The position numbers were made by a program, and so were the translations under genes. Source: Candidatus Dadabacteria bacterium (GTDB lineage Bacteria; Desulfobacterota_D; UBA1144; Nemesobacterales; Nemesobacteraceae). Taken from it: a DNA stretch of 49,588 nt. The stretch is taken from positions 165,585 through 215,172 of the forward strand of contig VXNX01000009.1 in NCBI GenBank assembly GCA_009840385.1, in the 5' to 3' direction. The notes under the pieces are model-generated. The model did no database searches. It was not told where the DNA came from and saw only the letters and a program-made list of their open reading frames with translations. Shown here piece by piece: positions 1 to 49,588 of the stretch. The stretch's first letter is position 1. Each line of letters opens with the position of its first letter.

Positions 1-599
1 CCCACCCCACCCGTCGCAAGAACAATGGCGTTTGCGCGGAAAAGAACGAATTTTCCGCTTTCCCTCCAGTAGCCGAAGGCTCCTGTTACCCTGTCTCCGT
101 CCTTTACAAGATGGGTTATCGTGCACTCCATGTAGACGTCTATGCCCGAGTGTATCCCCTTTTCCTGGAGTGTCCTTATCATCTCAAGACCGGTTCTGTC
201 GCCCACGTGGGCAAGCCTCTTCCATGTGTGCCCGCCGAATGCCCTCTGATTTATTCTTCCCTCTTTCGTTCTGTCAAAAAGCGCTCCCCAGTATTCAAGT
301 TCTCTCACCCTCTCGGGAGCCTCCTGCGCGTGGTAAAGAGCCATCTGCCAGTTGTTAAGCATCTTCCCGCCCTTCATGGTGTCCTTGAAGTGGGTTTCCC
401 AGTTGTCCTTTGTGTCGACGTTTGCCAAGGCGGCAGCAACGCCGCCCTCGGCCATTACGGTGTGGGCCTTGCCGAGCAGGGATTTGCATATAAGTGCTGT
501 CGAGGCGCCTTGGGCGGAAGATTCGATGGCGGCCCGAAGCCCTGCCCCGCCTGCGCCGATAACTATAACGTCATGAGTGTGTGTTTCGTATTTTTCCAC
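1..599 (-). CDS. sdhA: Succinate dehydrogenase/fumarate reductase flavoprotein subunit, N-terminal part
   Basis: This is the FAD-binding catalytic subunit that oxidises succinate to fumarate on the cytoplasmic face of complex II. About 199 N-terminal codons are present and the gene leaves the window at the left edge. The dinucleotide-binding GAGGAG motif is at residues 15-20. The segment GKAHTVMAEGG places His46 where complex II flavoproteins attach FAD covalently. The start is taken as GTG at 599, with GAGG about 11 nt upstream; no ATG is available in frame. It begins right after the sdhC stop, so the two are co-transcribed. sdhB is expected beyond the left edge. Identity is clear; succinate dehydrogenase rather than fumarate reductase is inferred from the oxidative TCA neighbours. 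Confidence 0.95.
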   Translation of the reverse strand, partial: MEKYETHTHDVIVIGAGGAGLRAAIESSAQGASTALICKSLLGKAHTVMAEGGVAAALANVDTKDNWETHFKDTMKGGKMLNNWQMALYHAQEAPERVRELEYWGALFDRTKEGRINQRAFGGHTWKRLAHVGDRTGLEMIRTLQEKGIHSGIDVYMECTITHLVKDGDRVTGAFGYWRESGKFVLFRANAIVLATGGV

Positions 600-601
600 G
601 T

Positions 602-1333
602 CTATATCAACCTCAGATCGGTAATTGTGCCGTTCGCTACCAGGAACACGTAAAGGTCCGTGAGAGCCACGAAAACAAGGCTTGTCCACGCCCATTTCAT
701 ATGTACTTCGTTCTGGACGCTTATGGCGCCCCAGAGACGAAAGCGGGTCGGACACTTTGAGAACACGTCAAGATTTCCTCCCATCAGATGGCGAAACGAG
801 TGGCAGGAAAACGAATACATGGTAAGCAGGAACGCGTTTAAGGTCAGAACGATGGTTCCGACGCCCACCCCTATCCCGTCATGGAAGAAAAAGGCTTCGT
901 ACGAGTCAATCCACAAAAACAGCAGAATGACGATAGAGGCGTAGAGAAAAAACCTGTGGATATTCTGCAGGATGAACGGAAAGCTCGACTCTCCGGTGTA
1001 GGAACCCCTTTTGCCGACCGGTTTCACCGCGCAGCCCGGAGGCGAGAAGAAATACGCCCGGTAGTATGCTTTTCTGTAGTAATAGCAGGTCGCCCGGAAT
1101 CCAAGCGGCGCCCAGAGAATAAGTATTGCCGGGGAAGCCGGCCACCAGTCAAAGAGCAGAAGCGGGGAATAAAAAGGCGAGAGGTAAGGCTCGGTGTAGA
1201 AAAACTGGTTCGAGAGAGCTCTCCACGTGGAGTAGATCCCGAAAGCCCCCAGCACCACCCCGGTTATGAGGGGCTCCACCCACCACATATCCTTTCTCAT
1301 GGTGAGCGCCTTGCTCGCCGTACCGTTAGCCAT
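602..1333 (-). CDS. sdhC: Succinate dehydrogenase membrane anchor, five-helix Sdh1-like type
   Basis: This 243-residue membrane protein should anchor the SdhAB dimer and pass electrons to quinone. Five hydrophobic helices are visible at roughly 19-40, 63-80, 121-142, 153-175 and 213-234, which is more than the three of ordinary SdhC or SdhD. Residues 79-92 (FRATCYYYRKAYYR) resemble what I recall of the mycobacterial Sdh1 anchor. Cys83, Cys101, Cys177, Cys194 and His126, His178, His182 are candidate cofactor ligands. The ATG start has GGAGG about 10 nt upstream. The position directly before sdhA supports the role. No second small anchor gene is seen in the window. The assignment to complex II is firm; the Sdh1 relationship rests on memory. 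Confidence 0.85.
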   Translation of the reverse strand: MANGTASKALTMRKDMWWVEPLITGVVLGAFGIYSTWRALSNQFFYTEPYLSPFYSPLLLFDWWPASPAILILWAPLGFRATCYYYRKAYYRAYFFSPPGCAVKPVGKRGSYTGESSFPFILQNIHRFFLYASIVILLFLWIDSYEAFFFHDGIGVGVGTIVLTLNAFLLTMYSFSCHSFRHLMGGNLDVFSKCPTRFRLWGAISVQNEVHMKWAWTSLVFVALTDLYVFLVANGTITDLRLI

Positions 1334-1377
1334 ATTGCAGAAACCTCCAAAAAATATTTCCGGAGCGTCCGTCCGAG

Positions 1378-1409
1378 ATTATAAACGGCGCCGGGGAGCG
1401 GAATGTAAA
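1378..1409 (-). promoter_or_regulatory. Candidate promoter for sdhC-sdhA
   Basis: A perfect TATAAT lies at 1378-1383 in the 83-nt gap between mdh and sdhC, giving a leader of about 37 nt. The only recognisable -35 hexamer is TTTACA at 1404-1409, 20 nt away, which is too long for a standard sigma70 spacer. The -35 assignment is therefore weak, and read-through from mdh is equally possible. Confidence 0.3.
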
Positions 1410-1416
1410 TGGAACC

Positions 1417-2364
1417 CTAGAGGATTCCCATTCCGTCAATTATTTCGCAAAGCTCTTTCACCTTGCCCGCCGAGACGTGCAGAGCCTCCATCTCCTCGTC
1501 GGAAATCTCAACCCCGATTATCTCCTCGACCCCTTCCGCTCCGAGCCTTACGGGGAGACCCACGAAAGTGTCTTCCACTCCGTAATGTCCGTCCGCGTAC
1601 ACGCAGCAGGGCAGCACTTTTTTCTTGTCCTTTATGATCGCCTCGGCCATTTCCACCGCGGCTACCGCGGGGGCGTAAAAAGCGCTTCCGGTCTTAAGAA
1701 GCGCTACTATCTCGGCCCCTCCCTTCCTGGTGCGGTCGACCATCGCGTCGAGCCTTTCGGCGGGGACAAGCTGCGCTATGGGAATACCCGACACAGTGGT
1801 GTTGCTTAGAAGCGGAACCATCGTGTCTCCGTGTCCGCCGAGAACCGAGGCGTTTATGTTCTCAACCGATACCCCGAGCTCCATCGCGATAAACGCCCGG
1901 AAACGCGCGGAATCAAGCACTCCTGCCATCCCCATCACCTTGTTGTCTGAAAGGCCGCTTACCCTGTGCGCCACGTAAACCATGGCGTCGAGCGGGTTGG
2001 TTACCAGTATGAGTATAGCGTCCGGGGAATGAGCAACCACCTGCTCCGTAACGCTCTTTACCACCTTGGTGTTTGTCGAGATAAGATCGTCACGGCTCAT
2101 CCCGGGCTTTCTCGGAATGCCAGAGGTGATTATAACCACGTCTGAATCGGCCGTGTCTTCGTAGTTGGTTGAACCGACGAGATTTACGTCGCTTCCGGTA
2201 ATCGGGCACATCTGGGCAAGGTCAAGCGCCTTTCCCTCGGGAATTCCCTCCACTATGTCAATCAAAGCCACGTCGGCAAGTTCAAGCTGCGCGATCCGAA
2301 ACGCCGCCGACGCGCCGACGTTTCCCGCACCTATCACAGAAATTTTCGCTCTGCCGTTCTTCAA
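1417..2364 (-). CDS. mdh: Malate dehydrogenase (LDH-like family)
   Basis: This 315-residue cytoplasmic enzyme interconverts malate and oxaloacetate with NAD in the TCA cycle. The Rossmann motif GAGNVG is at residues 12-17, and Asp36 at the end of the second strand favours NAD. Arg85 and Arg91 (IPRKPGMSR) and Arg154 bind the dicarboxylate; Arg85 marks malate rather than lactate specificity. Asp151 and His178 (GGHGDTM) form the catalytic relay. The start is TTG at 2364, fixed by AAGGAG 7 nt upstream. It lies 42 nt after icd on the same strand, so one icd-mdh transcript is likely. Length is normal for the family. Confidence 0.95.
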   Translation of the reverse strand: MKNGRAKISVIGAGNVGASAAFRIAQLELADVALIDIVEGIPEGKALDLAQMCPITGSDVNLVGSTNYEDTADSDVVIITSGIPRKPGMSRDDLISTNTKVVKSVTEQVVAHSPDAILILVTNPLDAMVYVAHRVSGLSDNKVMGMAGVLDSARFRAFIAMELGVSVENINASVLGGHGDTMVPLLSNTTVSGIPIAQLVPAERLDAMVDRTRKGGAEIVALLKTGSAFYAPAVAAVEMAEAIIKDKKKVLPCCVYADGHYGVEDTFVGLPVRLGAEGVEEIIGVEISDEEMEALHVSAGKVKELCEIIDGMGIL

Positions 2365-2406
2365 GATCCCACTCCTTCTGAAAAGATTTGTGTGCCGCGA
2401 GCCCCT

Positions 2407-3651
2407 CTAGTCCATTACCTTGTCCATGTTTGACACGATGGCCTCTCCGTACTCAGAACACTTAAGAAGGGTCGCCCCCTCCATCTGTCTCTCGAGGTCA
2501 TAGGTAACCGTTTTCTGCAAAACGGTCTCCTCCATCGCCCTGAAAACAAGCTCCGCAGCCTCGTGCCATCCAAGATACTGGAACATCATGACTCCCGAGA
2601 GTATTACGGAACCCGGGTTTACCTTGTCCTGCCCGGTGTACTTGGGAGCGGTTCCGTGGGTGGCTTCGAAACATGCCAAGTAATCGCCTATGTTGCCGCC
2701 CGGAGCGACTCCGAGACCTCCTACCTGCGCGGCGCAGGCATCTGACATGTAGTCGCCGTTAAGATTAGGCATGGCCATCACGTCGTATTCGCTGGGTCTC
2801 GTGAGAACCTGCTGGAACATGCTGTCGGCTATGCGGTCCTTTATGACGATCTTGCCGTCGGGCTGCTTGCCGCCGTAATCGTCCCAGAGTTCATCCTCGG
2901 TTATGGTGATCTCCGGGAACTCCTCTTTTGCCAGCTCGTAGCCCCATTCGCGGAAGGCACCCTCGGTGAACTTCATTATGTTGCCCTTGTGGACGAGGGT
3001 GACGCTCTTTCTTTTATACTCTATTGCGTATTCGATCGCCTTTCGCACGAGCCTCTTGGTTCCGAAAGGACTTATGGGCTTTATTCCTATCCCGCTCAGC
3101 TCACGGATGTTCACCCCGTAATTCTCTACGAGATACTCCCTTACAGCAGCCGCTTCTGGGGTACCGCTCTCCCACTCGATTCCCGCGTACACGTCCTCGG
3201 TGTTCTCCCTGAATATCACGACGTCGAGCTTGCCGGGAACCAGAAGAGGGTTGGGGGTTCCCTTGATCCATCTTACGGGCCTTACGCAGGCGTACAGGTC
3301 AAGTATCTGGCGGAGCGCAACGTTAAGGCTCCTTATTCCCCCTCCGACCGGAGTGGTAAGCGGGCCCTTGATTGCAACTATGTATTCCTTTATCGTTTCG
3401 GTGGTTTCCTCGGGGAGCCATTCGCCGGTCTGGTCATACGCTTTTTCTCCGGCCAGCACCTCAAACCACGCTATCTTCTTCTTTCCTCCGTAAGCCTTCT
3501 CGACCGCGGCGTCGAACACTATCTGGGACGCGTGCCAGATGTCGGGGCCTATCCCGTCGCCTTCTATGAAGGGAATTATCGGGTTGTCGGGAATTACAAG
3601 CTTTCTGCTTTCCTCGTCAATCTGTATTTTTTCTCCGCTTGGGACTGTCAT
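2407..3651 (-). CDS. icd: Isocitrate dehydrogenase, NADP-type
   Basis: This 414-residue cytoplasmic enzyme oxidatively decarboxylates isocitrate to 2-oxoglutarate. It is full length compared with the 416-residue E. coli enzyme. The substrate loop [13 protein letters not shown] contains Ser108, Asn110 and Arg114; Ser108 matches the E. coli phosphorylation serine. Arg124 and Arg148 complete the isocitrate site. The segment HGTAPKYTG near residue 335 has the Lys-Tyr pair associated with NADP preference. No isocitrate dehydrogenase kinase is in the window. The ATG start has GGAGAGG upstream. It is first gene of icd-mdh, behind a good promoter. Confidence 0.96.
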
Positions 3652-3694
3652 TGAACACCTCTCCTTTTGAGCTAAACGAAAATTTAAATCTTAC

Positions 3695-3723
3695 AATATA
3701 ATGAAAAAAACCGCCCTTTTCAA
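3695..3723 (-). promoter_or_regulatory. Sigma70-like promoter for icd-mdh
   Basis: TTGAAA (3718-3723) and TATATT (3695-3700) are separated by exactly 17 nt on the minus strand within the 86-nt gap between acnA and icd. This predicts a start near 3688 and a leader of about 37 nt. It would allow icd-mdh to be expressed separately from acnA. Confidence 0.55.
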
Positions 3724-3737
3724 ATCGGTCTCTCCAC

Positions 3738-6404
3738 CTACCCCGATATCATCTGGCGCAGGACGGTCTGAAGTATCCCGCCGTTGCGGTAATATTCGAC
3801 CTCAACCGGCGTATCAAGCCTGCACGTTGCGTGAAATTCCCTCTGCCCGCCGTCAGTGTCCGTCACGGTTACGGTCATCCGCTTGCCCGGATAAAGATCC
3901 TCTGAAATCCCGCTTACGCTGAAGGTCTCAAAGCCCGTCAGGCCAAGAGATTCCGCGCTCTGCCCCTCTTCGAACTGAAGGGGCAGAACCCCCATTCCCA
4001 CCAGATTGCTCCTGTGAATCCGCTCGAAACTCTCTGCTATGACGCACCTCGCGCCCAGAAGAGCGGTTCCCTTTGCCGCCCAGTCCCGGGAACTTCCCGT
4101 TCCGTATTCCTTCCCCCCGATCACTACAAGATCCGTTCCCTCGCTCATGTATCTTGAGGACGCTTCGTAAATCGACATTTCCTCTCCCGTGGGAACGTGA
4201 ACCGTCCACCCTCCTTCCTTTCCTCCGACCATCTTGTTTCTTATCCTGATGTTTGCAAACGACCCGCGGATCATAACCTCGTGATTCCCCCTCCTTGAGC
4301 CAAAGCTGTTAAAGCTCCTTTGGGAAACACCCCTTGAGATAAGATAGCCGCCTGCGGGGCCGTCCTTGGGGATTGAGCCCGCTGGGGAAATATGATCCGT
4401 CGTTATGGAGTCCCCGAGAAGCGCGAGCACGTTCGCCCCTTCTATGTCCTCGGGGTCTTCGGGCTCAAGCGGGAAATCATCAAAAAACGGAGGCTCCTGT
4501 ATGTAAGTCGATTCGGCATCCCACTCATAAATGTCTGAGTGCGGAGCCTCAAGAGACTTCCAGGTTTCATCGCCCTCAAAAACCCTTGAGTACTGATTGT
4601 TGAATATCTCGGGGCTTATCGACTCAGCCACAGTGTCGATTATCTCCTCCTGCGTCGGCCAGATGTCCTTGAGGTACACTTCGTCCCCGTCGCTTCCAAC
4701 CCCGAGAGGTTCTGTGTAGAGATCGATTCCGACCTTGCCGGCTATGGCGAACGCCACGACAAGCGGAGGCGACGCCAGGTATGCGAATTTCACAAGCGGG
4801 TGCACCCTGCCTTCAAAATTGCGGTTTCCGCTTAGAACCGCGGCGCAGGTAAGATCGTTTTCCCTTATCGCCGCGTCCACATCGTCGGGAAGCGGACCGC
4901 TGTTGCCTATGCAGGTCGTGCATCCGTATCCGACCAGACCGAAACCTAGTTCTTCAAGATACGGGGTAAGTCCCGCGGCGTCGAGATAATCGGTCACCAC
5001 CCTTGATCCCGGCGCCAAGCTCGTTTTCACGTAAGGATTAACGGAAAGCCCTTTCTCAACGGCCTTTTTGGCGAAAAGTCCCGCCCCTATCATAACGGAG
5101 GGATTCGAGGTGTTGGTGCAGCTCGTGATGGCGGCTATTACGACCGAACCGTCTGAAATTCCGTTCGCGGCGCGCGAGGCGTCTCCGTTCGCGGCAAGTC
5201 CCCTCGCCTGAAGGTTCTCGTGGTAGGAGCTTTTCATGTCCCCAAGCGATATCCTGTCCTGAGGGCGGCTCGGACCGGCAAGAGACGGTTCAACGGTTGA
5301 TATGTCAAGTTCTAGAGTATCTGTATACACGGGGTCTTCTGCGTCGTCGGTTCTGAACATCTTCTGTTCCCTGGTATAGGCTTCAACGAGCGTGGCCGCG
5401 TCATCCCTGCCCGTCGTCCCGAGGTATCTAAGTGTTTCGGCGTCTACCGGGAAAAATCCCATGGTGGCTCCGTACTCGGGAGCCATGTTCGCTATTGTGG
5501 CCTGGTCAGAAAGGGCAAGATTGCTCACTCCGGGTCCGAAAAACTCGACGAACTTGCCGACAACGCCCTTTTTCCTAAGCATCTCGGTCACCGTGAGAAC
5601 TAGGTCCGTTGCGGTAACCCCCTGGGAGAGTCGGCCGGTGAGCCTGAACCCTATGACGTCAGGTATCAGCATGTAAAGGGGCTGCCCCAGCATGCAGGCT
5701 TCTGCCTCTATTCCCCCTACTCCCCAGCCCATGACGCTCAGGCCGTTTATCATGGTCGTGTGGGAATCCGTTCCCACCAGGGTGTCCGGGTAAGCCACCG
5801 ACTCGGAGTCGACCTGCTTTGAGACGACCACGCTCGCTAGGCACTCAAGATTCACCTGGTGCACTATCCCGGTTCCTGGGGGCACGACCCTGAAATTGTC
5901 AAAGGATCCCTGGGCCCACTTGAGGAATGTATACCTTTCCCTGTTTCTTTCGTACTCGACTTCCACGTTCTTGCCGAAAGCATCGCCGCTTGCAAAATAG
6001 TCGACCTGAACGGAGTGGTCTATTACCAGATCGACGGGAACTATGGGATTTACAAGCGAGGGGTCTCCCCCTTTTTTCTCGACCACCGATCTCATCGCCG
6101 CAAGGTCTACAACGCAGGGAACTCCCGTGAAGTCCTGAAGTATCACCCTCGCGGGGTTGTAGGGAATTTCCTTGGCCTCTGCGTTTGAGGGATCCCAGTT
6201 GGCAAGGGATTCCACGTGCTGTTCGGTGACAGTCTCTCCGTCAAAGTTCCTCAGCACGTTCTCAAGCAGTATTCTTATCGAAAAGGGGAGTTTTGAAATC
6301 GATGCGCCGTAGCGCGATTCAAGCTTTGTAAGGGAATATATCTTGTAGGTTTTGTCTCCGACCGAAAGGTCGGAGAGAGTGTCTAGATTATTAGTTAAAG
6401 CCAT
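3738..6404 (-). CDS. acnA: Aconitate hydratase A
   Basis: This 888-residue cytoplasmic [4Fe-4S] enzyme isomerises citrate to isocitrate. Cys429 (SCTNTSNPS) and Cys495/Cys498 ([12 protein letters not shown]) are the cluster ligands. [16 protein letters not shown] near residue 207 and the C-terminal swivel domain segment [16 protein letters not shown] are typical AcnA/IRP-type signatures. Length matches AcnA (about 890) rather than AcnB. The ATG start has GAGAGG 6 nt upstream. It leads the TCA cluster and sits downstream of fabF on the same strand with a 150-nt gap holding its own promoter-like element. Confidence 0.97.
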
Positions 6405-6452
6405 ACTGTACCTCTCTCTTCAAAGGTTCCGCGTTTGCGGAGTCAGCGGGGT

Positions 6453-6480
6453 ATTTTACCAAAAAGAGAGAAAAAACAAA
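6453..6480 (-). promoter_or_regulatory. Candidate extended -10 promoter for acnA
   Basis: On the minus strand TGGTAAAAT gives an extended -10 element (TAAAAT at 6453-6458 preceded by TGG). A weak TTTGTT -35 lies 16 nt upstream. A perfect 5-bp hairpin, TCCGC-N4-GCGGA, follows in the acnA leader at about 6428-6441, without a T tract, so it is not a terminator. No clear terminator for fabF is seen in the rest of the 150-nt gap. Confidence 0.4.
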
Positions 6481-6554
6481 ATTGTGGTTCACTCTGCCTG
6501 CTCAAGCGAAGCAATTGGGGAAGTGGAGGGGATTTTCCGCGACTCCGGGGGGGG

Positions 6555-7787
6555 TCAGTTGAATTTGCGAAGCGCGATGCTTACGTTGGTTCCGCCGAAA
6601 CCGTAGGAATTGCTGAGAGCCACTTTTATTTCTCTGTCTCTTGCAGTGTGAGGAATGTAATCCAGATCGCATTCAGGATCGCTCTCAAAAAGGTTTATAG
6701 TCGGCGGCAAAACACCGTTCTGAAGCGCAAACACGCTGATTGCCGCTTCCACCGCGCCCGCAGCACCGAGCAGGTGGCCGGTCATGGATTTGGTGGAACT
6801 CACCGGAATCTGAGAAGCGTATTCCCCGAACACCTTTTTAATCGCCCTGGTTTCGTTGACGTCGTTAAGACGCGTGGATGTTCCGTGGGCGTTTATGTAA
6901 TCGACATCATCGGGATTAAGGCCCGAATCCTCCAAAGCGGCATTCATGCAGCTGGTCGGACCCTCAAGCGAAGGCGCGGTAATGTGAAAGGCATCGGCGC
7001 TCATTCCAGACCCGAGCACTTCCGCATATATTCTGGCGCCTCTTTTTTTCGCAAACTCAAGTTCCTCCAAAATCAGCACCCCCGCTCCCTCGGAAAGAAT
7101 AAACCCGTCGCGTCCCATCTCAAACGGTCTTGACGCGGTCTCGGGCTCGTCGTTTCTGGTAGAAAGCGCCTTCATGGCGTTAAAGGCCGCGAAGGTAAGA
7201 GGTATAAGCGGCGCCTCTGATCCGCCGGCTATCATGACGTCCGCCTTGCCGTCCTGTATGATCTTGGCGGAAAGCGCAAGCGAGTGGCCGCTTGCGGAAC
7301 ACGCGGTCGTGGAAGAGCAGTTAGGACCCTTGGCGTTGAACTTTATGGATACATATCCTGAAGCCATGTTGGTCACTATGTTAGGTATGAAAAACGGAGA
7401 GACGCGACCCGGACCCTTGTTCTCCATGGTTAAGACTGTATCGTAGAAGGTCTGCATTCCGCCGATGCCCGATCCGATAAAAGTCCCCGTGCGTTCGGAG
7501 ATATCGTCGGTGACCTCAAGCCCGGCATCCTCAAGTGCCAGCCTGGTGGACGCAATTGACAGCTGAATGAACCTGTCGTTCCTCTTCGCGTCCTTCGGCT
7601 CCATGTAAAGGGTCGGTTCAAAATCCTTCACCTCCCCGGCAATCTGGGTTTTAAGATCCGAGGGGTCGAACGTGGAAACCCTGCCCACTCCCGGAACCCC
7701 TTCACAGATCGAAGACCACGTGGCGTCGTTTCCAACCCCAAGGGGCGTTATGAGACCTATACCTGTAATTACTACCCTTTTTCCCAT
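6555..7787 (-). CDS. fabF: 3-oxoacyl-ACP synthase II
   Basis: This 410-residue condensing enzyme elongates acyl-ACP with malonyl-ACP in type II fatty-acid synthesis. The nucleophile Cys163 sits in TTACSASGH; His301 (NAHGTSTRLND), Lys333 and His338 (TGHLLGAAG) complete the KAS I/II Cys-His-His site. Length is standard. The ATG start has GAGGAATA directly upstream, overlapping the acpP stop, so it is translationally linked to acpP. It is the last gene of the yceD-rpmF-fabDG-acpP-fabF operon. Confidence 0.97.
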   Translation of the reverse strand: MGKRVVITGIGLITPLGVGNDATWSSICEGVPGVGRVSTFDPSDLKTQIAGEVKDFEPTLYMEPKDAKRNDRFIQLSIASTRLALEDAGLEVTDDISERTGTFIGSGIGGMQTFYDTVLTMENKGPGRVSPFFIPNIVTNMASGYVSIKFNAKGPNCSSTTACSASGHSLALSAKIIQDGKADVMIAGGSEAPLIPLTFAAFNAMKALSTRNDEPETASRPFEMGRDGFILSEGAGVLILEELEFAKKRGARIYAEVLGSGMSADAFHITAPSLEGPTSCMNAALEDSGLNPDDVDYINAHGTSTRLNDVNETRAIKKVFGEYASQIPVSSTKSMTGHLLGAAGAVEAAISVFALQNGVLPPTINLFESDPECDLDYIPHTARDREIKVALSNSYGFGGTNVSIALRKFN

Positions 7788-7793
7788 TATTCC

Positions 7794-8060
7794 TCAGTCA
7801 CCCTCCGAAGCGGCTTGAACCGAGCTCTGGATAAAGTTAATCGCGTCCTGAACGGTTATTATGTTCTCCGCATCCTCATCTGAGATCTCAAGCCCGAACT
7901 CATCCTCCATGGACATTATAAGCTCCACAAGATCAAGCGAGTCGGCCCCCAGATCTTCTATAAAAGAGGAATCGGGAGTTATTTCATCCTCGGCCTTGCC
8001 GAGATGGCTCGCGATCATCTCCTTTACCTTAGCTAAAATTTCTGCGTTATCCTTTGACAT
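7794..8060 (-). CDS. acpP: Acyl carrier protein
   Basis: This 88-residue acidic carrier holds the growing acyl chain on 4'-phosphopantetheine. Ser41 in [13 protein letters not shown] is the attachment site. The start was chosen as ATG at 8060: AGGAGG lies 11 nt upstream of it, whereas the earlier in-frame GTG at 8069 is only 2 nt from the same AGGAGG. It lies between fabG and fabF, the standard order. Confidence 0.96.
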
Positions 8061-8086
8061 ATGAGTCACTACCTCCTCTAAAAAAT

Positions 8087-8836
8087 TTACATGTAAATTC
8101 CGCCGTTAACCCTTATAACCTCTCCGGTTATGTACGACGCGCCTTCGGAAATCAGAAAACACACGACACTTGAGATATCCTCGACGCGCCCGAACCTGCC
8201 GAGAGGTATAGCTTCAAGATATCTTTTTCTCATATCCTCGTTAAGGTCCGCGATAATATCCGTTTCAACAAAACCGGGACTTACGGCGTTCACCGTTATC
8301 CCTCTCGGACTGAATTCCTTGGCCGTTGATTTCGTAAAGCCTATTACCGCGGCTTTCGAAGCGGCGTAATTAGCCTGCCCCGGGTTTCCAGTCTCCCCGG
8401 CAGCCGAGATAATATTCACTATTCTTCCGTAACGGTTCTTGAACATGCCCCTGCAAACCGCCTTGGTACAGTTAAACGTCCCCTTGATGTTTATATCCAT
8501 GACGCGGTCCCAGTCCTCCTGCCCCATCCTCATCAAAAGCCCGTCATTCCTTATACCCGCATTGTTAACAAGTATCTGTATTCCGTTAAGCTCGTTTGAG
8601 AGTTCCCCCACGATTTTCTGAACCTCGTCAAAATCGGAAACGTCAAAACCGACCGCCCTGCCGCTTCCCCCCGCCTCCTCTATTTCCTTTAAGGTTTCAT
8701 CGGCCGCCTGCCGGTTGGCTGCGTAGTTAATCAGCACATACGCACCATACGAAGCGAGTTTCTTCGCGATGTCTTTTCCTATCCCCCGCGATCCGCCCGT
8801 TATAAGAGCAACTTGGTTAGTTAGTTCCAATTTCAT
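8087..8836 (-). CDS. fabG: 3-oxoacyl-ACP reductase
   Basis: This 249-residue short-chain dehydrogenase reduces 3-oxoacyl-ACP with NADPH. The cofactor motif GGSRGIG is at residues 14-20, NNAG at 91-94, and the catalytic Ser144, Tyr157 and Lys161 are all present. The C-terminal VNGGIYM ending is typical of FabG. Its first 20 nt overlap the end of fabD, so the two are translationally coupled. Family members of this fold are many, but context fixes the role. Confidence 0.95.
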
Positions 8837-9758
8837 CTGCTTTAATATGATTTAACTCGTCCGGTTTTTCAATACCCGCGCAACTCACGCCCTTAAGAGT
8901 TCTTTTCACAAGACCGCTTAGCACCTTGGAGGGACCGATTTCGAGAAACTCAGAAACTCCGGAGTCTTTGAGAAACTCTAGGGACTCAGCCCATCTCACG
9001 GGACTTACCACCTGCTCCACCAAAATGCCCGCTACTCTTGCGGAATCCGAATTGGCCCGCGCCTCGGTATTTGTGACCACGGGATATCTCATGGGGTGAA
9101 AATCTATTTCCGCGGCGAAATCGCCAAGCCGCACCGCAGCGGGCTCCATAAGGGAGCAGTGAAAAGGCGCGCTCACCTCAAGTTCGACGACCCGTCTTGC
9201 TCCTTTTTCCTTAGCCATCTGCGAGGCTGCCTCAACGGCCCCCGCTTCTCCCGAGATAACGGTCTGGGTGGGAGAGTTAAAATTCGCCGGGGAAACCACG
9301 GCTCCTCCCCCGGCGACCTCTGCGCAAAGCTCGTTTACTTCCTGCGACGTAAGGCCCAGCACGGCAGCCATCTTCCCGACTCCCGGCGGGACCGCTTCCT
9401 GCATGAATTCCCCTCTTTTTCTTACCATGCGCACCGCATCACTGAACCCAAGGCACTCAGAAGCGACAAGGGCCGTGAATTCCCCGAGGCTGTGTCCCGC
9501 AACCAGATCGGGTCTTATTTCCGTTTCCTCAAGCAAAACCCTCAAGGCGGCCACGCTTGTGGTAAGTATCGCGGGCTGGGCGTTTGCCGTAAGGGCAAGG
9601 GTCGCCGCTTCGCCTTCGAAGCAGAGATTCGCCAGGTCAATTCCGAGGGCGTCGCTTGCCTCTTCGAAAGTCCGCTTCGCTACCGCAAACTCGGCGCAGA
9701 AATCAGCGCCCATACCTGTATACTGGGAGCCCTGACCTGGAAAAAGAAAAGCTATCAT
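8817..9758 (-). CDS. fabD: Malonyl-CoA:ACP transacylase
   Basis: This 313-residue enzyme loads malonyl groups onto acyl carrier protein. FPGQGSQ is at residues 6-12, the nucleophile Ser90 lies in GHSLGEF, Arg115 is in the malonate-binding position and His200 (APFHCSLM) is the catalytic base. Length is typical. It follows rpmF after only 15 nt, with plsX and fabH missing from between them, and overlaps fabG at its 3' end. Confidence 0.96.
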   Translation of the reverse strand: MIAFLFPGQGSQYTGMGADFCAEFAVAKRTFEEASDALGIDLANLCFEGEAATLALTANAQPAILTTSVAALRVLLEETEIRPDLVAGHSLGEFTALVASECLGFSDAVRMVRKRGEFMQEAVPPGVGKMAAVLGLTSQEVNELCAEVAGGGAVVSPANFNSPTQTVISGEAGAVEAASQMAKEKGARRVVELEVSAPFHCSLMEPAAVRLGDFAAEIDFHPMRYPVVTNTEARANSDSARVAGILVEQVVSPVRWAESLEFLKDSGVSEFLEIGPSKVLSGLVKRTLKGVSCAGIEKPDELNHIKADEIGTN

Positions 9759-9773
9759 GGATTCAGTGTGTTT

Positions 9774-9977
9774 TTAGTCTTCCGCCACGGCTTCCGTGTC
9801 GGGTGCCTGTCTGAAGAAGTTTCTTCCCTTGTAGTAACCGCAGCTGGGGCAGGCTCTGTGGGGAGGTTTCATCTCGTTGCACTCGGGACAGAAGGAAGCT
9901 CCCGGCAACGCGACTGTATAATGGGTTCTTCTTTTTCTCGATTTCGACTTGGAAGTCTTTCTCTTGGGTAATGCCAT
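9774..9977 (-). CDS. rpmF: 50S ribosomal protein L32
   Basis: This 67-residue basic ribosomal protein has the zinc-ribbon cysteines Cys30, Cys33, Cys43 and Cys46 (CPEC, CPSC) and the N-terminal MALPKRKTSKS signature of L32. It keeps the zinc ligands, so it is the zinc-binding form rather than a zinc-free paralogue. The yceD-rpmF pairing ahead of fatty-acid genes is widely conserved. Confidence 0.96.
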   Translation of the reverse strand: MALPKRKTSKSKSRKRRTHYTVALPGASFCPECNEMKPPHRACPSCGYYKGRNFFRQAPDTEAVAED

Positions 9978-9997
9978 CTCAATCTCCTGACTTGAAG

Positions 9998-10507
9998 CTA
10001 TATCTTTATATCTTTAAGTACCGCAAAGCGCGAGTCTTCCTGGCGAGTCTCGCAGCCGCACTGCTGCTCGTTAAGATTCTGCCCGCACTCGCCGCAAAGC
10101 CCCTTGCAGTCCTCGGCGCAGACCACCTTGTAGGGAAGCGAAAGATTCACCTGCTCTCTCATGTAATCGTTAAGGTCTATTGTTCTCCCCCGGTAAGTCT
10201 CATAATCCATGTCCCCGCCGGATTCCACCTTCCCCTCCGCTTCCGAAGGCGAAAGAAGGAGTTTTACCTCAAGGTTCGTGTCAACGCTCACGTCGCTTAA
10301 GCAACGGGAGCACTGGGCGACCGACAGGAATCCGATTTTCCCCCGCACGCTGACCTCGCCCGCCGTGCGTAAAAGATCGATATGAAACTCTATATCGGAA
10401 TCCACGCTCGCGACCTCCGATTTCTCGGAACCGCCCAGCCACCCCGGGCCCTTCTTGAGATCAAGACTTAATCCGCCGTCTCCTATTTCCGATACGTTGA
10501 CTATCAT
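9998..10507 (-). CDS. yceD: YceD/DUF177 family protein
   Basis: This 169-residue cytoplasmic protein belongs to the DUF177 family; E. coli YceD has been linked to 23S rRNA accumulation and plant relatives to rRNA processing. It shows Cys66/Cys69 (CSRC) and Cys130, Cys134, Cys138, Cys141 (CAEDCKGLCGEC), the usual family pattern and possible metal ligands. The start is taken as ATG at 10507. A TTG start further upstream at 10552 would lie inside the promoter -10/+1 region and is rejected. It is the first gene of the operon, 20 nt before rpmF. Confidence 0.85.
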   Translation of the reverse strand: MIVNVSEIGDGGLSLDLKKGPGWLGGSEKSEVASVDSDIEFHIDLLRTAGEVSVRGKIGFLSVAQCSRCLSDVSVDTNLEVKLLLSPSEAEGKVESGGDMDYETYRGRTIDLNDYMREQVNLSLPYKVVCAEDCKGLCGECGQNLNEQQCGCETRQEDSRFAVLKDIKI

Positions 10508-10538
10508 CGCGCGGAAACCCGCCTGCAAAAATTGCTCT

Positions 10539-10566
10539 AATATAAACCACAATCGCTTTATTGCAA
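10539..10566 (-). promoter_or_regulatory. Sigma70-like promoter for the yceD-rpmF-fab operon
   Basis: TTGCAA (10561-10566) and TATATT (10539-10544) are spaced by 16 nt on the minus strand. This predicts a start near 10532 and a 5' leader of about 25 nt to the yceD ATG. No other strong promoter is seen before fabF ends, so all six genes may share this one. Confidence 0.55.
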
Positions 10567-10608
10567 GTTATTCGGAAAAAATGGCCGCCGGGGAAACAGG
10601 CACATCTC

Positions 10609-11589
10609 TCAGACGTTATGACAGGCAACGCTTCGCCCATCGGTTCCCTTCTTCTCAAGGCGCGGAGTCTCCCTGGAGCATATCTCGGTCGCCAGGGGAC
10701 ACCTCGGATGGAAACTGCACCCTGAGGGAATATCCGCCAGGCTCCGTATTTCCCCCGATATCGATGCTTCCTTGCCGTTTTTGCTTCTGGTTCTTTTTAT
10801 CTCGGGAATGGCGGAGATAAGCATCTTGGTGTAAGGGTGCACGGGGTTTGAGTAGATCTCATCGCTTGGAGCAATCTCCACTATTTTTCCAAGATACATT
10901 ACGGCCACGAGATCGCTTATGTGCTTTACGACGCGCAGGTCATGGGATATGAATAGGTAGGAGAGACCATGTTTTTTCTGAAGGTCATTGAGCAGGTTTA
11001 TTATCTGCGCCTGTACGGACACATCAAGCGCTGAGACCGGCTCATCGCAGACGACAAATTTCGGGTGAAGGGAGATGGCGCGCGCTATGGCTATTCTCTG
11101 ACGCTGCCCCCCGCTGAACTCGTGGGGATAGCGACCCATAACGTCAGCGCCGAGACCCACCTCGCCCAGAAGCCGGGCCACAAATTCGTGGCGCTCTTCT
11201 TTTTTTACCGTGTTGTGGATGCTTATTCCCTCGGAAACAAGCGAACCCACGTTCATTCTGGGATTGAGGGAGCCATAGGGATTCTGGAATATCATCTGCA
11301 TCTCCCTTCTTAGGGGACGGATCTGCGCCGAGTCAAGTGCGGTTATGTCTTCTCCCTCGAAGAAAATCTTTCCAGCCGTTGGTACAAGAAGTCTCAGCAC
11401 CGTTTTCCCAAGCGTCGTCTTGCCGCTTCCGCTTTCCCCGACAAGACCCACCGTGCTGCCTCTTTTTATCTCGAGTTCCACGTCGTCAACGGCGCGGACG
11501 TAATCGGAGACCCTGGAGAAAACGCCCCCTCTTATCGGAAAGTACTTCTTGAGTCCCTTTATGCTTACTATTGCTTTATTCTCTTCCAT
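10609..11589 (-). CDS. oppF: Oligopeptide ABC transporter ATPase, OppF-like
   Basis: This 326-residue cytoplasmic ATPase powers peptide import together with OppD. Walker A GESGSGKTT is at residues 51-59, the Q-loop at about 102, the signature FSGGQRQR at 158-165, Walker B with CDEP at 181-184 and the switch histidine in ISHDL near 220. A C-terminal cysteine-containing segment (CSFHPRCPLATEIC) is typical of the oligopeptide transporter ATPase tail. It overlaps the oppD end by 14 nt. It is the last gene of the oppBCDF run. Confidence 0.93.
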   Translation of the reverse strand: MEENKAIVSIKGLKKYFPIRGGVFSRVSDYVRAVDDVELEIKRGSTVGLVGESGSGKTTLGKTVLRLLVPTAGKIFFEGEDITALDSAQIRPLRREMQMIFQNPYGSLNPRMNVGSLVSEGISIHNTVKKEERHEFVARLLGEVGLGADVMGRYPHEFSGGQRQRIAIARAISLHPKFVVCDEPVSALDVSVQAQIINLLNDLQKKHGLSYLFISHDLRVVKHISDLVAVMYLGKIVEIAPSDEIYSNPVHPYTKMLISAIPEIKRTRSKNGKEASISGEIRSLADIPSGCSFHPRCPLATEICSRETPRLEKKGTDGRSVACHNV

Positions 11590-12571
11590 TTTTCAAAAAC
11601 ATCTCGTAGCGAAAACAGGCCGAACCGTGAGAATCAGAAACACTGTAAAGGTCCGGCTGCATCTCAAAACATTTTCCCTCCGCATACTCGCAGCGGTTGT
11701 TGAACCTGCATCCCTCGGGAAATTCTCCCGGAGAGGGAATCGTACCCTTTATAGAGTGAAGCTCCTCGCCCTCCGACTGACCGGGAATCGAGTTTATAAG
11801 CCCTATGGTATAGGGATGCGCAGGGGCGGAGAAAAGCTGCTCTACGCTTCCGCTCTCTACCACCTTCCCCGCGTAAAGGACATAAACGTCGTCGGCAACG
11901 TTTGAGATAACCCCCAGGTCGTGGGATATAAGCATAACCGCCATCCCCAGCCTGTCTCGAAGGCTTTTTATCAGGGACAGAATTCCCGCCTGAATGGTCA
12001 CGTCAAGGGCGGTTGTGGGCTCGTCGGCTATCAGCAGCTCAGGGCTACAGGCAAGGGCCATCGCGATCATGACCCTCTGGCACATGCCTCCGCTCATCTC
12101 ATGGGGATAGCTTGAGTATCTCTCGGCGGGAGAAGGAATGCCCACCGTGTCGAGCAGGTCAATCACCCTTCTTTTCTCCTCTTTTCTTGATACGTTCTCA
12201 TGAACCCGTATGACCTCTCCTATCTGGTCTCCCACGGTGTAAACGGGATTAAGGGAGCTCATCGGCTCCTGGAATATCATGGAAATCCTGTTTCCGCGGT
12301 AATGCCTGAGTTCCCGCTCGGTGAGAGAAAGAAGGTTCTCTCCCTTGTATATCACCTCCCCCGAATTCACTCTGGCCGGCGGCGCGGGCAAAAGCCCCAT
12401 GACGGAAAGAGCGGTAAGGGTTTTACCGCAGCCGCTTTCTCCGACAACCCCGACTATCCTTCCCTCTCCGATCCGAAGGCTCACGTCTCCCAGGACCTCA
12501 AGCTCTCCACCCTTCGAGGGAAAAGACACGTTAAGATTTTTTATCTCGAGCAGTTCTGAGTTTGCCATCAC
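11576..12571 (-). CDS. oppD: Oligopeptide ABC transporter ATPase, OppD-like
   Basis: This 331-residue ATPase partners OppF. Walker A GESGCGKT is at residues 44-51, the signature MSGGMCQR near 161-168, Walker [11 protein letters not shown] near 180 and the switch SHD follows. The C-terminal cysteine segment ([14 protein letters not shown]) matches the oligopeptide family. The start is GTG at 12571, or ATG three bases on; the AAGGA lies within the oppC 3' end. The gap to oppC is 6 nt. Confidence 0.93.
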
Positions 12572-12577
12572 GTAATT

Positions 12578-13576
12578 TTATCTTTCCTTTAGTTTCGGGT
12601 CTATCGCGTTTCTGAACCCTTCCCCCACAAGATTAAGCGCCGTAACCGTCGCGAAGATCGCAAGTCCCGGAAAAAGAACAAGCCACCACGCAAAATCCAC
12701 ATACTTCTGTGACTGCGAAATTATCTCTCCCCAGCTGGGTTCAGGCGGAGTCACCCCGAATCCCAGGAAGCTGAGACTAGATTCAACCAGTATCGCTCCA
12801 GCCACCCCGAAGGTGGCGCTCACCAGAACGGGCGCGAGAGCGTTTGGAAGCATGTGTTTCAGTATAATCCTGTGGTCGCGGCTTCCAAGCGCCCATGCCG
12901 CCTCCACGTAGTTTGTCCTGCGGAGTTTCAGGAACTCCCCGCGAACAAGCCTCGCCACGCCCGTCCAGCCCGTAATCCCTATGACTATCATGATGTTATA
13001 AATGCTCGGTTCGGTGAAAGCGAGGATGGTGAGAATCAGGAAGAAAACGGGAAAAGTGATCATCACCTCTATCAGCCTTGAAATCGCAAAATCGATCCAG
13101 CCGCCGTAATAACCCGCCATGGCCCCAAGTATTATTCCTATCACCATAGCTATCCCGACGGCGACAAGTCCTATTGAAAGGGATATCCTAGCCCCGTGGA
13201 TCATCCTGCTGAGCACGTCCCTTCCCCTGTCGTCGGTGCCCAGGAAATGATTCCCGTCGGGAGCCGCAAGAACGGAGAAGAAATCGCTTTCCGTGGGACT
13301 GTACTTTACCGGGGGGAAAACCGCGAACGAGTCCGAATCGTCAAGGTATGTGGCCCGAAGGTCAACCCCGCGGAACTCAGGATAATCCACAACGACCGGA
13401 AAATAATATTTGCCCTCTTCAACGAGCACTATCGGCCTGTTGCCCGCGAGGAAACTTTCGAAAACCGCCGTCACCGCAAGGAGGATTATGAAAAAAAACG
13501 AGGCGTAGGCGAGAGAGTCCTTTTTGAACTCGATCCATACCCTGTCCCAGTATCCGACGCTTGAGCTCTGCTTCAT
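12578..13576 (-). CDS. oppC: Oligopeptide ABC transporter permease, OppC/YejE-like
   Basis: This 332-residue inner-membrane permease has one N-terminal helix (about 22-46), a periplasmic segment of roughly 70-80 residues, then five more helices. The cytoplasmic EAA loop is EAAWALGSRDHRIILKHMLP. The long periplasmic segment (GKYYFPVVVDYPEF, then PPVKYSPTESD) is longer than in E. coli OppC (302 residues) and reminds me of YejE of the YejABEF peptide/microcin C importer. The start overlaps the oppB stop as ATGA. Confidence 0.9.
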   Translation of the reverse strand: MKQSSSVGYWDRVWIEFKKDSLAYASFFFIILLAVTAVFESFLAGNRPIVLVEEGKYYFPVVVDYPEFRGVDLRATYLDDSDSFAVFPPVKYSPTESDFFSVLAAPDGNHFLGTDDRGRDVLSRMIHGARISLSIGLVAVGIAMVIGIILGAMAGYYGGWIDFAISRLIEVMITFPVFFLILTILAFTEPSIYNIMIVIGITGWTGVARLVRGEFLKLRRTNYVEAAWALGSRDHRIILKHMLPNALAPVLVSATFGVAGAILVESSLSFLGFGVTPPEPSWGEIISQSQKYVDFAWWLVLFPGLAIFATVTALNLVGEGFRNAIDPKLKER

Positions 13577-14574
13577 GACTTCCTCTCAAAGCCGATTCTG
13601 GGATCAACCACGGCGTAGGTTAAATCCGATATAAGAATGCCGATCAGTGTAAGAAAAGCGGAGATGGTGGCAACGGCCATTATGACCGGGTAATCCCTTG
13701 AAAGCACCGACTCAAAGCCCAGTCTTCCTATCCCCGGGATCGAGAATATGGTCTCTATGATAACGCTTCCCCCTATCATGGCGGGGAGAATCGAGGCGAT
13801 TATCGTTACTATGGGAATGAGCGAGTTTCTGAGCGCGTGCTTGAAAAGCACCCTGTTAGGCGCAAGTCCCTTGGCCCTCGCGGTCCTTATGTAGTCCTCC
13901 CGGAGCACTTCAAGCAGGCTTCCTTTCTGGTAGCGCGAGAGTGACGCGAGGGAGGCATAGGTAAGGCAAAACACGGGAAGAACAAGGTGCCAGAGGAAAT
14001 CGAGCGTCCTCTCGAAAAACGGAAGATACTCATACCCTCTTGAGTGCACGCCGTATATGGGGAAGATATCCAAAGCTCCTCCGCCGCCGAAGAAATAGAT
14101 CAGCACCACTGCCATCCAGAAACTCGGAATCGAGTAGAGAAGAAAAAGAACGAATGTCGTTGCACGCTCGAGAAAGCTCCACTGCCGCACGGCGGACCAC
14201 GCCCCGATCGGTATGGCTATCAGGTAGACGAGTAAGATCGAAAGAGCGTTCAGTATGAGGGTAATCGGGAGCCTTTCCGCTATCTTGTCTATGACCGGGC
14301 GGTGGTCCTTGTAGGAATTTCCGAAATCAAGCGTCACGATCTGGCGGAGCCATATGAAATACCTCTGGTGAACGGGCTTATCGAGACCGTAGAGTTTTTT
14401 GGTCTGCTCGACTATCTCCTTGGTCACCTGATCGCTTTTTATTCCCTGATCAATTGACATCCTGCTCTCAACAGGGCTCCCCGGCGCAAGCTGTATCACC
14501 AAGAAAGTGATAAGAGTGATCCCGAACAGTGTGGGAATCATCAGCAGAAGTCTTTTCAGGATGTAGTCTTTCAT
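13573..14574 (-). CDS. oppB: Oligopeptide ABC transporter permease, OppB-like
   Basis: This 333-residue permease has six predicted helices, beginning with residues 9-28. The EAA-type loop ARAKGLAPNRVLFKHALRN near residue 235 contacts the ATPases. A large periplasmic region follows the first helix, as in DppB/OppB. It is the first gene of the oppBCDF run; its likely binding protein is 3.4 kb upstream on the same strand, past two unrelated genes. TAAGG lies about 11 nt before the ATG. Confidence 0.92.
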   Translation of the reverse strand: MKDYILKRLLLMIPTLFGITLITFLVIQLAPGSPVESRMSIDQGIKSDQVTKEIVEQTKKLYGLDKPVHQRYFIWLRQIVTLDFGNSYKDHRPVIDKIAERLPITLILNALSILLVYLIAIPIGAWSAVRQWSFLERATTFVLFLLYSIPSFWMAVVLIYFFGGGGALDIFPIYGVHSRGYEYLPFFERTLDFLWHLVLPVFCLTYASLASLSRYQKGSLLEVLREDYIRTARAKGLAPNRVLFKHALRNSLIPIVTIIASILPAMIGGSVIIETIFSIPGIGRLGFESVLSRDYPVIMAVATISAFLTLIGILISDLTYAVVDPRIGFERKS

Positions 14575-14597
14575 TGGGAAAAAACCTTAGGGGAGAA

Positions 14598-14603
14598 ATT
14601 ATA
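14598..14603 (-). promoter_or_regulatory. Candidate -10 element for oppBCDF
   Basis: A perfect TATAAT lies in the 86-nt gap between the decarboxylase and oppB, giving a leader of about 17 nt. No convincing -35 hexamer is found 16-18 nt upstream. It would let the permease/ATPase genes be transcribed independently of oppA. Confidence 0.33.
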
Positions 14604-14660
14604 CACACAACAGGATTGAAAAATCAGGAAACTATCGTCGCCCAGCACGGTTAACTGGAA

Positions 14661-16115
14661 TCAATCAGTTCGGTTCAAACTCTCTGTCCCGAATTTCGAG
14701 ATGACTTCCAATGTCTCGTGTACGTCGTTCCAGGTCGTCGAGTAGTTGATGACGCACATCCTGAGCGCAAACGTCCCGTGAAGAAGTGTCGATGATATGA
14801 AAGCGCGGTCTTCCCAGAAGACACGGGCGAGTACGGTCCTGTTGATTTCTTCCAACATGTCCTCGCCGAGGTCGGTGTTCGCGGGGTTTACGCGGAAGCA
14901 TACGATCCCCAATGTCGCAGGAGTCAGCATCTCCAGAACGGGACTGTCCTCGACGTACTCCTCAATTCGGTGCGTCAGCGCCATCCCATGCGATACGGCC
15001 CGCCGGAACGCGGCCACACCGAAGGTCTGAACCGACATCCAGATCTTTAACGCCCTAATGGAACGGCTGAGTTGGAGGCCCCTGTCCGAAAAATTCGGAT
15101 GGTTAGCACCCCAAATCGTGTCCTGAAGAATATCGTGCTTGGTGGCAAACACCCGCTCAAGCGTGCGTACATCCTTCACCATCAGGCCGCCTGTCTCATA
15201 AGGTTGAAAGAACCACTTGTGTGCGTCCAGCACAACTGAATCGGCTCGCTCGATTCCATTCAAGATCTTCTTGCCTTCCTCGGTCACGATGGCAAAACCT
15301 CCATGCGCAGCGTCGACGTGAAGCCATATATCCTGGGCCTCGCAGTAGTCCGCCATCGCTTCCAGCGGGTCGACAGCTCCGCTGCTGGATGTTCCAGCAT
15401 TTGCACACACCGCAATGGGACTGAGTCCGGCGGCTCGGTCCTCGGCCACGGTCTCGACAAGCGCATCCATATCCATACGGAAACGTCCGTCGGTCGGAAT
15501 CATACGAATGCATTCTGGACGAACACCTATAATCCTGGCCGCTTTGACGAGAGCACTGTGGCTCTGGTCGCTCATGTACAAGCTGGCACGTTCCGGGTGG
15601 TTTGCGGCCTCCCGCGCCGCGACAAGGGCATCAAGGTTCGCCGCCGAGCCCCCGCTCGTCAGCAGTCCGCCCGCACTCTCCGGATAGCCAATCCAGCGCC
15701 GAAACCAGTCAATCACGACGAGCTCGAGCTGGCTCGGACCGCTCGAAGTCAGCCAGGAACACTGGTTGATGTTAAATCCGGCAATCATGAAATCAGCCAG
15801 CACTCCCGGCCAGGTGGGCTGCGAAGGGATAAATCCAAAACAACGCGGGTGGTCCAAGCGCAGTGCGATCGGAAGAATCTCGCGTGCGGCCTCCTCGATC
15901 ACTTGCGAAGCCGAACGGCTCTCCTCGGGTGGAGGCTTCAGCAGCCGATCCTCAAGTTCTCGTCGGAACTCTCCCTCCCAGGCACCTTCTTCGGGCAAGT
16001 TCTCAATGCGCTGTACTACCAATTCTGCCGTTTGGCGTGCAAGTTCCAGCATCTGTTCCGGTGACATACTGAGATCGCTTTTGACCCCACCATCACCGCC
16101 TTTTGCTTTGCTCAT
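14661..16115 (-). CDS. Group II PLP-dependent amino-acid decarboxylase (aromatic-L-amino-acid type)
   Basis: This 484-residue cytoplasmic enzyme is predicted to decarboxylate an amino acid to its amine. The PLP lysine is Lys300 in LDAHKWFF, Asp268 (HVDAAHGG) contacts the pyridine nitrogen, and His186 (SDQSHSALVKAA) is the ring-stacking histidine. The N-terminal region HPRCFGFIPSQP and LTSGGSAANLDAL are standard for the DOPA/tyrosine/tryptophan decarboxylase group; glutamate is less likely. Substrate cannot be read from sequence. The start is ATG at 16115, since the upstream extension to 16223 looks non-coding. It is divergent from the aldehyde dehydrogenase and splits the opp locus. Confidence 0.88.
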   Translation of the reverse strand: MSKAKGGDGGVKSDLSMSPEQMLELARQTAELVVQRIENLPEEGAWEGEFRRELEDRLLKPPPEESRSASQVIEEAAREILPIALRLDHPRCFGFIPSQPTWPGVLADFMIAGFNINQCSWLTSSGPSQLELVVIDWFRRWIGYPESAGGLLTSGGSAANLDALVAAREAANHPERASLYMSDQSHSALVKAARIIGVRPECIRMIPTDGRFRMDMDALVETVAEDRAAGLSPIAVCANAGTSSSGAVDPLEAMADYCEAQDIWLHVDAAHGGFAIVTEEGKKILNGIERADSVVLDAHKWFFQPYETGGLMVKDVRTLERVFATKHDILQDTIWGANHPNFSDRGLQLSRSIRALKIWMSVQTFGVAAFRRAVSHGMALTHRIEEYVEDSPVLEMLTPATLGIVCFRVNPANTDLGEDMLEEINRTVLARVFWEDRAFISSTLLHGTFALRMCVINYSTTWNDVHETLEVISKFGTESLNRTD

Positions 16116-16464
16116 CGCATGTTCCCGCGGGCACAGAGATAAAGTGCGCCGGATAAGAAAACAAACAATGCGGGCGCAAATATAAAAAGTGCTTGTCCGC
16201 TTCTGCTTTCTACAGTGGAACACATTTCTGCTGAAATTTTTATTAATTTTCTCCCTTTTTAACTTGGTTAAACAAAAAGAACACTTCTAACCTGTTTAAC
16301 GCAGAGGAAATATTGTCGGGAGTAATGGTAATTATACAATCTTGGGAAAAAGTCGAAACCCCTTGACATTCGGTCTAAACATTACCAACAGGCAGGAATG
16401 TGGTAGTATCAGATATTGTGGTCGATATTTCGGCACTTACTGCAGTGATTAAAGGAGAAACTGA
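16116..16464. other. Divergent intergenic region with repeated half-sites
   Basis: This 349-nt non-coding stretch separates the divergent decarboxylase and aldehyde dehydrogenase genes. GTTAAAC (16267-16273) and GTTTAAC (16294-16300) form inverted arms 20 nt apart, and a related GGTCTAAACA occurs at 16372-16381. The three copies can be read as GGTTAAACA-like half-sites, which suggests an operator for a regulator not encoded nearby. A TTGACA at 16363 has no matching -10 element. Confidence 0.3.
16313..16340 (+). promoter_or_regulatory. Candidate promoter for the aldehyde dehydrogenase gene
   Basis: TTGTCG (16313-16318) and TACAAT (16335-16340) are spaced by 16 nt, just downstream of the inverted GTTAAAC arms. 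The match is moderate and the implied leader (about 117 nt) is long, so this is tentative. Confidence 0.25.
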
Positions 16465-17898
16465 ATGAGCCCAACAACAAAACCATTCCACCTTATCATC
16501 AACGGCAAGAAGGTCCCTACCGGGCGATGCTTTGAAGTGCTGAATCCCGCTAACGAAGAATTGGCCGGACTCGCGTCACTGGCAAGAAAGAAAGATCTTG
16601 ATGGTGCCGTGCGAGCCGCTCGGACGGCGTTTGAAAAATGGCGCGAAGTGCCCGAACCCCGACGGCAGGCGGCATGTCTGGAAATTGCCTCCAAAATCGA
16701 GGAAAACTCAGAGGAACTCGCCCGCATTCTGACCGCTGAGCAGGGCAAGCCCCTAAATGGCCTCGGCTCACGCTGGGAAATCGGCGCCGCGGTAGCCTGG
16801 ACCCGCTATACGGCCGGCCTTTCCCTGCCGGTGAAGGTCCTCCAGGACAATGATGAGGGCAGGGTCGAGCTTCACCGTAAGCCGATCGGCGTCGTGGGCT
16901 CGATTACTCCCTGGAACTTTCCGGTTCTGATCGCGATCTGGCATATAGTTCCCGCCGTTCTCTCGGGCAACACTGTAGTGTCCAAGCCCTCCCCCTTTAC
17001 GCCCCTGTCAACGCTGCGCCTTGCCGAACTCATGAACGAGGTGCTGCCGGAAGGCGTGGTCAACTGCCTCGCCGGCAAGGACAGGCTGGGCGCCGCAATG
17101 ACGGCGCATGAAGGGATCGGCAAGATTGTTTTCACCGGTTCCTGCGCGACCGGACAGAAGATTATGGCGAACTCGGCGGAAACCATGAAACGGCTGACTC
17201 TTGAACTTGGCGGAAACGATGCCGGAATCGTTCTTCCGGACGTTGACCCGAAGCAGGTCGCCGAAGGGCTTTTCTGGGGCGCGTTCATCAATAGCGGCCA
17301 GACCTGCGCGGCGTTAAAACGACTCTACGTCCATGATGACGTGTACGATGAGGTCTGCGATGAACTGGTTGCATTGGCCCGGAAGATGAAGGTTGGCGAG
17401 GGTACGAACGAGGATGTCGTTTTGGGTCCGATCCAGAACCGAAAGCAATACGATATCGTGGCCGGCCTGGTACGAAGCGCGGAGTCCAAGGGACGCGTGC
17501 TCCTGGGCGGAGACCCCGGGGAGATACGGGAAAAAATGGGCGGGAAGGGATATTTTTATCCGCTCACGATCATAGCCGACCTGGAAAACGGAGACCCTCT
17601 GGTTGACAAGGAGCAGTTCGGCCCGGTTCTGCCGATCATCCGCTATCACCATATCGAGGAGGCGATCGAGAAGGCAAACGACAATCCGAACGGCCTCGGG
17701 GGTTCGGTCTGGAGCCGGGACATAGAAAAGGCAAGAGAGATCGCCAACCGGATGGAATGCGGTTCAGTCTGGATAAACAAGCACGGAATGATCCAGCCCA
17801 ACGCCCCGTTCGGCGGGGTAAAACGCTCCGGCTTCGGTGTTGAATTCGCAGAGGAAGGTCTGGTGGAATATACGGATATTCAGGTTGTCTTTTCCTGA
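16465..17898 (+). CDS. NAD(P)-dependent aldehyde dehydrogenase
   Basis: This 477-residue cytoplasmic enzyme should oxidise an aldehyde to the acid. Catalytic Cys281 lies in NSGQTCAALKR, the general base Glu247 in LELGGND, Asn151 in TPWNFP, Lys174 in SKPSPF and the cofactor-binding FTGS at 223-226. The start ATG has AAAGGAG 8 nt upstream. It is divergent from a PLP decarboxylase; together they could form part of an amine-to-acid route, but no amine oxidase or transaminase for the middle step is in the window. Its 3' end is 28 nt from the convergent oppA. The substrate is unknown. Confidence 0.92.
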   Translation: MSPTTKPFHLIINGKKVPTGRCFEVLNPANEELAGLASLARKKDLDGAVRAARTAFEKWREVPEPRRQAACLEIASKIEENSEELARILTAEQGKPLNGLGSRWEIGAAVAWTRYTAGLSLPVKVLQDNDEGRVELHRKPIGVVGSITPWNFPVLIAIWHIVPAVLSGNTVVSKPSPFTPLSTLRLAELMNEVLPEGVVNCLAGKDRLGAAMTAHEGIGKIVFTGSCATGQKIMANSAETMKRLTLELGGNDAGIVLPDVDPKQVAEGLFWGAFINSGQTCAALKRLYVHDDVYDEVCDELVALARKMKVGEGTNEDVVLGPIQNRKQYDIVAGLVRSAESKGRVLLGGDPGEIREKMGGKGYFYPLTIIADLENGDPLVDKEQFGPVLPIIRYHHIEEAIEKANDNPNGLGGSVWSRDIEKAREIANRMECGSVWINKHGMIQPNAPFGGVKRSGFGVEFAEEGLVEYTDIQVVFS

Positions 17899-17926
17899 GC
17901 CGCCCCGGCGTCAACTTCCCTCAATT

Positions 17927-19579
17927 CTAGTATTTGCGTAAACCCTCCGGAACAAACCATTCCCTGGTATCAAATCCCAGCGGATAGAGCCTTACGTTAT
18001 TAAACCTTCTGTGCACGGCCACGGTGGACTTTCTCGCGAACAAAAACGTGTACGGCTGTTCCTCGTGGAGAATCCTTGAGAACTCTTCGTATTTTTTTAT
18101 CCTCTCCGGCCGCGAAAACTCCTCCCTACTCTGCTCAATCAGGATGTCCGCGCGGGGGTTTTTGAATCCCACGAAATTCGAGCCCTCCTCGGCCTGGGAG
18201 GAATGCCAGAGCTGGTATGGGTCACTTTCCACTCCAAGGCTCCACCCCAGGGTCACGGCATCGAATTTTCGCTCGGTTATGCTCTGGATAAAAACCGCCC
18301 ACTCTATTTTTCTTATGCTCATCTCGATACCGGAGCGGGAAAGCTCCTCTTTCAGTATGGTCGCTATCTTCTCACCGGTTTCAGAACCGGTGGGCAGCAA
18401 AAACTCGAAACGGAAAGGGATGCCGTTTTTGTCCCTTATTCCATCACCGTCGCTGTCGCGCCACCCCGCCTCGTCAAGAAGCGCCCTCGCCTTCTCCGGG
18501 TCGTAGGCGTAAGGCTTTACGTTCTTTGGATACTCGGGACTGTTCACGTAAAAAGTCGTGGTTACTATCTCCCCGAGACCCAGGAGGATTTCTCTCAGGA
18601 TGGTTTCCCTGTCGACAAAATGGGTCATCGCCCGTCTTACCCTTTTATCGCTGAAAAAAGGCTTTCTTGAATTCCATCCTATGTAGTTATAACCCGGGGT
18701 CGTATAGGAAGCCCTGTAGAATTTTTTTCGAAACGGTTTCCCGCAGCTCTGCTTTGACCACTGAAGCGGAAGAAGCCCGGCCAGATCAAGCTCCTGCTTT
18801 TTGAGAAGCTGAAGCTTCACGGTGGGGTCGAGCACGATCTTGTAGACCACTTCGTTAAGCCACGCGGGCTCGCCCCAGTAATCCGGGTTTCTCCTCACCC
18901 TGATCTCCCTTCCGGTCTCCCAGTGCTCAAAGACATAGGGACCCGTCCCTACGGGTCTTCTGCCTGCGGGGTTCGTGTTGAAATCCCCTTTCCCGAATAC
19001 GTGCTTCGGCACTATGGGGATTCCACCGCAGAACTCAAAAGCGCGGAAGTAGGGTTTTCCGTACTCGCATCTTACCGTGTGGGAATCGATCTTCGTGTAG
19101 GACTTTACGTCCTGGTAGTAGCTTTGGAGATGAGCCGCAGCGACTTTGGGGTTTCTTATGGATTCATAGGAAAAAACCACGTCATCTGCGGTAAAAGGAG
19201 TGCCGTCATGCCATTTTACGTCTTTTCTCAGGTGAAAAGTGTAGGAAAGACGGTCTTCTGAAACTTCCCAGGACTTTGCGAGAAGGGGCTCGAATTCAAG
19301 GGTTTCGTTATCCCTCCTTATAAGCGTCTCGTAGATTCCGCTGTTAACGATACCTTCGTAAACATCCGTGGCTATAACGGGGTTAAGGGTTGCAGGCTCC
19401 TCGCCGAGTTCCCTTATAAGCGAATCCCCGGCGGAAAAAGCCTTCGGGTCAGCATTGCCGACAAGTGAGGCGTTATCGTTCTCATTCTGGCAGTCCGTGC
19501 TCCGGGAACATGCAGCCAAAAGGAAACCTGAGGATACAACTAAGAATGCGAGCACAAAGAAACGCAGAAGTTGGTTCAT
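17927..19579 (-). CDS. oppA: Peptide ABC transporter substrate-binding lipoprotein, OppA-like
   Basis: This 550-residue protein of solute-binding family 5 captures peptides outside the inner membrane. The signal peptide ends in LAAC, with Cys24 the lipidated residue. Family landmarks include LAKSWEVSEDRLSYTFHLRKDVKWHDG split across residues near 103-128, ADDVVFSY and RRPVGTGPYVFEHW. It is on the same strand as oppBCDF but separated from oppB by the decarboxylase and aldehyde dehydrogenase genes, so it must be transcribed apart from them. It lies 36 nt after the slipin gene; no clear ribosome-binding site is seen. Confidence 0.9.
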   Translation of the reverse strand: MNQLLRFFVLAFLVVSSGFLLAACSRSTDCQNENDNASLVGNADPKAFSAGDSLIRELGEEPATLNPVIATDVYEGIVNSGIYETLIRRDNETLEFEPLLAKSWEVSEDRLSYTFHLRKDVKWHDGTPFTADDVVFSYESIRNPKVAAAHLQSYYQDVKSYTKIDSHTVRCEYGKPYFRAFEFCGGIPIVPKHVFGKGDFNTNPAGRRPVGTGPYVFEHWETGREIRVRRNPDYWGEPAWLNEVVYKIVLDPTVKLQLLKKQELDLAGLLPLQWSKQSCGKPFRKKFYRASYTTPGYNYIGWNSRKPFFSDKRVRRAMTHFVDRETILREILLGLGEIVTTTFYVNSPEYPKNVKPYAYDPEKARALLDEAGWRDSDGDGIRDKNGIPFRFEFLLPTGSETGEKIATILKEELSRSGIEMSIRKIEWAVFIQSITERKFDAVTLGWSLGVESDPYQLWHSSQAEEGSNFVGFKNPRADILIEQSREEFSRPERIKKYEEFSRILHEEQPYTFLFARKSTVAVHRRFNNVRLYPLGFDTREWFVPEGLRKY

Positions 19580-19615
19580 GAAGTTTTTACAAAGAGTTTC
19601 GGTCCGGGAAACAGC

Positions 19616-20374
19616 TTACGAATCCGTTTTTTCGTCTTTTTTTGTAAAAGCCGACAACATGTCAATCGGAAGAGGCAGAATAATTGTGGAAGCTTTCTCG
19701 GAAGACACGTCATTTATCGTCTGAAGAAACCTGAGCTGAAGAGAAACAGGGTTTGCCGACAGTATTTCAGAGGCTTCGGCAATCTTGGTCGATGCCTGGA
19801 ACTCTCCTTCGGCGCTTATTACCTTCGCTCTTCTCTCCCTCTCGGCTTCCGCCTGCTTGGCCATTGCTCTCTGCATTTCCTGCGGGAGGTCGACGTACTT
19901 AACCTCAACCATGGTGACCTTGATTCCCCAGGCGTCTGTCTGCTTGTCGAGGACTTCCTGGAGCTTGACGTTAAGTTTCTCCCTCTCAGAGAGAAGCTCA
20001 TCGAGCTCCACCTGCCCGAGGATGCTTCTCAGGGTTGTCTGGGCAAGCTGGGAAGTGGCGTAGAGATAGTTCTCAACCTGCAGAATCGCCCTGTTCGGCT
20101 CAACCACCCTTAAATAGACGACCGCGTTTACCTTGACCGAAACGTTATCCTTGGTGATCACGTCCTGGGGAGGAACGTCCATGGTCACGAGCCTGAGGCT
20201 GACCCTCACCATTCTCTCAAGAAACGGTACGACGACAATGAATCCGGGACCCCTGACTCCGACTATTCTTCCGAGGCGGAATATCACTCCCCTTTCATAT
20301 TCATAGAGGATCTTAAGCCCCGAAATGATAATGAGAAAGACAATTACAAGAACTATAATCGCGGTCATTGACAT
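19616..20374 (-). CDS. SPFH/stomatin family membrane protein (slipin)
   Basis: This 252-residue protein has one N-terminal membrane helix (about 4-22), an SPFH/band 7 domain ([13 protein letters not shown] through [13 protein letters not shown]) and a charged helical C-terminal segment rich in Ala, Glu and Arg (residues 165-205) that drives oligomerisation. Such slipins assemble membrane scaffolds and are paired with NfeD proteases. It starts 6 nt after nfeD, so the two form an operon and probably a complex. Confidence 0.92.
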
Positions 20375-20380
20375 GCTCAG

Positions 20381-21754
20381 TTACTCCTCGTCTTCATAAG
20401 CGGAAATCTTGACTGCAAGATCTCCCCTGCTCTCTGTTACCTTTATTTTTTCCCCGGGTGAAAACTCTCGCTCGCCCGTCGCTTCCCAGTACTCTCCCCC
20501 GATGTAGACCTTTCCGCTTTTCTGGGACCAGGAAACAACTTCGCCCTTCTGACCTACCATCCCCTCAAAACCGCCCTGAACTGGAACTTTGAACGATTTT
20601 ACGCCTAAATATACAATAAAAACCGAAAGCAATCCAATGCTTATGGCCACCGCCGCTATAGTTCCCTTGCTGACCCTGAGGTCAGAGTCGGGCGTATCGA
20701 AAAGCAGCAGTCCTCCGAACACAAGACACGCAAGCGCAGCAAGGCTTAAAAGACCGTAGCTCGTCACGTACACCTCCGATATCAGAAGCGCCATAGCGAC
20801 GAAAAGCAGTATGAGCCCAGCGTAATTAAAGGGAAGAATCTGGAGGGAAACAAACCCGATTAGCAGGGCAATGAGCCCGGCAACGCCCGGGAAAATCATT
20901 CCCGGGTTGTAGAACTCAAGGAATATTCCGAGCGTACCCAACGAGAGAAGCAGAAACGCTATGTCGGGAGTGCTGAGGATGTTTACAACTTTCTGCCTGA
21001 GGCTCATCTCGAGGCGCTGCGTCTTTGCCCCGGCAGTCTCAAGGCGGGCGCTTTTGCCACTCAGTTTCACTTCCTTACCGTCTATTTCGGAGAGAAGAGA
21101 AGGAATGTCGGGGGATATAATGTCTATCACCTTTTTTTTAAGCGCCTCATCCGCCGTCACCGAAACGCTTTTTCTAACCGAGTCGACGGCCCATTTCGCG
21201 TTTCTTCCCCTTTCCTTTGCTATGCTTTCGATAAAAGACGACGCGAAATTCTCGATTTTCTCGTTCATAACGTCAGAAGACTTATCATTCTTTTCCTCTT
21301 GCTTCCCCGGACCCTTCTGACCGCGTCCCAGCATCACGGGATGGGCAGCCCCTATGCTAGTTCCGGGAGACATAGCCGCTACATGGGCTGAAAGCGTGAT
21401 GAAAACTCCCGCGGAAGTAGCAGTCGCTCCCCTGGGGTAAACGTAAACGATCACCGGAATTTCGGAATTTAGAAGTTCTTTCACTATGTCCTTCGTGGAA
21501 TTAAGCAGTCCTCCCGGAGTATCCATAAGAATAAGCAGGGCTCTTGCGTTCTGGGCGCGCGCTTCCAAAAGAGCCGTCTTGATATAGTCGACCGTCGAGG
21601 GGTTTATCGAACCGTTTATCTCGATCTCGATTATTTCTCCCGCCTGAGGAGAAGCTTCCCCGTCGGCGACAGAGAACTGATAAGCCACCGTCGCGGAAAG
21701 AAGCAGAAGAAAAACCGAAACGCATAGGGAAAAATTCCCTCTTATTCGTGCCAT
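20381..21754 (-). CDS. nfeD: NfeD-family membrane serine protease
   Basis: This 457-residue protein has a signal/anchor (1-25), a ClpP-like serine protease domain (about 38-240), four or so membrane helices (about 258-375) and a C-terminal OB-fold NfeD domain. The catalytic pair is Ser114 in ATATSAG and Lys166 in NEKIENF, matching the Ser/Lys dyad of the archaeal 1510-N protease, which cleaves the C-terminus of its partner stomatin. The start ATG has GAGG about 10 nt upstream. The neighbouring slipin is the likely partner. Confidence 0.92.
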   Translation of the reverse strand: MARIRGNFSLCVSVFLLLLSATVAYQFSVADGEASPQAGEIIEIEINGSINPSTVDYIKTALLEARAQNARALLILMDTPGGLLNSTKDIVKELLNSEIPVIVYVYPRGATATSAGVFITLSAHVAAMSPGTSIGAAHPVMLGRGQKGPGKQEEKNDKSSDVMNEKIENFASSFIESIAKERGRNAKWAVDSVRKSVSVTADEALKKKVIDIISPDIPSLLSEIDGKEVKLSGKSARLETAGAKTQRLEMSLRQKVVNILSTPDIAFLLLSLGTLGIFLEFYNPGMIFPGVAGLIALLIGFVSLQILPFNYAGLILLFVAMALLISEVYVTSYGLLSLAALACLVFGGLLLFDTPDSDLRVSKGTIAAVAISIGLLSVFIVYLGVKSFKVPVQGGFEGMVGQKGEVVSWSQKSGKVYIGGEYWEATGEREFSPGEKIKVTESRGDLAVKISAYEDEE

Positions 21755-21830
21755 AACACTTCCTCGCCGGAACCCTAGGGGAAGGGAACCGAGACCTTAA
21801 CCGACGCCACAGATAATTCCGCAGAAACCT

Positions 21831-21860
21831 TTGACATTATCTCGAAAAACAACGTATCAT
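21831..21860 (+). promoter_or_regulatory. Sigma70-like promoter for the TPR protein gene
   Basis: A consensus TTGACA (21831-21836) and TATCAT (21855-21860) are separated by 18 nt, in the 219-nt gap between divergent nfeD and the TPR gene. A start near 21867 gives a leader of about 107 nt. A possible minus-strand promoter for nfeD, TTGGAG-17-TAAAAT at 21944-21916, faces it, so the two transcripts would overlap. Confidence 0.55.
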
Positions 21861-21973
21861 GTTTACCCAAGAAATATCTTAACATAGATGGTAAATCCGG
21901 CAGTAATAATGCGGGATTTTAGTCCGGGAAAGTTTGAACTCCAAGCGACAGCACGCGTAAAGACTTACGATCC

Positions 21974-22579
21974 ATGACCAAAATAAAATACACAACCAAA
22001 GAGCTGAAACGTCCCGACAGATTCAGGGAATTTCTGGCGGAATCGCTTGAAGGTCTCTCACACCACTTCAACAGGATACTTATCGGCATAGGCGTTATAG
22101 TCGTGGTCCTGCTTGGCGTCTGTTTTGCTTCCTCGCAACAGGAAGAAAAAGACCTTCTGGCAAACGAGCAGTTCAAAAAGGCCCTTAAGAGTTATGACGG
22201 CGGAGAGATAGAGAATTCTCTTTCCCAGCTGCAAACGTTACGCGAAGAGCACCCCAAAGCTGACGTTTCAGTTCTGGCTCTTTACCAGATGGGAATGATA
22301 AATTATCAGCTTGAAAACTACGAAGAAGCAATAAAACATCTTGAACTTTTCCTCGACGAGGATCCTGAAGACGGCATTTTCCGCGACGGAGCAAATCTAG
22401 TAATCGGCCTGTCCAACTTCAAACTCGAGAAATGGAATAAGAGCATAGAATACTTCTCCGAAGTGGACGGAAGCGAAAGTCCATACTATGTCCAAGCGAG
22501 AAGACATCTGAGTCTTGTGTACGAAAATACCGGAGAGCCCGAGAAAGCGGAGAAAATCCGCAGAGAAACGCCAAACTAG
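21974..22579 (+). CDS. Single-pass membrane protein with periplasmic TPR repeats (YfgM-like)
   Basis: This 201-residue protein has a cytoplasmic N-terminus of about 33 residues, one membrane helix (34-52) and a C-terminal domain of tetratricopeptide-like repeats (about 64-197). The architecture resembles YfgM, an accessory protein of the SecYEG translocon and periplasmic chaperone network, but the similarity is architectural and the function is not certain. It is monocistronic, with its own promoter, and convergent with tRNA-Leu. No strong ribosome-binding site precedes the ATG. Confidence 0.75.
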   Translation: MTKIKYTTKELKRPDRFREFLAESLEGLSHHFNRILIGIGVIVVVLLGVCFASSQQEEKDLLANEQFKKALKSYDGGEIENSLSQLQTLREEHPKADVSVLALYQMGMINYQLENYEEAIKHLELFLDEDPEDGIFRDGANLVIGLSNFKLEKWNKSIEYFSEVDGSESPYYVQARRHLSLVYENTGEPEKAEKIRRETPN

Positions 22580-22654
22580 ACTGGGCTATAGGCTGATCAA
22601 AGCCATAATAGAACCAAGTTATCAAGACAAATATTGCGCGGAAGGAAACAGTTG

Positions 22655-22740
22655 TGGTGCCGAAGGCGGGAGTCGAACCCGCACGCCCGTAGGGCACTAC
22701 CCCCTCAAGATAGCGCGTCTGCCTATTCCGCCACTTCGGC
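22655..22740 (-). tRNA. tRNA-Leu(GAG)
   Basis: An 86-nt tRNA is read on the minus strand. The acceptor stem GCCGAAG pairs with CTTCGGC, the anticodon stem CTATC/GGTAG encloses loop TTGAGGG with anticodon GAG (codons CUC, CUU), and the long variable arm (GCCC-TAC-GGGC) marks a class II leucine tRNA. The T stem is GCGGG/CCCGC. The terminal CCA is encoded at 22655-22657. Confidence 0.96.
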
Positions 22741-22757
22741 ACAAAATCGGACTGTAA

Positions 22758-22785
22758 AAGGTATCACGCGAGAGACAAATTTCAA
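22758..22785 (-). promoter_or_regulatory. Possible promoter for tRNA-Leu
   Basis: TTGAAA (22780-22785, overlapping the apgM stop) and TACCTT (22758-22763) are 16 nt apart and end 18 nt before the tRNA. The -10 is poor, so read-through from apgM is an alternative. Confidence 0.25.
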
Positions 22786-24005
22786 GCGCCGAACTTGCTA
22801 AGTCGCCCCGCGTGGGCAAGAAGAAGCGGCATTATCTCAGTCGCCTTTATAATCCCCAGATCACCGCGCAAACAGGACGATTCGGCGAAGCCTTCCACGC
22901 CCCCTCCCCTGCAGTATTCAGAACTGATCATAAGGGGGACAGGGTGCCAGCTGTGCGACTTCATCACTGACGGAGTCGAGTGGTCACCCGTAACGGCAAG
23001 AACATCCACCCCGAGTCCCGTGATTTCGGGCAGAAGAGAATCGAATTCCTCTATTACTCCCACCTTCGCATCGAAATCGCCATCTTCTCCGTAACTGTCT
23101 GTTTTCTTTACGTGCAGGTAGAAAAAATCATACTCTTCGAAATTAGCAGAAAGCGTCCGGATCTCATCACCTATGGAATCTCCGGTGACCTCAAGGACGT
23201 CCATCCCGAGCAGTTTCGACACTCCCCTGTACATCGGATAGGCGGCAACGCATCCGGCCCGAAGTCCGTAAGCTTGATCGAAGGTCGGAAGATTCGGCTT
23301 TATGGAAAAACCCCTTAGAAGCATGTAGTTAGCCGCGGGCTCATCCCTTATCACTTCGCAGGCCTTGTCAATCAGTTCTCCTGCGATTTCGGCCGCCTTC
23401 TGGGAACCCTTGTTCTCCCCGCTGGGCCTTACAGGAGCTTTGCCTTCTGCCTGCGGGTCTGTGTCGCAGACAAGCGCGTCTGATTCTGTGAGCTGCGCCA
23501 AGAATGACAGAACCACGACGAAGCGGTGCTCAAGGCCCGGATAGAAACTCACTTTGACCCCGCATATCTCCTCAACGGCTGACGAAATCCTGGAGATAAT
23601 CCTTCTGTTCTCCTCAGTCTCGATCCTGCCTGCCCTTCTGTCGGTAACAACCGGGGTATCCCCTTCGTAGCTCACCGTGGCGAAGTTGCCCCTCACCGCC
23701 ATGTCCGACGAACCCAGATCAATTCCAAGACCGAGCGCCTCAAGCACTCCCCTTCCTATCTCGTTTCGAACCGGGTCATAACCGAAAAGCGCCAGATGCG
23801 CGGCGCCGCTCCCCGGAGTTATACCTCTCTCAACGGGCACATGCAGCCCCAGAGAAGCATTCGAGGAAATTTGGTCAAGATTCGGAGTCCGAGCCGCCTC
23901 GAGTTCCGTTTTTCCCTCAACGGGAAGCCCGCCGAGCCCGTCAAGAACGCAGAGGACTATCTTCGAGGAATTTCTCTTAACAAGTTTTGTAACCAGATCC
24001 TGCAT
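22782..24005 (-). CDS. apgM: Cofactor-independent phosphoglycerate mutase, archaeal type
   Basis: This 407-residue cytoplasmic enzyme interconverts 3- and 2-phosphoglycerate in glycolysis and gluconeogenesis, using two metal ions and a phosphoserine. It belongs to the alkaline phosphatase superfamily: Asp22 (LDGLGG), the nucleophile region GSGAAH at 65-70, GDHSTP at 340-345 and His354 (SWHP) are visible. Length matches ApgM (about 400) rather than GpmI (about 510). It is common in archaea and some deltaproteobacteria. It starts 36 nt after the hydrolase gene on the same strand. Confidence 0.93.
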   Translation of the reverse strand: MQDLVTKLVKRNSSKIVLCVLDGLGGLPVEGKTELEAARTPNLDQISSNASLGLHVPVERGITPGSGAAHLALFGYDPVRNEIGRGVLEALGLGIDLGSSDMAVRGNFATVSYEGDTPVVTDRRAGRIETEENRRIISRISSAVEEICGVKVSFYPGLEHRFVVVLSFLAQLTESDALVCDTDPQAEGKAPVRPSGENKGSQKAAEIAGELIDKACEVIRDEPAANYMLLRGFSIKPNLPTFDQAYGLRAGCVAAYPMYRGVSKLLGMDVLEVTGDSIGDEIRTLSANFEEYDFFYLHVKKTDSYGEDGDFDAKVGVIEEFDSLLPEITGLGVDVLAVTGDHSTPSVMKSHSWHPVPLMISSEYCRGGGVEGFAESSCLRGDLGIIKATEIMPLLLAHAGRLSKFGA

Positions 24006-24041
24006 TTCTTTTCCTTTTACGCCGTTTTAGCGGAGACCCCA

Positions 24042-24809
24042 TCAGGGATCCCTGAGTTCTATTTCAGCTCCGTCATACGCGGGCTCTATATGGTCGGGAA
24101 GCTCCGCCAGAAGCGTTTCGTACTCAAGCTCGTGTCCCATGTGAGTAAGAAGCGCCCTTTTAGGCCCCAGCTTTTCTATTTCCTCCACCGCCTGTTCTAT
24201 GTTGAAGTGGGCCCTGTGGGGTTTGTACCTCAAAGCGCCGAGTATAAGAAGATCAAGACCCTGGAGCTTCTCATAGGAGTGCTCCGGGATGGCGCTGCAG
24301 TCCGTGAGGTAGGCGAAAGACCCGATCCTGTAGCCCAGTATCTGCCAGTTGTGGTGATAGATGTCTATTGGCTCTATGGTTATTCCCTCGAATTTTATCT
24401 CCCCGTTTATCTCCTTGAAATTCAGCCTGGGTTTTCCTCCTGCCGCAGGGAAGGAATCGAATATGTAGGCGAAATTTCGCTTTATGTCACCAAGGGTAAC
24501 CGGGTTCGCGTAACAGTCTATGTCCATTGAATTTATGAAGTTAAACGCCTTAAGATCATCTATCCCATGTGTGTGGTCCGCATGGGAGTGGGTGTAGAGA
24601 ACAAGATCAACCCTGGTTATCCCTTCCCGCAGAGCCTGAGTCCTGAGATCCGTTGAGGTATCGACAAGTATTTTTTTCCCGGCTACGTCAACAACCACGG
24701 AGCTTCTTGTACGTTTGTTTTTAACATTTTCCGATGTGCACACATCGCATCGGCAACCCGCTATCGGAACGCCGGTTGAAGTAGCACACCCAAGTACTCT
24801 GACCTTCAT
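24042..24809 (-). CDS. Metallo-beta-lactamase-fold hydrolase, PhnP-like
   Basis: This 255-residue cytoplasmic hydrolase has the HSHADH motif at residues 74-79 and a further histidine in LLTHMGHE near the C-terminus. The N-terminal TSTGVP and the GCRCDVC knuckle at 18-24, a probable structural zinc site, are typical of PhnP-type phosphodiesterases. No phosphonate genes are nearby, so a cyclic-phosphate role is only a family-based guess. The start is set at ATG 24809, where homology begins; an upstream extension to 24893 lies in the intergenic region. Confidence 0.85.
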   Translation of the reverse strand: MKVRVLGCATSTGVPIAGCRCDVCTSENVKNKRTRSSVVVDVAGKKILVDTSTDLRTQALREGITRVDLVLYTHSHADHTHGIDDLKAFNFINSMDIDCYANPVTLGDIKRNFAYIFDSFPAAGGKPRLNFKEINGEIKFEGITIEPIDIYHHNWQILGYRIGSFAYLTDCSAIPEHSYEKLQGLDLLILGALRYKPHRAHFNIEQAVEEIEKLGPKRALLTHMGHELEYETLLAELPDHIEPAYDGAEIELRDP

Positions 24810-24875
24810 AGAACACGCCAAACATGGTAGAATTAACGTTGTAACAACATAACATACAAATCTTCCGAAAATAAA

Positions 24876-24903
24876 TTTACATCGGCGTAACAACCAATAT
24901 ACT
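24876..24903 (+). promoter_or_regulatory. Candidate promoter for amidase-polX-ligA
   Basis: TTTACA (24876-24881) and TATACT (24898-24903) are 16 nt apart. The -10 ends only 11 nt before the GTG start of the amidase and there is no Shine-Dalgarno sequence, so a leaderless or nearly leaderless mRNA is implied if this promoter is real. Confidence 0.35.
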
Positions 24904-24914
24904 TTCTGCGTAAA

Positions 24915-26651
24915 GTGAAAAGCCGCATAAAATTTTCCCCTTTTCTTATAGCCCTTATCTACCTGTTTGTTTTTTCTCCAGCCGGAGCAAAGGAAAAAAA
25001 CGAGGCGCTTTACGAAGAAACCTTCAAGCTTTACCGCCAGCTCGAGTCAAATTCCGAGAAAGCCCAGAAAAGGGAGACCTGGGATCTAGTGGGAAGCACT
25101 TTCTACAGAATATACTCCCAGAACCCCGACTGGAAGAATTCCCCGCTCTGCCTCTTCGTAGCGGCCAGAGTCTACGAAAAAAAATCCCTGAAGTTCAAAT
25201 CGCCGGAGGACGCAGAAAAAGCGCTCCAGTACTCGCGGGAGTTCCTGAAAAAATATCCTGACGACAGCCTAGCCGATGACTCGTGGCTGCGGGTGGGCAA
25301 AATCCATGAGCGCAGGGGCGAGAAAAAGGAAGCCGCCACGGCGTACCAGAGAATCGTCTACGGAATGGAAGATTCAGACACCTACGAGATCGCCAAGAAA
25401 AAACTGGCGATAGTCACAGGAGCCCCAACGCCCAAGAAAGCAGAACCTGAGCCGCCCAAAGAACCCATCCCCACGCCAAACCCAAAAGGCTACGCCCTGA
25501 TAAAAAAAATAAGGCACTGGTCAACAGACGACTACACGCGGGTCGTAATAGAAACCGATAAGAACGTCAAGTACACATCCAATATGCTCCGCCCCGACCC
25601 GGAACTCAAAACTCCTCCACGTCTCTACGTGGACCTTGAGGAAACCATCCTTGACAATTCGGTCAAGGTCGAACCCATAACGAAGGGACTTCTCGAGAAG
25701 ATAAGTTACGCGACAAACCGCCCCGGAGTATCACGCATAGTGCTGTACATAAAAGATCTTGAAGGTCACAAGGTTTTTTCCCTGCCGAAATCGGAACAGA
25801 ACCCGTCTTTTCGGCTCGTGATGGATATAAAGGGGCTGGGAGCAAAGCCGGAGAAGATATTCGCAAAGGACGCTCCTTCATATGACAAGCAAGAGCCCTC
25901 GCTCAGCTCCAAGATTCCCGAAGGAGAGATAGCGAGCCTCAAGCAGGCCCTGGGACTCAAGGTAAGAACCATAGTGATCGACCCGGGTCACGGAGGACAT
26001 GATCCGGGCGCCATAGGTCCAAGCGGCCTCAGGGAAAAGGACGTAAACCTCAAGATAGCCAAGAGACTGAGGGAGAGGCTTATAGAAGAGGGAAAGAGCT
26101 TCGGCATAGAAAACGTCTACCTTACAAGAAGCAGCGACAGGTTCATTCCTCTTGAGGAGCGTACGGCAATAGCGAAAAAAAGGAAAGCAGATATTTTCAT
26201 ATCCATACACTGCAACGGGGCAAGAAGGAAAAAGGCGCACGGGATAGAGACCTACATACTGGGCTTCACGGACGACCAGACCTCGCTGCAGCTCGCGGCC
26301 CGGGAGAACGCCACCACGACCAAGGGACTAAATGAGCTTGGAAGCACGCTCAAGCAATATTTACTCAGCGCCAAGAAAGAAGAGTCCCAGCAGGTCGCCG
26401 GTTACGTGCAGAAATCCATAATCCAGAGCGTTTCCGTGAAATACAAGTACGTAAACAACAAGGGAGTGAAAAAGGCACCTTTTGTCGTGCTGATCGGCGC
26501 AGACGTACCGAGCCTGCTGATTGAAACCTCTTTCATAACAAATCCCAGAGAGGAAAAAAGGCTGAAAAGCAAAGCCTATATAGAAAGAATAGTGGACGGA
26601 ATAGTTCTGGGAATAAAAAAGTACTCAATGCAGACCCAGAAAGTCTCCTGA
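24915..26651 (+). CDS. N-acetylmuramoyl-L-alanine amidase with TPR and AMIN domains
   Basis: This 578-residue secreted enzyme cleaves the peptide stem from glycan strands in peptidoglycan. Domains in order: signal peptide (1-25), a helical TPR-like region (29-168), a proline-rich linker, an AMIN domain (about 193-308) that localises amidases in the envelope, and an Amidase_3 catalytic domain (350-572). Zinc and catalytic residues His359, Glu374, His432 and Glu537 are visible. The N-terminal TPR addition is larger than in E. coli AmiC. The start is GTG at 24915. It is followed 16 nt later by polX on the same strand. Confidence 0.92.
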   Translation: MKSRIKFSPFLIALIYLFVFSPAGAKEKNEALYEETFKLYRQLESNSEKAQKRETWDLVGSTFYRIYSQNPDWKNSPLCLFVAARVYEKKSLKFKSPEDAEKALQYSREFLKKYPDDSLADDSWLRVGKIHERRGEKKEAATAYQRIVYGMEDSDTYEIAKKKLAIVTGAPTPKKAEPEPPKEPIPTPNPKGYALIKKIRHWSTDDYTRVVIETDKNVKYTSNMLRPDPELKTPPRLYVDLEETILDNSVKVEPITKGLLEKISYATNRPGVSRIVLYIKDLEGHKVFSLPKSEQNPSFRLVMDIKGLGAKPEKIFAKDAPSYDKQEPSLSSKIPEGEIASLKQALGLKVRTIVIDPGHGGHDPGAIGPSGLREKDVNLKIAKRLRERLIEEGKSFGIENVYLTRSSDRFIPLEERTAIAKKRKADIFISIHCNGARRKKAHGIETYILGFTDDQTSLQLAARENATTTKGLNELGSTLKQYLLSAKKEESQQVAGYVQKSIIQSVSVKYKYVNNKGVKKAPFVVLIGADVPSLLIETSFITNPREEKRLKSKAYIERIVDGIVLGIKKYSMQTQKVS

Positions 26652-26667
26652 GGCCCCCGCCGTACTT

Positions 26668-31180
<4,513 letters not shown>

Positions 31181-31184
<4 letters not shown>

Positions 31185-32551
31185 CGTGGAATCTCCCGGT
31201 TCACGAAATTCTTCTTTACGTAGTTAATCTTGTACCATATGTTGTCGTCAATCCACTTGGCATCCCACCATTCAAGCGGCCTCACAGGAACTCCCTGAAC
31301 GTAAACCCCGAAATGGAGATGGTCTCCGACGGCAAGCCCGGTAGTACCTGTCCTTCCCAAGCGGTCTTTTTTCTCCACGCTGTCTCCGACGCTTACATCC
31401 ATCGAAGTCAGATGTGAGTAAAGCGTCATAACCCCCAGGCCGTGGTCAACAATAACCGTATTGCCATATATGCCGAGGTGATCGGCAAAAACCACCACTC
31501 CGCTGTTAGAGGCGGGAACGGGGTGCTTCCTGGTAACGGAAAGGTCGTAGCCGAGGTGATACTGCCTGTCAATCACTTCGCCGTCCATCAGGTATTTCCT
31601 GTGATCCGCAAATGTCGCGCCCACCTTGGAATTGGGAAGCTGATTGAATTTTCCTTTCCAGAGCATCTTATCCCCGCTTTGTCTTCCGACCTCATATATC
31701 CTGTTGTCGTTTTCCTTTCTCGTCTCGTTGTTGATCTTCAGAAACGCTTTACGAAAATCGGTTTTCCCGTCATCGGTAACCGAGGCATAACCGTAAACCT
31801 TGTTGAAAAGCGGAAGAACCTTTTTCTTGAGAAACCATTCGGAGAGAGCTATTTCGTCCTTTAAGTACGGCGCCCTCAGAAGCCGGTAAGAAACGGACTC
31901 CCTGACTTCGTTGCCAGCCGCGTCGGTGGCAAAAATTTCTATCTTCTCTCCCTTGGGAGCATCGTACGGATAGGCGAAAAAGGCAAGGTATATCAGAGGG
32001 TCCTCGAAATATCCGCCGTAACCTTCAAAAAAAAGGTCTTTTATTTCGACCCCGCTTGTGACCGTGTCCTCTGAGGTCTTGTATACAACGACTCCGGCGC
32101 CCCCGTGTCTTATATACAGCATGGGTGAGAGTTCCTGTATCTCCGGAGGGAGGAAATCGAGGGTGACTTTCTCGCTGAAAACAGCCTTTCCAGAGAACAT
32201 GGAATTATCGGTCACCTCTATGAAAATTTCCGACGTACCGCTTTTTATACCAAGCTTTTCAGGGTTGATGCTCACGCTAATCACATCGCTTTTTGTTACT
32301 TTCTTATACTCCTTCTCAACAAGAACGGACTCCCCGTAAGTGTCAAGCAGGTAGATACGCACTTTGGCAAGCCCGGTGCCCTTATCGGACACGGTCACCT
32401 CAAAGGGTTTTGTGCCCAGATTCTTGATATCCCGCTCAATGGATATGACGGGAGGACTCATCTCAGCGATGGAGATAACTTTTATGATGGCAATGACCAG
32501 AAGCAAAATCCCAAAAACAGCGGCAACCCGTTTCCCGGATACCTTTAGCAT
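31181..32551 (-). CDS. Membrane-anchored M23 family metallopeptidase
   Basis: This 456-residue envelope protein has an N-terminal membrane anchor (about 8-30), two beta-rich Ig-like stretches (33-135 and 150-225) and a C-terminal lysostaphin-type M23 domain (about 330-435). The zinc site His332/Asp336 (HLGYD) and His413 (HLHFG) is complete, with His380 and His411 also conserved, so it should be an active peptidoglycan endopeptidase rather than an EnvC-like inactive regulator. AGGAGG lies 9 nt before the ATG. It is coupled to rlmB by a 4-nt overlap, an unusual partner. Confidence 0.9.
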
Positions 32552-32667
32552 TTAAAACAACCTCCTTTGAGTTGCGGTGGCAGTCGCTTCGTTTTTCATG
32601 TCATAAGAAGAACTTAGACAACAAAAATGTTTTATGTTAAAACCGTCTCGGGAATACAGATCCATCC

Positions 32668-32686
32668 CCGCGCGACGCGGTTTTTT
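32668..32686 (+). terminator. Short hairpin with T6 tract
   Basis: CCGCG and CGCGG form a 5-bp GC-only stem around a CGA loop, followed immediately by TTTTTT. It looks like a minimal intrinsic terminator on the plus strand, yet no annotated gene is transcribed towards it from the left. It might end a short RNA that starts within this intergenic region, or be chance. Confidence 0.3.
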
Positions 32687-32778
32687 ACGGAAAAAGTCCC
32701 CAGTAAACAGAAAAGTGCTGTGAAAAGGACCTTCCGGACAGCCCAGTCAAATTCTGTTTTTATTTGGCCGCTTTTAAG

Positions 32779-32784
32779 TATAAT
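32779..32784 (+). promoter_or_regulatory. Candidate -10 element for tamB
   Basis: A perfect TATAAT about 73 nt before the tamB start. The upstream -35 region is T-rich (TGTTTT, 18 nt away) and weak. Confidence 0.3.
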
Positions 32785-32856
32785 AGGCTTGGTAGGAAAA
32801 TCCAGATCATTATAGCGTGACCGAGGGTAAACTCCCTAGCATTTTCCCTAAAGATA

Positions 32857-35800
32857 GTGCGTAAAAGAACCATCTTCTTTATATTTGCGGCAGTATTTTT
32901 TGTCCTTGTCGTAGGACTCTTTTTGTTCTCCCAGACCGAGCAAAGCCGCATATACGCAAAAAACCTCATAGAACAAAGGCTTAACTCGATCCCCAATTTC
33001 CATATCAGTCTCGGGGATATCAAAGGAAGCATAATCTCCACGATGGAGATAGACGATATTGAGGTAAAAATAGCGGGGGAGGACTTCATAGAAATTGAAA
33101 AACTCTCAACTAACTATTCGATCCCTCTTCTCTATTCAATAATCTCGAGAAAAAAACTCTACTTATCGAACACGGAGATAGAAGGTCTAAAACTCCTGCT
33201 TGAAAAAGACAGCAGCGGGCTATGGAATTTCAAAAAACTCAAAACCAAGGATAAAGCCGCTGAGCGTCCGCAGGAACCAAGAATAAGTCTTATATTCTCA
33301 AACAACAGAATCCGCAACTCCCGTGTTTTGATCAGTGACCACACAAAAAACAAGGTTTGGGAGTTTGACCTCGTGGAGGAGTCGTTTTTCTCCATAAACA
33401 TCGTGGAACTCACGAAAAAGATCGAGCTTGACGCCAAGGACGTAAATTTCAACTACGTGTCCCCCACAATCAGGATAAGGAATCTCAGGGGAAAGATCGA
33501 TATAGCTTCCTGGAACTGTGTATTCGAAGACGCCGGATTTGAGGTTGAAGGGGTACCGATTAGGGGAAGCGGCACCGCAAAAAACCTGAGAAACCCTGAA
33601 TTTGACATGACAGTGTATTTCGACTCACTTGGAATAGACGGCAAGGGAGAGCTTAACCTTCAGGCAAAAACAAAGGTCAAAATGCACTCCCGGGACAACC
33701 TGGTCGGCACGATGGAGCTCTCGGCCCGGGATTCTTTTCTTAACGGGGAGCGGTTCTGGACGGATCTTAAACCGGCCAGAATTAACGGAACAAAAGCACT
33801 CATAGAAGGCACGATAGGCGGAGGATTCGGAGAGTCCCGTATAAAAGGAAGCGTAGACTTTAAAAAATGGCTAGGGGAAGGAGAGAGAAACTGGTTTGAC
33901 TTCTCGGCAAAGCTAAACGACGCGGACACAGATGAGCTGACCGAGATGCTCAACCGTACGCCCTACCCCCTGAAATTCGGAGATAATTCAAGGTTAAACT
34001 CAAATCTCAGGGTAAGCGGCAGCTGGGCAAGCAGGGAAACGTATTCCCTGCGGGTCGAGCCCGATTACCTTGACGTAATCGACGGCGAGCAAAGCAAACT
34101 TCAGGTCGTAGGTTATCTGGCGCTCGGAAACGAGGGTACGGATTTCGATATAGTCTCAAAAGCAAAACGGTTCAAGCTAAAGCTTGAATTCCCGGATATA
34201 ACGATTGACAACTATGTTGACGGAAGCGCGACTTTCCGGGGAGCGGTACCAAAAAAAGGCAAGTTCTTCGAAGACGTGGATCTGCGGGTGAATGCCGACC
34301 TGAGGACAGACGGATTTTACAGGATAACGAACATAGATTCCCAAATTGATGCCGGCATTGAGAAAGGAGTGCTGACGATAAACAGACTAAATATCTCATC
34401 CGATGAATTCTCCTTATCCGCTGAGAAAACAGAAGAAATCCAAAAGGGTCTTGACTTCTCCTTTGAATTCGCGGCGCAGAACCTTGGTTTCCTCTCCGAG
34501 GTTGACGAAAGAATCCCACTGTTTCTAGGAAAAATAAGCTCGAGAGGAAAAATCAGCGGAGACATTTTCACTCCACTGATCAAGGCAACCTCGCAGGTAG
34601 AAAGCTTCGCTTATGAAAAAGATTTCATAGCTCAGGACATGTCGGTTGAGTCCAGTACACGGATCGATCTGAAAAACGCTCCCAAGGTGTCGTTCGATAT
34701 GGCACTCAAAGCGCAGCGAGCCCGCGTTTTGGGCAATTCCTCGGACACACTCGAAGCAAAGCTGCGGGGAACGGAAACCCATATTGAAGTAGGTGCCCTT
34801 TTAAGCAAGAAAGACGGTTCCTTCGCCTCTTCAGAATTCAGTGTTGACGGCATCTTGGGCCACGAGAAAAAAATAAAAATGACATATCTTGAAGGTCTTC
34901 TGGCCGAAAAACGGTTTAGGAGCAAAGGAGACATCTTCCTTGATATATCTTCTGAAAGAACAAGGCTCAAGGGAGATGAATTTTTCTACGGAGAAGGGAA
35001 AATCACCAGTTTTCTCGGAGAAATCAACCGGAAGGAAAAGACAGTCGAACTGCGGGCGGACATGACGAATTTCAATCCGCTGATCATATCGAAAGCCCTC
35101 AATCTAAGACACGACCTGGGGGGAACACTTGACGGAAAAGTCAAAGTCAGCGGCCCCTTTACCGCCCCATCCGTTCATGCCGAAGTAAAATCAGACGGCT
35201 TCTTCTACGGATTCTCCTCAACAGGAGAAACGGAAGTCAGCCTCCGCGGGGAAAAAGGAAAACTTTCCCTCGATCTCGTGTCCTCGCTCGACCAGAAGAA
35301 AAGCCTCAGTCTGCGGGGAGACCTGCTGGTCCCAGAGGACGCCCGAAGCTACCTCGAGGCGATAATGGGATCTTCGATGGACCTTGAGTTGACATCTGAC
35401 CGGTACAAACTCGACTTCCTGAAAATTTTTTCAAACTCCATAGAGAAAATCGAAGGAAGTTTCTCATCCGGAGGCCTTTCCCTTAAAGGCACCCTGGAGA
35501 AACCGTGGGTAAAAGGAAACGTTGAAGTAAATGATATGAAGCTTTTTTTGAGCCAGCTTAGAAACAGTCTGTCCACCCAGCACGCCGAACTTTCATTTAA
35601 CGGCACAAGACTCACCCTGCCCAGAACGGAGTTCCGTTCGGCAAAGGGGAAAGCCTACATGAAAGGCAGAATGAACCTTTCTGATTTCACTTACCGCGCG
35701 GATCTTGATATGGAGAAAATCCGCTTTAACCCCCACTCAATAAAAACAGACCTGTCCGGCAATCTGAAGATAGAGAAAAAAGGCGAGTTTCTTAATGTAA

Positions 35801-36672
35801 CGGGAGATACGAAGGTCACGGCAGGCAGAATCCGTCTTTACCCCGGAAGAGTGAAGAGCGTAAAGGATATCAGTTTCATAGACAGAACCGAGAGTTTCGC
35901 CGGCGAGTTCTCGCTTGAGGAACAGAACCAGAGCGATTTTTACAGAGAGAAGACCGAAATGAATATTTCAGTTGACATCTCTTCCGGCACGTGGATAAAA
36001 ACCAAGGAAGCCAACTTTAACACGCGCGGAAAACTCAGGCTTAAGAAAAAACCGGGCACAGATCTCAACATGCAGGGAAACATAGTGTCGTCCGAGGGAT
36101 ATTACACCGTCTTCGGAAAGCTTTTCGACATAGAGGACGCCACGCTTAACTTCACGGGAGCGTCGGATAATCCCGCTTTAAACGTTAAGGCATATTATGA
36201 TGCCGGCGATGTTGACGTGCATGTGGCCGTTACCGGAAATTTGAGAGAACCGGACCTGTCTCTGTCAAGCAACCCGGATCTTGAAGAGATTGACATAATA
36301 TCCTATATAGTTTTCGGAGCTTCGAGCAACAGACTTCAGACCCAGCAGAGAGCTTTTGTGGGAAAATTCGCAACGGCGGTTGCCGCAGGCGGGATCTCCG
36401 AGCTCCTGAGCTCGGAAATCGGTCTTGATCTTCTGAGCATCCAGGAAGGAGAGCGGGGACTTGAGGACAGCACCCTCAAGGTCGGTTCCTACGTGACAAG
36501 GGATATTTTTGTCGGCTACGAGAGATCTCCCTCCCAGACACCGATTGACCAGACAACGCAGATGCGCAACAAGCTCAATCTTGAATGGAAGCTCAACAGA
36601 AGATTCTCGGTAGAAAGTCAGATGGGGGGAGAGAACCCAGGAGTCGACTTCTTCTACAATTTCAATTTCTAA
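32857..36672 (+). CDS. tamB: Translocation and assembly module protein TamB (AsmA-like bridge protein)
   Basis: This 1271-residue protein has one N-terminal membrane helix (about 5-27), a very long repetitive beta-strand periplasmic region and a C-terminal DUF490/TamB domain (roughly the last 350 residues). Proteins of this family span the periplasm as a hydrophobic groove and support outer-membrane protein assembly and lipid transport. The ending FFYNFNF gives a terminal aromatic motif common in this family. The start is GTG at 32857; no clear ribosome-binding site is visible. No tamA/BamA gene is next to it in the window. der follows after 51 nt. Confidence 0.92.
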   Translation: MRKRTIFFIFAAVFFVLVVGLFLFSQTEQSRIYAKNLIEQRLNSIPNFHISLGDIKGSIISTMEIDDIEVKIAGEDFIEIEKLSTNYSIPLLYSIISRKKLYLSNTEIEGLKLLLEKDSSGLWNFKKLKTKDKAAERPQEPRISLIFSNNRIRNSRVLISDHTKNKVWEFDLVEESFFSINIVELTKKIELDAKDVNFNYVSPTIRIRNLRGKIDIASWNCVFEDAGFEVEGVPIRGSGTAKNLRNPEFDMTVYFDSLGIDGKGELNLQAKTKVKMHSRDNLVGTMELSARDSFLNGERFWTDLKPARINGTKALIEGTIGGGFGESRIKGSVDFKKWLGEGERNWFDFSAKLNDADTDELTEMLNRTPYPLKFGDNSRLNSNLRVSGSWASRETYSLRVEPDYLDVIDGEQSKLQVVGYLALGNEGTDFDIVSKAKRFKLKLEFPDITIDNYVDGSATFRGAVPKKGKFFEDVDLRVNADLRTDGFYRITNIDSQIDAGIEKGVLTINRLNISSDEFSLSAEKTEEIQKGLDFSFEFAAQNLGFLSEVDERIPLFLGKISSRGKISGDIFTPLIKATSQVESFAYEKDFIAQDMSVESSTRIDLKNAPKVSFDMALKAQRARVLGNSSDTLEAKLRGTETHIEVGALLSKKDGSFASSEFSVDGILGHEKKIKMTYLEGLLAEKRFRSKGDIFLDISSERTRLKGDEFFYGEGKITSFLGEINRKEKTVELRADMTNFNPLIISKALNLRHDLGGTLDGKVKVSGPFTAPSVHAEVKSDGFFYGFSSTGETEVSLRGEKGKLSLDLVSSLDQKKSLSLRGDLLVPEDARSYLEAIMGSSMDLELTSDRYKLDFLKIFSNSIEKIEGSFSSGGLSLKGTLEKPWVKGNVEVNDMKLFLSQLRNSLSTQHAELSFNGTRLTLPRTEFRSAKGKAYMKGRMNLSDFTYRADLDMEKIRFNPHSIKTDLSGNLKIEKKGEFLNVTGDTKVTAGRIRLYPGRVKSVKDISFIDRTESFAGEFSLEEQNQSDFYREKTEMNISVDISSGTWIKTKEANFNTRGKLRLKKKPGTDLNMQGNIVSSEGYYTVFGKLFDIEDATLNFTGASDNPALNVKAYYDAGDVDVHVAVTGNLREPDLSLSSNPDLEEIDIISYIVFGASSNRLQTQQRAFVGKFATAVAAGGISELLSSEIGLDLLSIQEGERGLEDSTLKVGSYVTRDIFVGYERSPSQTPIDQTTQMRNKLNLEWKLNRRFSVESQMGGENPGVDFFYNFNF

Positions 36673-36723
36673 AACGTTAAACTTCGGGGAAACTCATCCG
36701 GGGACCAATAGCGGAGAAACGCA

Positions 36724-38070
36724 ATGAACGGGCAAAAACCGATCGTAGCCATAGTTGGAAGGCCAAATGTCGGAAAGTCCACCCTTTTTAACAGGATAAT
36801 AGGGTGGAACAAGACGATAGTGGAGGACATCCCGGGCGTCACAAGAGACAGAGTCTATGAAGACACCCGATGGAAGGAAAAGGAGTTCACTCTCGTTGAC
36901 ACCGGAGGTCTCTCCCTAGGCGAAGACGACGAAGACTACTCTCTTATAAAAGAGCAGATAGACGTGGCCATTTCCGAAGCGGACCTCGTGGTGATGCTTT
37001 TTGACGGCCAGGACGGGGCTCTGCCTCAGGACTCGGAGATAGTTCAATATCTTAGAAGGACCGAAAAAAAGGTCATCTACGCGGTAAACAAAGTCGACCA
37101 TGGAAACATAAAACAGGTGCTCAAGACCTACGAATTCTACGGAACGGGCTCAGATGAATTCATGGCGATCTCCGCGCTTCACAACAAAAATATCTACGAA
37201 CTGGTGGAACAGATCGCTTCCTGCATAGAAGCTTCCGGACAGCCGGAAGAAGAATCGGAGGAATCCGAGGGAACCAGAATCGCCGTTATCGGCAAACCCA
37301 ACGTTGGAAAATCCACGCTGGTGAACAGGATACTCGGAGAATACAGGCTCATAACGAGCCCCACTCCGGGCACAACCCGCGACCCCGTGGACTCCATCTA
37401 TGAAAAAGACGGGAAAAAATACGTTTTTATCGATACCGCCGGGATAAGAAGAAAGTCAAGAATAGACGCACTAGTTGAAAAACACAGCGTCTTTCGGGCC
37501 ATAAGGTCGATCGAAAGAGCCCACATCGTGCTGCTTATGATAGACGGACAGGAGGGCCCGACTCACCATGACTCGCGTCTCGCGGAACTCGTAAAAGACA
37601 GAAACAGGGCCCTTATAATACTGCTTAACAAATGGGATCTCGCTCCCGAAGACATAGCGGACCCCGAAGATATAGAAGAGATAACAAAGGAGAGACTAGT
37701 CGGGGTTGATTACGCCCCCGTGCTTACAATCTCCGCGCTTACCGGCAAAAAAGTCGGAAAAATTTTCGACGTTGTTGAGCGGGTAGAGAGCAATTTCAGG
37801 AGGAAACTGCCCACCGGGAAGCTTAACAGGTTCCTCGAAGACCTTACAAAACGCCACCCTCCCCCGGTTTACAGGAGAAAGGAAATCAAGCTTTTCTATA
37901 TCTCCCAGCCCTTCACCGCGCCACCGACTTTCACGATCTTCACCAATTCGGCAAAGGGCATACCGGAGAACTACAGGAGGTTCCTTGAGAACCAGCTAAG
38001 GGCGTACGGGGACTTCGAGGGAGTTCCCCTGAAGCTTCTGTTTCGGGACAGGGAAGGAAAAGAGGTCTAG
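36724..38070 (+). CDS. der: Ribosome-assembly GTPase Der (EngA)
   Basis: This 448-residue cytoplasmic GTPase is needed for 50S subunit maturation. Two tandem G domains are visible: GRPNVGKS (12-19), DTGG and NKVD; then GKPNVGKS (about 190-197), DTAG and NKWD. A C-terminal KH-like domain follows (from about residue 355). The linker is acidic (EEESEESEG). GGAGAAACGCA gives a good ribosome-binding site before the ATG. It ends 1 nt from the convergent glycosyltransferase gene. Confidence 0.97.
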   Translation: MNGQKPIVAIVGRPNVGKSTLFNRIIGWNKTIVEDIPGVTRDRVYEDTRWKEKEFTLVDTGGLSLGEDDEDYSLIKEQIDVAISEADLVVMLFDGQDGALPQDSEIVQYLRRTEKKVIYAVNKVDHGNIKQVLKTYEFYGTGSDEFMAISALHNKNIYELVEQIASCIEASGQPEEESEESEGTRIAVIGKPNVGKSTLVNRILGEYRLITSPTPGTTRDPVDSIYEKDGKKYVFIDTAGIRRKSRIDALVEKHSVFRAIRSIERAHIVLLMIDGQEGPTHHDSRLAELVKDRNRALIILLNKWDLAPEDIADPEDIEEITKERLVGVDYAPVLTISALTGKKVGKIFDVVERVESNFRRKLPTGKLNRFLEDLTKRHPPPVYRRKEIKLFYISQPFTAPPTFTIFTNSAKGIPENYRRFLENQLRAYGDFEGVPLKLLFRDREGKEV

Positions 38071-38071
38071 A

Positions 38072-39280
38072 TCACCCGGCCTCGAGTATTATTTTCTGTA
38101 TATCCGCGGTTCGATCTTCCGCCGAGCACATTTCCATTACCCTGCGCCTCGCGTTCGGGCCCATTTGACCCCGGAGTTGCGCGTCCCGTGCAAGAATCGA
38201 TATGCTCTCCCCCATCTTCTCAAAATCCCCGGGGTCGCAGATAAAACCCGTCTCTCCGTCCTCCACGGCCTCCGCTATGCCACCTATCGAAAAACCCACG
38301 ACGGGAAGAGCAAATGCCATCGCCTCTATAACGGACCTTGGAAAAGGATCCGGGTAATTGGACGGAATCACGAAGAGGTCAAAATCCTTTAGATACGGCC
38401 TCACGTCTTCTCTGTATCCGGTAAAGACAAAGCTGTCCCGCACTCCCAGTCCCTCCGCGTAATCTTCAAGCTCCCGCAGATGGTTTTTCGGGAAAAACCA
38501 CGGAGTATCTCCGACTATGACGAACTTTACCTTCCCCTTCATGTCGTTCTCTGAAACAATCCGGCTGACAGTGTCGATGAACTCCACGTAGCCCTTTCTC
38601 GGGACCACCCTTCCGGTGTTTCCGACAAGCACCGTATCCGTGGGTATGGAAAATTCCTCCCTCAGAGAACCCCGGACGGACTCCCTGTCAAAGTCCGCGG
38701 GATCAATACCGTTATAAACGACGTGAATCTTGCTTTTTGCTCTTCGAAACGGCTCCGCCGTGGCCCGGGAAACGCATATTATCTTTTTCACGCACCTAAA
38801 CCCCGAGAGCGTTTCCATAAGAGACTTCATAAACCGGGTCTGCTGTATGTTCCTTACGTGCCAGATAACGGGTTTTTTGTTTTTCCTTCCGATCAGGGTG
38901 CCCACGATTTTGGCAAGTGTGCCGTTGCAGTAGATAATGTCGATTCCGTTTTCCCTGATTATCTTCGGGGAACCGCAGAGCAGACGGAGCATATTCACTA
39001 TGTTTGCGATTATGGAAAAAACTCTCAGCACACCTGGCGCACGCGTGGTGTCCGCTACCATTGCTGATTTCTGTATGTTCTCTGGAAACCTGGGGTCAAC
39101 TATAACGTTTTCGAAAATTCCCTCGGATTTAAGACTCTCAGAGAATATGTCGTGTTTCGGGACAAGCACAAACGGATTTATCTTTTCCCGGTCGATATAC
39201 TTCAGTATGTAGAGGAGACTTCTCCCCGGTCCTCCGTCCCTTACCGAGTGATTGATGAAAAGCACATTTGTTTTTTTCAT
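38072..39280 (-). CDS. Glycosyltransferase family 4 protein
   Basis: This 402-residue GT-B glycosyltransferase has an N-terminal acceptor domain (GGPGRSLLYIL near 16-26) and a C-terminal nucleotide-sugar domain with NTGRVVPRKGY near 227 and the E-x7-E-like region PFPRSVIEAMAFALPVVG near 320. It probably adds a sugar to a cell-surface glycan or lipid on the cytoplasmic side. Donor and acceptor cannot be told. It is alone, with no polysaccharide cluster around it, and no clear Shine-Dalgarno sequence precedes the ATG. Confidence 0.88.
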   Translation of the reverse strand: MKKTNVLFINHSVRDGGPGRSLLYILKYIDREKINPFVLVPKHDIFSESLKSEGIFENVIVDPRFPENIQKSAMVADTTRAPGVLRVFSIIANIVNMLRLLCGSPKIIRENGIDIIYCNGTLAKIVGTLIGRKNKKPVIWHVRNIQQTRFMKSLMETLSGFRCVKKIICVSRATAEPFRRAKSKIHVVYNGIDPADFDRESVRGSLREEFSIPTDTVLVGNTGRVVPRKGYVEFIDTVSRIVSENDMKGKVKFVIVGDTPWFFPKNHLRELEDYAEGLGVRDSFVFTGYREDVRPYLKDFDLFVIPSNYPDPFPRSVIEAMAFALPVVGFSIGGIAEAVEDGETGFICDPGDFEKMGESISILARDAQLRGQMGPNARRRVMEMCSAEDRTADIQKIILEAG

Positions 39281-39393
39281 ATTGGCAGATATTGCGGTAA
39301 AATCTCTTGAGAGTTAAACTGGGTGGGGAAATAAACTAATACGATCTTCATGTTATTACCTGCTGCAGTACAATTAAAATTCAGAGGACTTTA

Positions 39394-40101
39394 ATGCACA
39401 CCAAAACCCGCGCAAGCACCGTGAAAATCTACCTGTTTTTCCTTTTTATTTCCTTATTTGCAGTCTCGGGATGCGGCCTGGATATCGATTTCGGCAGCGG
39501 AAATAACAGCAATCTAAACGTGAAAACCAATGAGACGATAATTGGAATAATAGAAAACATACCGGCGACGCACGACGGTTCAAGCTTTATCGTAAAGGCA
39601 AGCACCATTAGAGGAGAGGACAAAGAAGAGTGCTGCGAAGTTACCGGGGTATCCGAAGATGAGGAATTCACCATAGAAGGAGATCTCGATCCGGAAGTCG
39701 AACTTGAAATCTTTGAGAGCGGGGACGAGAATTCTCCAATCGGCAGGGGAAGAATCGAGATTTTTCCCGGAGCAACAATTGAGATTGAGGATATAACCAT
39801 TGAGGTCGACGGGGACCTGGATTATGATCGGGAAGAGGTTGACATAACCTTCAATGGAGAAGTTTCCAACAACGAGGACTGCACTGAAGGAAACGAGGAA
39901 ATAAACGGGCAGATAGAAGTTACGATATCGTCTGAGGGTAGAGAATCCGAACTAATAACTGTCAAGCTGGACGGTACGGAAATACTGGGAGAAGACGATC
40001 CTATGTGTCACCAAATATCTCCCGGACGTAAGGTCGAAATAGACGGAAAACTGACGAATGACAGTAAAACCGTCAAGGCAACCATAATTGAGATAGAATA
40101 G
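39394..40101 (+). CDS. Acidic lipoprotein with DUF5666-like C-terminus
   Basis: This 235-residue protein carries a lipoprotein signal ending in VSGC (Cys27). The mature part is very acidic and made of beta-strand-rich stretches. The C-terminal PGRKVEIDGKLTNDSKTV segment resembles the repeat of DUF5666 proteins, and an earlier segment with the same character begins near residue 44, suggesting a divergent duplication. Cysteines occur in pairs or singly (EECCEV, NEDC, PMCH), so disulfides are possible. AGAGGACTTTA precedes the ATG. No function is known to me; the neighbouring metal operon is convergent and not obviously linked. Confidence 0.75.
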   Translation: MHTKTRASTVKIYLFFLFISLFAVSGCGLDIDFGSGNNSNLNVKTNETIIGIIENIPATHDGSSFIVKASTIRGEDKEECCEVTGVSEDEEFTIEGDLDPEVELEIFESGDENSPIGRGRIEIFPGATIEIEDITIEVDGDLDYDREEVDITFNGEVSNNEDCTEGNEEINGQIEVTISSEGRESELITVKLDGTEILGEDDPMCHQISPGRKVEIDGKLTNDSKTVKATIIEIE

Positions 40102-40109
40102 GCTGGGTT

Positions 40110-40124
40110 GGGTTTCTCGAACCC
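40110..40124. terminator. Weak bidirectional hairpin between convergent genes
   Basis: GGGTT and AACCC form a 5-bp stem with loop TCTCG in the 32-nt gap between the lipoprotein gene and convergent troD. There is no proper T tract on either side, so termination is possible but weakly supported. Confidence 0.2.
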
Positions 40125-40133
40125 CTGTTCTCT

Positions 40134-41234
40134 CTATCTTCCCTCCACGGTCATCCGCGCCCTCTTCCTTCCTCTCTCAGTGAGAAGGAGTTCTCCACCC
40201 GTAACCGCTATCTCTCCTTTCTGTCTCAGAAATCCGACCACCTTAGAAGCAAAATCGGCTGACCGGAACATCCCCCTGCTGTCGGGATGGTTCTTTACCG
40301 CCTCCCCCTTTTCCTGGTTGTAAAGACTTACGAGAAGCGAGGCCTCAGCAAAATCCATCCTCTGCCTTCTTTTTTCTCTCATTATGCCGAAAAGCCCCCT
40401 TTGCGGAGCAAAGAGGAAAACCGCGAGAAAAAACACCCCGCACACAGAGGCCATCGAGCCCGCTATGTTGACATCAAGCCAGTTGGCAACCCAGAATCCT
40501 GAAATGGCCGCCGAAATGCCGAAAACCACGCTAAGAGAGATCATCCTGAAAAGCGAATCCGTAAGAAGGTAGGCGCAACACGGCGGAATCACTATAAGAG
40601 CTATAACCAGTATCGAACCCACCGCGTCAAACGCCCCGACGCATGTAAGCGACACGACCGCCATGAGCAGATAGTGAATCAGGCGGGGGCGAAAGCCTAT
40701 CGACGAAGCGAAGCTCTCATCAAATGTAGACACCTTAAGCTCCTTGTAGAAAAAGGAGATGAAAAGAAGGTTCAAAAGAAGAATCGAACCCATTACGTAA
40801 GCCGACACGGGTCCCAGATCCATGCCCGACACGATGAACCGGTTAAAGGGTGCGAAAGCTATTTCTCCGAGAAGCACGGAGTGAGTGTCAATATGCACGT
40901 TTCGAGCGTACTTGGAAAGCAGTATGACTGCCACGCTGAAAAGAAAGGGGAAGACAATTCCTATGGACGCGTCTTTTTTCACAAGCCTTGAGCGGTTGAC
41001 CGCTTCTATCAGCGAGATCGCAAGCACCCCGCTGACGGCGGCCCCCACTATGAGGAGCGGTGACGACAGGTCTTTGACGAGGAAAAAAGCGAGTATTATT
41101 CCAAGCAGAACGGAATGACTGATTGCGTCGGTCATCATGGACATTCTTCTGAGAACAAGAAACGCCCCGGGTATAGAGCATGAAGCCGCCACTATAACGG
41201 CTACCAGCTGTATATCAAATTGATGCGGACTCAC
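40134..41234 (-). CDS. troD: Metal ABC transporter permease with C-terminal winged-helix-like tail
   Basis: This 366-residue permease of the ABC-3 (Mn/Zn/Fe) family has about eight membrane helices up to residue 278, then an 80-residue cytosolic tail. The tail (about 285-366) ends in VVGFLRQKGEIAVTGGELLL, then TERGRKRA, a helix-wing pattern like DtxR/MarR-type winged helices. Plain ABC-3 permeases are about 280-290 residues. The start overlaps troC by 4 nt (ATGA). Symbol by analogy with TroD; manganese is inferred from the regulator. Confidence 0.9.
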   Translation of the reverse strand: MSPHQFDIQLVAVIVAASCSIPGAFLVLRRMSMMTDAISHSVLLGIILAFFLVKDLSSPLLIVGAAVSGVLAISLIEAVNRSRLVKKDASIGIVFPFLFSVAVILLSKYARNVHIDTHSVLLGEIAFAPFNRFIVSGMDLGPVSAYVMGSILLLNLLFISFFYKELKVSTFDESFASSIGFRPRLIHYLLMAVVSLTCVGAFDAVGSILVIALIVIPPCCAYLLTDSLFRMISLSVVFGISAAISGFWVANWLDVNIAGSMASVCGVFFLAVFLFAPQRGLFGIMREKRRQRMDFAEASLLVSLYNQEKGEAVKNHPDSRGMFRSADFASKVVGFLRQKGEIAVTGGELLLTERGRKRARMTVEGR

Positions 41235-42358
41235 CGGTTTCTCTCCAACGGGGAAAGTTTCCTGACCTCGCGAATACCGCTTTGGGTAAGACGCCAGTTA
41301 TCCTCCCCGACACTCTCCACGTGTCCCGCAGTCTGAAGTTCCCAGAGACTTTTTTTAACGTTAAAACCCTTTTCGCTCCCAAGCGCAAGCAGTCTCTCGG
41401 AATGCGCGTAGCTGGGATCGTCATGTTCAAGGGCGAGATCGTGTAGGGTTTTTAGGACATAGTCCTTTTTTATTTCCCTCCTGCTCTTCGCGTCTTTGAA
41501 CTTCAGGATGAAAAACCCGTTCGGAGAAAAAAGAATGGAGAAAAAAGCGATAACACTCACGCAAACTATAACCGCGGGTCCCGTCGGCACGTTCTCAAGC
41601 CCCGCACTCAGCGCAACACCCGTAACGCCGGAGATAACCGCTATAAAAGCCGCGAGAACAATCATCAAGCCCATGCTGCCGGTCCACTGCCTGGCCGCGA
41701 CCGCGGGGGCAATCAGCATTGAGCTCATAAGCACGACTCCCACTGTCTGAAGCCCGATCACTATCGCCGACACTATCACGGCCGTAACGAGCATGTCCAT
41801 AGATTTCATGGAAAAACCCATGGTTCCGCCAAAATCCGGATCGAAGCAGAGGAGCTTGAACTCCTTCCAGAAAAGCCCCACTACTAGGAGGGCGAAAAAG
41901 CCTGTAAGACCTATAACCAGAACGTCTTTTTCAACAAGCGCCTCGGCCTGACCGAAAAGAAACTTATCAAGTCCCGCCTGGTTGGCATCTGGAATTCTCT
42001 GCGCGTAGGTAAGAAGGACAAGTCCCAGTCCGAAAAAAACCGAAAGAGCCATTCCCATAGCGCTGTCAGTTTTTACCCTTGAGTTCTCCGTAACGAGATT
42101 GATTAAAAAAACTGCCAGGATGGCGGAGAGCGCAGCCCCGATAAAAATCGGCAGCTGCTCCTTAACTCCCACTATGATGAAGGCAAGCACTATGCCCGGA
42201 AGCGCCGCGTGCGACATGACATCGCCCACAAGGCTCTGCTTTCTCAGCACCGCGTATGAGCCGACCACGCCGCTCACAACTCCAAGCGAAGCCGCTCCCA
42301 GAAGAATTGTTCTGGCCGTATAGTCAGAGAAAAGCTCAACCACAAATTCGAGCATCAC
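41231..42358 (-). CDS. troC: Metal ABC transporter permease with C-terminal winged-helix-like tail
   Basis: This 375-residue ABC-3 permease has membrane helices to about residue 285 and a tail (288-375) with helices followed by KSLWELQTAGHVESVGEDNW and RLTQSGIREV, a recognisable winged-helix pattern. Together with TroD it would form the heterodimeric channel. Both carrying such tails is unusual. Its start overlaps the troB stop as ATGA, and its end overlaps troD by 4 nt, so translation is coupled along the operon. Confidence 0.9.
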   Translation of the reverse strand: MMLEFVVELFSDYTARTILLGAASLGVVSGVVGSYAVLRKQSLVGDVMSHAALPGIVLAFIIVGVKEQLPIFIGAALSAILAVFLINLVTENSRVKTDSAMGMALSVFFGLGLVLLTYAQRIPDANQAGLDKFLFGQAEALVEKDVLVIGLTGFFALLVVGLFWKEFKLLCFDPDFGGTMGFSMKSMDMLVTAVIVSAIVIGLQTVGVVLMSSMLIAPAVAARQWTGSMGLMIVLAAFIAVISGVTGVALSAGLENVPTGPAVIVCVSVIAFFSILFSPNGFFILKFKDAKSRREIKKDYVLKTLHDLALEHDDPSYAHSERLLALGSEKGFNVKKSLWELQTAGHVESVGEDNWRLTQSGIREVRKLSPLERNR

Positions 42359-43131
42359 ACTGCCCTTCTGTCTGCTTTTCTCTCGGGAAAAAAGGAGGTC
42401 TTGCCCCCGTAAGCCTTCATGAGGTTTTCAGAATTGAAAACGTCATCCACCCTTCCCGAAGCCACAAGTCCCACGTTAAGAATGGCGATCCGCTCGTAGT
42501 ATTCGGAAACGGTGTTAAGATCGTGATGAACCGCAAGTACTGTTTTTCCCCCGGTGACAAGCTCTTTCAGTATCCTGACTATGGCTTTTTCGGTCGTGGC
42601 GTCAACCCCTTGGAAAGGCTCATCCAGCAGATAGACCGATGCGCTCTGAACAAGGGCCCTAGCGAGAAACACTCTCTGCTGCTGCCCCCCCGAGAGCTGG
42701 CTTATCTGCCTCTGGGCGAACTCAAGCATATCGACCTTCTCAAGAGCACTAAGCGCCCTTTCGTGTTCCCTTTTTCCGGGACGCCTTATCCAGCCAAGAT
42801 CCCCGTAACTTCCCATTTTCACCGTATCCACAACAGACGTGGGGAAATCCCAGTCCACAGAACCCCTCTGGGGGACGTAGCTGACTTCCTTTCTCTGCTT
42901 TTCGTAGGGTCTTCCGTGGATGGAAACGACTCCCGCGACGCGGGGAACAAGCCCTTGGATAGACTTTATGAGCGTTGTCTTGCCGGCGCCGTTTGGCCCC
43001 ACGACCCCGACCATCGAGCCCTTGGGAATCTCAAGATCTATATCCCAAAGAACGGTCTTGTCTCCGTAAGCGACCGTAAGATCCGTCACACGGATTGCCG
43101 GAACGGCCGGATTCTGCTCTCCGGTATTCAT
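42355..43131 (-). CDS. troB: Metal ABC transporter ATPase
   Basis: This 258-residue ATPase drives metal import through TroCD. Walker A GPNGAGKT is near residues 45-52, the signature LSGGQQQR near 147, Walker B VYLLDEPFQGVD near 168 and the switch HHD near 202. The stretch SYVPQRGSVDWDFP is typical of ABC-3-type Mn/Zn ATPases. The ATG at 43131 is preferred because GGAG lies 7 nt upstream; a GTG three bases earlier is also possible. It overlaps the troA stop. Confidence 0.93.
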   Translation of the reverse strand: MNTGEQNPAVPAIRVTDLTVAYGDKTVLWDIDLEIPKGSMVGVVGPNGAGKTTLIKSIQGLVPRVAGVVSIHGRPYEKQRKEVSYVPQRGSVDWDFPTSVVDTVKMGSYGDLGWIRRPGKREHERALSALEKVDMLEFAQRQISQLSGGQQQRVFLARALVQSASVYLLDEPFQGVDATTEKAIVRILKELVTGGKTVLAVHHDLNTVSEYYERIAILNVGLVASGRVDDVFNSENLMKAYGGKTSFFPERKADRRAV

Positions 43132-44114
43132 CACCCATCTCCGGCGGCCTTGGAATTGGAATCGGCAACCTCGATACTCCGGCTCAGGGACTCGACTATG
43201 GTATCCACGTTGCTTTTGAACATTCCTATGTATGTGCCTTCTTCCGTTCCCGGGTTGCCCATTGAATCCGAGTAGAGACTTCCGCCTATGCGAACATCGA
43301 AGCCTCTTGCCTTCACGGAGGCCCGAAGAGCTCGCATGTATCTCGGAGAGATTGAAGTTTCAACGAAAACGGCCGGAATCTTCCGCTCGGTGATTGTTTT
43401 TGAGAGGTTCTTTATGTCCGCAACGCTGGCTTCGGAGTCGGTACTTATTCCCTGAAGTCCCATTACCTCAAACCCGTAGCCTTTTCCGAAATAGTTAAAC
43501 GCGTCATGGGCCGTTATAAGCACCTTTCTATCGGGTTGCAGCGTGGCGATTTTTTTCTGTATGTAGACCTGCAGCAGGTCAAGTTTTTCGAGATAGGATT
43601 CAGCGTTATGTCTGTAGACGGGGGCGTTTTCCGGGTCGTAGAGTGTAAACGCCTCCATTACCACCTTAGCCGCCTTTTTCCAGAGAGCCACGTCAAACCA
43701 GATATGCGGGTCGTAATACCCCTGATACTCCTCGGGAGAAAAAAGCAGAGACTTGTCAATCCCCTCCGCAACGCCCACGGTGAATATCCCGTTTTTTCTC
43801 ATCTGCCCCAAGACATCAGTAATCTTTCCCTCGAGATTAAGGCCGTTGTAGAAGATCATGTCGGCGCCGGCAAGCTTCTCCACGTCCCCGGCACTTGCCT
43901 TGTAGAGGTGGGGATCAACCCCAGTCCCCATAAGGGAGGTGACCTCAACGGCCTCCCCGGCGATGTTCTCGACAAGATCCCCGATTATCGATGTGGTCGT
44001 AACCACCTTTATCGTGCTTTCTCTTTTTATGCTCCCGCTGCTCTCGGCGCAGGCAGCGCAGAAGACCAGCAGCGCGGACACCAGAAGAAACCGCATCCCC
44101 GTTATGATTTTCAT
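43131..44114 (-). CDS. troA: Metal ABC transporter substrate-binding lipoprotein, TroA-like
   Basis: This 327-residue cluster A-I binding protein captures a divalent metal in the periplasm. The signal ends in CAAC (Cys22). Ligands line up with those of Treponema TroA: His69 (GVDPHLYKAS), His137 (YDPHIWFD), His203 (TAHDAFNYF) and Asp283 (LYSDSMG). The third ligand His fits TroA, which binds Zn, Mn or Fe, rather than the Glu of PsaA/MntC. There is no long His-rich loop as in ZnuA, so a dedicated zinc role is less likely. GAGAGG is upstream of the ATG, 11 nt after mntR. Confidence 0.93.
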   Translation of the reverse strand: MKIITGMRFLLVSALLVFCAACAESSGSIKRESTIKVVTTTSIIGDLVENIAGEAVEVTSLMGTGVDPHLYKASAGDVEKLAGADMIFYNGLNLEGKITDVLGQMRKNGIFTVGVAEGIDKSLLFSPEEYQGYYDPHIWFDVALWKKAAKVVMEAFTLYDPENAPVYRHNAESYLEKLDLLQVYIQKKIATLQPDRKVLITAHDAFNYFGKGYGFEVMGLQGISTDSEASVADIKNLSKTITERKIPAVFVETSISPRYMRALRASVKARGFDVRIGGSLYSDSMGNPGTEEGTYIGMFKSNVDTIVESLSRSIEVADSNSKAAGDG

Positions 44115-44125
44115 TTTTTCCTCTC

Positions 44126-44785
44126 TCAGTTCTTCGCTTCCTCAACCAATATGTACTTGGCCGCGTTTCGCCCTATCGGATACTCCTTCCCGGTCAGTTC
44201 AACGATTATGGGACCCTGAAACGGCTGCTTCGAGACAACCGTCATCTCGGTTTCCGGGTAGAGACCTATCCCGCCCAGGTAACGAAGCAGCTCCGGGTCG
44301 TGATCGCTCACCTCGACCACTTTTACCAAAGTGTCGGGCTCAATCTCCACAAGGGCGCTGCACTGCCTCACGATCATAGTGCCGTCGCGACGCGGAATCG
44401 GGGAACCGTGCGGGTCAGTGACCGGATAGCCGAGAAACTCGTCAATCCTGTCCTCAAGATCCTCTGAGAGCACGTGTTCCCATTTCTCGGCTTCCTCGTG
44501 CACTTGGTCCCAAGGAACGCCGAGAGCTTCTTTTAGGTAAAGCTCGATAAGCCGGTGATGTCTGATTATCTCAAGAGCTATTTTCCTGCCCGCGGGTGTA
44601 AGCTTCACCCCTTGGTAGCGCTTGTGGGTTATGAGCTTTTTCTCCGAGAGCTTCTTCACCATGCTCGTCACCGAAGCCGGAGACACGCCCAGTTTTTCCG
44701 AAAGCGCACTGGTCGAAACCTTCCCTTCGGAAGCCTCAACCTCGTAAATAGTCTTCAGGTAATCCTCTATTGACTGTGAAAGCAT
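44126..44785 (-). CDS. mntR: DtxR/MntR-family metal-dependent repressor
   Basis: This 219-residue regulator has a winged helix (1-65), a metal-binding dimerisation domain (66-125) and a C-terminal SH3/FeoA-like domain (about 140-217). Metal ligands read Asp8, His77, Glu100, Glu103 and His104. Asp8 and Glu100 replace the Met10 and Cys102 of iron-sensing DtxR, which is the MntR pattern and predicts manganese sensing; Glu11 of B. subtilis MntR is Lys here. The three-domain build is like SloR/ScaR/SirR. The ATG at 44785 was chosen over a TTG at 44806. It heads mntR-troABCD. Confidence 0.9.
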   Translation of the reverse strand: MLSQSIEDYLKTIYEVEASEGKVSTSALSEKLGVSPASVTSMVKKLSEKKLITHKRYQGVKLTPAGRKIALEIIRHHRLIELYLKEALGVPWDQVHEEAEKWEHVLSEDLEDRIDEFLGYPVTDPHGSPIPRRDGTMIVRQCSALVEIEPDTLVKVVEVSDHDPELLRYLGGIGLYPETEMTVVSKQPFQGPIIVELTGKEYPIGRNAAKYILVEEAKN

Positions 44786-44841
44786 CTTTTCTCTCTTTAT
44801 CTTCAAAAAAACCGCTTAAGATTCAGACAGACAAAAAATTA

Positions 44842-44859
44842 TTTTAGTCTTGTCTAAAT
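44842..44859. promoter_or_regulatory. Candidate MntR/DtxR operator
   Basis: TTTAG (44843-44847) and CTAAA (44854-44858) are perfect inverted arms with a 6-nt centre (TCTTGT). The shape and A/T-TTAG..CTAA pattern are like DtxR-family boxes. It covers about +3 to +18 of the predicted mntR transcript, a position suited to repression. Confidence 0.5.
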
Positions 44860-44868
44860 TTGTTTTTA

Positions 44869-44896
44869 ATTCTAGCAAAAACAGATCGCCTGTCAA
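44869..44896 (-). promoter_or_regulatory. Sigma70-like promoter for mntR-troABCD
   Basis: Consensus TTGACA (44891-44896) and TAGAAT (44869-44874) are 16 nt apart on the minus strand. The predicted start is near 44861, immediately next to the palindrome, with a leader of about 76 nt to the mntR ATG. Confidence 0.6.
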
Positions 44897-44948
44897 GGAA
44901 AAATCGCGGGGTTTCGAAAAGAGGTGTTTATGGCTTAGAATAAGCCCC

Positions 44949-45770
44949 ATGTGGAAGAAGCCATATAGCAGAAGAAAGAATGTCTTTACCGGAAGTTTGA
45001 CAGGTTTTATCTTCTTCTTTCTCCTTATTTTTTCCGCATCTTCCACAACGGAGAGCAAGGAGAATCCTCCTGCCCGCGCTACCTTCAAGGTGCTTAACTC
45101 TTTTTCGCACGACCCGACGGCCTTCACCCAAGGGTTTGTCTACAGAGACGGTTTCCTTTATGAAAGTACCGGCCTTTACGGAAAGTCTTCTCTTAGAAAA
45201 ACCAACCCAGCCACCGGAGAGGTGCTTGCCAAGGTAAACCTCCCACAGAAGTTTTTCGGCGAAGGTCTTACCGTAATAGGCAAGAGCATATACCAGCTCA
45301 CCTGGAAGTCCGGTCGGGGTTTCATATACGGCAAGGAAAACCTGCAGCGCAAGGGATCATTCACCTATTCAACCGAAGGATGGGGGCTTACAGACAACGG
45401 AACCAGCCTTATAATGAGCGATGGGACCGAAAAACTGTATTTTCTCTCTCCCGAGAGCTTCGAAGTAACAAAGACATTAAGCGTCAAAGAAGGCGGATCC
45501 CCTGTCAGTATGCTTAACGAACTTGAGTACGCAGGGGGAAAAATCTACTGCAACATATGGAACTCAGACGATATCGTGGTCGTAAACCCCGAGAGCGGCG
45601 TGGTGGAGAGACGCATAAGCCTCGGGGAATTAAGAAAAAGGTTGAGCCTTCCCGAAAGAGCGGAAGTGCTGAACGGAATCGCCTGGAAATCCTCTTCTGA
45701 CACTTTCTTTATAACGGGAAAGTACTGGTCCGAGGTTTTTGAGATAAGAATCGATTCCGCTTCCCCTTGA
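44949..45770 (+). CDS. Glutaminyl-peptide cyclotransferase (bacterial/plant type)
   Basis: This 273-residue exported protein converts N-terminal glutamine of peptides to pyroglutamate. An N-terminal basic stretch and hydrophobic segment (about 14-32) give a signal peptide or anchor. The beta-propeller signatures are FSHDPTAFTQGFVYRDG, STEGWGLTDNG, LNELEYAGGKIYCNIW and LNGIAWKSSSDTFFITGKYW, the last with the typical TGKYW. The ATG at 44949 is chosen because it begins the signal peptide; no good ribosome-binding site is seen. It is divergent from mntR, so the operator between them might also affect it. Confidence 0.87.
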   Translation: MWKKPYSRRKNVFTGSLTGFIFFFLLIFSASSTTESKENPPARATFKVLNSFSHDPTAFTQGFVYRDGFLYESTGLYGKSSLRKTNPATGEVLAKVNLPQKFFGEGLTVIGKSIYQLTWKSGRGFIYGKENLQRKGSFTYSTEGWGLTDNGTSLIMSDGTEKLYFLSPESFEVTKTLSVKEGGSPVSMLNELEYAGGKIYCNIWNSDDIVVVNPESGVVERRISLGELRKRLSLPERAEVLNGIAWKSSSDTFFITGKYWSEVFEIRIDSASP

Positions 45771-45794
45771 ACGGGAAATCCAAGCGGGTAGACT
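45767..45794 (+). promoter_or_regulatory. Candidate promoter for tRNA-Arg
   Basis: TTGAAC (45767-45772) and TAGACT (45789-45794) are 16 nt apart and end 16 nt before the mature tRNA 5' end. The -35 overlaps the cyclotransferase stop codon. Confidence 0.45.
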
Positions 45795-45809
45795 CATTTT
45801 CCCTTCTGT

Positions 45810-45883
45810 GTCCCCGTAGCTCAGTTGGATAGAGCGCAGGATTCCTAATCCTGAGGCCGCAGGTTCGAATCCTGCCGGGGACG
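45810..45883 (+). tRNA. tRNA-Arg(CCU)
   Basis: A 74-nt tRNA. The acceptor stem GTCCCCG pairs with CGGGGAC, the anticodon stem CAGGA/TCCTG encloses loop TTCCTAA with anticodon CCT (codon AGG), and the T arm is GCAGG-TTCGAAT-CCTGC. Unlike tRNA-Leu in this window, CCA does not follow the discriminator G, so it must be added after transcription. Confidence 0.96.
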
Positions 45884-45897
45884 CGCCAGCAGAAACT

Positions 45898-46590
45898 CTA
45901 CGAAAAAAGCTGCCTGAATATCATCCAGGTAATCTTTACCGCAGCCATCAGGCTTCCCGTGATTGTTCCGGTTACCTTTGAGGTTCCTATTCTCTTTCTG
46001 TAACTCACCGGAACCTCGGTGCAGTGAAGTCCCTTCTTGGCGGCCTTTATCTGCATCTCAACCGTCCATCCGAAGGTCTTGTCCCTCATGTCAAGAGAAA
46101 GAAGCTTGTCATATCTTATGGCTCTGAAGGGGCCCAGGTCGGTAAAACCCACTCCGTAAAACAGCTTTATAAGCCTGGTTGCAACGTAGTTTCCCATAAG
46201 GGCCTGGGGCAAAAGCGCTCCTTTCTCTCTTTCGCCGATGGTTCTCGACCCTATTACGAGATCATATCCTCCCTCGGTTATCGGGGAGATGACGGTTTTC
46301 ATTTCTCCCGGATAATCAGAATAGTCTCCATCCAGAAATACTATGATATCAGGTAGATATGAAGAATTCTTAATGTAGTTCATCCCCGCAAGGCAAGCCT
46401 GTCCGTACCCTTTTCTCTCTTCGTCTATAACGGTGGCCCCACTACCCGAAGCAACGCGTGCGGTGGAATCGGTCGAACCGTTATCGACAACAACTATCTC
46501 CGTTACAAGGTCCTGGGGAATATCCGCGATTACCTGTCCTATGGAGCCCTCTTCATTTAAGGCTGGGATTATAACAACCGTCTTTTCCAT
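45898..46590 (-). CDS. Glycosyltransferase family 2 protein (polyprenyl-phosphate sugar transferase-like)
   Basis: This 230-residue GT-A enzyme has VVIIPALNEEGSIG (5-18), VVDNGSTDST (34-43) and the metal-binding D87-G-D89 motif. It resembles dolichyl-phosphate mannose/glucose synthases without the C-terminal membrane helices, so it may transfer a sugar to a polyprenyl phosphate or be soluble. It starts 6 nt after the helicase gene stop on the same strand, so the two may be co-transcribed although unrelated in role. Confidence 0.87.
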   Translation of the reverse strand: MEKTVVIIPALNEEGSIGQVIADIPQDLVTEIVVVDNGSTDSTARVASGSGATVIDEERKGYGQACLAGMNYIKNSSYLPDIIVFLDGDYSDYPGEMKTVISPITEGGYDLVIGSRTIGEREKGALLPQALMGNYVATRLIKLFYGVGFTDLGPFRAIRYDKLLSLDMRDKTFGWTVEMQIKAAKKGLHCTEVPVSYRKRIGTSKVTGTITGSLMAAVKITWMIFRQLFS

Positions 46591-46596
46591 GGAATC

Positions 46597-49588
46597 TTAT
46601 ATGGAGACAAGCTCCACTTGCGGAATAAGAACTATGTGGCGCGAGAGCAGCGGTTTTTCAAACTTTGAGCGTATTGCCTCGCAGTAACCGTCCATCTGCT
46701 CTTTATAAGTCTCACGGGCATCGTCATCTATCGATTCTCTGTACTTGTAGTCGAAAAGACGCATTCCCCCCTCTTCTTCGGTCAGAAGATCTATCCTGCC
46801 TCTTTTCGAAACGCTCTCCCCGGGGTCAAAGACGAATTTATGCTCCCTTCTGACTTTCTGAGCCGCACGGATAAAGGGAAAAAGCTCGGATTCAAGAAGG
46901 TTTGAAGAAAGCTCCCGCAGCAAATCTTTCATATTGGGGGTTGAAACAAGAAATTCGCCCAGAACGAATTCAATTTCCTTTTCAACCGCTTCTTCCCTGA
47001 AATCCCAGGTCTCAAGGAATCTGTGCATTATGCTTCCCACTCTTTCGGGGTCTTTTAGGCGGTCGGTCGGAGAAAACAGGTCGGGAAGCGGGGAAATCTC
47101 CGTACGCTGCGGCTTATCTTCCTTGCTGTAGACGGGCTCCATGTACTTAAGGTCCAGAGGAGTTTCTCTTTCCGAGGAAGAAGTGTCCGAGATAGTGTCA
47201 GATTCCTTTGAAACTTCCCCGTCGTAAAGCCCCGAGAAGGAAATTCCCCAGGCATCGTCGGTAAACCCTTGCGGCATCTCAAGACAACGGGAAGACAGGG
47301 AGAGCTTTGAATCGATAAGTTCGGCGAAGCTGCCAGCCTCCACCTGTATGCGCTCTTCTCTGGCCATTCGGCGTCCGCTAAAACATATGAAAAGTCTTTC
47401 CTCTGCCCGGGTCATGGCCACATAGAGAGCCCTTCTCTCTTCCCATGCTTCTCTTCTCTCGACGCGGGATTTAAGCTCCTCCCAGTCATCCGAAGAGGAG
47501 GCGGGGTATCTCACTACGAAACCTTTTTCTATATCCGCCATCACCCTCTCGGACGACGTTACCCTCCGGTAGTTAGTGTTGCAGAGAAAGACGGTATGGA
47601 ATTCAAGCCCCTTTGCCCCGTGAACCGTCATGAGTTTCACTACCCTGTCGTCCCTCGTTTCCTCAAACACCTGCTCTTCTTCATAAGTTCGGCGCATGGA
47701 ATCAAAGTGTTCAACCACCTGGGAAAGCCCGTATCCCTTGTGGGAAACCAGATTTTCCGTTACCAGAAGAACTTTTTTGAGATTGAGATATTTGGCCCTG
47801 CCGCCGGGAAGCGCCTGGACCGCGGCGGAACAACCAAGCCCGTTTACGGCGAAATAGACAGTCCTGAAAGCATCTCCGTCAATGTACTCCCTTCTTTTTT
47901 CATCAAGAAAACAGAGGTATTCCCTGACCCTGGAGCTGTTTTGCTCCCCCTCCCCGCAAAAATGGGAGAAAAGCTCATCATCAGAAGCCCCGAAGTAAGG
48001 AGATCTGAGCACTGACGCCTGCGCCAGTTTATCCTGTGGATTGAGAAAGTACCTGAGCATGGACATAACGTCCCTTACCTCGGGAAGATCATAGAAATCG
48101 CGCCCCATGCGGGACTGAAACCTGATTCCCTCCCGTGCAAGTGCCTTCTCGTAGACAGAGGCGTTTGAAGACCTTCTGAACAGAAGGGCGATTTTCCCTG
48201 AAGACTCCTGTATCTCTTTTATCTTCGATGCCACGGCACGGGCTTCCCGTTCAACCGACTCGTCGGCTTTCGTGCCTTCGCATGCAATAATCTCAACCGG
48301 AATACGGGGATCGGGCTGGGGGACAGGAACCGTCATTTCTTCATAATATCCTTCGGGGAAAGTGCCTGCGAAAAAAAGATTGAAAAACTCTATGAGCCTG
48401 TCACGGGAGCGGTAGTTGGCCGCGAAGGAAATCTTCCCGAAGTTCTTATCCCCAAGTATTCTCCCGAACATCTCTGGCTCGGCCCCCCTGAAACCGTAAA
48501 CGGACTGGTTTACGTCGCCGACTACGATAAGGCTGCCGCCAGAGTCGCCGCCTGTAAGAAGCTCCATCAACTCGAGCTGAAGGGAGTCCGTATCCTGGAA
48601 TTCATCAACTATAATAAACTTTAAGAAATTCCTGTAATAGCCTAATATCTCCGGGTTTTCTTTTAGCAACTCGATCGTGAGACGTATCATGTCCTCATAC
48701 TCTATTTTCTCCTCGGAGACTTTCACCTGCTTTAGAAAACGATACGCGTCGCCCGATAAATCAAGATAAATAGAGTTAATTTCCGAGTCGTAGTATCCCA
48801 TTACCGAAAAGACCGTATCGAGAAGCATAAGCCTTGAGCGTTCAACTTCGGACTTTGTCATTTCGCTTTTCGCCTGTTCATAGACAGCTTTTAGGTAGCG
48901 GATGTTCCGGTCAATACCCAGAGTCATGTCTATTTTTCCGCTGAGATCGTGCAGAACCTGTTTTTTCTTTTCGGAACGGGATGAAAGAACGGAGATATAT
49001 TCTTCAATCACCTTGTGAAGCCTTTCATTCATGGATTCAAGTCTCTGCGGATCGGGCTTCTCAAGACTGACATCTTCCCCGCAATAGCGAAAAGGAGGAA
49101 CCAGGTGAAGCCTCACAGCTTCCTTCAGTATCATGGCTATGATCTTCAAGATCTGAGCGTAATCATAAGATTCCATCTTAAGAAGTCTTTGCAGCCTTGG
49201 GTCACCGTCCTCGATTCCCATAAGAAGGAACTTGCCGATATTCTGTTCGTAAAAAGCGTCTTTCTCGGAGCCTTCAATTACAGAGAAGTCCAAAGGAAGT
49301 CCTGAATCAAAGACGTTTTCCCTCAGTATCCCTGAACAGAAGCTGTGGATAGTGCCTATGGGGGCGGAAAAGAACCTCCTGCGCCACCCTTCGGAGATAT
49401 TTCCCCTGTAGCCGTGAGCATCAATATATTTTGAGATTTCCGTGCTTATTCTCGACTTGAGCTCACTCGCAGCGTTCTCCGTAAAAGTAACGGCCACGAT
49501 CTGAGGAATATCCGCTTCACCGGCCTCGAGAATGCCGAGATACCTAGCTATTATCGCCCTCGTCTTTCCCGACCCCGCCCCCGCCCGG
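46597..49588 (-). CDS. addA: UvrD/RecB-type helicase-nuclease (AddA-like), 5' end beyond window
   Basis: At least 996 codons are present; the N-terminus lies beyond the right edge. Walker A GAGSGKT is encoded at 49561-49581, close to the edge, so only a few tens of residues are missing. Other helicase motifs are AVTFTENAASELKSR, FIIVDEFQDTDSLQLE, VVGDVNQSVYGFRGAE, ANYRSRDRL, TVHGAKGLEFHTVFL and LYVAMTRAEERL. The C-terminal nuclease keeps GRIDLL and RLFDYKYR, the RecB Asp...Asp-x-Lys site. It should process double-strand DNA ends for recombination, usually with an AddB partner, expected just beyond the right edge. Confidence 0.9.
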   Translation of the reverse strand, partial: RAGAGSGKTRAIIARYLGILEAGEADIPQIVAVTFTENAASELKSRISTEISKYIDAHGYRGNISEGWRRRFFSAPIGTIHSFCSGILRENVFDSGLPLDFSVIEGSEKDAFYEQNIGKFLLMGIEDGDPRLQRLLKMESYDYAQILKIIAMILKEAVRLHLVPPFRYCGEDVSLEKPDPQRLESMNERLHKVIEEYISVLSSRSEKKKQVLHDLSGKIDMTLGIDRNIRYLKAVYEQAKSEMTKSEVERSRLMLLDTVFSVMGYYDSEINSIYLDLSGDAYRFLKQVKVSEEKIEYEDMIRLTIELLKENPEILGYYRNFLKFIIVDEFQDTDSLQLELMELLTGGDSGGSLIVVGDVNQSVYGFRGAEPEMFGRILGDKNFGKISFAANYRSRDRLIEFFNLFFAGTFPEGYYEEMTVPVPQPDPRIPVEIIACEGTKADESVEREARAVASKIKEIQESSGKIALLFRRSSNASVYEKALAREGIRFQSRMGRDFYDLPEVRDVMSMLRYFLNPQDKLAQASVLRSPYFGASDDELFSHFCGEGEQNSSRVREYLCFLDEKRREYIDGDAFRTVYFAVNGLGCSAAVQALPGGRAKYLNLKKVLLVTENLVSHKGYGLSQVVEHFDSMRRTYEEEQVFEETRDDRVVKLMTVHGAKGLEFHTVFLCNTNYRRVTSSERVMADIEKGFVVRYPASSSDDWEELKSRVERREAWEERRALYVAMTRAEERLFICFSGRRMAREERIQVEAGSFAELIDSKLSLSSRCLEMPQGFTDDAWGISFSGLYDGEVSKESDTISDTSSSERETPLDLKYMEPVYSKEDKPQRTEISPLPDLFSPTDRLKDPERVGSIMHRFLETWDFREEAVEKEIEFVLGEFLVSTPNMKDLLRELSSNLLESELFPFIRAAQKVRREHKFVFDPGESVSKRGRIDLLTEEEGGMRLFDYKYRESIDDDARETYKEQMDGYCEAIRSKFEKPLLSRHIVLIPQVELVSI

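Follow-up and report, generated by a model that had tools for sequence, protein, structure and literature searches.

The window (the whole stretch of 49,588 nucleotides that was analysed) carries a minus-strand operon of five genes, mntR-troABCD, for a DtxR-family regulator and a metal ABC importer, with a glutaminyl cyclase gene as its divergent neighbour. The following features were identified:

40134..41234, minus strand: troD, ABC-3 family permease with a C-terminal extension similar in kind to that of TroC
41231..42358, minus strand: troC, ABC-3 permease with a C-terminal winged-helix-like extension (about residues 282-375)
42355..43134, minus strand: troB, ABC ATPase
43131..44114, minus strand: troA, cluster A-I metal-binding lipoprotein (PF01297)
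44126..44785, minus strand: mntR, DtxR-family regulator with N-terminal DNA-binding, dimerisation and FeoA (SH3-like) domains; ATG at 44785
44843..44858, no strand: putative operator TTTAG-N6-CTAAA, reading TTTAGACAAGACTAAA on the operon strand; the gap from the -10 hexamer to the box is 10 bp
44869..44874, minus strand: -10 hexamer TAGAAT of the mntR-troABCD promoter (16-bp spacer); TAGAAT/TAAAAT in 13 aligned genus members
44891..44896, minus strand: -35 hexamer TTGACA of the same promoter, invariant in 16/16 aligned cassettes
44914-44941, plus strand: promoter-like site TCGAAA-16-TAGAAT of the cyclase gene, ending 7 bp before the ATG at 44949
44949..45770, plus strand: glutaminyl cyclase (PF05096), divergent neighbour, probably outside the regulon

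The operon is compact, with 11 bp between mntR and troA and a 4-bp overlap at each junction from troA to troD. Pfam assigned its transport proteins to the ZnuA-type binding protein, ABC ATPase and ABC-3 permease families. TroD was recognised by NCBIfam with a score below the cut-off, and the best family model for TroA, the zinc protein AztC, also scored below its cut-off.

The C-terminal extensions of TroC and TroD (80-95 residues; window 41231-41515 and 40134-40382) are conserved across several phyla. The model of the TroC extension is a winged helix (pLDDT 80.2), and its weak Foldseek matches (E 0.005-0.1) included the DtxR-family proteins IdeR, MntR and DR2539. At two other loci (L151 and L166) the TroC-type extension continues into a stretch resembling the DtxR dimerisation domain. 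Such an extension may possibly let the transporter itself sense metal or bind DNA.

Promoter, box and operon layout were seen directly. The sequence-only reading had described a TTGACA-16-TAGAAT promoter with a TTTAG-N6-CTAAA palindrome at about +3 to +18, and the present search recovered both. The promoter (44896-44869, minus strand) scored 11/12 and was the top promoter-like site of the 5 kb scanned. The palindrome, TTTAGTCTTGTCTAAA at 44843-44858, had 0 mismatches, was the sole exact match in the window by pattern search, and lies at about +3/+5 to +18/+20 relative to the predicted start. The chance of finding such a promoter in the 164-bp intergenic gap, which is AT-rich, was 0.0014, and that of finding such a box was 0.0015, a figure that is suggestive only.

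Conservation of the palindrome in relatives, on which the same reading had staked its claim, was evident. Exact patterns were searched in genomes which, judging by their titles, are metagenome-assembled (MAGs) or uncultured assemblies. The box was found at most 150 bp upstream of the mntR homologue in 39/61 homologues with upstream DNA (shuffle control: mean 0.03, maximum 1 in 300 shuffles); it was absent within that distance in the other 22/61, some of which carry it before an upstream operon gene. Outside the Dadabacteria loci, 23/42 mntR homologues had the exact box, with representatives in Calditrichota, Poribacteria, Zixibacteria, Chloroflexi, Bacteroidota and other phyla, and the fuller form TTTAGG-N4-CCTAAA was frequent among boxed homologues. 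Only 20/4286 other windows contained it. When exact boxes were counted over whole genomes of AT-rich relatives, the reversed control was equally frequent.

Within the genus, the box stands upstream of mntR in 13 of the 14 members, the 14th being interrupted by a contig end. In the 13 aligned regulatory regions the -35, the -10 and the box are almost invariant, and the sequence upstream of the -35 differs. The nearest named genomes are Candidatus Dadabacteria MAGs and would be of sponge origin, to judge from their isolate names. On sequence grounds the box is a real element, conservation deciding the matter beyond the local chance figure. At a Poribacteria locus (L143:7078-9447), the genes after the boxed mntR are ferritin-like/VIT1-type and copper-oxidase-like, neighbours hinting at a wider metal regulon.

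The regulator matched the N-terminal DNA-binding domain PF01325 (E 1.2e-19) and the dimerisation/metal domain PF02742 (E 7.5e-33), both above cut-off, as well as the C-terminal SH3-like/FeoA domain PF04023 (E 1e-16), bearing out its earlier description as a three-domain protein and placing it in the three-domain subgroup. It is the only PF02742 protein in its genome. It had also been credited with the MntR ligand set, and this held in part. Asp8, His77, Glu100, Glu103 and His104 (own numbering) are present and invariant in three aligned sequences; among 63 relatives, position 8 is D/N, position 100 is E/D, and positions 103 and 104 are invariant. Asp8, Glu100, Glu103 and His104 correspond to a Mn-type primary site, and H77/E81/H96 match the ancillary site and are conserved in the alignment. 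Asp161 is conserved, aligns with a residue in the SH3 domain of SloR, and is likely a metal ligand of that domain here. The ligand roles of the primary- and ancillary-site residues are assigned after those in DtxR, SloR and ScaR.

The exception was Glu11 of the B. subtilis-type MntR, a ligand of the binuclear site, which is Lys11 here and in 63/63 relatives. The curated NCBIfam cut-offs for that type were likewise missed (PRK03902, 85 bits vs 138; TransRegMntRTherm, 196 vs 350). The best PDB sequence match was DR2539 (E 8.7e-46).

From these features we infer regulator binding, the direction of control and the identity of the metal as follows. A single sigma-70-type promoter would drive mntR-troABCD. 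When cytosolic Mn(II), possibly Fe(II) too, is sufficient, the regulator dimer would be metal-loaded and bind the palindrome, where its position at about +4 to +19 would block initiation or promoter clearance, switching off both the regulator and the ABC importer. When the metal drops, the regulator would release the palindrome and uptake would rise. Through a duplicated promoter-operator, described below, the same regulator would repress an orphan CzcC/TolC-type outer-membrane gene. Such a metal-dependent autorepressor switch, including the predicted co-repression of the orphan gene, is very probably what the locus encodes. That the DtxR-family regulator represses its own five-gene operon has strong support from two observations: the box is kept before mntR across phyla, and the genome holds a single PF02742 protein.

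The sequence-only reading had proposed Mn-dependent autorepression; the autorepression stood, and the Mn specificity was weakened by Lys11, by the match to DR2539 and by feoB neighbours. The same circuit with iron as the signal, or with Mn and Fe acting equally as in a Fe/Mn rheostat, is quite possible, though short of probable. DR2539 of Deinococcus radiodurans, in which the authors note Lys in place of Glu11 and which also has the SH3 domain, responds to Mn(II) and Fe(II) (PMC3327659), as does the TroR of Treponema denticola (PMC2628430). Moreover, mntR lies near feoB at two boxed loci (L144 and L153, where a second DtxR-domain protein and feoB follow mntR) and at a third that has no upstream DNA (L139). 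On the other hand, Asp8 and Glu100 replace Met10 and Cys102 of DtxR/IdeR, which are Mn-type substitutions, and the gene set targeted here codes for a tro-type importer rather than for FeoB. Elsewhere the neighbours of mntR include an Nramp gene (L161) and a ZIP gene (L181). For the autorepressor switch, the signal metal suggested by the sequence is Mn, possibly Mn and Fe.

Searching the whole genome for the palindrome, as had been proposed, gave one further target. The genome (G000; 1,655,437 bp, 97.75% complete) contains two exact boxes, and the full box occurs only in the promoters of mntR and of the orphan CzcC/TolC-type outer-membrane gene (czcC). Apart from the two full boxes, relaxed matches in the pattern scan (at most two mismatches in 14 letters) fell within genes or next to genes unrelated to metals; all together they were fewer than those of the reversed-pattern control (6-7 vs 16-17), and they were put down to chance. 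The second box (G000:C5:111541) belongs to a promoter whose homology to the mntR promoter extends from the -35 through codon 4 (ATGCTTTCNCA, MLSQ), with about 79% identity (score 122 vs a shuffle maximum of 35). A convergent origin was rejected because the match also covers the leader that separates the box from the start codon (59, against at most 30 in 5000 shuffles). The duplication, like the conservation of the box, was directly seen.

The gene behind the second box is of the TolC/CzcC type (PF02321), with an IhpA model match below cut-off. No czcB or czcA was found beside it, and no HME-RND pump scored above its family cut-off in this genome. Two other genomes (G008 and G011) share the promoter copy, adjoining a methylthiotransferase gene; in G011 the sequence upstream of the copy ends a tRNA-Ser-like gene, and the czcC reading frame is broken near its start. 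In G005 a decayed piece remains at the corresponding place. In G001, G005, G006 and G007 about 5 kb separate czcA from a czcC that has no box. Between G000 and G008 the orphan czcC showed a dN of 0.13 and a dS of 1.04, indicating purifying selection. A znuB-znuA-type pair and a gene for a histidine-rich predicted outer-membrane protein lie about 8 kb from the orphan czcC on the same contig (C5; L034:11528-15283), and in G006 (L236) the same cluster is placed between czcC and czcBA.

As the geometry of the copy is identical to that of the mntR promoter, co-repression of czcC is to be expected and activation is unlikely. An efflux-type function for czcC under low metal is a puzzle.

In related families the operon has a different head. 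The box precedes an unnamed gene for a predicted outer-membrane barrel in the layout barrel-mntR-troABCD in one genome (G014) and in most members of these families, and in one family (f3) a second box precedes mntR. No member of the barrel gene was found in the 14 genomes of the present genus. The barrel was modelled with 12 strands (pLDDT 72.6), and the model came nearest to the channels FapF and COG4313 (E about 1e-7). Pfam gave no family above cut-off for the protein, and the PDB no relative by sequence. In two Dadabacteria genomes (L129:6222-9907 and L131:7700-11388), barrel-mntR has both boxes, but in place of troABCD there follow a cytochrome-c-peroxidase-like gene and genes for a PhnD-like ABC importer.

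From its position, we infer that the barrel could have a role in Mn entry, like MnoP. It may further be speculated that the regulon includes a dedicated outer-membrane Mn step, provided by the barrel in most related families and, in part of the genus that lacks the barrel, by the orphan CzcC/TolC-type protein through the captured mntR promoter. The latter would then help to acquire metal, either by letting it in or by export of a metallophore or of competing metals, unlike ordinary CzcCBA efflux. This wider proposal is rather unlikely.

The suggestion that MntR might also govern the divergent glutaminyl cyclase, which would work through the intergenic region common to both, did not fare well. 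Here, as in several relatives, the cyclase gene is the divergent next neighbour, and in another genus (L018/L128) the box lies about 60 bp from the cyclase start. However, the cyclase has its own promoter-like site, the -10 hexamer of which is conserved in relatives with an adjacent cyclase and the -35 of which is 55 bp from the operator box, and at three loci (L119, L121 and L122) the box has not changed even though the cyclase is 1-5 kb distant. Control of the cyclase by MntR is therefore improbable. The cyclase mRNA may be leaderless or nearly so, since the promoter-like site ends so close to the ATG. The -10 of this site lies within a small inverted repeat, GGCTTA-GAA-TAAGCC (window 44914-44951).

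A reading of the palindrome as a stem-loop in the leader, or as a dyad arisen by chance in AT-rich DNA, instead of an operator would fit its place within the transcribed leader and the 34% G+C of the region, but is highly improbable given the low chance figure and a box before mntR kept in place and sequence across phyla while its flanks vary.

The mntR-tro switch itself is ordinary and well conserved; the twist is the copy before an orphan gene for an efflux-type outer-membrane channel in a few genomes. New here are this mntR promoter copy driving a CzcC/TolC-type gene and, in most related families, a barrel gene at the head of the operon. For an uncultured phylum, the analysis thereby provides a metal-uptake switch that can be tested and whose operator sequence is common to several phyla. 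The copy is a clear case of regulon entry, in which a duplicated promoter was captured along with codons 1 to 4 of the donor gene, and the unnamed barrel family is a lead as a candidate outer-membrane Mn channel.

Among known systems, the troABCDR operon of T. denticola combines a regulator and the same type of ABC importer in one operon, and its TroR has three domains including the SH3-like one (PMC2628430). Both loci have a sigma-70-like promoter with a DtxR-type dyad close downstream, the T. denticola operator also being 10 bp from the predicted tro promoter (PMC2628430). They differ in gene order, with the regulator first here and last in T. denticola, in Asp8, which is Asn10 in TroR, and in the operator, which in T. 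denticola is a different dyad, of 18 bp (PMC2628430).

DR2539 (PDB 8pvt/8pw0) resembles the present regulator in the Lys at the Glu11 position of MntR, the His98 equivalent and the SH3-like domain; it is a Mn-dependent repressor whose target promoter must contain an inverted repeat and whose binding is abolished by EDTA, whereas its known target is mntH at another locus (PMC3327659). The streptococcal SloR and ScaR (PDB 5cvi and 3hrs) share the three domains and, by alignment, the equivalents of both metal sites, but are more distant (E about 1e-30), and Cys123 of SloR is Asp124 here. MnoP of Bradyrhizobium is an outer-membrane channel for Mn uptake, as cited in PMC9334652. The barrel would be alike in its proposed outer-membrane Mn role, and in its model it resembles the FapF and COG4313 channels.
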